This document shows, in pieces, positions 1 to 64,000 of a DNA stretch of 64,000 nt (positions are counted from its first letter, which is position 1; each line of letters starts with the position of its first letter). The DNA is from Nannochloropsis salina CCMP1776 (lineage: Eukaryota > Sar > Eustigmatophyceae > Eustigmatales > Monodopsidaceae). The notes beneath the pieces are model-generated. The model was given only the letters and a program-made list of their open reading frames with translations. It did not search any database and was not told the origin of the DNA. The DNA is taken from assembly GCA_004565275.1 (NCBI GenBank), contig SDOX01000001.1, forward strand, positions 940,947 through 1,004,946. The letters run 5' to 3'. Both the position numbers and the translations under genes were made by a program.

Positions 1-1353
1 GAGGGAGGGAGGGAGGAAGGGAGGGAGGAAGGGAGGACGGGACGGGGACAGTTAGACCGAAACAAGATGTAGCCAGGTAGAAACAAAGAGATAGGTGCTG
101 AATGAGTGAGAGTGTTGTATGAATGAAGAGAGGAGGTAACATGGAGGAGGAGGGAGGGAGGGTGAGAGGGAGAGGAGGAGGAAAGCCTACCAGGCTTGTC
201 AGGCCAACGTGGGCGGCGGAGGGAGAAAGAATTTGTGCAAGGGACCACAGAGCAACGCCCAGAGTCAGGACGTTCTTGGGGGAGTAGGAGGTAGCCAGAA
301 TTCCTGAAATAATAGGGGAAAGGGAGGGCAGAAGGGCGGGAGGGAAGAGGAGAGGGGGGGCGGGAGGGAAGAAGGGAGGGGGGAGGTTAAGCACGATCAC
401 CCAAGGGTACGACCATCCGGCCCGGGCTTTCTCCTCCATGCCGCGAGTTGGGTGCTTACCGGCAGGAAGCATGGAAGACATGTAGCCGAGGGAGAACACG
501 CTGGACACGGCCCCCTTGGTCGTCTCTGAAAGCGTCGGGGGGGGAGAGGAAGGAAGGGGGGGGAGAGGGATCGAGGGAGGGAGGTTAGGACGCAGACCTT
601 TCCTTTTCGCAGCAATATAAACTTCCATTTTCTACCAGATACTTGCATTACCTCTAACGGTTTCAAGTCTATACTCAGTCCCTTCCCTCCTTTCTCACTC
701 CCCTCTCCCCCCTCCTTTCTCCCTCCCCTCCTCCCCTCGCTGCTCTCACCACTGAAGCCAAATTCTAGGGACATGGGCAGGATTGCTACAGACATGGCGA
801 CTCGATCCAAAGAACAGATGATCATGCACAGGAAGGAAAGCGCCAAGAGCCTCCACGCATCGGGGGGAACGGGCTCCTCCTCCTCGTCCGTCTTGGGGGA
901 AGGCAAAGACGAGGCGTACAGCCGGGAGGATGGCACGATGGAGAAAGACGCCTGAGAAAATGAAAGGAGGGGCTTGCGGATAGCGTCGTGGCAAGAGAAG
1001 GAGCTGACAAAGGTCGGTGATGGGCATCGAGGTGCTCTGTTTCGCAAAGGGATTCCGGCAGCGCCCCCAGACCGACGGGAACATGTCAGGCCCGTGCTGC
1101 CACGGGTCCGCAAGCTACATTCGGGAAATTCTCGACTTTGACAAGAGGGCAGATTTTTACCAACATGTGTCCTGCCCATTGCGGTCCAGTCGGGGCTGCT
1201 GCCTCTTACAGGAACATGCTGGGTTACATGGAGCCGCTGGGGTTGATATACAAAAGCCCGTGTTGTCGCGATAAGGAATGCAGCTGCTGTTGCTCCTGCT
1301 GCTGCAGGACAGATAGATGATATTCTTCTCCTTTTACACCGCATCGTAGCCAT
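1..1353 (-). CDS. Plastid PHT4/SLC17-like MFS anion transporter, N-terminal part
   Basis: This is probably a sodium- or proton-coupled phosphate/organic-anion carrier of the major facilitator superfamily, closest in pattern to plant plastid PHT4 proteins. Exons seen are 750-1353, 460-525 and 191-303; the donor at 190 shows that the gene continues past the left edge. Residues 17-33 form a hydrophobic signal segment ending in Arg-Ala|Phe (32-34), the usual junction of a stramenopile bipartite plastid presequence, followed by a long Ser/Arg-rich stretch. The first membrane segment contains SLDRVAMSVAILPMSLEFGF, matching the family block xxDRVNMSIAILPMSAEYGW. The next exons give VFSLGYMSSMLPAGILA and a second helix. 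The start is the ATG that precedes the signal segment. The family call is firm; the substrate is inferred. Confidence 0.8.
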
Positions 1354-2339
1354 CCTTTCTATTTTGAAAGTGCTCTATCCCTCTGTTTAAAGGTGGCAAG
1401 AGGTTGTTGAACAGGAACTAGGTCAGAATGCTTCAGGGCTAAAAATTGAGTTCTAAGTTGACGTACAATCTATCCGGGACCATGCCGGGTAGATCGAGCA
1501 TGATCATGTCCACATGTCGAAAGCCCCTTTACTAAAAGAGGTCGCGCGAAACGTAAAACCCACAGATTCCTCAAGCACACGCCAGGTCCGTGGCCCGATG
1601 TAGAGATCGAGTCCCGTGATGCGTCGTCAGCGAAGAGCCTCCTTGTATGATGTTTTAGGTACCCATAGGAGCGGTGCCAGGCCAATAAATCGGGACCATG
1701 ACGTGGATTCCGTCCTCTGTCTGCCGGTTTTTACTGTCCGCAACACGAAAAATAACCAGGGATCCGAAGGGAAACTGGTGGAAAGCCAGGAGCCTCATGG
1801 TATCATATTTTTATTCTTGCCCGTCGAGATGGTAATTTGTGCTGGTGGCTGATGATGATGATCGATATGATGGTTTGGGTACCCTCGCTGCAACTAACGC
1901 GTGGCCACCATTCCTCCCCCTTGCCTCCCCGACTTTCTCGCCTTGTTTTGCTTCTCCGTGGTGTGAACACGTCGCTGCTGTTGAAATGTCGTGGCTTTAT
2001 GCGATTGGAGATTGCATGAACGTGCAGAATGCGCAAGACTCTGGTGTGTCGTGGGATTGGAAGGGGTGGCTTTGCTGTCTCTTGAACGCTGCCCGACAGA
2101 GAACGAAGAAGGGATGGGAAGAAATGTGCAAAAAATGTCCCATTCAAGCTCAGCATGGTGTGTATAATGTTTGAGATGTTACATGTTGGCATTTCGGTCA
2201 TAATGGTGCCCTTTGATTGTGCCGGGAAATATATTATTTTCTGCCCCCTGGCAGCCCGCCCGTCGTCCACTCCTCGCTCTTAAATCTGCTTCTTATCCCA
2301 CTCACAAGCCGCATTATTTCCTTCATCACCTTAGAAACG
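1354..2339. promoter_or_regulatory. Divergent intergenic region between the MFS carrier and eL31
   Basis: About 1 kb separates two divergently transcribed genes, so it should hold both promoters. I see no convincing coding exon on either strand; the open frames here are short and lack family signatures. It may contain a 5' UTR intron of the ribosomal protein gene. No clear TATA box or repeat stands out. Confidence 0.5.
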
Positions 2340-3307
2340 ATGGTCAAGGCAACGAAGGCGCCCAAGGCCGATGTGGTCACCAGGTACGTTGAGTGGAAGA
2401 AATTGAGGAGGGAGGCCGGAGGGGAGTCAGAGAAGATGGAGACGGGCATGAACGCAGAGGTCGTATCCGTCGGGGTGCTTCTAGCGGTTGATAGACTTGA
2501 CGTCTGTGATCGTTAAATGTACGAGTGCAGCATTGTATGCGGGTAGCGAAGTCCAAGTTCCTTTCAAGGCTTCCGAACGAGCGCAACGAGTCATTCCCCT
2601 CGTCCCTCCATCCCCCTGCCTCCCTCTCACCTTTCCTCCCTCTCACCAAACCCCAGACTCTACACGATCAATCTTCACAAGCGTCTGCACAAGATTACCT
2701 TCAAGGAGAGGGCCCCTCGTGCGATTCGGGAGATCAAGAAGTTCGCAATCAAGGCGCTAGGGACAAAGGACGTCCGCGTCGATGCCAGGTCTGGATGCCC
2801 CTTCCGTCCCTTCCCCACCCTCCCCCCCTCCCTACCTGTTCTTGCCTTGTCTGGAATTCGTCACAGTATGGTTGTACAGCTTTTTTTACGGCGTATGTTG
2901 TCCGTGTTGATGGTTTGCGTCACTGAAGGTCACTCACGCCCTCTCCCCCGCGCCTCCTGTGCCTTGCATTTTCCGTCGTAGCCTCAACAAATACATCTGG
3001 AAGCAAGGCATTCGGAACGTTCCCTACCGAGTGCGAGTCAAGCTGGCTCGGCGGCGCAATGAGGACGAGGAGGCCGCGGAGAAGGTAGGCATTGGGGGGG
3101 TTTGGAAAGGGAGGGAGGCAGGGAGGGTAGAAGGGGAGTTCGTTCATTCTTAGTGAAGGACCAATCACTCACTCGCCATTTTTTGCAACAATGTCTCACT
3201 TCCTTATCCCCCTTTGGCTCATATCATGGTTGTAGCTCTACACGCTGGTGACCCTGGTAGAGGTGGACAGCTTCAAGGGGCTGCAGAATACCTCGGTGGA
3301 TGAGTAG
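2340..3307 (+). CDS. RPL31: 60S ribosomal protein L31 (eL31)
   Basis: This is a structural protein of the cytosolic large ribosomal subunit, sited near the tunnel exit. Four exons (2340-2383, 2657-2788, 2982-3084, 3236-3307) join in frame to 116 residues, close to the 113-125 residues usual for eL31. Recognisable blocks are [57 protein letters not shown] and RRRNEDEE, then [10 protein letters not shown]. All introns have GT and AG ends. The codon across the second intron reads Ser where most homologues have Arg, Lys or Thr. The ATG starts the family-typical short basic N-terminus. The gene converges on the first amino-acid transporter, whose stop lies 360 bases downstream. Confidence 0.96.
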
Positions 3308-3666
3308 GACGGTTTTGAGCATAAAAGGGGGTGGGGAGGGGGGGGGGGGGGCGACAGGGAAATGCTGATGGAGGTCGTCCAGAGAGATTTTCTCCTGGAG
3401 CGCCGGGCAAGACGGGGAGAAGGGAGGGAGGAGAAGGTCGACGTCTTTGAGCAGGAGAAAAGAAAATCGAGGGTTCACGGTTCCCGGTTCGAACCTGGCG
3501 CGTGACCTACTCTTAAAATTTCTTTTGATTTGATTCAAGGGGAAGCTCTTTTTACGAGGAAAGGAAGGCAACGCCCGGCTTCACTCAGACGCTAGCATCC
3601 CTGCCTCCCTCACTTTGACTTATCCTTTGATCCCACCTCCACCTCCCATTCTTCTTCCCAGTCTCG
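3308..3666. other. Convergent intergenic spacer
   Basis: The 3' ends of eL31 (plus) and transporter copy A (minus) face each other here. It includes a G homopolymer near 3336-3352 and a palindromic GGTTCGAACC at about 3489-3498 that resembles a tRNA T-loop, but no tRNA can be folded around it. From about 3645 the sequence belongs to the transporter tandem repeat. Confidence 0.5.
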
Positions 3667-5454
3667 TCAAGTCGCGTAGGTACCGTACATGAAAAGAACC
3701 GTCATCACCACTCCCAGACCCACCCCTATCCTCGCAACTACTCTCCACCGCCTCGTCTTCCCTTCCTCCTCAGCAGGCAGGGATGACAAGGTCGGCGACA
3801 GAGAGGAGAGGCGGAGAAAGTACAGGGAAGGCAGGGTGAGAGAGACTGGGACCGTCGCCAGGGCACCCACAGTGCCCAGAATGATGCTCAGGTCTGTGAA
3901 GCTGAGGGCCAGGAGGTACGACACAACAACGAGAACCACGGTGGCAGATACGAAATGGTGCGAGGCGAAGAGGGAGGCAGAAGGGAAGAGGGACAGCAGG
4001 GACGCCCGCGCGGCGAAGACTGGGCAGCCCAGTACAAGGATGGGGAAAAGAGAAAAAGATGGAGGCATGAGAAGGAAGGAAATGTGAAAGCAGAGAGAAA
4101 AGAAATACGAGGGGTACGGGAGGGATCACGAGAGGTACGGGAAGAAATACGAAAGGTACGAGAGGGTAAGGGAGTGCCCGTGCAGAGTCCAAACACAGCA
4201 AACGTGTGAAGCAACGCTCGTGCCTTACACAAGAAGATGACAACATACATAGACGAGACAAGACAGTAAGAACACATCTGATTCATACAGTATAAAGAGA
4301 GAGAAGGGTCACGTACTGACGAGGGGAAAGAGCAAAGCAACGACCGCCAGCATCATCACGCGGGAGACCGCCAAGGCCCCCGTGTTGCCGTAGTTTTTGA
4401 ACAAGTTCCCTTGGACCCGATCTCCGAAGGTCAAGTAAGCAGAGACAGACACCAGCAAGTATGTCAGTCCGGAGAACACAAGCGCGCCTGCTGTAGCCCG
4501 ACGCGTGGTAGTGAGGGAGGGATAACGGAGGGCGTTGTGGACCGGGAGCACCTGGTAGATGATGGAAAAGGAGACGAAGAAGATCGGACAGGCCAGCAGG
4601 AAGGAATGGACGAGAGACGACGCCGAGGCAGGGTAGGCCACGACGTTCTCTGCACAAGTCTTCGAGGAGGAGGTCGGGTACAGGAGGCAGGCGCCGGCGG
4701 AGGGGAAAAGGAAGAGCACGAAGACGAGAACGATCAAGTAAACGACGGTGATACAGGTGATGATGCCTACGTACTGCAAGGGGGTAATAGAGTGCAGAAA
4801 ACAGAGCGGAAGGACGAAGACGAGGGGGAGGGTCACCCACGTTGGGCGATTGAGAAGGTAGCTGTCCACGTTGCCGTCGCTGTCTTCTACCCAGGGGGTA
4901 TGATGAAAGATGAGGGCCAAGTCTTGAAGGGTAGCAGGCAATATATCGCCAGCCACCACCAGCGCAGACACAGCGCTGCCTAGGCAAGTCACAATGACGA
5001 GCACGGTGGGAAGGAAAGTCAGTCTTGGAGTGGCGTGGGAGGCGATGTCCGCGAAAGAAAGAGCATCCCTGTTGACGGAGGGGTACATTGAAGTCACGAG
5101 CCTTGCACTTTCCAGAAGGAAGTGCGCGCCCAACTCGGTGAAAAGACCGCAAAATATCATGCACAGTGTGCCCAAGGCCCATCCGCATTGGCTGAATGCG
5201 AACGGAACCACGAGGATGGAGGAGCCAAACACGGAGGAAATCAGGATTAGAATACTGCTCGTCAGGGTGCCTGTTCCTGCCTGGTATGTAGTGGTTCTGC
5301 GTAGTATATCAGGAGCATTCGTACTTCCGTAGAAAGAAGAATCGGTCGATATTAAAGATGTAAGCGGCCCGGGAACAGATTCGGAGTCCCCTCTTGGATC
5401 TTTGCCAGGATGAGTTGGTACGATGTTCCATCCTGGAGTAGTGACGCCAGGCAT
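3667..5454 (-). CDS. AAAP-family amino-acid transporter, tandem copy A
   Basis: This is a proton- or sodium-coupled amino-acid carrier of the amino acid/auxin permease (SLC32/36/38, plant AVT-like) family. Exon 1 is 4317-5454 and exon 2 is 3667-4019; together they encode 496 residues. After a hydrophilic head of about 60 residues, the first membrane helix reads GTGTLTSSILILISSVFGSS, the family's TM1 with its unwound Gly/Ser segment. Further helices follow up to a C-terminal block with LSFTDLSIILGTVGALATVP, typical of the late AAAP helices, giving about 11 in all. The splice join restores the block FPLV-IFAARASLLSL. From TM1 onward it is almost identical to copies B and C, but its N-terminal head is different. 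The membrane (plasma, vacuole or plastid) cannot be told from sequence. Confidence 0.9.
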
Positions 5455-6843
5455 GACTCCTGAATAGATACCTGTGGTTCAAACAATTGGAAAGGAGATG
5501 AGGCGATACGGTCACCGACAATTGAACGCATGGTAAGAACAACCCGGTGAAGGGAGCATGAGAAGCGAGCAGAGAGTACGCGCGATGGCGGTCGTCCGTG
5601 CCCACCTTCAAGAGGCATTTGAAAGTTCCCCCAAAAAACATGACCGCTGGCATCTCATACAAGTGGTACCAGGCGTGCAGAATTGGTGGCCGTGATGGTG
5701 CCAACATCGCTTGACGACAGACAGTTCGCGGTCGATTGTTGCGAAGGCTTCTGGCACGGTATCGGGGTTTTGACGGAGATCTTGACGGTTACACACAACT
5801 TCATCGGCGGTAACTGTCGATGGAGATTTTTATCTCAAACGCACAGGTATAGAGTGCTGAAGTACCTCTCGTGTGACGTGCTTTAAAAATTATGGAATCA
5901 ATGTGAGTTATTCTGGGGCCATGGACAAAGCAGAAAGCATACCAAAAAGTACCTACCATGTTTGTGGGCAAACTTTCAGCGCATGTATCGTCCTTCGACT
6001 TTTAAATGTCACTTTGTAGTCATCGATCCAGAGACGACGCCTTTTCTGCCGAGTGAATGGATATAATTTATCGATCGGCACTATCCACGGGCACTGCATA
6101 ATTAAAAGAATGATGAGGGAAGACAACAGCCCATGTCAATAATATTTATTCTTCCGCCCTCTCAACAACTATGTTCCTCGAGCTCATCTCAATTACTTCT
6201 ATCGTTTCATGTAGTGCGCTGCTGGTTTCGCTCAGAGGGGACAGTCCGGAGATTCTACAATAATAAATTGGTTACTGTCCTTAATTCCCGTGTTTTCACT
6301 CGAGACATGACAACACGACGTTTCTTCGACACAGAATTTTGACTTCCCTTGTGAGTACTTTACTTTTGTTTCACACCTTTCCTTAAAAGGTATGGTTTGG
6401 GGTAAAAGAGGCTCATCAAATGTGGTGCTAACAGTCTTATCGCTCTCAGAGATACACGCCGTCTTACGCGTCCTTTGCCCGCCTACCTTCATGCGCCGCA
6501 GGCAGCTTTGGTAGAGAATTTGCGCTGCCATCCAGCACGTATATATACTCGAAAGCGACCCGCAACATTGACATCTTTCATCATGACTTCCTCAACATAC
6601 TTACACTCGTGCGCTACTACGTCACTCGTAAAAGTATGGCGCAGTCTTGCATTGGAAAGGAAAATTAAACCCGTTCTCTTTCACATTCCAGTCGCGATTT
6701 CAACATTCTTTCGATATCTTCACATACTTTACAACGCTCTGATTCACTCAGGCCTAGATATCTCTTCTTTTGAACAATAGCCATAATCCTCGGATCTCCT
6801 TTCCTCCCTCACTTCCTCCTCCCCATTCTTCTTCCCAGTCTCG
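5455..6843. other. Spacer between transporter copies A and B
   Basis: This is 1.4 kb without a supported gene. The part nearest copy A (about 5740-5880) resembles the upstream regions of copies B and C, with a shared stretch around a repeated 'gacggagatcttgacgg' motif, and should hold the copy A promoter. About 6510-6780 closely matches 9210-9470, so the spacer itself was duplicated with the gene. The region between is AT-richer and unremarkable. Confidence 0.6.
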
Positions 6844-8643
6844 TCAAGTCGCGTAGGTACCGTACATGAAAAGAACCGTCATCACCACTCCCAGACCCAC
6901 CCCTATCCTCGCAGCTACTCTCCACCGCCTCGTCTTCCCTTCCTCCTCAGCAGGCAGGGATGACAAGGTCGGCGACAGAGAGGAGAGGCGGAGAAAGTAC
7001 AGGGAAGGCAGGGTGAGAGAGACTGGGACCGTCGCCAGGGCACCCACAGTGCCCAGAATGATGCTCAGGTCTGTGAAGCTGAGGGCTAGGAGGTACGACA
7101 CGACAACGAGAACCACGGTCGCGGATACGAAATGGTGCGAGGCGAAGAGGGAGGCAGAAGGGATGAGGGACAGCAGGGACGCCCGCGCGGCGAAGACTGG
7201 ACAGCCCAGTACAAGGATGGGGAAAAGAGAAAAAGATGGAGGCATGAGAAGGAAGGAAATGTGAAAGCAGAGAGAAAAGAAATACGAGGGGTACGGGAGG
7301 GATCACGAGAGGTACGGGAAGAAATACGAAAGGTACGAGAGGGTAAGGGAGTGCCCGTGCAGAGTCCAAACACAGCAAACGTGTGAAGAAACGCTCGTGC
7401 CTTACACAAGAAGATGACAACATACATAGACGAGACAAGACAGTAAGAACACAGCTGATTCATACAGTATAAAGAGAGAGAAGGGTCACGTACTGACGAG
7501 GGGAAAGAGCAAAGCAACGGCCGCCAGCATCATCACGCGGGAGACCGCCAAGGCCCCCGTGTTGCCGTAGTTTTTGAACAAGTTCCCTTGGACCCGATCT
7601 CCGAAGGTCAAGTACGCAGAGACAGACACCAGCAAGTATGTCAGTCCGGAGAACACAAGCGCGCCTGCTGTGGCCCGACGCGTGGTAGTGAGGGAGGGAT
7701 AACGGAGGGCGTTGTGGACCGGGAGCACCTGGTAGATGATGGAAAAGGAGACGAAGAAGATCGGACAGGCCAGCAGGAAGGAATGGACGAGAGACGACGC
7801 CGAGGCAGGGTAGGCCACGACGTTCTCTGCACAAGTCTTCGAGGAGGAGGTCGGGTACAGGAGGCAGGCGCCGGCGGAGGGGAAAAGGAAGAGCACGAAG
7901 ACGAGAACGATCAAGTAAACGACGGTGATACAGGTGATGATGCCCACGTAGTGCAAGGGGGTAATAGAGTGCAGAAAACAGAGCGGAAGGACGAAGACGA
8001 GGGGGAGGGTCACCCACGTTGGGCGATTGAGAAGGTAGCTGTCCACGTTGCCGTCGCTGTCTTCTACCCAGGGGGTATGATGAAAGATGAGGGCCAAGTC
8101 TTTGACGATATCAGGCAATATATCGCCAGCCACCACCAGCGCAGACACAGCGCTGCCTAGGCAAGTCACAATGACGAGCACGGTGGGAAGGAAAGTCAGT
8201 CTTGGAGTGGCGTGGGAGGCGATGTCCGCGAAAGAAAGAGCATCCCTGTTGACGGAGGGGTACATTGAAGTCACGAGCCTTGCACTTTCCAGAAGGAAGT
8301 GCGCGCCCAACTCGGTGAAAAGACCGCAAAATATCATGCACAGTGTGCCCAAGGCCCATCCGCATTGGCTGAATGCGAACGGAACCACGAGGATGGAGGA
8401 GCCAAACACGGAGGAAATCAGGATTAGAATACTGCTCGTCAGGGTGCCTGTTCCTGCTTCATGGGTATGTGTTTGGTGCAAAACGTAATGATCCTTTGAG
8501 CTGCCGTAGTAAGGGGAGGGAGCCTTGAAGACCATCGAAGAAGTAGTCGGACGTTGGACTGAAATGGATGAAAAGTCCTCTGCTGCACCGTAAGACGGTC
8601 TACGCCGTGCTACGTTTCGTCCTGGAGAAGAACCATTAGACAT
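6844..8643 (-). CDS. AAAP-family amino-acid transporter, tandem copy B
   Basis: This is the second of three tandem amino-acid permease genes. Exons 7494-8643 and 6844-7196 join to 500 residues, with the single intron at exactly the same place as in copies A and C. The N-terminal head (MSNGSSPGRNVARRRPS...) is hydrophilic and Ser/Arg-rich, and is shared with copy C rather than copy A. From the first membrane helix onward the protein differs from copy A by only a handful of residues. The intron is also nearly identical to that of copy A, which points to very recent duplication or gene conversion. The start is the ATG at the beginning of the shared B/C head. Function is as for copy A; the substrate is unknown. 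Confidence 0.9.
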
Positions 8644-9522
8644 GGTCCAAGAAAGGATGCCTGTGGCTTTAATAGCAAGGAATTAAATGAGGTGAGACAT
8701 TTCGCGGCAATCGCATGCATACTTAGAAAAACACAGTGAACGGGAGCATGCAAACCGAGCACGAGCATGGGTGGAGGAAAACGACCGATGGCGATCGCGG
8801 TTGGTTACTTCCCCTTGAAGAGGCATTCGAATGCTCCAAAACAGATGGAACTTCCCAGGTATCTCATATGATTGGTACTCATGCGCTGAAGTAGTGGCCA
8901 CGACAGTGCCGTCATTGATTCTTTTGGATTACTACGGTTTCTTGTTGCGACGGCTTCTGGCACTGGATCGGGGTTTTGACGGGGATCTTGACGGTTACCG
9001 TTTTCGCCTTTATCGTCGGTAAATTTCGATGGAGATAATTATCTCAAACGCACAGTTGTAGAGTGTTGAAGTACCTTTTGTGTGATGTGCATTTGAAAAT
9101 ATTGAGTCAACGGGAATGACTCTCTGTCCTACTACGGATACAGCAGAAAGTATACTCAAGAAAACCAACCCACCGTGTTTCTGGGCAGACTGTTGTCCAA
9201 AAAAGAAACGCTGCAATGCTATCCAGCACGTATCTATGCTCGGAAGTGGCCCGCAACATTGACATCTTTCGTCATGACTTCCTCAACATACTTACACTTG
9301 TGCGCTACTACGTCACTCGTAAAAGTATGGTGCAGTCTTGCGTCCGGAAGGCTAATTAAACCCATTCTCTTTCACATTCCAGTCGCGATTTCAACATTCT
9401 TTCGATATCTTCACATACTTCACGACGCTCTGATTCACTCAGGCCTAGATATCTCTTCTTTTGAACATTTAATATCATTTACGATCCTCATTTCCTCCCT
9501 ACCTTCCTCCTTCCCACTCTCG
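8644..9522. other. Spacer between transporter copies B and C
   Basis: This holds the copy B promoter region and the end of the next repeat unit. About 8640-9010 is nearly identical to 11320-11700 upstream of copy C, and 9210-9470 matches 6510-6780. I see no coding potential other than short chance frames. Confidence 0.6.
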
Positions 9523-11319
9523 TTAAGTCGCGTAGGTACCGTACATGAAAAGAACCGTCATCACCAGTCCCAGACCCACCCCTATCCTCGCAGCTACTCT
9601 CCATCGCCTCGTCTTCCCTTCCTCCTCAGCAGGCAGGGATGACAAGGTCGGCGACAGAGAGGAGAGGCGGAGAAAGTACAGGGAAGGCAGGGTGAGACAG
9701 ACTGGGACCATCGCCAGGGCACCCACAGTGCCTTGAATGACGTTCAGGTCTGTGAAGCGGAGGGCCAGGAGGTACGACACGACAACGAGAACCACGGTCG
9801 CGGATACGAAATGGTGCGAGGCGAAGAGGGAGGCAGAAGGGATGAGGGACAGCAGGGACGCCCGCGCGGCGAAGACTGGACAGCCCAGTACAAGGATGGG
9901 GAAAAGAGAAAAAGATGGAGGCATGAGAAGGAAGGAAATGTGAAAGCAGAGAGAAAAGAAATACGAGGGGTACGGGAGGGATCACGAGAGGTACGGGAAG
10001 AAATACGAAAGGTACGAGAGGGTAAGGGAGTGCCCGTGCAGAGTCCAAACACAGCAAACGTGTAAAGCAACGCTCGTGCCTTACACAAGATGACAACATA
10101 CATAGACGAGACAAGACAGTAAGAACACAGCTGATTCATACAGCATAAAGAGAGAGAAGGGTCACGTACTGACGAGGGGATAGCGCAAAGCGACGGCCGC
10201 CAGCATCATCACGCGGGAGACCGCCAAGGCCCCCGTGTTGCCGTAGTTTTTGAACAAGTTCCCTTGGACCCGATCTCCGAAGGTCAAGTACGCAGAGACA
10301 GACACCAGCAAGTATGTCAGTCCGGAGAACACAAGCGCGCCTGCTGTAGCCCGACGCGTGGTAGTGAGGGAGGGATAACGGAGGGCGTTGTGGACCGGGA
10401 GCACCTGGTAGATGATGGAAAAGGAGACGAAGAAGATCGGACAGGCCAGCAGGAAGGAATGGACGAGAGACGACGCCGAGGCAGGGTAGGCCACGACGTT
10501 CTCTGCACAAGTCTTCGAGGAGGAGGTCGGGTACAGGAGGCAGGCGCCGGCGGAGGGGAAAAGGAAGAGCACGAAGACGAGAACGATCAAGTAAACGACG
10601 GTGATACAGGTGATGATGCCCACGTAGTGCAAGGGGGTAATAGAGTGCAGAAAACAGAGCGGAAGGACGAAGACGAGGGGGAGGGTCACCCACGTTGGGC
10701 GATTGAGAAGGTAGCTGTCCACTTTGCCGTCGCTGTCTTCTACCCTGGGGGTATGATGAAAGATGAGGGCCAAGTCTTTGACGATATCAGGCAATATATC
10801 GCCAGCCACCACCAGCGCAGACACAGCGCTGCCTAGGCAAGTCACAATGACGAGCACGGTGGGAAGGAAAGTCAGTCTTGGAGTGGCGTGGGAGGCGATG
10901 TCCGCGAAAGAAAGAGCATCCCTGTTGACGGAGGGGTACATTGAAGTCACGAGCCTTGCACTTTCCAGAAGGAAGTGCGCGCCCAACTCGGTGAAAAGAC
11001 CGCAAAATATCGTGCACAGTGTGCCCAAGGCCCATCCGCATTGGCTGAATGCGAACGGGAACACGAGGATGGAGGTACCAAACACCGTGGAAATCAGGAT
11101 TAGAATACTGCTCGTCAGGGTGCCTGTTCCTGCTTCATGGGTATGTGTTTGGTGCAAAACGTAATGATCCTTTGAGCTGCCGTAGTAAGGGGAGGGAGCC
11201 TTGAAGACCATCGAAGAAGTAGTCGGCCGTTGGACTGAAATGGATGAAAAGTCCTCTGCTGCACCGTCGGACGGTCTACGCCGTGCTACGTTTCGTCCTG
11301 GAGAAGAACCATTAGACAT
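9523..11319 (-). CDS. AAAP-family amino-acid transporter, tandem copy C
   Basis: This is the third tandem permease: exons 10170-11319 and 9523-9875, 500 residues, same architecture as copy B. It is the most diverged copy. Changes are concentrated in predicted helices: TM1 reads LISTVFGTSILVFPF where copies A and B have LISSVFGSSILVVPF, the end of exon 1 reads ALRYPLV instead of ALLFPLV, and the late helix reads LRFTDLNVIQGTVGALAMVP. There is also Asn-to-Lys and Trp-to-Arg in the loop before the Leu-Asn-Arg-Pro block. The frame is intact throughout, so the gene is probably functional and perhaps shifted in specificity. It lies directly downstream of PRP19 on the same strand. Confidence 0.9.
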
Positions 11320-12148
11320 GGTCCAAGAAAGGATGCCTGTGGCTTTAATAGCAAGGAATTAAATGAGGTGAGACATTTCGCGGCAATCGCATGCATACTT
11401 AGAAAAACACAGTGAACGGGAGCATGCAAACCGAGCACGAGCATGGGTGGAGGAAAACGACCGATGGCGATCGCGGTTGGTTACTTCCCCTTGAAGAGGC
11501 ATTCGAATGCTCCAAAACAGATGGAACTTCCCAGGTATCTCATATGATTGGCACTCGGGCGCTGAAGTAGTGGCCACGACAGTGCCGTCATTGATTCTTT
11601 TGGATTACTACGGTTTCTTGTTGCGACGGCTTCTGGCACTGGATCGGGGTTTTGACGGAGATCTTGACGGTTTCTCACACCTTCATCGGCGGTAAATTTC
11701 GATGGAGATAATTATCTCAAACATGTATACACACGTAGTCCATACTGAGGGATCTAAAATGTAATTCTTCCGCAACTTAGTGGAGAGTGTTATTATATCT
11801 TTGGTATGATGTGCCTTTAAAAAATTCCAATCAATGGAATTGATTCTGAGCCCGTGAACAAAAGAGAAAGCATTCTCACGAAAACCAAACCCCCAACTTT
11901 GGGAGCAGACTTCAGCGCACATCTTGTCTTTAAGTTTTAATTTTCGCTTTGTAGTAATCGAGGCAGAGACGGCGCTTTTCTGTCGTACTCAATTATTCTA
12001 TCTCATCCGCCGATTCTTTTTTGAGCACTGAGACACGCGCAGGCTCTCCTTCTGCCTTGATGGGAAAGTTTCTGTTCTCCAGGGTTTTTAAGACACCGAA
12101 AAGGACACAACTACTTGCAGGCATCTGAATAAGACAGTGCAATGCCCG
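11320..12148. promoter_or_regulatory. Upstream region of transporter copy C, behind PRP19
   Basis: About 830 bases separate the PRP19 stop from the copy C start, both genes on the minus strand. The half nearest copy C (to about 11700) repeats the copy B upstream region and should carry its promoter. The rest is unique, and I see no coding signal. Confidence 0.5.
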
Positions 12149-15100
12149 TTACTGATACACTTTCACAGTCCGGTCCAGGGAGGCAGTGGCCAAGAATCCG
12201 GAGGCCGGATATCCAAATTTGAGCGCTGTCACCTGAAAATTATCAATATGAAGGCGCGTGCGGATTTGATGAGCTACATAAGGCAATTCAAGCTTTCGCT
12301 TAAGCCTTCTTTTATTGACCAGCTCGTCGTCAGCGGAGGCAACTTTCTTTCTCTTCTTCATCCTACCTTGTCGGTATGATCCTGAAACTCGGCGACGGCG
12401 GACCACTCTTTGGAGAGCAGCACTTGTGTCCGTGTCCCTGCCGCCAAAGCCAGGTACTGCCCAGAGGTATCAAAGGAGACGGTCTTACGAGTGGAGAAGT
12501 AGAGGAGGGGAGTTTGTTTGCGAGGGAGGGGTGAGCGAATTACGACGAGGACAGGAAGGCGGGTAGGGGAGCGCTGAAGAGAATGAATTGAAGGGCAGCA
12601 AAGACCTCCCTCCCTTCCAATATCCTCCTTCCTACCTGCACCGGCTCTCCCGCGTCCAGGGTCTGAACGCACTTCAATTTTCGCAAATCCCAGAGCTTGA
12701 CCGTTCCATCCGCGGAACCGCTCGCCATGTAGTAACCGTTTTCTGAAAAAGAGACGGCCGCCACGGAGGCTTTATGATCCTCGAAAGTGGCCACGTTCGC
12801 CTTAGCGAGGGAGGCCAAGGGGGAGGCAGGAAGGAGGGAAAGAAGGAGGGGAATAGGGAGTCCAATTAATCCCACAGCTCCCCGTGCAGGCATCTCATCC
12901 CCTACATGCATACGATTTCCTCCCTCCCCCGCTTCCTCCATCACCCTTTCTTCCTCCCGTCTTTCTCCTCACCTGTGTCTTTACGTCCCACATGCGGACC
13001 TTGGCGGCATTTGTGCCGGTCCCTGAGTGCAAAAAAGGCGGAAATTGAAAAAATGAGCGGCCTCACACCCCGCTCGCCCTCCTTCCTGCCCTTTTCCCCT
13101 TCCTCCCTCTCGGCTTCCTCACCCAGAAGCACGCCATCGGGGTGGAAGGCCAGGCACTCAAAGCTGTCGGCGACCGCAGGGTCCACCACATGGGACAAAC
13201 ACTGCCCGGAGGAGGCGTCGTGGAAGGCCCAAGATTTATCCCTGGAGGGACGGAGGAGGCGAAAGAGAATGGATGGGAGATGGGGGAGGGAGAAGACGAG
13301 GGGAAGGGGAGGGACGGTGAGAAGGGTACTAGGCACACGGGAGAGAATAGGAATCGTGCTTGAGGCTTGCGAACGCTTCCAGTGATCGTAAATATCTCCC
13401 TCCCTGTGCCGCTCGTCTTGACCTTTTCCCTCCCTTTTCCGCCGAGCATACACCCTCCCCCGCCCTCCCTCCCGCCCTTTCATCCTCCTCACTTCGAAGC
13501 CGTGGCAAAGTACTGCCCAGTCGCTTGGAGAGCGAGGCCTGTCACCTCGTTCGTGTGGACCGTGAGGGAGGCGATCTCGTGGTAGGAGGTGGCGGGGGGA
13601 GATGCCTTCTTTTGCCGTGGCCCACCGCCTTTCTCTGAAGGTTTCCAGAGCTTGACGGTCTTGTCCGCAGAGCCTAAGGGAGGGAGGGAGGGAGGGAGTA
13701 AGGGAGGGAGGGAGGGAGGGGGGGAGAAAGATAGGAGAGGGTTACGCCCATAGGAAGGAGCAACGAACCAGGAGGAGTGAGGCGAAGGGTTGCGAGGGAA
13801 GGAGGGAGAGGGGAAGGGTCGGAGGAGGGAGGGAAAGAGGGAGGGGTACCTGTGATGACGAGGCCCCCAAAGTCAGCCAAAGGGTGGAACAGCACCGCTG
13901 TCACTTTCTTGCTGTGGCCCTTGAGGCGATCAACAACCACCTCGGCCTAAAGGAGGGGGGGGCGGGACGAGGGGAAGGACCGAGGGAGGGAGGGACGGAG
14001 GGAGGGAGGGACGTAGGGAGGGACGGATGGAAAATGAGAGAAGGCCAGACCGCCAACCCGAGCAAGACTCCCCCCAAGGTGCCTGCATTGGTTCTCACCC
14101 TCCCTCCAACTCACTCCCTCACTCACTCCCTCCCTCCCTCCCTCACCTTCCGGTCGAAGACGACAGCCTCCTTGTCGGCTCCGCCCGTGAGCAGAAGGTT
14201 GGGGTGAGGGCTGACACGTCGAGGGCCAGCACGCTGGGCTTGCTGGTGCTGTGCAATGCGTGCTCTTCCTTGGCCGTCCATTTTTCCATCTAGAAGGGAG
14301 GAAGAGAGAGGGGAGGGGGGAAAGTGCAGGTGACATACCACGTGAGAGGAGGCCTGGGTGGAGGTCGCGGACAGAGGGAAGGGCAAATGGGGCCAAAAAG
14401 GGGCAAAAAAAGAGGCAGAACAGGCTGGGGGGACACGCTGGCGCGTCACCATAGATCTCACGCCCTCCCTCGACAAACTCCTTTCCTCTTTCTTTCCTTT
14501 CCTCCAATCCTCCCAGCCTTTTCCCTCCCTCCCCCCGCCCTCCCTCTCTCCCTCCCTCACCTCCGCAGGCGCAGGGAGTCCCGGCGGGGTCGCTCGCTTT
14601 TTCCTGCCCTTAGACAGCCGCTCCCATGTGTTGCTGATGTTGCCGAGCACCGTCTCCGACATTCCCAGGGGCGTGTTCAAATCTCCTGCCTTCTGTGCCG
14701 CCGGTTCCTGAGGGAGGGAAGGAGGGAGGAAGGAGGGGAGGGAGAGAAAGCGATAGATTTGAGGTGGGGACGAGGCTTGTGACGGTCAAAAGGGAAAAGG
14801 AGAGCGCAGAGGGAGGGAGAAAGGACGCGGGGGAGGAAGGGATAGAGGGACGTGGCCGGGGTAGGGGGGGGGTAGGGGGGCGGAGGGAGGCCCGTGGGAA
14901 GGGCCGGAGAGAAGCCAAAGCCTAAGAGACAGCCAGGAGAAAGGACAACCAAGACGACGTGCGACCGCGTTCGATCCCAGCCCCTTCCTTCCTCCCTCCC
15001 CACGCACCACCTCCATCGCCTCCTCCGTGGCTTGGGCCACTGCCCTCTGCGCGAAGGAGGATTGGAGGGCCGAGAGCTGTGCCAATGCCGAGTCCCGCTC

Positions 15101-16168
15101 CCGGGACAGTCGGGCAATCACTCGGCAGGCCGCATCGTGCTGGTAGAGGGCGTTGGCGAGTTCCTGGAGCAGTGCGCCAGCCGACGGGCACATGGAGGGA
15201 GTGGGGGAGAGGGAAAGAGGGTGGGGAGAGAGGGAAGGAGGGAGGGGAGAGAGGGAAGGAGGGAGGGGAGAGAGGGAAGGAGGGAGGGAAGGAGGGAGGG
15301 AAGGAGGGAGGGAGGGGAGGGTGGCGAAAGTAGGAAGGNNNNNNNNNNNNNNNNNNNNNNNNNNNNNNNNNNNNNNNNNNNNNNNNNNNNNNNNNNNNNN
15401 NNNNNNNNNNNNNNNNNNNNNNNNNNNNNNNNNNNNNNACCGTGCGCGTGGCCCCCAGATGCTCCTTTAAAGTGTGCGTCTCGAGCATGAGGGCATCCCA
15501 CTCGTTCTGAAACAGGGCCAACAGACCCGGCACCGACGAGGCCGTGACGGGCCGTGGGCGGACGACTAGAAAGGGGGGACAAGGAGGAGAATGAACAGGA
15601 TTGCTCAGTGAGGACGTGTTATCAGGTTTGCACAGGGGGGGAGGTGAGGGCACAGGGACGAGGGAGGGAAGTGATGAGAGGGTGTGCCCCTTGCCATTTT
15701 AGTCGGCTACAACGCAAGGGTTTCCGCCACGCGAGCAAAGCACCCACGAATCTCCCATCAGTCGACTTCCTCTCTCCCCGCCCGGCTTACTCGTGCTGGC
15801 CTTCACAGGGATGAGGTCGTCCGGGCTGAGCTCTTCACCATTCGCGGGGTCCTTGTGCTCAGCCTCGATGTATTTCAGAATGACACGCTGTGTAAATTGA
15901 TATGAATTAAGGCGGGGAGCCGGGAGGCGACATGGGTAGAGAAGGAAGTGCACGTCGAAGAGAGGGTTGACCCCTCAGGCCTTTCCGCTGCCGCCCTGAA
16001 CACCCACCTTTTCATAGAGCACACCAGATGGACGTGACAGCACAGGCTCCTCGCATATTTCGCCAGAAACTGTGGGTTCACAAATGGACAAACGGTGAGA
16101 TACACGAAACATGCGGTCCGATACGAATAGGGAAAGATGAGGATGGAACACTTACTCCCACAATGCAT
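12149..16168 (-). CDS. PRP19: Pre-mRNA-processing factor 19, U-box E3 ligase with WD40 domain
   Basis: This is the core of the spliceosomal Prp19/NTC complex and a U-box ubiquitin ligase in the nucleus. Fourteen exons: 16156-16168, 16008-16069, 15791-15887, 15441-15565, 15008-15163, 14561-14707, 14147-14289, 13850-13946, 13493-13673, 13123-13241, 12973-13022, 12636-12800, 12367-12483, 12149-12232; about 518 residues. The U-box begins [20 protein letters not shown], like plant Prp19. The tetramerisation coiled coil contains [20 protein letters not shown] and [22 protein letters not shown] repeats follow, including [35 protein letters not shown] and a final [12 protein letters not shown]. The first exon is only 13 bases. 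Exon 7 is one base short of keeping frame near 14205-14213, probably a sequence error. The N gap lies in intron 4. Confidence 0.95.
15189..15338. repeat. Purine tract (GGGA/GAGGGAAG repeats) next to gap
   Basis: A 150-base run made almost only of G and A on the plus strand lies in a PRP19 intron and runs straight into the N block. Near-perfect 18-20 base subrepeats (ggaaggagggaggggagaga) suggest slippage. It is the likely reason the assembly broke here. Confidence 0.8.
15339..15438. other. Assembly gap, 100 N
   Basis: Exactly 100 N, the conventional unknown-size scaffold gap. It falls inside a PRP19 intron: the flanking exons (15441-15565 and 15008-15163) join in frame, so no coding sequence need be missing. 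Confidence 0.98.
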
Positions 16169-16958
16169 GACTGGGATAGAGGCGGCGCCTGGACAAAGGC
16201 AACGACAGCAGTGCTGATTCCCCCTGTATACAGACTAAATGGATGGTATGTAAGGTTTGGTAAATATGTGAGACTTAATGGCACAAAAATGGTGGGGAAA
16301 TGATTTGAAGAAGGAGTGCGCTATGAGTCGGCTCTCAGGTACTGGTGGAAGGCTTGCTGTCCAATGATGACAACAAAAGCCAAACGCTTCGATGCCATTG
16401 CCACGAACAGCTATATGCCCACATGCATCCACCGCGAAAACTTTTGCAGAAAAGTACAAGCGCAACCCCCCTGGAAGTTCGCACATGGCGATCTCATTGT
16501 CTTGTCTCACCCGAAAACCATCGTCTCGTAGGCTGGGTGTCGCATGGCCCAAAGGGGGGCAGGAGGTTAAAATCCTTTCCATAAAGGGTTTGTCCGTGAG
16601 GGATGATGCCAACAATGTAAATTGCATCAAATTCCAACTACCAGTCCTCGTTTATTTTTAAGTGTTGTGAAGCGAAGCGAGTTCTTGTGTATGAAGTGCT
16701 GATTTATCTTCCAGTTTCGTCGTTCAAGGGTTTTTTGCCTATATTGGATACATTACTTGACCGCCTTGACTCCTTTCAAGCTTATCTATCAATCAAAGGG
16801 ACTTATAGCATTGTAGAAGGGAATTAATAAAAAATGTCAAAGTAACCAGCAAAAGTTCCAGGATATTACTTCCTAAACAGAGAAAGTAGACGAGACTTTT
16901 TATGAATGTAAAGCTTGATTTACAAATTATTGATCTTTTCTTTGCTGTTTCCGGTTTT
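16169..16958. promoter_or_regulatory. PRP19 upstream region
   Basis: 790 bases lie between the PRP19 start and the stop of the next minus-strand gene, so they hold the PRP19 promoter and the 3' UTR of the methyltransferase. The segment from about 16660 is AT-rich. No family-like coding sequence is visible. Confidence 0.5.
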
Positions 16959-18087
16959 TCAAGCACGTATGAATCTTAAAACGTGTAAGACTTCATTTCG
17001 AGCTTTACGGGTACGTACCACCTGTTTCATAGAGGAATGGTGAGAGGGGCAAGGAACGTAGGCACGGCAGACAACACAATGCAGACATGTGCACACTGGT
17101 ACCGCCAGCTCCATTCTCATCCTTCTTCAACACACCTCTGCCTGCAAATTTTCTTCCCGCATCCTGGCGCAAATATCTTCTGGAAGGTTCTCGTTCACGG
17201 CTACCAAGTACATACATCCACCCTGAGGGCGAAGAAGATTCGGAATGGAGTCGAGGATCCTGTCCAGCACCTCTCTTCCGTCTTTCCCTCCTGCCCAACT
17301 GGCTTCAATGCCATACGACCCGACTTCAGAAGTAGGTGTGGGGACGTAAGGAGGATTAAACACGAGCAGATCGACCGAGTGGAGGAGGCGAGGAAGGAGG
17401 GGGGCGAGGAGGTCGGCCTGGAGGATTTCATGGTGCAAAATCTGAAACGAGGAGGAAAAAGGAGCCAAACGAGAAAATAAATGGAAAGGAGATCATTTTG
17501 GGAGATGTAGCAGTAATCGTAACAGCGAGGGCCTCGACCGGAGATAAAAAGAAGGCATCCGAGGGAGATTCCAATCAACGTTGTGAAAACTTACACTATT
17601 GGCTGAGCCAGTGGCCTGAGTCGCACGCACAGCTCTGCTATTGATATCTGTGGAAAAAAACAATGTGCAGTGATCGGGACCAAGCGCATCTCGCAGCGTG
17701 CGTGCCAGGACGGCTGTCACACACCCGCTTCCCGACCTGAGCATGGCAGTTTTCCGTAAGTAAGTATAATTAGCACGCGTGATCGTAGCGGCGTGGAAAA
17801 CACATTTTTAGGTAGGTAAAGCGCAATTGTATTCATGGCGATGTCGCAATATGCTTATGCACGCGCATTGTTGAAATTAAGTTCACATCTAAGGTACAGC
17901 CTTACCCTATCTCAACCACAATGCGCGGCTTTCGGGCCTTCAAATCCCGTGCATCTGCTTCCAACGCATCCATAAGGAGAAATGTATCATCTGATGGCTC
18001 GTAAATATGCCTAAAGTCATCCATGGTCAAATGATCGAGATCAGGAAGCTCGGCTTGAGGGCTAGGAGAGGCGCTGAGGGAAGACAT
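16959..18087 (-). CDS. HemK2/N6AMT1-type glutamine methyltransferase
   Basis: This is a class I SAM-dependent methyltransferase of the eukaryotic HemK2 (Mtq2/N6AMT1) family, which methylates the Gln of the GGQ motif in release factor eRF1. Exons 17906-18087, 17595-17736, 17136-17441 and 16959-17021 give 230 residues, compared with about 214-221 in homologues. SAM motif I is E59-I-G-S-G-S-G, created across the first intron. The acidic motif II region is STDINSRAV. The catalytic NPPY is at 137-140 (LLVFNPPYVPTPTSEVG), the hallmark of glutamine methyltransferases. The last exon ends VVRTRKARNEVLHVLRFIRA, as in HemK2. The start is the first ATG, leaving a short Ser/Pro leader before IYEPSDDTFLLMDAL. 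The partner Trm112 is expected elsewhere in the genome. Confidence 0.92.
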
Positions 18088-18821
18088 GAAAGAATCGGAG
18101 GACTCAAGTGGCAGTCAATCGTCGGATGGTGAACTGCGTCGACTCGCTCAGCCCGGCACTGTTTACTTTTCATTCAGTTTACTTCTTCATCTGCTGTACG
18201 GTTGGAAATATGGCTGTATGACTCCATAAATTTTCAAAGAACTTTGTTCACGCAAGACAGAACGAACGGCTCGAAACGGGAAAGATCCCGACGCTTGCCT
18301 ACTAGTGAATTCACAATGATTGCTAATTAATGAGCGTTATGGTTCTTTAACTTTTTACTTAAATATACTTTCATTTTAATAATAAATTGAGCGTGTCATT
18401 GACAAGTCTTACCGCTCTCAAGTCTCAATGATAATTGCTCGCCTAGTCCTAGAAGCAGTAGTATCTTCCTGCTTTGCGGCGAAGGGAGAAGGACGCAGTA
18501 GTCACTATTCCATTTCCATTTATCTTTCATTCCATTTTGAAGCGTCTGGTCTTTCTCTTTTGCTTAACATGTGCTGTGCAAATAGGGGTGAGAGAAGCTG
18601 TGGTTCGAGGTTGGCGCGGTGTAGGACGTAGTGCTGTGTCTTACCGATGCCTTTTTTATTTTGCTAAAATCTTCCCTCCCCCGAGGCAAGCACACGGCCA
18701 TCCGAGGAGAGAGGCGGCACCACTCAAGAAATCAAATCTCGGTCAGTGGCACGCGTCGCTTCGCGGAGCTTCTTCCACTTCCATAGTTTTGAGGGGTGAT
18801 TTTATTGGCCGCAGAACCAAA
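18088..18821. promoter_or_regulatory. Divergent promoter region, methyltransferase / PPOX
   Basis: 734 bases lie between two divergent starts. The PPOX frame stays open upstream to 18474, but the residues there show no targeting or family signal, so that part is taken as 5' UTR. The section 18300-18420 is AT-rich. Confidence 0.5.
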
Positions 18822-21800
18822 ATGATCCCTTGTCGTCAGAGCCTGGGCCTCCCCGTGGCAGTTGCCCTCCTGTCCTGCGTATTCCTCTCTGTGAGGGCAT
18901 TCCACCTGCCTTCCCCCGCCATCAGAACACGTATATTCAGCAGCACGTCTATCAGTACAAGCCATGGACGCCCTCGCTCCCTTCCCTCCCTCTATGCCTC
19001 CTCCACCTCATCTCCCCCCTCATTCGGGCAGTTTTTGACCGACCTCCTTGGCGATCTTCTCGCGGGCCCCGAGAAAGTGGAGGAAACCGACGTTCTGGTG
19101 GTGGGCTCTGGGATCAGTGGCTCCACCACCGCGTTTTATCTGAACAAAGCTGGAGTCAAGTGTCTGCTGACAGAGGCCAAACCCGTGGTGGGAGGGAACG
19201 TGATCAGTAAATCAGATTCCGGCTTCTTGTGGGAGGAAGGCCCGAATTCATTCCAACCCACATACCCGCTCATGCAAGCGACTGTGGACATGGGCCTGGC
19301 CGATGAACTGGTCCTGGCAGACGCGAGCTTGCCCCGCTTCGTGTATTGGAAGGAGAAACTCTACGCCCTGCCCGGGGGCTTGGGCGACATCCCCTTCTTC
19401 AATCTCCTATCCATACCCGGACGTATCAGGGCGGGTCTGGGGGCTCTGGGCTTCATTCGAGGCCCACCGAAGGACAAGGAGGAGAGCGTCAAGGAATTCG
19501 TGACCCGGCATTTGGGGGCAGAGACCTTCGAGCGGATCATCGACCCCTTCGTCTCGGGCGTCTACGCCGGGGACCCGAGCAAGCTCTCCATGAAGGCGGC
19601 CCTGAAGAAGGTGAAACGCTTGGAGGAGCTGGGAGGGAGGGGCATTCTGGACGGGGCCTTGCTTCGCATCCAGGAGATCCAACGGACCAAGCCGCCGGTG
19701 GTGCCGGAGCATCCAGTGTACAAGGGCGGGCAGCTGGGTTCGTTCAAGCGAGGCTTGCAGTCGATGCCCCTGGCGGTGGCCAAGGCGCTGGGGAAGGAGA
19801 AGGTCCGGCTCTCCCACAAGCTCTTGAGCGTGGTGGAAGGGAAAGGGCCGAAGGGTGGGTACGAGGCGGTGTTTCAGACGCCCCAGGGACGGAAACGGGT
19901 CAAATGCCAGGTGAGTGTGAGGGCTGGCGCCAGGAATAACGAGGGGAATCCAGCGGCCGGGGGAAAGAAAGGGGGGGGTATGTAGATGGGACAAGCCAAT
20001 AAGAGCTCGGGACCTGACTGCGTGTTTTTCCAGGGTCCTGTAGCTTCCTTTACCGGTTTCTCAGATGTCTCCCGATCGGACTCACTTCCCCGTGAGGGTC
20101 TTTCCCCACTCCTGGGCCCCGCTACCTTTCGCCCGCGGTCCCTCTCTTGCTCACCTCCCGTCCCCTGCCCCTTTCCTTGTCCCCCAGGCTCTGGCCATCA
20201 CCGCCCCCGCCCACGTGGTGCACAAGCTCCTCCAACCTTTGGTCCCGGAGGCGGCCCGTCTTGCCGACGTGTACTACCCCCCGGTCGCCTCCGTCACCTT
20301 GGCCTACCCGAAAACCGCCTTTCGGGAGCCGTTGCGGGGTTTCGGAAATTTGATTCCCCGGAGCATGAAGATCCGAACGCTGGGTAGGCGGGAGGGAGGG
20401 AGGGAGGGAGGGAGGGAGGGCGGGAGAGGAGGGACTCGTTCGGTCCACAACATCCACCAGGAGAAGGAGAGGTTCGGATCTAGGGAGAGGCAGTCGAGAA
20501 AGGAGGAATATGCGAACGGGAGGGAGGGCGGGAGGAAGGGCGACAAAATCCCTGGCGTTGTCCATGCTGAGGGAGGCGGTTGGGTGGAAGCGTTCCCGCG
20601 GAAGTGGAAGACCCTCAGCGTCTCCAGCACCCTCCCAACCCACTCCCCCTCTTTGTCCGTCTTTTTCCCCTCCCCTTCAGGGACCATCTGGTCGTCCTCC
20701 CTCTTCCCGGGCCGCGCCCCCCCCGACTACAACATGCTGCTTTCCTACATCGGAGGGGCCCAAGATCCGGGTATCGCGGAGCTGAGCAGCCAGCAGATCG
20801 TCAAGGAGGTAGACAGGGATATCAAGAAGGTCTTGCTCAAGCCCGACGCCCCGGCGCCCAAGGTAGGTGGTGTTTCTCGTGCCCCGCCTCGGTGTGCGTG
20901 TCCGGAGCTGGTGGGGATGGAATAGGGGAGGGAGCGAAATCCGTGGTATCGCCAAGGGCCTGACTGCGCTCGATGCGTGCCACCGCCGGCATGGAGGGTT
21001 GGTTTGTGGGTGTGGTCAGCACGGCAGTGAGGGGCCTCGAGCCCTCCCAGCCCGCTCGAGGGCTCCGCCGCCACTGCAGTGGCGAAGCACTCCTGGCAAA
21101 GGCGGGATTCGTTTGCTCTCTCCCGTGGAAAATGACCGATGACCGATTCCTCTCCCCCTACTCCCAGATCCTGGGCGTGCGGCTGTGGCCCACCGCCATC
21201 CCGCAGTACAACAAGGGCCACCTGGACATCCTCGCGAGCGTGGAGGCAGGGGTCAAGAAACATCCGGGTCTCTTTTTGGGCGGGAATTACCGGACAGGCG
21301 TGGCGTTTGGGGACTGCGTGACCTACGGGATGGAGGAAGCGGGCAGGATTCAGAGCTACTTGGCTGCTAAGGCTCCGGCCCCGCAACCCTCAGCCCCTCC
21401 TTCCCCTCCTTCGGTCCTTGCGCCTAGCCCCGTGGCAGTGCCCTCTTTCCCGCCTTCATCTCCCCCTCCTGCCTCAGACGCGTCCGATTCCATGGCTCCT
21501 GCCGTAGCGGCGGCGGCGGCTGTCTCGACCGTGGCAGGGATGGGATCAACTGGAGGAGGGAGGGAGGGAGGGCAGCCGCGGGTGCCTGAGGGGGAAAATA
21601 GCCGGCCGCGCACGGTGGTCGCGGCGGAGGAAGGGGGGGAGGGGGGGTCATGCAGGGTGGGGGAGGGGGAGAGAAGGAGGCTGTGCCGGCGGCGCGGGCG
21701 GATTAGGGTTGTGGAGGAGGATGAGCAAGAGGGAGGAAAACGATGTCAGAGAGAGGCTGCTGTCAAGGAGTGGGAGGGAGGGATGTGTGGAGTAGTGGAC

Positions 21801-21851
21801 AAGGAGTGGAGGAGAGAGGGGGGCTGGGGAGGTGAAAGAGACGAAGAATGA
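18822..21851 (+). CDS. PPOX: Protoporphyrinogen IX oxidase, plastid-targeted
   Basis: This FAD enzyme oxidises protoporphyrinogen IX to protoporphyrin IX, the last common step of haem and chlorophyll synthesis, in the plastid. Exons 18822-19910, 20188-20383, 20681-20862 and 21168-21851 join to 716 residues. A signal peptide (about 8-26) ends Arg-Ala|Phe, followed by a Ser/Arg-rich transit-like region. The dinucleotide-binding motif is G95-S-G-I-S-G in [17 protein letters not shown]. Further family blocks are [35 protein letters not shown] and the C-terminal [16 protein letters not shown]. The catalytic domain ends near residue 557. The remaining 159 residues are Pro/Ala/Ser-rich, then Arg/Glu-rich, and are unlike the family; they could be a real extension or a missed splice. 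The ATG at 18822 is chosen because it starts the signal peptide. Confidence 0.94.
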
Positions 21852-22038
21852 AAAATAAAGGAAGGGGAACGAACAAGCTCAAGGCGTTAGCTTTCCTGTC
21901 AGTCTTGTTGGTCTAGTGTCACATCCGCAGGTCATGGGCCGAATCATTCCCTCCCTTCCTCCCTTCCATCGCCCTCAGCACCCGCGTGTCATCGGTCCGG
22001 CTTACGTACAGTTCCTGACCACATCGTCGGGCTTTCCC

Positions 22039-24102
22039 TCACACACCCGCCATCGAGACCCCCCCCCTCGATGGCGGTAGGGATCCCAGCGGGTCTTCCT
22101 CCTCCTCCTCCCTTGGCTGTCTCTCCCCCCTTCCCTCCTTCGGGCCTTCGCCGTCCCCGCCTCCTTCCTTCGTAATGACGGGCGACGGCGCGGCGCCTAT
22201 GGAGAACGGAACCGTTTCCTCCCGACTTTTTTCCACCGCCCCCCCGGGCGAGCGAAGGATCAATGCCTGAAGGAGGGAGGGAGGGAGGAGGGGCGGGCGT
22301 CATGCGTCATTCTCCGGGCGGTGACAAGACCGGGTCCTTCCCTGTCCCCATGCCTGCTCGGGCTTTTCCCCTTTCCCCTTTCCCTTATCCTTCCTCTCCT
22401 TCCTCCCCCTCCTGCGTCCCTGTTTCCGCCCTCCCCCCTTACTTGGTTCTGGAAGGAGACGTCGCACCGACAGTGCCTGAGCACGTCGAGTCCGATCACG
22501 AAGGGGGGAGACAGGGAGTCGATGATGGAGATGCGCGTCTGGATTTGGAAGCGGCCCAAGCTGGAGGAAGGGAGGGAGGGAGGGAGGGAGGGAGGAAGGG
22601 AGCAGGACGGGGTGAGGGGGGGAAGGAGGGGAGAGTAGAGGAGGATCCGGCAAAGAGACCAGAGGAACAAAATAGGGTGCCACGTAGGAAGAGACGAGGA
22701 TTTCTCTCTCCTTCCGCTTTCTTGCCTGTTCCCTCCCCCCCTCCTTCCCTCCCTTTCTCCCTCCCTCCCTCCCTCCCTCACCGTATCTTCGCCTCGTGCA
22801 CGCAGCCCAAGATTTTGGCGAAACCCACTCCCTTCACGCCCCCGACCACGGACGTGTCGATATGAGACAAGAGGCCGCACTCGCGCGCCATCGCCAAAGA
22901 CATGACGGTCGTGGAGGCCCCTGTATCCACACAGGCACGGAGGCGGCTGGGTCCAAGGAGGGGCGGAGGGAGGGAGGGAGGAAGGGAGGAAGGGAGGGGA
23001 GCAGGAGTGGGGAAGAGACGTGAATCAAAGCCAAGCTTCGGTGCAAATCCCTCACCCTCGTCTGGTCTCCAAGACCCGACCCTCTCCTTCCCCTCTCCCT
23101 CCTCCTCCCTCCCTACCGGTGGTTGATCGCACAGTCCACGTACAGCATCTCCTGCTGATGGTGCAGCTCCTTGTGAACCTGGAGGTGGATCACGCTCTGG
23201 CGCGCACCGGCACCGGCACCGGCTGTGGTGGTATTCACCGGCGCCTCCTCCCCTTCCTCCCTCCCTTCCCCCCTCCCTTCCTCCCTCCCTTCCTCCGTGA
23301 CGCGGCCCTTCACCATCTCCGTGCCTGGACTCCGGTCGAGGGGGGAGGGGGCGGAGGAAGAGGAGGGCGGGAAAGAGGGCAACTCTCGCCCTTGGCACTC
23401 GCGCACACCTTCTTCACTGGCGATGGAAGCGGCGGCGGCCTGCCCGCTTCGACCGTACGAGAGAGCCCGGCGGGATTCTCGGTCCACAAAAACGCTCTTC
23501 CTGCTGCTCCTCCGGCCCTCGGGGCCAGCCCTTTTCCGAACCCAGGCTCGCACCCCACCCATCTCCCCGCCCGCCCTCCGTCCTTTATCTTTGCTTTCCG
23601 ACCCTGCGCCCGTCCGTCGCCGCTCCTCCGCCAGGTGGAAGGCGTAGGAGGTCCGGGCACGGGCCAATTCCCGCTCTTCCTCTAAACGGCTCTCTTCCTC
23701 CACTTCCCTACGGATTTGCGCCCGAAAGCTTGCGTAGGTGCAGTCGCTCCCTCCCTCTCCTTCTTCGCGCGTAGTCTCCTTCCCTTCCTTTGCCTCGTCC
23801 TCCTCTTCAGGACGCAGGCGGAAATGCGCCGTGGCGCTTGCGAGATGATGCGTGGGACCGCGGGGGTGGGAGCGGGGGGATGACGGTGGAATGGAGGTAC
23901 TCGGGGCAGGAGCATGGACCCCAGTGCCCCTTCTTCCCCAGTAGAGGGTAGCATCGACAGTGGAGGTGGGGCTGAGGAGGAGAGCGAGGAGAAGGGCGGG
24001 AGGAAGGACGCCGAGGGGGATTAAGGAGGTGGTAAGCCGGTGCGGTGATATACCAAGGCCTCTTTTCCTTGCTGCGGAATTACTTCTTGATTCGTGGACC
24101 AT
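22039..24102 (-). CDS. DDI1-like retropepsin aspartic protease with N-terminal signal peptide
   Basis: This is a host aspartic protease of the DDI1 type. Exons 23117-24102, 22782-22946, 22443-22560 and 22039-22266 join to 498 residues. The retropepsin domain starts at EMLYVDCAINHR and carries the catalytic D336-T-G-A in RACVDTGASTTVMSLAM. It continues with VGGVKGVGFAKILGCVHEAK and the flap/C-terminal block VIGLDVLRHCRCDVSFQ, as in DDI1. Unlike DDI1 it has no ubiquitin-like or UBA domain that I can see. It starts with a hydrophobic segment at about 27-43 (PALLLALLLSPTSTVDA) typical of a signal peptide, then 250 charged, low-complexity residues. Such a protein would enter the secretory route. 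The stop lies 187 bases from that of PPOX, tail to tail. An ATG 87 bases upstream is an alternative start. Confidence 0.85.
22561..22781 (-). repeat. Intron with complementary purine and pyrimidine tracts
   Basis: Intron 2 of the DDI1-like gene. On the sense (minus) strand its donor end reads GTGAGGGAGGGAGGG and so on, and its acceptor end is a long run of CTCC repeats just before AG. The two ends are reverse complements for about 25-30 bases and could pair in the transcript. Confidence 0.75.
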
Positions 24103-25827
24103 AATGAAGTCTCTTTGGTATGGATTTGTAAGGAAAGATAATAACAAATGAACGTGTGACTTGCATTCTGTCGGGTTCGTATGTGTCAATCAGACACAAG
24201 TGATACTGTCGCTCTATGTGCTTGTCCCTTTTATGTGCACATGCTCCCGCCTTCAAGTCCCTGACAACAGCATGTTCCTCCAAGCAGCTCTCAATACGGG
24301 AAAATTTACGCTTGGAGGCATCACATTAGCTTGCAGCGTGTATTTTCTCAATGACTTCTCAAGTGGACAGCGAGAGCTCGGAAAAGGCAGAAGAATCACC
24401 TCCTTAATTGCCCCACATCTTACGAGCCACATGTCGGCAAAAAAAGAATAAACTTGTCTATTCTATTGTATTGTGTCATACTATGTGCATACGATACAGA
24501 TTATTTGTACTTGGTCCATAGGTGGCACAATTTTAGAGCGCGCAGGGTCAGAATATTGCGTGACTTTCTGCGCCATGGGTCCAAGGTGCTCCTCCTCCCT
24601 TAACATATGTACTGCCGAGTGTCAAGAGCGCATTTTCACAGCTGCTAGGAAAGTGGAGTAAGAAGGACCAATTCCACGGTATCCTTCCAGCAAGTAGATG
24701 GCATTGCACGTCCGCGGCTTAGTATTGGCGAAATTGGGACGCACAGATAAAGCATTTACATGCAGCTTGGGGATAGGCCCTTGGCGAGTCCAAGCGTAGC
24801 CAGCGGCGAGCCGTTGCTTCAAAGTTGACGTCGTCAAGGAAACATAGAAACGCTTATACTAAACAAGGCGCGCTACTGAGTCGATTTTTCGCAAGCATCA
24901 CAATAAATCATGAGTTTTAAGGACCCTCGCTTCTTAATGTTGACAGACATCGGAATATTATTGCTTCTTTCCCTTTTACATAAGGCGTTAGTTAGGGCAT
25001 CTCTTGGCGAGCCGAGCCGTTGCTTGAGCCCACCGACCCCATCCCAATGACATAGGAGAATAAAATGGAAAGCCTTGAATTCTCCGTCACTTTCACGCCA
25101 ACTGCCACTTTATAACGATACGAAGCTGACAAATAATAGAATTGAGCACCTCATGGAGGCTATGGGTGGACAACTTGAAAAGTACGAATCTGCCGTGCCA
25201 CATCGCCGAAATTAAAGAGGGCCCATATCGAGAGAAATATCTTTACCCCCACCAGGAGGTCTGACGTGCAATGGATGGTTCATCGATTGGTCAAATTAAT
25301 TCTCCCTCCAAGAAGATTAATTCCTTTAGTACGGACATTGACTGGGTGATTCGTGAATTTACCCTTAGTGTACACCAGAAGGAGCCGCAGTCCGGGGACC
25401 AGATTTGTACGCAACATCTAAGCAATCCGAGACCTGTAAAGCTAAGCACATGATATGAAGAATCGATCTTTTTAATTTCTATACGATCTGTGAAGTAATC
25501 CACGTAAGTGTGGAGGCTCATCGTTGATATTCGGGGGCCTCATCGGTATGTCTTCCTTCGCCTTGTCATCGATAACAACCATCACTAACCCTTCTTGATA
25601 AGGTTTTCCCTGCAGTCCGGCCGTCACGGCTCCCCCTCAGCATGAAAGCTTCCTTCTCCCATCCTTGGCGCTCCTCAAATGCCTGCCATTACTCCATCTC
25701 AGACGGGGAGAGCGCCCAAGCTTCCTTTTTGTTCGCTCGATCCCATGTCTCTTCCCGGTCACTGTCCCCCCCGTAATCATGCTCCTTCTCTAACGCTTCC
25801 TGTTTGATATGGAGAAGGTGAACAACC
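24103..25827. other. Intergenic region, 1.7 kb
   Basis: This lies between the start of the DDI1-like gene and the end of the polymerase gene. It is AT-richer than its flanks. Frames up to 96 codons occur on both strands, but none shows a signature, plausible splicing or low-complexity bias like the genes here. I see no RNA gene or repeat. Confidence 0.5.
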
Positions 25828-28800
25828 TCAGACATCGAGAATGGGGGAGCAAGATGGCATGCAGGGGTCGGAACAAGGAGGGAGGTGAAGCAAGGGCATG
25901 TGGTTAGTTACCAGGCTGACAGCATCGTGTGTGTTGCGCTCCCACGGGCGTTTGTAGGCGAGTCCGAGGCGGTGGAAGATTTCCCTTTCTTCCGTGCAGA
26001 CGATGCGAGGGCCGATGTCTGCGACCTTCTTGCCTAAAGAGTCGCCAAAGGGAAAGATGGCGGGGTGGGAGGAAAGTTCGAGGAGGGAGGTACGGAAAGG
26101 TCTCGTGAGCCTGGTGAGGAGGCTCGGGAAGACGGGGCAGAAAGACCAAGGGGTGGGCGGGGCGGTGGTACCTCTTTCCCAAGCTGCAGGGCCCATGCTT
26201 TTATCGGTCAGGCTCCACTGTTGTCATAGTAAAATATGTGAGAGTGTCGCCCTTTGCTCTCGCTCCCCCCCTCAGCCCCTCCCTCCGTCGAACCCTCCTT
26301 CCCTTACCCCCTTGTGCTTGATGGCCCAGCAGCGCATGGACCTATTAAAATGGTCGGAGCCAGTGAAGTAGAGGACGGCAAAGGGATATTGCTGGCGGGA
26401 GTACACCTTGAAGGGAAGAAAGGGAAGGAGGGCGGGGGAAAGGGGGGAGAGAAAGCGTTGTCTTCAGCGGCTTTTCTGGACGAAAAAGAAAGATGCGTTT
26501 GTGACTGAGACAACAGATTGCTGGGGAGAGAGACGAAGAGGGGTGGCGGGGAGTAGAGGGAATGTGGGACGGTGCGGTTACCTTAAGATCCAGGCGACGG
26601 TGCAGGTAGCCGTCTCCCAGCCGACAAACGCCGAAATAGGAGTCAGACTTGTCGTCAGTCGCGTCCTGTGAAAGGTGTCGACGTCCAAATAAGAGATCGT
26701 GAAGGGGGTACAGGTGACGCAGGAATGGAAGAGGGTAGGGAAGGGGGGAGGGGGGGGACTGACCGTGAGGTGGTCCGTGAGGAAGCCTTCCTTTTCCAGG
26801 TGCAGGATGAGGCGACCGAGGAAACCTCTGGCCTGAACACGCTTCTGTGCGTAGAATTGCATGAGTACATCCTCGTGCATCGGTTAAAATGATTTTTGAA
26901 GAGCATCGTAAGCGTGTGGAGGGAAGATGTCGACAGGTGGTTGTGGTTGTCGAGGCCCTCTGTTCTACCCATCTACACATTCCTTTGTCCCCCTCTCTCT
27001 CACTTCTCCTTGCCCGCAATCAAAATCTCGTCCCGAACCACCCTTCCCTTCCCTCCCCCCCATTTCCCACCGAGATAGGCGCAAAAAGAATGTCCACGTC
27101 GCCGCAATGGCTGGCTCCTCGCCTGTAGCTCCCGCAGGTCGTCAGAATGAACATGCCAGGATACAGCGCCTCCGTGCCCTGTGCGGAGAGTAAAAAGCCA
27201 CAATGCGAGGGAGGGGAGGGGGGAAGGAGGGAGGAGGAGGAGGGAAGGGCGTGAAATTTCATCGTGAGGCCAGCAACTGCTAAGGGTTACTGAAGGAGAC
27301 GAATGGACGGGATGGCAGAGGAAAGTAGGGAGGAAGGGCGTGAGAAAGGGGGAGAGCTCACCTCACGAACGCGCTCCTCGATTTTTCGCACTTCCGAACG
27401 CGGGATGCGCTCTTGAAACTCTTCGTAGTACCGGAGCCCGACACGCTGGTTCTCGTTCAAAATACCCGGATGTGACCTCACGCGGGCCTTCAGAGATGGA
27501 GCAGAGGAATAGCGCAGTGGAGTGGAGGAGGAGACGTGATCAGTCGGAGGGGACATGTAAGGGTGGGGGGGAAAGGGTTATGTTGGAGAGAAATGGGAGG
27601 ATTTGAATGACCGATAGCACTCATGAGAGTAGAAGGTCAAGGTAGTGAATACGAAAGCGATGACAATCATGCGGAGCAAGATAAGAATCGCTCCTTCTTC
27701 CTGGCTCAAGGCGTAATGGAAACCCCAGAGAGACATCGTCAGACTTGAAAAGCGAGCAGTATCCCCTCCTTCCGCCTTTCCCTTCCACGACCTTGTCAAA
27801 AGCCCGCCAGCCTTTTTCCCTTCCCTCCTCCTTCCCTCCCTCCCATCCTCCCTCCCTCCCTCCCTCCCTCCTTCAATCCATTGTTACCCGCAACTCCGAT
27901 ATACTCTGTATCTTGTCGTGCGTGAAGAGCGCCCTGGCTGTCGCTGGTCCGACGCCCCAAACCTTCTGGAAGCTCAGGCAAGCTTCCACGCCCTCTCTGC
28001 GCTGGGAAAGAAAAAGAGAGAGCGAGGGGGGGGAATAGGAGAGTTAGGATGGGACATGCAAGCCAAATGTCTGGCATCCTGGAATTGGGCCTTTTATGTC
28101 CTGCCTACTTTTTTCCGCCCTCCCTTCCCCTCCTCCTCTCTCTCTTTCTCTCTCTCGTCGGTACCTTCAAAGCTTCCAACCGGGAGAGCCGACCGTACTC
28201 CAAGATTTCCCCGATATCCTTCAGCATGGACGACCCAATTCCTTAGGGCGAATAAAACGAAACAAGTGGGAGAGCAGAAGGAGAGGAGGGGGAGGGTTAA
28301 GATCTGTATGACACTTTGCGATGGACCCTTTCTTCCCTTCCTTCCCCCCTCTTTCTATTCCTCAACATGTATTCCTTCCTACTGTTGATTCCCTGAGACA
28401 CGGCACCACATGTCTTCGCTTCCTCTACTTTCCCTCCCTCATGACTTCCTTCTTTTTGTACCTCGCTTTTTTTTCAAGCTACGCAGATTATCTTTGTTGA
28501 TGGCAAATGGTAATCCTCGCAAGATCTGCACAAATCGATGGTATTGTGCCCGGCGATACCGTCCTCCCGCGATGTCGCTCTGCATGTGCGTAAAGGGAGG
28601 GACAGGGAAGGATGGCGCACGGAAAGAGAAAGGGACGGAGCAAAGAACAAGTAGAGGGACAGGTAGAGAAGAGAGTGAGACCATTGCTCACGGAAGGTCT
28701 CCCTCCTTTCGGGTTCCCCTTTCTCCCTCCCTCTTTCCCTCCCTCCCTTCCTCCTTCCTCTCTTTACCCCAAGCATGTCATAGATGGCGATCAGCTCGTC

Positions 28801-30509
28801 CAGGAACACTGTCAGGTGCACGTTATGGTTCAGAAGCCCTGCTCTCGATGCCTCTGTTTCATCGAATAAACCGCGAAAGATTAGTGTTCCAAGAAGTGCA
28901 GAACCACGAATTTCCATGCACCTTCCTTCCTTCCCAAGAACAATTTGGACACCGCAAGACTGCAAGACATCCGGGTATGGGATAGGGGGAAATAAAATAA
29001 AAAGGGCATGAGGGACGGGGGGGAGGAAAGTAATTACCAACCTCTGCACGTCCATTTCGCCGTCTCCAACTGTCGGTGCCTTCCGCCTAGCCCGCTTTCC
29101 CCCTCTCCTCCTTCCTCCTCCTTCTCCGCCTCTTCCGTCGTCTGTCGCCCCCGCCGTTTCTCTTTTCCCGCGGCGACGTTCATCTTTTCTTCAGGACGTG
29201 GCAACGCATTTACGTGATAATAGTAAGGGTTCAAAGGCGGCAGTGCCAGGTCCGCCGTGCCCGCCCGCCCTCCCTCCCTATCTCGCTTCCTCCCTCCCAG
29301 TGACAGACATCGGCGGACGGCTTCCTCCATCCAGGCCTGGTGAAGACAAGTGACATCATCCCCACATGGGGAAAGCAACTTGGCGAGGGACAGAGGGGAG
29401 AGGGCAATAAAGGGCATGGTGAGATATGGACTCTGAACACTCATGACGGCATTCCTTTCCATTTCTTTTTTTCTTGCCCTCCCACCCTCCCTCCCTCGTT
29501 TCCTCCCTCTCTCCCTCCCTGTCCACCTGTGTGAGGATTCCCGGCGCCAGGCCCTTGGGCACGATCACCACGCGTGTTTTGCCCGGCCAAAAACGGGCAT
29601 GGACCCTGTACCATGCGAGGCGAATCAAGACTATCTAGAGCATGTTTAACCCCACCCTCTCACCCTCCCTCTCTTCCTCCCTCCCTCCCTCCCCTAATCA
29701 CTTACCGAGCACCGTGTCGGGAGAGGATCTGCGCCCAATGACGGCCCATACGGATGGAAAGGCTGCCGTACTGAGGGGAGTGAGAGGGGAAGGAGGGGAG
29801 GCACACACCATCAGGGGTCCTGGGATCAAGAAAAAGACAAAGGAGCTAGCTTTTTAAAGCGCTATCACATTTATCTCTTCCTCCCCCCATCGACCCCTCC
29901 TCCCTCACCCCCGCCATGATCCATATCGGTCCCATTGACCCCAAGGTTGCCGGCACTGGTGATCTTTCTCCGGCGGGTGGGGAGGGAGGGGGGGAGGGAG
30001 GGGGGGAGGGAGGGATTGAAGCAGGGCCCACGACCGGCTGGGTTTTGGGAGATGCCGTAGGGAGTAGAAGAGGTCGAGGGAGCTCAGGAAAGGAGGTGGA
30101 GGGGGCGGTCAGACAAAATGGTTTTGGGAGCTGAATAGAGGGAGCCGACGTTTGATCCAGGGAGAGGGGTGCGCTCGGAGGCTGGGACTGGCTCCGTGGA
30201 GGGCTGGCATTGCATCGTCCGACTCCCTCTCCTCCTTGTCTCTGGACCTCCGCCGCTGCCTCCCTCCGTACTGTTCCCGTGGAGGCGGGCTCTCCAACCC
30301 TTTGGACCCTCTCCGCCCATGCCTCAAATTGCGCCAGGGCACGCGTAGTGGCCCGTTGCGGTGCGCCACACTGCAGGGAAGAGGGTGGATTTGGGTGGTG
30401 ACGGGGTAGTTGTGGGTGCACTCAGGGGGTGCATCATGAGCGAAATGCAACAACAGGGCAGCAGGACTCTGAGAAGTGGAAAATGACACACATTCACGGG
30501 ATTGGCCAT
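25828..30509 (-). CDS. Family X DNA polymerase with BRCT domain (Pol lambda-like)
   Basis: This is a nuclear gap-filling repair polymerase. Exons: 30498-30509 (tentative), 29909-30370, 29706-29770, 29527-29605, 29042-29336, 28768-28853, 28462-28579, 28165-28241, 27888-28001, 27362-27487, 27071-27178, 26764-26832, 26582-26665, 26308-26406, 26172-26217, 25828-26033; 681 residues. A BRCT domain at about 150-225 includes MGRHWAQILSRHGARVHARF, TRVVIVPKGLAPGIL and AWMEEAVRRCLSL. The lyase/8-kDa part has GIGSSMLKDIGEILEYG and the helix-hairpin-helix KVWGVGPATARALF. Catalytic aspartates are D505 and D507 in CGSYRRGASHCGDVDILFAP, and D563 in HRRLDLKV. The sugar-discrimination motif Y578-F-T-G is followed by SDHFNRSMR. 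A Pro-rich linker precedes the BRCT. The four-codon first exon is a guess. Confidence 0.9.
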
Positions 30510-30585
30510 GGATAGGATGTCCAATTGAGAGGTGTTACGATCATCGAGACATCCGAGGCTTGCGCAAGAAAAAAACATGTCTCAA

Positions 30586-30632
30586 TACCCTAACCCTAGC
30601 CCTGACCCTAATCCTAACCATAACCCTAACGG
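30586..30632 (+). repeat. Interstitial telomere-like repeats upstream of the polymerase
   Basis: Seven mostly perfect CCCTAA-type units (CCCTAACCCTAGCCCTGACC and so on) lie about 80 bases upstream of the inferred polymerase start. They may be a telobox-like promoter element or a scar of telomeric repeat insertion. Confidence 0.85.
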
Positions 30633-32621
30633 GAGAAAAAGCTCGACAGGAGAAGTACTGACGTAGGTCCATCAGCACGGTCGCTATCCTCCTTTCCTCG
30701 AAACATTGGTGCAAATGCCATTGTGCCCTTGTTCTATTCCCCCATCGACCCATCTATATCTTTACTATAATCGTACCGCGCTAGCCTCAAAAATATCCCT
30801 GGAGAAAGCTAGACGAGCACACAGGAACCTCCGCTGCTTAGCCCTAGTCATCCGTCCTTGATCTGGATTTTCTCCCATATTTTGATTCTCAAACGGACCT
30901 CCTGTTCGGGCATGTACAGCACCACGACTTTACGAGCTCTCAGCGCATGGAGCCTGAGCCTGTTGAACGACACCGTGTGTTGGAATTTTATTCGTCAGTG
31001 CGTCTGATTTGGGGGCTATCACAAAATGGTCTTCGATTGCCTGCTTCTCATGCCAGGCTCTCAGGTAGACACAAAGGCATCATCATTTGACGTAACGGCT
31101 ATCACACCCGCATAGTTGTTTCCTTGGCCCCACTAGAAGTCAACATACACTGCCATGCCTATGTTCCACCTAAAATGTGACGTTAGACGTTAAATTTAAC
31201 ACCTCTCAAGTGGACAATCCAAAAGAGTTGGCACATTTTTTGAAAGCTTTGCTCCGTGCTTGATTTTTCCTCAGCTACTCTTTTCAAATGTATTTTTCCC
31301 AGTTATTTCCAAGACCATCCTCGACAGAAATGGTGAACAGGTCTTGAAGCATCGACCCGCACGGCAACTTGGAGCTGGCATGTCGCCGGGCTAAGCTATA
31401 TCCGGGTCGCTTAGAACGGAAGAGTGTCTATGTCCTATTGTTTTGAAAACTGCATGTGCCTTGGGTTTTCCCAGGTCTAAGAACGTATTTGCCCATTTGG
31501 CGGCATTCCTTTGTCGTGCACGGATCATTTTTTCATTCTTGCGCCCAAGCAAGCTGCGTAATAGATAGCCAACGCCCACTATGGTATCTTAATGCGACTG
31601 CTTTTTGCTTTTTATATTGTATTTGCCTAAATCCTTGCATAATTAATCACTCACGGATCGTCCCTGCACTTTTACCGCCCTATGATAAGCATCACATCAG
31701 GCAGCGCACACCATGGTACATTAGTAGCGGGTGCTGGGACCGGGTGCCATTTCTGGGGACCGTTAAAGACCAAGTCAGAGAGAGGACGCATCAGGGATAG
31801 CTTCGGCCACGCAGAGTGATATCGTTAAAGGAAAGTTTTCTGACGCTTTTCCGCTGGTGCTCTGTTTAAATTTACTTTTAAACCATTTATGTCAAGAAAC
31901 TGATGTGTACACACCTTTGACTCACCACTTATGGCCCCAAGCTTGCCGGTCTCATGGTAAATTTGCGTTTAAAGCAGGTAGTGGCTTCATGAGGAAAGCC
32001 TGAAGTACATCTTAAGAGAAGAGATAAGTGAGAACGGAACGTCTCGCTCCTAAATATGACAAGATGTTGGTCGCTATCATCGTTTTCTGCATTGTCTTTA
32101 AGCGTGGGGAATCGTGCGTGATCTTCCAGTAAAAAAGTGTCTAGAATTTACAGGTAATGATGATCATTAAAATATGGGAAGAAGAAGCCTTTTACTAGAG
32201 GAGATCCAGGTGGTGTGGCAATTGTCGCATTAACCGAGTATTGGGGAAGTCAACACCCCGATCTGCACATGATTGTATACAGTTTACTCTCAAAATTTCT
32301 CTCAATGACCACTTCTTATTACGCATAGCTTGAAGTGGAAGATAAACAAAGGACACACATGAATTTTGATATGTTTCCCGGGCGTAGGAAAACCTACAAA
32401 ACCCTAACAGAACTTTCAGTAAAGTATTCAAGAATAAACAAACAAAACAATCCCTAAGGGAAAACAACAGGACTGGCGTCGACCAGTGTCTTTGATTGTC
32501 GTTAGTTATCTTAGTACGAGATTCTTGGGTGAATCGTTGGTCCACACTCTCAGGGAGAACTAGTGGTCGTACTGAAGAATCAACTGGATATTGGGTTACC
32601 TCTGGTAAAAGTTTGTTTATT
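30633..32621. other. Gene-poor AT-rich region
   Basis: Two kilobases lack a recognisable gene. The part next to the gag fossil (about 32160-32621) may include degraded long-terminal-repeat sequence: the inverted repeat stops near 32622 and a primer-binding-site-like GGTTATGGGCCC begins at about 32629. I could not define terminal repeats. Confidence 0.4.
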
Positions 32622-33250
32622 CGCATCAGGTTATGGGCCCTAATTGACCTAACCTTTGAACTGAATAAATAACTGATTATTCAAGACACTGGTCAACGTC
32701 CTATCTCTGGTGCAATTGGATTTGCAGAGATAGAGGACTGAGTTGATTGAATCTCTTTGGTGCAATTGGATTTGCAGAGATTCAGGGCTGTTTTAATTGG
32801 ATTTACTAGATTAAAGACAGCATTTAATTGGATCTGGAGGCTGTACGTACGGCTGGCTAGGCTCACAACTGTGAAATCATGGGAGATAATGATGAGTATC
32901 GAATGGCAATCTTCAGTGGAAGATTGGAAGACTGGGACACCTGGAAGAGCGAGATTGAAAGCTTCATTGGTGCGAAGGACCCAGAGATGGCAGACATCAT
33001 CGTGGGATTAATCAAGAAGCCAATCTCATTAGATGAGCTATCATCATACAAGGAGAAGAATGCCAAGGGCTACTTCATTCTCAAGAAGTACCTGAGAGGA
33101 GCGGCAGCAAACCTTATCGAAAAATTCCGTTTGGATAAGGATGGAGCTGGTGCACTTAAAGCTCTCACTGACAAGTACGAATTGAGAGGAGAGACTCAAA
33201 AGGCATTACTTATGTCTGAGTTCAGTCATCTCAAGTTCGATGAAAATGGA
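32622..33250 (+). mobile_element. Ty1/copia-type LTR retrotransposon fossil, gag part only
   Basis: This is a fragment of a Ty1/copia-like element. An untranslated leader is followed by the start of a gag-like protein with the pattern F-S-G-R-L-E-D-W-D-x-W-K near its N-terminus, typical of copia gag. No protease, integrase or reverse transcriptase follows, so the element is broken and only its 5' part remains. The high similarity of the two fragments suggests a fairly young insertion. Confidence 0.7.
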
Positions 33251-33713
33251 TGAAGTAGCCCTTGGCATTCTTCTCCTTGTATGATGATAGCTCATCTAAT
33301 GAGATTGGCTTCTTGATTAATCCCACGATGATGTCTGCCATCTCTGGGTCCTTGGCACCAATGAAGCTTTCAACGTCGCGTTTCCACTCGTCCCAATCCT
33401 CCAATCTTCCACTGAAGATTGCCATTCGATACTCATCATTATCTCCCATGATTTCACAGTTGTGAGCCTAGCCAGCCGTACGTACAGCCTCCAGATCCAA
33501 TTAAATGCTGTCTTTAATCTAGTAAATCCAATTACCAATTAAAACAGCCCTGAATCTCTGCAAATCCAATTGCACCAAAGAGATTCAATCAACTCAGTCC
33601 TCTATCTCTGCAAATCCAATTGCACCAGAGATAGGACGTTGACCAGTGTCTTGAATAATCAGTTATTTATTCAGTTCAAAGGTTAGGTCAATTAGGGCCC
33701 ATAACCTGATGCG
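33251..33713 (-). mobile_element. Second copia gag fragment, inverted
   Basis: This is an inverted, near-identical copy of the leader and gag start at 32622-33078, also broken. The two arms (about 460 bases each) flank a spacer of about 170 bases, forming a long inverted repeat. Confidence 0.8.
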
Positions 33714-34303
33714 TCCTCTATTTACGCAGCTTTTTTAAAGCGGTAAACGAACAGCTTATCAAGTTACGAATGACTTTTTGTTTCTTATTTAGTTTCTTCA
33801 TACGCGACGTCCTATGTTTACTTTTCGTTCACTTTTTACACATGCAAAAATCCGATAGATATGAAAGCTTGATGATGGGACAATGCTTTGGATATATGAA
33901 CATGCAAGTTGTAGAACGACGCCCGTAAGGCCAACTTTGGCGGCCGCTTTCTTGTCGGACGCAAGGAGGAGCTAGAAACGTTGCATTATAGAATAGGACG
34001 GAAGATTGTGATACCCTCAAACAAGAACAAATTGTGACATGATTTTCGTCATAAAAGCTTGGAACGTAATAATAAGACGAGCGAACGAAGGTCATCGCCG
34101 TTCCTCGCTTTTTGGGAGCGGCGGCGGGACCCTTTGAAGGAAAAAAAATGCCTCGAAGAAAAAGCAAAGTCTCCACATACACTCGTTCACCACAACCATC
34201 GATGTAATTACATTGCTTACCACAGGCGCACAGTGAGTCCTTACCCGTGGAATTTTTGGAATTGATCGACGGTTCCCACATCGAACCTTTTCTCCCCGCA
34301 GTC
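33714..34303. promoter_or_regulatory. APC8 upstream region
   Basis: 590 bases lie between the fossil and the APC8 start. A good splice acceptor sits three bases before the APC8 ATG, so a 5' UTR exon probably lies in this stretch. Nothing else was recognised. Confidence 0.45.
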
Positions 34304-37300
34304 ATGGTACTTGACCATCCTATTCACCTCGAGGAGGGGGATGACGAAGAAGACATCTACGTCAGTCCTCAAACGCTCTCCACCATCAGGTGATTTTGAA
34401 ATGACGCGACCATACGTCTTATTTCCGTCCATTTTCCTTCGTTTCCTACCTCCTGCTCATGCCTTCTTCCTCATAAGCCCTTCGTCTCCCCAATTGTAAA
34501 CCCATGATGTGTAATGCATTTTAGGCTGGAACTTCGGGCGGCTGTGGCAGATTTAAGTGCCCGGGGTTTAAAGTTAGCTGCGAAGTGGGCAGCCGAGCAG
34601 CTTGCTGGTCTACGGTACGTGCGAGAGGAGATAGAAGAAGTATATAACTTCTGGAATGAAGGTCAGACGTATTCGGAAAAGGACGGAGGGTGACGGATAA
34701 GTACACGCCTCCTATCCCTGGTGCACAGGCAACCGTCCACCAATATGGACCACCCTGCAGGGATGTTCTCGGGGCCCAGAGCCTGGGAGGGATGGGTGGA
34801 GGAGGAGGCGGGCGAGGACGAAGGCACTGCCCCTGCGGAGGTACGCACATGACCAGGAGGAGGTGGTTATTTATGGAGTGTGATCTCCACCATGATACGC
34901 TTGCCAGGCTGGGAAGACTTCCCTTGACGCGCGTATTTTCCCGGGACTGGCGCGGTGTGTACCCCCACAGCTCCCTGAAGCGTACTATCTGGCTCCCGAA
35001 TAATTCACAACCTTCCATTCTTCCTCCCTCTTTCCCTCCCTCCCTCCCTCCCTCCCTCCTCGTCTCCCTCCTCTATTTCACGCTTTTCAGTTTAGCGACG
35101 CTTTTCTGGTGGCCAAGGCGTGCTTTGACACCGGTGAATACAGACGGGCCGCGCATGTTTTGCAAATGGAGAAGGAGGAGGCAGGGATAGAAGGAGGGAT
35201 GGAGGGGGGCGGCGAGGGAGAGGCCTCGCTCCCTGCTCGGACGATCAATCAGGAAGAATTGTTTCTACGGTCTTACGCCTCCTATTTGGCAGGAGAGAAG
35301 GTGAAGAGGGTGGATGGGACTGCGTGTAGATAGGGTAGTGGCCCCGGACGATGGCGACTTCCCCCCCTCCCGCTCTCCCTCCCTCCCTCCCTCCCATTCT
35401 TCCCTCCTCCCTCCTTCTCTGTACTCGTCCGTTTTGTGCGAATGTCGGAGAAGTGCCATCTTAAGTGTGTGGCACGATAGGAGGGATGTTTTGTCTCGGC
35501 TTCCTTCCCCCTAAACAGTTGCGACATTCCCTCCCTCCCTCCCTCCCTCCTTCCCTCCCTCGTTTTCCCCTGTCCTCAAAGGCGAAGGAAGAACGCATGA
35601 TGGAAATCACGGACCAGCTCGATCGTTGTCAAGTCCTCAACACCGACCTTCAGGTGGGAGCGTGGGCCGAGGGGAACCAGAGAGGGACTGAGGAGGAGAA
35701 GCAGGAGGAAGAAAAGGAGGGAAGAATGGAGGAAGGGAAGGGGATAGGGACGGAGAAAGGGAAGGAGGAGGCAGCGCCTGGAATATGTGATCGTCATTCT
35801 CCGTCCGGCATTTAAGTTCATGACCTTTCTTTCCTTCTTTTTTCCTCACTGCCTCCCTGTCAGGCGCTGATCGATGAGCTCGCGCCCCTCCACGCTACCA
35901 AGGTTCCTCCCCCTATTTCTCCTCCTCTCCCTCTCCTTTCCTTCCTCTTTCCCTGCCCCCTTTACCCTTGACGCCACGCAGTCTCCCTCTCTTCACTCAT
36001 CTGTCCCCGCCTTTCTCCCTATCCCCCTCACCCAGTCTCTGGATGGTTTCAACCTATATATGTACGCGGTCGCCTTGAAAGAGATGGAGCCGTACCTAGT
36101 CCCTCGGAGGAACACAACACCATCCTTGGCCGCTGCAGCCGAGGTGGCTGAACAGGAGGGGCGAGGGGGCGTGGGAGGCGGAGGGGGCGGGGGAGGGGAG
36201 AGGGAAACGGTCGCCGAGGGGGCCCCAGCACTTAATCGAGAGGGGGTTTGCGGGGAGGAAGGGCAGATGCGTCGGCCGAGGTCTGTCCTCCCTCCCTCCC
36301 TCCCTCCCTCCCTCCCCTTCCCCCCCTTTTTCTATCCGCCTTGCCTCGTTTATTCCACTCCTTTCGCCTGTTTCTGCGCTCACCCTCATTCCCATCCTCC
36401 CTCCCTCCTGTCTGCTGCCAGCGCCAAGAGCGTCTTGGTGGAAGCCGTGCTCGCCTACCCCTACAACTGGAGCGCTTGGTTGGATCTGGCCGAGGTCCTC
36501 TGCGACGAGAAACAGCACCAGCAACGTTCGGAGGAGGGGGCGGGCAGGGGCAAGTCGGATCCGCCCCTGCTGGAGGGGAGGAGAGGAGGGGGGGTGGGGG
36601 GGCGGGGGGGGCAAAGAGGGGAAAGAGGGGAGGGCTTCTTCTCGGAGCAAGTACAAGGACGCTTGTCTACCTTGTGGATGTACGATTTCTTCCAGGTCGG
36701 GAAGGAGGGCGGGAGGGAAAGAGGGTGGGAGGGTGGGAAAGAGGCGGAAAGAGACGCGTCAGGTCAGTGAGTAAGGATCCCTCTCCCATGAACAGGCCCA
36801 CCTGCTGCTCGAGCAACACCAGAGCGAGCACGCCCTCTTTCTCCTTCGCCGTCTTCTCCACGTGTTTCCGACCTCCTCTTACCTCAAGGTTTGCCGCCTA
36901 CCATCCCTGCGTGCTTTTGTCCACGTGCCTAATCGACCCTCTCTCCCTCCCTCCTTCCCTCCCTCCTTCCCCCTCTCTCTTCCTCCCACAGGCCCAATGT
37001 GCCATCGCCCGCTACAATCTTCGAGATTTCGAGGAAGCCCAGGAAGGCTTCCGGGCGCTTCAAGAGCAAGACCCTTACCGACTGGAAAACTTAGAAAGGT
37101 GAGGCCCAGAGAAGAGGGGGAAAGGGGAAGGAGGAGTGGGGAGGAGCACATTCAGGTGCCTTTAAGCCCAACCCTAACAGTGACTTTTACCCTAACCCTA
37201 ACTCACACACGCCTTTACTCCTTCCCTTGTTCGCGTCCCTGCCCACAGGTATTCCGACGTCCTCTACGTGAAGGAGAGCCGGGCGGAACTCTCTCAACTG

Positions 37301-39909
37301 GCCCATATAGCTGCGCGCAACGACAAATATCGACCTGAGACCTGTTGCATCATCGGCAACTACTACTCTTTAAAGGTGCGCTCCCCTCCGGTCCCTCCAC
37401 CCCGGCTTTTGCTCTCGTGGGCATGTTTTCCCACCCTTCTACCGGCTTCGTTCCGCCGATCGTGTCCGTCTTAGGTTTTTGTATGCCGTCGATTCATAAA
37501 TGTCGGAAGTTCATCCCTATATCCCTCCTTGATGCCCTTTTCCCCCAACCTGAATTTTTGGATATTAGGGTCAACACGAGCGTGCTGTCTTGTACTTCCA
37601 AAGAGCCCTTAGACTGAACCGAAAGTTCCTGTTTGCCTGGTAAGAAACTTGGAGATGGAGGCAAGGGGGGGATGAAGAAATAGAGGGTCAATACCCAAGT
37701 CATCCTGTCGGTCGGACAGGACACTCATGGGCCACGGTTTCCTTGAGATGAAGAACACGGGGGCGGCTATTGAGGTAAGAGGCGTGAAGGGGGAAGGAGA
37801 CAAGGGGGATATAGAGAACGAGATGTCAACGACACAGCAAAGCACAGCCCTTCCTTATCGGTCGAAAACCCCCTCCGTTCTCCATCAAGCCTTTTTGCAC
37901 GTCTCTGCTCAGCCACGGCTTTCCACTGTCTTTTGTAACATCCCTTTCTACTTTTACTTTCATGAAACTCAAACCTCATTGATTTTTCCACCCTAAAAGC
38001 CATATTATGGCTCCTGTGGATTCGTCTTTCTTTCCTCTTTTGACGCAAGCGCAGGTCTCTTTTCTATCCACGGTTCCCACCCTCTCCTGTTCTATCTAAC
38101 ACTGAGATGAGGTTGCTCCCTCCCCACTCGATTTCCTTTCTCGGACCTACAATTGACGGCGTTTAAACACCGTCTCTTGCAAAAGGGCTATCCAGATTCT
38201 TTCCTACCCCCGCTATTCCTTGTCAACCTGCATGACCTTTGATCTTCCCCATCCGCCACACGTCACCCTCGTACGCGTCTTTCATCAGAACGGCTTCCTC
38301 TATATTGTGTGTTTTCAACCTTTTCTCAGGCGTATCGCCGGGCCGTGGACATCAACCCCCGCGATTATCGGGCGTGGTACGGGTTAGGTCAAACGTACGA
38401 GCTCCTGCAAATGTACCTTTATGCCATATATTACTACCGAAAAGCGGCGACCCTCCGTCCTTTCGATGCGCGCATGTGGTGTGCTCTCGTAAGTGCCCGC
38501 GAGAGCAGTATGTTGGGAGGATGGTGGCTTCTCATGCGGTTAGGGGGCCTTTTGCGGACATTCCTATCATTTGCTTCCGCTTTCCCCTTCCATGTTCTCT
38601 TGACCATTCTTCAAATTCCTGGATGTAGCGGGACGTAAGCTGTCAGGCGGAAGCATGATCTCGTGTGATGGCATCTTTTTGGGACGTATCAGTGTCACCC
38701 CGTCTACGGAATTGTGGGCCACCATCTCACACCTCTTTACTATGGCTCACTCCCCCCTTCTCCTCTCCTTTCAGGGTGTCTGCTACGAACAATTGGACCG
38801 ACGCAACGAAGCCATCAAGTGCTACGAGAGGGCTGTCTGCAACAACGACAGGTTGTAAACACTAACATCTTTTAGTTGAAGACAGCGCGAGGGAGTATGC
38901 TTTAAAGGGGGAAGAAGGGAGGATTGAATGATACTTGTTTGAAATATTCTTCCTTATTTCAAATATAATCAATTTGTATTCCCGTGTGCAGCGAGTGCTC
39001 AACTTCCTCATTTTTTCTTCCCCGCGCACTCCTCCCATGTAGGGAGGGAATCGCCACAGCCAAGCTCGCCCGCCTCTACCGCGATGATCAAGACGAATGG
39101 AAGGCCGCTCGCTGCTACCAGCGCCACTTAGAAGCACGCCAAGGGTATCAGGTGAGGAGAACGCGGAGACGTGGAATGAGGAGACGATAAAAAGGGTTCG
39201 CGCGAGTGACACAAGTTGACCTTTCCTTGACTGTCTCCTGCGTGATCCCAACCTGAAAGAAAGTAGAGAGAGATACGGCGAGGAGAATATAACGTCACCG
39301 CGCCAGGAGCTAATGCATATGTATGGATGAAAAACTTGTCTTCAACTGGGGTACTTTCTTTCCGGCCTTCTATCCCCCTCTCGAGCAGACGGACGGAAGC
39401 GCCGATACGGTTGACGCTCTCCTATTCCTCGCGCATTATCACAAAAGGAGGCACGACCTCCACACTGCCACGCTTTACTGCAACCGCCTGTTGGATATGG
39501 GAGGGCGGGTATGTGAGAGGACAAAGAGGGACAGAAAAAGACGGAAAGATAGAGGAGAAAGGAGGGACAGGGTCCGACTGACGTTCTTTGGGCATCATGA
39601 CAGGAGCAAGAAGAAGCGAAAGCTTTGCTTCGAGAAATCCGCAGTATGGAAGGTCAAGAGGAGGAAGAAGAAGAGGAACGGCGACGGAGCTTCAGTGCAT
39701 TTCCAGTCTTCGATCATGACGAGAGCGCAAATCTTCCTTCCTTCTCCTCGGATTTATCACCAGCAGCCGTTACCTCGCCGTCTCATAACAGCAGTGGTAC
39801 TCGGAGAATGACAAGACAACAAGCAGCAGCGGCTGCAGCGGCTGCAGCAGAGGCCATGCGTGGTGGGGAAAGAAGACGGGCGGACGTGGGATCTTCGCCT
39901 GAATGCTAG
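34304..39909 (+). CDS. APC8: Anaphase-promoting complex subunit 8 (CDC23), TPR protein
   Basis: This is a scaffold TPR subunit of the APC/C ubiquitin ligase. Eighteen exons: 34304-34389, 34525-34614, 34729-34840, 35091-35300, 35582-35653, 35864-35902, 36036-36280, 36422-36695, 36796-36888, 36992-37098, 37249-37375, 37569-37639, 37720-37774, 38330-38488, 38775-38851, 39043-39151, 39389-39508, 39604-39909; 783 residues. The N-terminal block is [23 protein letters not shown] repeats include [60 protein letters not shown] and [20 protein letters not shown], near-signature CDC23 text. Acidic/Gly-rich inserts sit in exons 4, 7 and 8, and the tail is Glu- and Ala-rich. Homologues are about 560-600 residues; the inserts explain the excess. 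Confidence 0.95.
37167..37203 (+). repeat. Telomere-like repeats in an APC8 intron
   Basis: CCCAACCCTAACA and TACCCTAACCCTAACT lie in the short intron between APC8 exons 10 and 11. This is a second interstitial telomere-like patch in the window. Confidence 0.75.
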
Positions 39910-40797
39910 CGTGGCTGGCGGAAAGGGGAAAGACCATAGAGTTATGCCTCCAGGGAGCATTTGTTTCCAAAAAGTGGAAACAAGACACGGTGTGAATAAT
40001 TCTCGTAAAGGCTTTCATGGGTGATGTTCATGAAAGAGAAACGAGGCTGAAGGTGAAAAGGACGATGGTCTGATCTTTGACAGATCAAGCTTACAGCTCG
40101 CTCGAGTATAAAAATAGATAACAAACAATCTGTCTCATTAAGATAAATTGCTATCTTGTCTTTTGAATCCTCCTCTTCCTGCTTGCTTTCTTCCGACAGG
40201 GCTTGACTTCCGTGTCGGCTTCCATCGTGGGGAAACCTTCCAGTAGTCTTGCCTGGCTGTGCTTGCTCGAGGATTGAGCTTAAGCCACCTAGCGAAATCT
40301 CTGTCTACGCTCTCTCGCAAATACAGGATATTGAGGTTCCCTCCCTTACCAACCTGAGATAGCTGACGACATGCGGGCACTACACACCTTACTCCCTCCG
40401 TTCAACCTTCTGTACCCTACCACGACGCACTGGCCCCTTTCGCTTTCCTCCTTCCTGTTCCCCCCTCCATCGCCTTTCGCCCTCCATCGCCTTTCGCCGA
40501 AACGATTCCGTGGCTCACCTCCCCCATTTTCCTAACTTCCCGTCCCCATACTACCCCGGGGGGAGGGGGGGGGGTCTTGGGGGGGGGGAGTCTTTAACTT
40601 TCTAACATATGTGCTGAGGCTCTCGTCTTGTTTTCACCCAACCCTCTACGTTCGCCCTTTGCGCAATGCCCCCCTCAACCCATCCTTCTCTATCCATTCA
40701 TTTCCTCTCACGAATTAACATATTGTTCCACCTGCGTGCCTGATTTCCCACTACATATCAGGATCCTTGATATTTCCAGCTCTTTTGTCCGTTTTCT
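39910..40797. other. Convergent spacer between APC8 and CDC48
   Basis: 890 bases lie between two converging stops. It contains an interrupted G homopolymer at about 40556-40590, beside a CCCCGGGG step. An 80-codon minus-strand frame at 40138-40380 has no recognisable feature. Confidence 0.55.
40556..40590 (+). repeat. G homopolymer cluster
   Basis: Three runs of 7-10 G, split by A and by TCTT, follow a CCCC step. Length calls here are prone to error, and a G-quadruplex is likely in single-stranded form. Confidence 0.8.
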
Positions 40798-47878
<7,081 letters not shown>

Positions 47879-49000
47879 GTTCTCGCGTGCAACCTGTGTA
47901 AATTTTGGTTTGTTGGTCTGGTGGTAGAAGAAAACACGCGTGGATGAGGTTGATAGCTTCGATGACAAACCTGGGACCATCCCAGAAAAAGGGTCGGTCG
48001 AATGACTCGGGACAGACTTCCACAGCATCGAAAGGGTAACAACGCATCTCGTTTTCAAGAGGAAGGCTGTGATAGTTTCGCGCAGACAACGTGTACACAA
48101 GACAGATAGGGCTTGGTTGGGCTCTACTGCGAGCATGGAAGCTAACGGCCGCAGCCGGTGCCGTTTTTGCACCCATAAGACTAAGCGTAATGACATAAAA
48201 GCCACATGCAGTCTGCACAGGCTCCTCTCTCCAATCTCTAGCCAATGGTAACGATCAAAACAAACATCCAAACGCCAAACATGTGGAACGGGCCTGCGAC
48301 GGGCTTGCAAAATGGACACTTAGCGCACGAGGGAGGATGATGTGGTGCTTTGAGCCCGATATCGGGGGAGGGACAAGGATGGAAGAGTCGAACGAGTCTT
48401 TCGCAGGCTAGTCTCGTGCCACCATTGCACCCTCCGATATGACACACACATCGTCCATGGCGCCAGGGCGCGATGACCCTCCCTTGCGCACGGCGGGCCC
48501 GGGTGGGAGGCATGCGTTCAGGTTACAGGTGATCGCCAGAAACTTGCAGAAGGAAGAACTTCGAAGAAAGGCAGCAGCCTGGGGGGTCCAAGCCCGCCCT
48601 CCCAAGCAGCATGACCATGACGACCGCAAAAGAAGAGTATTCGGGCTTCACACAACGAAAACGTGAGTATGGCAGCAAAAAGATTAGAAAGTATGCGATG
48701 CGATACTTTGCCCCCCATTGGTGGGTAGATGTTTCTTTTCAATTTGACCACCTCGTTTTCCTTGTTGGGAATGGCCCATTTCTTATACAACTCCATGCCC
48801 AAGAAAAGCATCGTTTGATGCAGGTGAAGAGCCATTGCAGCTCACCCATCAATTTTGATTCTATAGGCATATAGGGTAAAATCATCACAAAGTGTAGTGT
48901 ATTCCCTCATATACTCGGAAATGCCTACATTTCACTCATCGATTGTTTCCAAAGTAAGGCTTTCGAGGCAAATATATCCGCAACATTCGTTATTGTAGGT
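47879..49000. other. CDC48 upstream region; possible unrecognised gene
   Basis: The CDC48 frame stays open for some codons upstream of the chosen ATG but looks unlike the family. Between about 48240 and 48840 frames on both strands look partly coding. The minus strand has a hydrophobic stretch and a Cys-rich run (CAKCPFCK) before a membrane-like segment ending at a stop near 48238. The plus strand has a charged helical run (RNLQKEELRRKAAAWG). I could not join either into a known protein. Confidence 0.3.
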
Positions 49001-50782
49001 TCTTGCAATTTGTGGCTTCCATATTGCATCGTATTTTTTTCAAGCTATAGGACTTCTGTCGGTATACAACAAAAGATCTGCATCCAAAATTTGTAACGAG
49101 TTGCAGTCTTCCCTATTCAAGCGTCTTCAATACACAAATTGCATCGTACGTTTTTGTAATTATGTTGCATTGCTGAGAGTGACTTGTGAGTTGTCCAAGA
49201 AAAGTAGAGGAAAGTCAAAAAGGACCGAAGTATCCTTTGTGTCAGTGGTGTGCTTTCATTTTCTCACATGTAAAGTGGAGATAATTCATGTTGGCAAATC
49301 TTTGTGTACGTACTCGCAAAAATCATTCAACGAGCCAAACGGGGTATTTACGACATAAGCGGTCGCAATGCTTCAAAGTGAACAGAAATGTACTTATGTA
49401 AAGTAAGCCACCAGACGATCTTGGAAAATGACAAAAGAGACACATAGAGGAAACTATGTAAGTGTAGATACACATGCATGGTATGCGCTTCTGTCCAATT
49501 ATCCCCCTCTTCCTTCTTCGTCTTTTCGCCCTCTTGTCATAGATCAGTATATCCTCCACTCCTACATTGTAGAAGAACGATAGGTCAATGAGACCCTGTG
49601 AAGTGTGCGGATGCCAAGAAAGTATCTACATCCTCAAAAGTAAAGAGCTTGGCCATTGAAAGCCTACACCTCTTCAGATTAGCCAATTCTTCTTTATACA
49701 GAACTCCATTTATCAAATAAGCGGTCCAAAGGGCGGTCGTTTGTGGATTAAAGGAAACGACAGTTTCTCAAAATGTGGAGGTCAATAATGAGCTATGCGC
49801 ATCTGCATATGTGTCAAGGCGTTCTCCGAGAATGGGTCCATTTATCACCAAGGGCGTAGCAAAAGCCAAATAATTCAGAGTGAATCAGAATATAGCGTGA
49901 ATATGCTGAAGGTTTGGATTTATATTTCTGACTTCTGGATTTTTTTGGTATTGATTTCACGACGCTAAGTAAATGCGCCATATAAGGGCCTTGCTGATAT
50001 GTGGAAAAGCTACAGTAAAATTCTACAGAAAGCCGTCAGAAACGTCGTCAATTTCATTCATAACAGCAAAATATATGAAGGATTACCCTCCTTGCGCCCC
50101 CTTCCACGTGCCAAGATCCCTTTAACTCGTGCAGCTTTGCTCTTGTTCGAGGTCCGCAGGGGGGAAAAGCCCTAGCGAGGGTCAGAAGACGCAAAAGCCC
50201 GAAATTTGTCCGGGCCCCGACTCCCGCCCCGGCCTCCCGCCGCAAATGTCCTTTGAGGGGCTTGCCACTCTGTCCGCTCCGTGTCCCCACGCCGACTCCT
50301 TTTGCATGCAAAGACATAAATTGTTGGCGAGGTGTGTTCCTCCAGCAGTTTTAGGACCGCGTCAGGCTATCGTTTCTACGCCCGACTTGTCTCGGGTTTC
50401 AGCCTCCTGCGTTTTGTTCCTTGAGATTTTTCAGCCCAAGGTAACGCCCAGTGATAATTGAGATGTGCCTCTTCGCACGCAACGTGAAATGGCGATGCCT
50501 TGAAAAATGTTCATGCCCGCGCTCCCTCTTGCTTTGATAGCATTAGCACTTGGGACATTGGAAAAGCTGGAGATGGGTTGGCAGTTTTCTAATGTGCTTT
50601 GTCTGCCATATTTTTTCCAAAGGTATAGCTTGAGATAGACTCAACTGTGACGTGCGAAATCTAGTGCATGGCAACGCTGCACTGTCTCCTTGTTGCTTTT
50701 TCTCTCCTTCCATCAAGCTTTGCTTCTGCCATTTTCTCTGAGCTATTTACCCACGTGACTCCTTCTTATCAGTAAAAGAGGC
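49001..50782. promoter_or_regulatory. Intergenic region and upstream region of the zinc-knuckle gene
   Basis: An AT-rich stretch (49000-50050) is followed by a GC-rich island (about 50090-50460) that probably belongs to the 5' region of the next gene. A 110-codon plus frame in the island (50129-50461) has no recognisable feature. Confidence 0.4.
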
Positions 50783-52963
50783 ATGTCAGAAACAGGTAGC
50801 AACGCACAAGAAGACACAGATGACCTGAGTCCTGGGAGACGGACAAGTGCAGAAGCGAGGCTAAAAAGTGAACACTCGGATCCACACGTGTACGAGGATA
50901 CTCAGGGCTCATCAGATTCATTTCTGGATGCGGTGCCCACATCGCAGGGGACACCGACGTCATCTCATGAAAAAGAAGTAGCCGCAGAGCTCCGACAGGT
51001 CCTTTCAACGGGCTCTTTCGCTGGTTTGTTGATGCAATTGGCGGGCAGCAGTGGTAGTAGCTGTGGCAGCAGTAAAGGTAGTGCTGATAGCACGTCCAAG
51101 GTGTCGGCTTCCACTGAGGTAGCTGTAGACGAGGGCAAGCGAGAAAAACGGCGGCGGCAAGTATCGCCAGGGCTTGTCGACCAGCGCCACCTGGAGGGGC
51201 AAGCACACAGTATGGAGGGGACGGAGAATCCACAAAAAATAGAAGCTCCGCCACCTCTGGTCGCCTTCGCCCCGCGTCCAAGAACTCTCGAGACCCCTGC
51301 TCTGGGAGTACGTATGGCCGCGACGGACCATACAATGTCGTCCATGCAGCCCGTCGTATCGAGGGGCCAAAGCGGGACGAGCGACAGTGCGGGCAGCCTG
51401 AATTTTGCGAACATGTCTCCATTTTCTTCGATAGAATTTCCCATTGGACCTACGCTGTTGACCTCTCCTTCGTTTCCTTCCTCCTCCTCTGAGATGCCGG
51501 AGCCTGTCACATCATTAGGATTGCTCGAAGGTCAAGCATCCATGTCCACGGATTGGCAAGAGGGAGTGCCACTGGATTCGCCGTCTGAAATTTTCATGAG
51601 TCAGGGTGGGGACGGAGGGAGCGGAATGGTGATGGGGGCACCCTCGACTTTCTCGGCGCCCGCACCCACTGCCGGAGACGCCGTTGACGAAAGACTGGTA
51701 GGACTCGCCTCACCTGCCACATCCACCGCCACCTCCACAACGTCCACCATGCACACCATCACGACCATGATGGACCTCCAGTCGGGACAGGCGGAAGGGT
51801 CTGGAGCAGGCTATCAACCTGTACTGAACGCCGACACGCATTTTCCCTTCTCTGCGTCGACCCCCGACGAGACCCTTTCCCTCCCCTCTCCCTCGGTGGC
51901 GGCGGCTTCCCTCGGACCTCCTGCTGACAGGACAAGGGACTGGCAAGGAAGGAAAGGGTTGAGAAGCGAAACGAACACGGGATCGCTCCTCGTTGGTGCA
52001 GAGCATCCTAGAGTGATTACTTCTCCGACTCTTGCAACCCTTTCCTCCAGCGGGGCGCGTGGGCAGGGGCAGCCTCGACAGATTCCTCCACCCCCGTTGC
52101 CGCTGCCGGCAGCCTCTCCCATGGCCACTGCTACGATGATGATGGGTCACCTAGGCTTTAACACCTACTATGCACCACCACCCGTCCCCTCCTTCCTACC
52201 CTCTGCCTCCAAGGCGTCAAAATCCGCAGCTGCCACGGTGACACCGGCCGGTGCTGCCAATAGGGCAGCCGCTGCGGCTTTGACGAGCGGAAGTCGGGGC
52301 TCACGAACCAGGAGACGGTCTGCGAGCCTGTCGACCTCGTCTACACCGCCAATGCTTCCCGTCGCGGCCATTCCCAGGGCAGCTGCCGCCACAAGACCTA
52401 CAATAGACACTGCTGCTGAGGTAGCAGAGTCAAGTACAGGACTTCTTCGTGGAAGCTACAGGTGCGGGCGCTGTGGAGGGATGAAAAAGAATCACGTATG
52501 CCCCTATCTGTACGAGGAGCATCTGGAGAGGCGGGACGCCGGCACAGAGGTAGACTTGGTGTTAACACGGGGAGATCCGGACAAAGGAGGGCGTCCAAAT
52601 ATGCCCTCTGGCATGTCCTTTCATTTTCTGACGGTTCGAGCCCGTGAAAATATGAAGGCGGATTTTCAGACATTACTAGCATCGACACCAGAGCTGGACA
52701 TCAGGATGGAGGCAAGCATTCCATCGACTCACACTTCCTCGTCTTCGGCGCCACTGCTGCCCCTGCCAGTACCCATGAGCGTTCATGGACAAGCCATGGC
52801 ACATTCAGCTTTATATGATAACATGAATATGTCTCTGTCGATACAGGAGCAAGAGCCTCAGGGACAGCGGCGCCAGCTGCAGCAGCAACAACATGTGTAC
52901 CCTTCACCAGATCAAGCCCCCGCCATCGACTCACAGGTTCCAACAGATATGGAGGAGGATTAA
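50783..52963 (+). CDS. Intronless, mostly disordered protein with one Cys/His zinc-knuckle-like motif
   Basis: I do not recognise this 726-residue protein. It is encoded by one exon, starting at the first ATG of a long open frame. Most of it is Ser/Thr/Pro/Ala/Gly-rich and low in hydrophobic residues, so likely disordered. A compact motif near residues 558-576 reads YRCGRCGGMKKNHVCPYLYE: C561-x2-C564-x6-H571-x-C573, which could bind one zinc ion. It is followed by a more ordered stretch (MSFHFLTVRARENMKADFQT). The C-terminus is Gln-rich. A basic run with RRRSASLS (near residues 513-522) could be a nuclear signal. Together these features resemble a transcriptional or chromatin regulator, but that is inference. 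It has no introns, unlike most neighbours. Confidence 0.85.
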   Translation: MSETGSNAQEDTDDLSPGRRTSAEARLKSEHSDPHVYEDTQGSSDSFLDAVPTSQGTPTSSHEKEVAAELRQVLSTGSFAGLLMQLAGSSGSSCGSSKGSADSTSKVSASTEVAVDEGKREKRRRQVSPGLVDQRHLEGQAHSMEGTENPQKIEAPPPLVAFAPRPRTLETPALGVRMAATDHTMSSMQPVVSRGQSGTSDSAGSLNFANMSPFSSIEFPIGPTLLTSPSFPSSSSEMPEPVTSLGLLEGQASMSTDWQEGVPLDSPSEIFMSQGGDGGSGMVMGAPSTFSAPAPTAGDAVDERLVGLASPATSTATSTTSTMHTITTMMDLQSGQAEGSGAGYQPVLNADTHFPFSASTPDETLSLPSPSVAAASLGPPADRTRDWQGRKGLRSETNTGSLLVGAEHPRVITSPTLATLSSSGARGQGQPRQIPPPPLPLPAASPMATATMMMGHLGFNTYYAPPPVPSFLPSASKASKSAAATVTPAGAANRAAAAALTSGSRGSRTRRRSASLSTSSTPPMLPVAAIPRAAAATRPTIDTAAEVAESSTGLLRGSYRCGRCGGMKKNHVCPYLYEEHLERRDAGTEVDLVLTRGDPDKGGRPNMPSGMSFHFLTVRARENMKADFQTLLASTPELDIRMEASIPSTHTSSSSAPLLPLPVPMSVHGQAMAHSALYDNMNMSLSIQEQEPQGQRRQLQQQQHVYPSPDQAPAIDSQVPTDMEED

Positions 52964-55046
52964 GCAGTTACATTTGTGAGACTATGTTATTACGTGCGGG
53001 TCCATAGCGACTCGTACAAGGACGAAGAAGAAGGAGGAAAAGCATGGTTGTACATGAAAAAAGAGTAGGATGATTGAAAACTGTGTGACTTACATTTGCG
53101 TCGGAAATGTCTGGAAACAGATGGGAAGCGTACCTTTACGATGACAGTAGCGGGTGAAAGGGACGGTTGGAAATTGTGTCATCTTTCTCTGAAATGATCA
53201 CATAATCATGAAGTGACGATAAATGTAATCTCTGTGGAGATGCTGGATTGCTGGCTGGTAATAGTGTAGATCACATGCTTTCATGTGTAATTTTGATGCG
53301 TAATGTAGACGCGCCGTATCGCTCTACATGTGTGCTACATTTCTTTAGCCCAAAGTACAAACATCTTTATTCTTTCATATAGAAAAGAAATGTATAATTT
53401 AGATCACGTTTTTGGTCATAGAAGCAAAATATAATTTTGGATACTGATGATACCACATGTATCGCGTTCCAAGGAAATTCGAAGTTACTTTCTTGTCTCT
53501 TTTATATCTCACTTGCTCAAGTGCAACGGTAATGCTTCCTTTTACTGTCTGCATCGCAATCCCACGGATTGCGATTTATATGAATTCTGGGCTTAAAAGG
53601 ATAAACATACTTCATTCATTCGTCAAATGAAATTAATAATCGCTGCTCAAATGTTGCTATTAAATGAGCGCATTGCGTGGGACGACAAATTTAACAGTGG
53701 CGTAACTCCGAAAAATCGAAAATGACATCCTCGCCTTGGCAGCTCGAAAGCGGTCTTCATATAGAGTCATTATCCTAAATTACAGTGTTGTTGTGCTCCA
53801 ACTTCCCGCTATAGATTGAATTTGACCAAAAATACATCATTGAGGTCATCGCACACACGGCAAGCCACGGCATCTCCCTGGAGACGAAAGTTTAACGCAA
53901 CAGGCCGGCCGATCCCCTGGTGTGAAGAGCTTTAAGAACTTATACGATACTGCACGCACTTGCTTTCTATGTCGAAAAGGATCAGTGGCAACTGGCAAAC
54001 GCAGAGTCGCAAAGTCACGCCGAGCAGGTGGGGAGGACAGAGCATTGGGCCATGAGCCGCACCTAACAATTTAAATGATACTAGCGTATTCGTGTCAAAG
54101 GAGTAATTTCGATTGAGTTCCGGTACTCGCGTGAAAAATAGTACCTAACTCCGGAGATGGGACCGCATCTATCGCTGCACCCCAGCTTGTTTTGTTTTTT
54201 TCTTGCAACTTCAAGCGGCGCCTTTGTATTGTTTGTTTTGACAATAATGGGTCATAGGATATCTCACGAAAATAATCAATGACTAATAAGCTAAAAACTC
54301 AGCTGTAATATACCTGCACAAGTGGCATCCACCGTCCTTCAAATCCTAACCAAAACCCTGTACCATCGCTACGAGCCAGGGGAAAAGTGACGTCATAGCG
54401 TGTTGCTCACGGCGAATGCGCCAAACTCCGCGGCCGCCGTCGAGAGGGATATGCACCAACTCCGAGACACGGTAAGTGCACGCTCTGGATTGGGAGTAAG
54501 TCAGTGAAAATACCCAAGGCGTCCCTAAATTTCATGGTGTATGACATAGCTGTATTGTTGAACATGCATACTTGAATATTTTTCTCCAGTATTGGTACGT
54601 TCCCTCGCTTTGCCTGTATGCAACATGGAACACTGCCCGTTGAAATGGGCCAAACAGACACGAGCAAGTATTCACAAGAAGTGTCTTAGCTCCGCTACAA
54701 ACAAAAAGACCGGGATCTTTTCAACTTCTTTTTGCTGCTAGGAGCATCAGATGTAGTCTTCACTCTTCTTTGTGCCATTTTCCGCGAGGAAATGCGTCTC
54801 AAAACAGTGTTCAACGATTCAATGTACTATGGTTGGACGGTCGTCCGAGCATCCTGCCTTTCAGTATCAGAGTCAGCCTATCTTTGCACAAGAATATATT
54901 CAATGTAACATACAAGGCGTCCATACTCAAGCACAGGAGCTTTCGGAGAAGGTTTAAAGCAGAAAGCAGCAGTGCGGGGTGCATAGTCATATTAGCCCGC
55001 GAAACTATTTTGCTCACAAGGCCTTTCTGCCAACTCGAATCAACGA
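52964..55046. other. AT-rich intergenic region, 2 kb
   Basis: This holds the 3' UTR of the zinc-knuckle gene and the upstream region of the Met-rich gene. No frame has family features. A weak telomere-like CCTAACCAAAACCCTG lies near 54345-54361. Confidence 0.5.
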
Positions 55047-58000
55047 ATGGTTGCGGCTAATGCTCCGATAGTTGAGCCTCGGAATGGTGGCAGAAACCGT
55101 GTCCGTCGTTACGTACTAGGAGGTTTTCTCTTGGCGGCTGTGGTGGGAGGAATTTTGGCCCTAGTCTTCACAGTGGGGAGAAAACCAGAGAAGACGACCG
55201 GTGTTGCAGGCAGCGTCACATCCTCCCTTTCGGATGGAGACACGACACTGTCTGACGTGTTGGCAAGCATTAAAGCCGCAGGTGATGTCTCCGGCTCGTC
55301 TTCAGGCTCGTCCATGAACGTGAGCCCTCTCACACCTGATTTGGAGGCAGCCCTGCAGGCTGCCATCGCCAAGAATAGCGTCGGAGACCCGTTACAAATC
55401 GGGGATGCGGTGGAAAATGGTGATTTGACCTTGGAGGGAGTGAAGAAAAAGAGTGGCATGGGTGACATGGATATGGGTGGTATGGATATGGGTGATATGG
55501 ATATGGGTGGTATGGATATGGGTGATATGGATATGGGTGATATGGATATGGGAGATATGGATATGGGTGATATGGATATGGGTGATATGGGTATGGGCAT
55601 GGGAAATAGTCCCAGGAACGCCACAGATCTGTCTAAGTTCGTGGGAAAGGACACATGCTGGCCCCGAAACATTGTCGAGCTCCAGATTGCCGTGGAGGAG
55701 GCGGACTGTCCCCTCGTGGTACTGACCAACCCGAACCCAATGGCCTACATGCTCATGGATATGAACGAGATTATGGTTATGCGACACGTGCGAGTCTTGG
55801 GCCATCCTGCTCTTCTCCCCACCATCGATGCGATGATGGGCATGCGCGCTTTCACTATCATGGAGGGAGGCTTCTTGGAGCTGCAGTACGTGAGGGTCAG
55901 GCAGGGTATGGGTATGTATCGAGATCGTTACGGTTTGGAGGGACGGGATGACGTCTCCTCCAAAGTATTTGAGATTAAGGGAGGAAGTGTCATGTTGGAA
56001 GAGGGGGCCGAGGGCGCGAATTTTGTCGGAGTCATCTTCCTTGCAGTAATGACGAACCAGGAGATGACAGAACAGGCCATTCAGGACCAGATCGACATGA
56101 CAGGCTGGCGAATCTATGGAGGCCATGTATATGTGACTGCGGGCACAGTGCGCTTTTTCAATTGCCATTTCTGGGACTCTATGATCCTCATGCCTTTTAC
56201 AGACCAGGTGGCGATCGGAGCGGATATCTTGGTCCTTGCAGGGAACGTCTTCGTCACGGGTTGCACCTTCACGAATACGATGCTCTTCTCGAATTATGGG
56301 GGGGCGGGGTGGAACATTGTCACCCTTGGGGGTAATACGGTTATGACTTGGTGTACCATCCAATGGCAGGCCATTATCATGTCCATGTTCGTGGCGGGTA
56401 TGGTCGTTTTCACAGGCGGAGGAACCTTAATCATGACTGGAGTCGATTTCCGTTTCGTCTCCGCGGGGATGAATTTCGCAGGTTTCGGCTCGTTTGGGAC
56501 AGGGGCAGGAGTCATGGTCAATACAGGCGTGACCATGGAGCAGGTTTTCGCGGTCATGTCCTCCTTTGGCGCCAGTATGTACAATGCCGTAGGAGCCGGT
56601 GTTTTGATCGAGTCTGGAGCAACTTTCGTTCAATTTACTGGCCCGGTTTACATGGCCATGACTGGGATGATGGACTTTCTGGGCACAGGCGCCTCTTCCC
56701 ATGTGGGTGTGCCATGCTCGATGTCTGGTTCCACGGGGGCAATGCATGGACAGGGAGGCTTCAGTTACAACGGAGCCGGGTCTTCGGTATGGGTGGGATG
56801 CCCCGTCGCCATGTTCTGGGCTGTCTACTCCTTCTTGGGCACGGGCGGGGTGGCGGCTCAGGGAGCAGGAATTATGATTTGGGTCGGAAATCCGGTTTTC
56901 ATGCCGATGGCTGTTTCCTACTTCGCGGGCTTGGGGGCGATTATGTTCGTGGGTGCCGGCTCTGCGGTGATCGCCTTGTCGCCGGTGTCGATGCCGATGG
57001 CGGTCATGGCCTTTGCGGGTCCGAGCATGCCTATGATGATGGACAACGATATGATGGATATGCCCCCGCACGGTGGTGGCAACCACACCATGATGAGTGT
57101 CAAACACATGGGTAACCACACTATGGGGAACAACACCATGGGAAATGATACCATGCATATGAACGACGATATGCACATGAACGACGATATGCATATGAAC
57201 GACGATATGCACATGAACGACGATATGCACATGAACGACGATATGCACATGAACGACGATATGCATATGAACGACGACATGCACATGGACGACGATATGC
57301 ACATGATGATGATGCCGGCGAATTTCTGGATTCAGGGGAACATCATGGCAATGGGCAGGGGTGGCGAGTACGTGACGGGTAAGAAAAAGAACAACCACAA
57401 TATGACAATGCGATCCCGCATGCTGTCGTCGAAGCCTGTAGTCAAGCTCTCACAGGAGAGTGGAGGGTCCAAAAGCCTAGAGCGAGAGCCAGACCATGGA
57501 GTAAGACGCTTGTCCGGCTCGACTTTTATGGATGCCTTAGATCTCTTTGACGACGGAGATGAGCGGGGATCCAAATTGTTGGCGATTGGCTTGGATGTCG
57601 ACAATGATTTGGATATCCGAAAAGATGGAATGGCTGATAAATTTAGAAGCTGGGTGCCTGAAAAGTTCATCAAGGTCGCTGCGGACGTTGCAGCACTTAA
57701 GGAGAGCATCGCCTTGAGATCTGCTGGAGAAAAAGATCCCCCTCGGTAAGTTGCGCTCTACTTGTTACATATATCATCACTTGCATGAACTTGCATCTCA
57801 CAAAATGGATACATTTTGAACAGGCGCTCAAAGATCCACCCAATTAATTTGCGGGTCGAGAACGAAGGCCTTGATTATTGTGGCATCTGTGAGACGGATC
57901 TTGTAGACGGCAAGGGATTGAACACTTGTAACGTGATGGACTCCTGCACAGACCTCCGCGAGCAAGCCCCGGAAGGCACTCAAGCCGCTTTCGATATGGG

Positions 58001-58985
58001 AGATGTGTCCTTCGATCCCACGCATATGGTTATGGCCGAGTTTTTACCTACCACAGGAGCTAGTGTGGAGGAAGGCTCATTCGACCCGAGTATGCTCCGA
58101 CGCGCCCTTCAAGGTTTCTTGAAGAAGAACAAAACGACGGGGGTCCAGGTGTCGACGTTTTCAGCCATGCAAGATAAGTTCTTCATGGGCCTCGCTGACG
58201 CCACAGCCCCTGCGACGAGGGCGAGGCGACATGCGCTCCGCAAATTGCGTCATGAGGACAAGGGCGTCGTAGAAGAGGACGTGGTAAAGCAGGAGGAGGA
58301 ACAGGTCAGGCAGCGACAGGAGCGTCGGCGTCGGAGGTCTCTGTTCGCGAACGCAAATTTCCCGAATACCCACGCGTTGAAAGCCGTCTTTGTCACCACC
58401 GACGCAGCCAAAGCAGAAGCCTTGACAAGTGCTCTCACGGATGCCAGCTCGGAGGGCTACCAAAAGATGGACAAATACGTGGGCGACTTTTTAAAAACCT
58501 ACGAAGGCGTCTTAATCCAAGCATTGGATGGTAAGCTTCTTCAGAACATCAATGTGCCGGCTTATGCGAGCATCGACTTCACCAAGGCTTTCGCTCAAGA
58601 TGTAGGCGCAGCGGCGGGGTCCCAGTCGGTCCGCTTAATTGATCCTGTCAACGCAGGCATGCCCTTGTCCAGGGCAGTGGTGGGGAAGGACTATGAAGTG
58701 GAGCTCGCTGGATTCCCGAAACAAACCTTGTTGTCTGTGACACTGTATGGACGAGATCCGACTGGAGAGAAACAGACGGCAGCCTTGGTCAAGAAAGTCC
58801 TCACTACTGATAGGATGGGAAACGCGAACTTTGCCTGGACCGTCCCAGTCGACCAAACGCCCGGCGATTATTATCTGAAGGCCGCAGATTTGACTGGGAA
58901 AGTGTTTGGCATGTCAACAAGTTTTGAGGTGGATCAAAAGCCGAAGCGCCGTTTGGTAGGGCCTTCACACACAGTGGAATTCTAG
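55047..58985 (+). CDS. Met/His-rich single-pass membrane protein with probable beta-helix ectodomain
   Basis: I do not recognise a named family. Exons 55047-57745 and 57824-58985 join to 1286 residues. A short basic cytosolic head is followed by one membrane helix (about 27-46, LGGFLLAAVVGGILALVF), giving type II topology. Residues about 137-186 are repeats of Met-Asp-Met-Gly-Asp/Gly. A long region (about 200-660) has regular strand-turn units such as YGGHVYVTAGTVRFFNCHFW and VLAGNVFVTGCTFTNTM, the look of a right-handed parallel beta-helix, unusually rich in Met. Residues about 703-757 are Met-His-Met-Asn-Asp-Asp repeats after NHT/NNT glycosylation sites. The C-terminal exon has a Cys cluster (YCGICETDLVDGKGLNTC) and a final Ig-like strand pattern. 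Mets motifs suggest Cu(I) binding at the cell surface; this is inference. An NRAMP gene follows. Confidence 0.9.
55456..55603 (+). repeat. 15-base coding minisatellite (Met-Asp-Met-Gly-Asp/Gly)
   Basis: About nine in-frame units of GATATGGATATGGGT type encode the first Met-rich array. Third-position variation is small, so the array expanded recently and may vary in length between strains. Confidence 0.9.
57153..57315 (+). repeat. 18-base coding minisatellite (Met-His-Met-Asn-Asp-Asp)
   Basis: About eight in-frame 18-base units encode the His/Met/Asp-rich array. They differ mainly by synonymous CAT/CAC and GAT/GAC changes, so protein-level selection is plausible. Confidence 0.9.
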
Positions 58986-60103
58986 ACATTAAGGTAAGAG
59001 GGTATATAACAAAAGAGTTCGAGGCGAAAGGGACGCTTAACTTGCTGGGGGAAATTGTCATCACAAGATGGAGGACAAAAAGAATTAAGGCTTGTCACAC
59101 TGGGAAGAAAAGTTGTCGCCATAAGGATAATATTGTATGGAGACAGGGTTTAACTCATGAGCTACAGCTATCTTGTTTAAAAACTCAACTATCTGCCGTT
59201 CTCCATACTGCGCTCCAAGCTAGCTATCCTACTTTATGAAGCTCGTCTGTGGTATTACCATTTCAGCTACCTCTACTACTCCCATCACTCCCGCAGGAAA
59301 AACATTCGGCGCTAATTTATACATTATGTACAGCCTATTATGCTCGAATGCGCTCCAAATCGCATTTATTTCCTTTTTGGATTAGAACATTCAGATCGAA
59401 CACTCGCGACTCATGTGCATATGTAGCAGGCGGATCCTTCACGGTAAAAGGCTTAAAATGTGATAAGTGAAGCCCAGCCATGCGACTTCGTGTTCCAACA
59501 TTCGTCAATATTCGCGAGGTTCTTTTGCCTGAATGTCTACGCGTAGTCTTCGTAGTCTCAAGAGAGGAAAGGGGCAAAGTATTAGGGGGTATGTTCTATA
59601 ACCCTCCGGAAGCAGCGTAATCTCATCTTTTGCCGGCGCCCATCCACAAAAATATCTGAGAGCTGATCCCATTTCCTTTTATCCTGTCAGCCAGATGTCG
59701 TCGGACAGCATGACTGTCAAACATTAATTTCCCCTACGTATGCAATGTCTGATAATCACACACACTGAAGGCGGGCCCTTCGATTTCTAATGTTTAACCC
59801 CTTTTGTGCCAAATGTTGGCTAAGCCCCACAATGCGTGCGATAAAAAGGAATTAAAAAATATGTTTATGCATTAAGAAAATTGGCAAGCATGCAGCACGT
59901 CCCGATATTGTATACATCAGTTTGTTGTCCTCGTTGAAAACCCCCTGGCCGAAGGCGAACGACCTCCCCCTGGCTTGGCTCAATGGGCGCCTCGGCATGT
60001 GTCCGTTTTGCACTCATGATAATGACTCATTCTTTGGTTGCCTCCGCCTTTCCGCAGACAGTCTTTGCGCTTCGGATATACTCTTGGCTGACGCGCCCCA
60101 GCA
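58986..60103. promoter_or_regulatory. Intergenic region upstream of NRAMP gene
   Basis: 1.1 kb lie between two plus-strand genes, holding the 3' UTR of the Met-rich gene and the NRAMP promoter. The first 900 bases are AT-rich; there is no coding signal. Confidence 0.5.
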
Positions 60104-63100
60104 ATGCCACCGGTGGCTGCGATTTCACTTCCTGAAAGTGGCCTTCCTCCATCACCCTCCATCTCAACAAAGCTCGAGGCCTCAGACAGCATGAGCTACA
60201 CCGCTCCAGAGAGCATCAATCAGGCATCCAATTCAGAGTCCTCATCATCGACTGAAACAACCTATCACACATTTCGGGGGAAGATAGCCTCGTTTTTGTA
60301 CATGGTTCCCCCATTGGCGGCTTCTTCCACTGCAGAGGAACGCCTTCCCCTATGCAGCACGACTAGCTCACAAGACAGAAATAAACGTACTCTGCAAGTG
60401 ACGCCACAATCATCATCCTCAGAATCCTCCCCCATCCTGACCTATACAACGCACGCGCCTCCCACGCGCCCGCCCACGCGGCTCCTACCGTCCCTCCCTG
60501 AGGCTTACCACTCCGTCCCAGTTCCTCGCGCCCGTCCTGGGGAAGCCTCGTGGCTTTCCCGATGTCGGTATGCAAAAATAAATTCCAAGTCGAAAGTGGA
60601 ACAGAGGGCTCCATAGAAGGTTTAGACTGATGAGCGTACGCGTCCCTTTTCTCTTTCGTTGGTATTGTTTTTCTTTCTTGACAAACAGAACGCTTTTGGC
60701 CTACGTGGGCCCGGGGTACATGGTGGCTGTAGGTTACATGGATCCTGGAAATTGGGCGACAGATATAGCGGTGAGTCCCTCGGTAAAGGGAACCCATAAA
60801 GAGAGGGCGTGGAGTGCAGGCTTGACGTGCGTGGGATGTCGAAGATCGATGGGTGGAAGGAAAGCACTACTTCCTGACTCGACTCAATCTCTCGTCCTGC
60901 ATCGTGACAGGGAGGAGCCATCTACGACTATGCTCTCCTCTCCGTCGTCCTCCTCTCCTCCCTCCTGGCAGTCTTCCTCCAGGTGTTGACAGTAAAACTT
61001 GGGGTCGCCACCAAACGGGACCTTGCCCAGATGTGTGCCGAGGCCTACTCCCCCCGCTTTGCGGTCTTCCTCTGGATCACGGCCGAAATCGCCATTGCAG
61101 CCTGCGACTTGGCTGAAGTTATTGGTACGTTTGGCTTTCCCTCCCTCGGTCGCACACGGGCGCTGCCCTCTGCTCATCTTCGTCTGCTCCTTCTTTCTGT
61201 CACCGTTGTTTCCTGCCAATGGGACAGGCTCCGCTATTGCTTTGCAACTTCTCTTTGGGCTCCCGCTAGTATGGGGATGCTGTTTGACAGCTCTAGGTGC
61301 GAAAGGGACAGAAAGGAGTAAAGGACAGTTCTGAATCTATGAGAGGGGAAGGAGACGAGGGTATTGAAAGGGGGAGGCGTCCCACCACATTCCTATATCT
61401 TTAATATCTTCGCCTTTCCCCTGAACCCCTCCTTTGCACTCCAGACGTTTTGATTGTCCTCTCATTCTTCGATAAGCCCGGGCGCCGGTTTCGTGGCCTC
61501 GAGCTGGCTGTGATGGGTCTCATCGCCGTCATTTTTGTTTGCTTCGCCGCGGAAATAGTCCTGTCCCGGCCTTCTTTCTCAGGTACTTTCCCTGTCATGC
61601 ATTGCTCTCTTGTACGTTCCTTACACTGTCCTTTGATATTTCCCCCCCCTGTGCTTACTGTTACCGTCCCCCATCTTTTTCCACTTCTCCTCTTACGACC
61701 TCTTCGTCGCCGCAGGGGTGATGAAAGGTTTCTTTGTTCCCGACCTCTATGCCCTCGCGACGCAGGCTCCTCGCCTATACATCGCCATGGGTAAGAGAGG
61801 GTCATAATGAGGGAAGAGGGGATTTCGTGGCTGTCTTGGTCGTGGAAAGAAGAGAGACAAAGAACTGGAAGAAACATTTGATGTATCAGTGACCCATCGA
61901 AAGCCGCTAATCGGTCGTCCTGATCATGCGAGCAGGTATTTTAGGCGCCACAGTCATGCCTCACAACCTATACCTACATTCGTCGCTGGTACAAACGCGG
62001 GATTACGGAGAAAGCGTGGAGGACAAGGCGTAAGTAGGAAAGAATGGAAGGAATGAGGTGAAAACGGCCCATGGATGGAGGCATTGGAGCTATCTGCACG
62101 GATCACCCGCCGGCACTGGCTTGTTCGTTCCGCCTTGACGTCGGTTTTCTCACAAGTCTTACCGCATCCCTACCAGCGAGGCCATATTCTATTCATCCCT
62201 GGACACGATCATCGCCCTCTCCTTGGCCCTCTTCGTCAACGCGGCCATCCTTATCGTTGCAGCCGCCGCTTTTTTTGATCCCAGTGGTTCCACTCAGGAT
62301 GCTCCTTCCGTATCGGAAGCCTACGATTTACTGGCACCCGTGCTAGGTGAGAAAGTTCGGGAGTTAGGAGAGGGGTATTTTTTTTTTCTTTTCTGGTGGT
62401 TGGCTCTTAAAGGGCATGAACGAATGGAAGAATGCGAGCTCCCTGCATGAGAAGGGAAGGAAGGGGATGGAGAAAGGCGGTCCTGCTCCTTACACATCCT
62501 TGATGCACGCATTTTGGATTCCTATTCCAACAGGCAACAAAGCTGCGTCCATTCTCTTTGGAGTTGCCCTCCTCGCGTCGGGTCAGAACAGTACATTGAC
62601 CGGCACATTGGCAGGGCAAATTGTAATGGAGGGCTTCGTGCAGGTATTAGCTTGACCAATTGACAACATCCAGAAGATTTTTTTCCCCTGAAAGGTCACC
62701 TGTCGTGCGCAGTGCTTGGTCGTGTTACCACTTTGTCTGCTATTCATGTCAAGAATTTCTCCCTTCGTTATCTTTTTATTTTATCTTCGTAAGGTACGCT
62801 TGAAACCCTGGCTTCGTCGCCTTATCACACGCCTGGTGGTGATCGTCCCCGCTGTGTTCACTGTAGTGTTGGCAGGCGACAAAGGAGTAGACTTCCTTCT
62901 CGTCCTTTCGCAGGTAAATGGACGAGGAATGTTCCGCGAGACTGAAGGGGCGGAGAATGAAAATGGGCCAAGCGCAAAGAGAGCTTTTTGGATCGGAAAT
63001 TATCGTGGTGTCAAAATACATAGTGATGACCCGAGCTGACACATCATATGTATTATACCACTCCAGGTTATACTGTCGTTCCAACTCTCCTTCGCAGTTT

Positions 63101-63261
63101 TCCCGCTCGTTATGTTCACTAGCGATGTCTCCGTCATGGGTACAGAGTTTGTAAATTCCCCATCGACTTCCTTTCTGGCCTGGGTCTCTGCCATTCTTAT
63201 AGCCGCTTTGAACATATGGTTGTTGGTCATGACAGTTGGACAAGGCAGCATCCCTGCTTAA
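60104..63261 (+). CDS. NRAMP-family (SLC11) divalent metal transporter
   Basis: This is a proton-coupled importer of Mn2+/Fe2+ and related ions. Eleven exons: 60104-60567, 60689-60770, 60911-61124, 61228-61296, 61445-61582, 61716-61790, 61936-62029, 62177-62346, 62534-62643, 62794-62913, 63067-63261; 576 residues. A Ser/Thr/Pro-rich cytosolic head of about 150 residues precedes TM1, which carries the metal-binding D173-P-G-N176 in [15 protein letters not shown]6 carries the A-x-x-M355-P-H357 motif in [20 protein letters not shown]. Other family blocks are [20 protein letters not shown] and [19 protein letters not shown]. The C-terminus is short. With Met in TM6 the expected substrates are Mn/Fe/Cd rather than Al or Mg. 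The ATG at 60104 starts the longest plausible head. It lies 1.1 kb downstream of the Met-rich surface protein. Confidence 0.95.
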
Positions 63262-64000
63262 TTGGCCAACGGCGAGGAAGTGTATTTGCAGTAATCTAGT
63301 CATGATATTCATGATCGTGTGAAGCGAGAACCAGCAGTGGTAGCTGTTCTCTTAATTTGAGCTCATCTGGTCTCTTTCGGTGGCTATCGACTAAAAGGGC
63401 AAAGTAAAATAGTTTGGAAATCACTGTTGAACGTGCCAATGTGAATTCAAAGGCATGTTAAGATACCTCGAAAATCGAAAGAAAGGAAGCAAGAGGAAAG
63501 TTGGGATCAGGAAGTGACCTGTATGTGTTTCACATCCTATAAAGTATACATCCCAAGGAGTCTGCTAGCGCCAGACATCGAGCACAAATTAGTTAAGGAA
63601 CCACATAATGTTATCTTTTCTCCTCTTAAAAAATAAGAAAAGTTCCTTGTAAGAGCTGGAGAAGGCCATAGACTTAATTATTGAAGATAGAGAAGGCAAA
63701 CATAGAATAATATTTAAGACAGCTGGATCTAGAATGTGAAAATTGGAGAAAGTGAGAATGTTTTTCAGTAGAAACTGCTTTGATACAGGGTCATAAGAAT
63801 TCCTTCCTGCATGATCCAAATCAATCAATGGTTTTAATATTGACGCATACGCAGGCAAGCTGATCAATGTTTTTCTTTTGAATTGAAATCCGCTCGATAA
63901 ATGGCATGGGCTATGTCCTAGCCATCGCAAGTCTGCCTTTCTCCTCGACCTTTTATCCAAAGAACTGGTGCAGTAGCAGACCTTCTCGATTCGTTCGTTG
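63262..64000. other. AT-rich right end
   Basis: This holds the 3' region of the NRAMP gene and then AT-rich sequence. A minus-strand frame of 123 codons (63589-63960) is Leu/Lys/Ser-rich, without a motif I can name; it may be a chance frame or a worn repeat fragment. Confidence 0.4.

Follow-up and report, generated by a model that had tools for sequence, protein, structure and literature searches.

Little is known, as far as we are aware, about the way in which algae collect copper and further scarce metals ahead of the transporter, and the locus described here raises the question of what a large, methionine-loaded membrane protein might contribute to this step. The initial annotation had proposed an undescribed Met/His-rich membrane protein acting as a surface copper binder. 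Filled with methionine, partly in a pattern also seen in a copper transporter of the same genome, this member of a Nannochloropsis salina gene family probably catches copper at the cell surface.

Within the window (the whole 64,000-nucleotide stretch of DNA that was analyzed), a two-exon gene on the + strand (55047-57745 and 57824-58985) encodes 1286 residues followed by a single terminal stop; all features given below lie on the same strand. The reading frame from the ATG at 55047 stays open for 900 codons. Exon 1 (55047..57745) supplies residues 1-899 plus two bases and ends at an in-frame GT-AG splice, and a 78-bp intron (GTAAGT...AACAG, 57746..57823) links it to exon 2 (57824..58985; the rest of residue 900 through residue 1286 plus the stop) in one 1286-aa frame. 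Both exons are supported by paralogs in the same genome, and comparison of the intron with paralogs C8 and C21 showed that these two carry the repeat domain through to the C-terminus within a single open frame. The order of domains is a signal-anchor helix, a Met array (MDMGD), a Gly-rich domain with a 30-residue period, a Met/His array (MHMNDD), a Cys cluster, and an Ig-like C-terminus.

The signal-anchor or transmembrane segment (residues 21-46; 55107..55184) is the sole strong N-terminal hydrophobic segment by hydropathy and has a similar counterpart in paralog C8, which matched query residues 8-78 in an own-genome search (E 6.9e-5). Because its N-terminal flank is positively charged, an N-in, C-out topology is expected. 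Further hydrophobic stretches at residues 388-658 fall within the Gly-rich repeat coils. The Cys cluster (CxxC...C...C, residues 919-941; 57879..57947) has cysteines at positions 919, 922, 935, and 941; among 12 paralog segments scanned, 10 contain CxxC, and the fuller motif also occurs in paralogs. Eight N-x-S/T sequons were found, four of them at residues 679-702, immediately before the second array. The single membrane helix, the Cys cluster, and the glycosylation sites of the initial annotation were thus all recovered, as were its two Met-rich arrays and the Met richness of its strand-repeat region, which are considered below.

The gene belongs to a set of about 23 paralogous loci within the N. 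salina genome, with best tblastn matches to other loci of E 2.4e-158 for exon 1 and 5e-51 for exon 2. A light-harvesting protein encoded in this genome (C57:584 kb) agrees at about 164 of 169 residues with VCPI-2 of PDB 8zo9, a violaxanthin-chlorophyll protein of Nannochloropsis, in keeping with a eustigmatophyte near that genus as the likely source; a second LHC had FCP-D as its best match, and of two others one matched LHCI-11 and one had no match at 1e-30. Homology among the paralogs spans the repeat domain, the Cys cluster, and the C-terminal domain, and 54 columns are invariant across nine aligned members. No match to Pfam or NCBIfam reached a curated cut-off: exon 1 matched no Pfam family at E <= 1, and exon 2 matched three families other than the cupredoxins, all below cut-off. 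The cupredoxin domains of multicopper oxidases and CopA/PcoA proteins were absent in the Pfam search, PDB sequences gave no significant match, and scans of viral contigs and prokaryote genomes, seeded with short peptides that could miss distant relatives, returned no relative. Among the titles listed in literature searches, none was recognized as dealing with this protein or with a copper protein of the Met-rich beta-helix kind. The family is therefore undescribed within the Pfam, NCBIfam, PDB-sequence, viral, and prokaryote searches. It looks like a diversifying surface family, and this large set of repeat proteins apparently sits on the algal cell surface.

What sets this copy apart is methionine, which accounts for 116 of its 1286 residues (9.0%). 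The repeat domain (residues 195-661; 55629..57029), delimited by paralog alignment, is 9.3% Met compared with 1.3-2.8% in eight aligned paralogs, and residues 191-660 contain 43 Met in 470. Over 55614-57029, ATG codons make up 9.3% of the coding frame versus 1.9% and 1.1% of the other two frames and a base-composition expectation of 1.6%. Among 207 sites that differ from paralog C8, 40 are Met only here and 3 are Met only in C8; in 35 of these 40 gains, ATG differs from the corresponding codon of C8 at two or three bases, and 17 of them replace a residue that is non-hydrophobic in C8. Furthermore, 41 of 44 repeat-domain methionines are missing from both closest paralogs, C8 and C21. The Met enrichment is private to this copy and directional, providing a clean case in which a duplicated gene gained one amino acid throughout a domain and in which close paralogs serve as built-in controls. 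The run of methionines in MMMMPANFWIQGN precedes FWIxG-type residues. This run was considered as an instance of MMMMP, which we take to be a CTR motif, and was rejected as such, the FWIxG-type residues being a family trait (FWIAG in C14, YYVQG in C8).

The methionines are also spaced in register with the repeat. Gly autocorrelation over residues 350-661 was 0.61 for a lag of 30 residues and 0.49 for one of 60, and in the same region nine Met pairs lie exactly 30 residues apart where 2.6-2.7 would be expected (two nulls gave P values of 0.0003 and 0.00065, which are optimistic because the Met stack had been spotted by eye ahead of the test). With lags 29-31 pooled, the excess was weaker (12 versus 7.2, reached in 235 of 5000 draws). 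The stacking register of Met, as at residues 559, 589, 619, and 649, equals the Gly period, both being 30 residues. MxM occurs nine times in residues 191-660, against a shuffle mean of 3.8, a count reached in 50 of 5000 shuffles. A beta-solenoid is the candidate fold of this domain, since the period suits the beta-helix that had been suggested for it and is compatible with the coils of pectate-lyase-type beta-helix proteins (PF12708). The 30-residue Gly-rich coils nevertheless differ from that family in giving no significant match: one of nine members matched PF12708 at E 0.062, and alginate lyase was matched at E 0.42. A single-sequence AlphaFold2 model of the domain was unusable (mean pLDDT 31).

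The two arrays flank this domain. Array 1 (MGDMDMGGMDMGDMDMG..., residues 138-186; 55458..55604) consists of 9.3 copies of a 15-nt unit with 93% matches, and array 2 (57153-57306) of 8.6 copies of an 18-nt unit, also with 93% matches, its MHMNDD repeats lying in a Met/His/Asn-rich linker with sequons (57030..57317). Both are minisatellites, and independent substitutions are few. Relative to the consensus unit, array 1 has one synonymous and two non-synonymous substitutions, and array 2 has five and three, or four and one once its first, degenerate codon is set aside, a setting in which 4 of 54 possible changes are synonymous. This pattern hints at protein-level constraint on array 2, with the proviso that repeat copies are not independent. 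The MHM-nnn-MHM repeat occurs nowhere else in the genome, and no Met array was seen at any of the 21 paralog loci examined; the family as such is thus not a copper family. At the same linker, two paralogs, C14 among them, instead have HDD repeats and one (L032) has DDD-rich repeats.

A Met-rich array of the kind found in CTR ectodomains is present here, on what is expected to be the outer side of the membrane. The spacing M.M..M.M..M was found in this gene, in five ATG-rich simple-repeat places, and in one exon of a CTR copper transporter on C57 (MDMDMPGMDMDMPGMDMGGMG), whose codons differ from those of array 1 (31 matches genome-wide versus 3 for a backwards-pattern control); this exclusiveness applies to that spacing alone. 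The pattern MxMxMxMxM gave 113 matches (control, 9), mostly simple repeats among the 100 matches listed, and MxxMxxMxxM gave 60 (control, 25). Four such places were read: a GGM tail, presumably of a chaperonin-like protein, an MGG-repeat protein, a short MPDMGSMPDM stretch, and MKMDMTMDM in C15, where a stop follows shortly downstream. CTR proteins (PF04145) share an M-D-M-G type array in their Met-rich N-terminal ectodomain, whereas the present protein has no Pfam Ctr match and one clear membrane helix and bears its arrays on a large repeat ectodomain. The likeness to CTR is one of motif only, and the predicted protein is itself no transporter. In PMC9502191, the N-terminal Met motifs of CTR proteins are described as favoring Cu(I), and NRAMPs are listed among low-affinity Cu routes.

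Close downstream on the same strand lies one of the two Nramp loci of the genome, an NRAMP-family metal transporter gene of several exons (60104..63261). Pfam Nramp matched three of the six open reading frames (ORFs) given (E 2.7e-13, 9e-5, and 0.003), and the DPGN and MPH motifs are present, which we take to be NRAMP marks; the recognizable part begins at about 60690, and the first exon (60104-60567) is predicted together with its splice. The flanks of the paralogs contained 81 ORFs of at least 110 aa around 15 regions (some of them family exons or shadow frames, and three regions without any). Among the 24 of these ORFs scanned with Pfam, from 11 regions, no metal transporter was found, and the families seen were WLM, clathrin adaptor, ubiquitin, and ATG17-like. 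An NRAMP neighbor as a family trait is accordingly unsupported, and the adjacency may be due to chance.

Taken together, the private Met gain, the CTR array spacing, and the NRAMP neighbor strengthen the earlier suggestion of a copper binder, with binding itself still a prediction. We consider the chances about even that the gene encodes a type II surface membrane protein whose Met-loaded ectodomain and arrays bind Cu(I) and act as a copper trap or buffer that hands copper on. Copper reduced at the surface would be held near the membrane by thioether sites of the 30-residue-period ectodomain and the two low-complexity arrays, and the His, Asn, and Asp residues of array 2 may additionally take Cu(II). 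The metal might then be passed to an importer, most likely a CTR with a like array and less likely the neighboring NRAMP. A more speculative extension, to which we give little weight, is that the family, private to the alga, could consist of surface-exposed solenoids whose copies, with different linker arrays (Met/His, His-Asp, or Asp-rich), are metal-specific surface receptors; the present copy would then have had its entire solenoid turned over to methionine, and Met ladders stacked along its coils would pass Cu(I) toward the membrane. A surface family with such varied ligand arrays would allow metal capture to be tested gene by gene.

Alternatively, the protein could be a surface sink that excludes surplus Cu(I) or Ag(I), the role proposed for CopM, a Met/His-rich cyanobacterial protein from one species that is partly extracellular. 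A protein with many sites but lacking any transporter part would suit sequestration, and PMC4335983 reports that CopM is about 30% extracellular and that its expression cuts the total cell copper of a mutant. Like CopM, PcoE, CopK, and CusF, the periplasmic or extracellular copper binders named there, the algal protein would bind copper through Met/His-rich stretches outside the cytosol; those proteins are bacterial, with CopM extending to residue 196, whereas the eukaryotic membrane protein described here has 1286 residues, and the resemblance is one of function only, with no family match. However, the array spacing is common to CTR, an uptake family, and the neighboring NRAMP likewise belongs to an importer family, and we regard a sink as unlikely. 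Hard ions offer a different use for the same neighbor: acidic side chains and Asn in the arrays could collect Mn or Fe for the NRAMP, with Met secondary. The closeness and shared strand of the two genes would fit this, as would the arrays rich in Asp that this gene has in common with three paralogs, but the residue gained is Met, a soft ligand, rather than Asp or Glu, and the scanned part of the paralog flanks held no such neighbor (no ORF in that scan came from around L032, the copy with the DDD array). We regard a Mn or Fe partnership as very unlikely.

Two further explanations dispense with metal. Surface thioethers recycled by reductases could scavenge oxidants that arise at the surface of the alga, or methionine could serve as a sulfur store; its spread throughout the repeat domain beyond the arrays, including the 17 gained sites that are non-hydrophobic in C8, is what such a role would lead one to expect. 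It would, however, require neither the regularity of the MxM spacing and the His and Asp set between, nor the Met stacking at 30 residues, nor the CTR match, and it appears quite unlikely. That the protein has a structural role in the wall or in adhesion and accrued functionless Met by drift and minisatellite slippage is in our view highly improbable. The arrays are indeed DNA tandem repeats in what looks like a diversifying surface family, yet drift does not readily account for the 40-to-3 asymmetry relative to C8, mostly through multi-base changes, or for the low ATG content of the other two frames.

Beyond the Cys cluster, the protein ends in a predicted beta-sandwich (58617..58940) of Ig/macroglobulin-like type. 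In a single-sequence model of the C-terminal part, ten-residue pLDDT means were 55-81 over model residues 81-190 (whole-model mean, 53.7), and Foldseek retrieved alpha-2-macroglobulin and Wzt carbohydrate-binding domains at E about 1e-5 with TM-scores to the query of 0.32-0.38. Pfam MG2 matched the exon 2 product weakly (E 0.027; 15.3 bits versus a cut-off of 32.8). The sandwich thus appears alike in fold to alpha-2-macroglobulin MG and Ig-like domains, a resemblance that lies below the Pfam cut-off, is limited to the end domain, and comes from a model of moderate confidence. The C-terminal tail itself (KPKRRLVGPSHTVEF; 58938..58982) is like those of related paralogs, which read PKRRLWGP in C8, MKRKLYGP in C21, and ARRRKMYGP in C14.

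The gene under study (+ strand) encodes a single 1286-residue protein. Its reading frame starts with the ATG at 55047, crosses a 78-base intron (57746-57823, GTAAG...ACAG), and ends at 58985. Several features noted in the initial annotation hold for this protein: one clear membrane segment near the N terminus (residues 21-46, with a positive N side), two Met arrays, a Cys cluster, and sequons. Array 1 (residues 138-186) precedes a Gly-rich repeat domain (residues ~195-661); array 2, composed of Met, His, Asn, and Asp, lies in the linker after this domain, preceded by four sequons, and the CxxC...C...C cluster then leads into the C-terminal domain. Additional stretches between residues 388 and 658 were flagged by hydropathy, but these fall within the Gly-rich coils and are presumably repeat coils. 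This gene (58938-58982) and three related copies (L008, L009, and L010) have similar basic C-terminal tails that end in ...R(R/K)..(Y/W/V)GP plus a few residues, possibly a sorting signal.

The proposal that the protein is undescribed was supported within these searches: no Pfam or NCBIfam family scored above its own cut-off, no PDB sequence matched significantly, and no relative was found in the viral and prokaryote collections scanned. By tblastn, paralogs of both exons are present in the same 26.5-Mb genome, and a search with the distant member on C94 added one locus on C71. This genome belongs to a red-lineage alga, and one of its light-harvesting proteins is almost the same as VCPI-2 of PDB 8zo9, which places the alga near Nannochloropsis. 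Altogether, the family occupies at least about 23 separate loci: C1 (the gene under study), C1:190 kb, C8, C21, C14 (two), C62, C94, C15, C12, C98, C26, C9, C42 (two), C6, C19, C93 (four), C61, and C71. Their usual layout is a repeat domain beginning C.P....EL, a variable linker, CxxC...C...C, and a C-terminal sandwich, with a membrane segment ahead of the repeat domain in copies such as that on C8. Not every copy may be intact; a stop interrupts the C42 matches. Nearly identical stretches in a tandem group of three members at C93:121-138 kb (including L045 and L046) and in the duplicated C42 pair (L041 and L042) indicate recent amplification of both groups.

What sets the studied copy apart is methionine. 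Nine members in which a single open frame spans the repeat domain were aligned; the domain of this copy contains 44 Met in 472 residues versus 6 to 13 in each of the other eight. Compared with its closest paralog (C8, 55% identical), 207 aligned sites differ. This copy has Met at 40 of these sites and C8 at 3; of the 44 Met, 41 are missing in C8 and C21 alike, one of them opposite a gap. At the 40 sites, the C8 codon is one base change away at 5, two at 21, and three at 14. At 23 of the sites C8 has a hydrophobic residue (A, L, F, or I) and at the remaining 17 a non-hydrophobic one, so the gain is not merely core exchange. The two alternative frames contain few Met codons. In a tree of the nine members, C8 pairs with this gene at a support of only 0.58 and C21 joins the pair at 1.00, so the simple reading is that Met was gained on the gene's own branch.

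The arrays are similarly restricted, as none of the 21 paralog loci examined (all but C71, counted by script) carries a Met array. Within open frames of 150 aa or longer, no 40 residues held more than 5 Met at 20 of these loci, versus a maximum of 17 in the studied gene; the count of 8 at C93:491 kb comes from a shadow frame, the family's own frame having 3 or fewer. The MHM-nnn-MHM repeat has no second occurrence in the genome. Other members carry different arrays after the repeat domain. Both C14 copies have an HDD-repeat array, followed by the Cys cluster, with a pattern found nowhere else in the genome, and the C93:491 kb copy (L032) has a long array in which a DDDVEDDDVEVEHGAA-like unit occurs 12 times. 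The C14 copies (L010 and L031, at 95.2 and 100.9 kb) are near-identical tandem paralogs with the linker array CEEHEDHDDHDD..., which differs in length between them; in L032, the linker is very long and Asp-rich, and the DDDVEDDDVEVEHGAA-like units lie amid other DDD runs.

Between residues 350 and 661, the conserved Gly residues show a 30-residue periodicity (autocorrelation 0.61 at lag 30 and 0.49 at lag 60), and hydropathy follows at 0.28 at lag 30; this fits, but does not prove, a beta-solenoid with coils of 30 residues. The best PDB profile matches were an acetyltransferase (E 0.23), presumably of the left-handed beta-helix kind, and an alginate lyase (E 0.42), and a single-sequence structure model gave no usable fold. 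From residue 350 on, nine Met pairs lie exactly 30 apart versus 2.6-2.7 expected under two nulls of 20,000 draws each (P 0.0003 and 0.00065), the stack having been spotted before testing; pooling lags 29-31 gave a weaker excess (12 versus 7.2, with 235 of 5000 draws reaching 12). The best stack in this register is 559-589-619-649. The C-terminal piece (58386-58982, 199 residues), modelled alone, averaged a pLDDT of 53.7; strands were predicted within its residues 81-183, where block means were 55-81. Foldseek matched this model to alpha-2-macroglobulin and Wzt carbohydrate-binding domains (E ~1e-5, TM-scores to query 0.32-0.38) and to many Ig-like folds, making an Ig-like sandwich the likely predicted fold.

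In the most likely mechanism, for which we infer binding, location, and hand-over alike, Cu(I) would be captured or buffered at the surface by the Met arrays and Met stacks, then handed over to the CTR encoded on C57 or, less likely, the neighbouring NRAMP. One review describes copper being caught at the cell surface by N-terminal Met and His motifs of CTR, with Cu(I) preferred by the Met motifs (PMC9502191). The array 1 spacing, M.M..M.M..M, had 31 matches genome-wide versus 3 for the backwards control: the studied gene (seven, overlapping), five ATG-rich simple-repeat places (C2, C15, C52, C66, and C93), and, once, C57:1361367. From this last place, a Pfam Ctr match (C57:1361729), one of three Ctr loci in the genome, lies 0.33 kb downstream. 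The stretch at C57:1361367 reads MDMDMPGMDMDMPGMDMGGMGDSGG... and looks like part of the preceding exon, so that this CTR would share its Met spacing with array 1. The codons of this stretch are unlike those of array 1, and the two are thus not recent DNA copies. This exclusiveness is limited to the spacing, as other Met repeats, such as GGM tails, occur in the genome.

An NRAMP-type gene containing DPGN and MPH, one of two Nramp loci (the other on C52), lies downstream on the same strand. Its recognisable part begins 1.7 kb beyond the stop codon of the studied gene; the first exon is probably an ORF at 60104 that Pfam does not assign. According to the same review, NRAMP is among the low-affinity routes for Cu, and a diatom NRAMP rises two-fold at low Cu (PMC9502191). 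In a eukaryote, such adjacency is weak evidence, and no NRAMP neighbour was seen in the scanned part of the flanks of other paralogs. Alternatively, the methionines may serve protective sequestration, the main rival to capture for uptake, or, next in order, an oxidation shield.

Elsewhere in the window, 4107-11358 is a local triplication, with three similar copies near 4.1, 7.3, and 10.0 kb that have a common 21-base tandem repeat and like ORFs, and 45466-45663 holds two copies of a 99-base unit with 100% matches.
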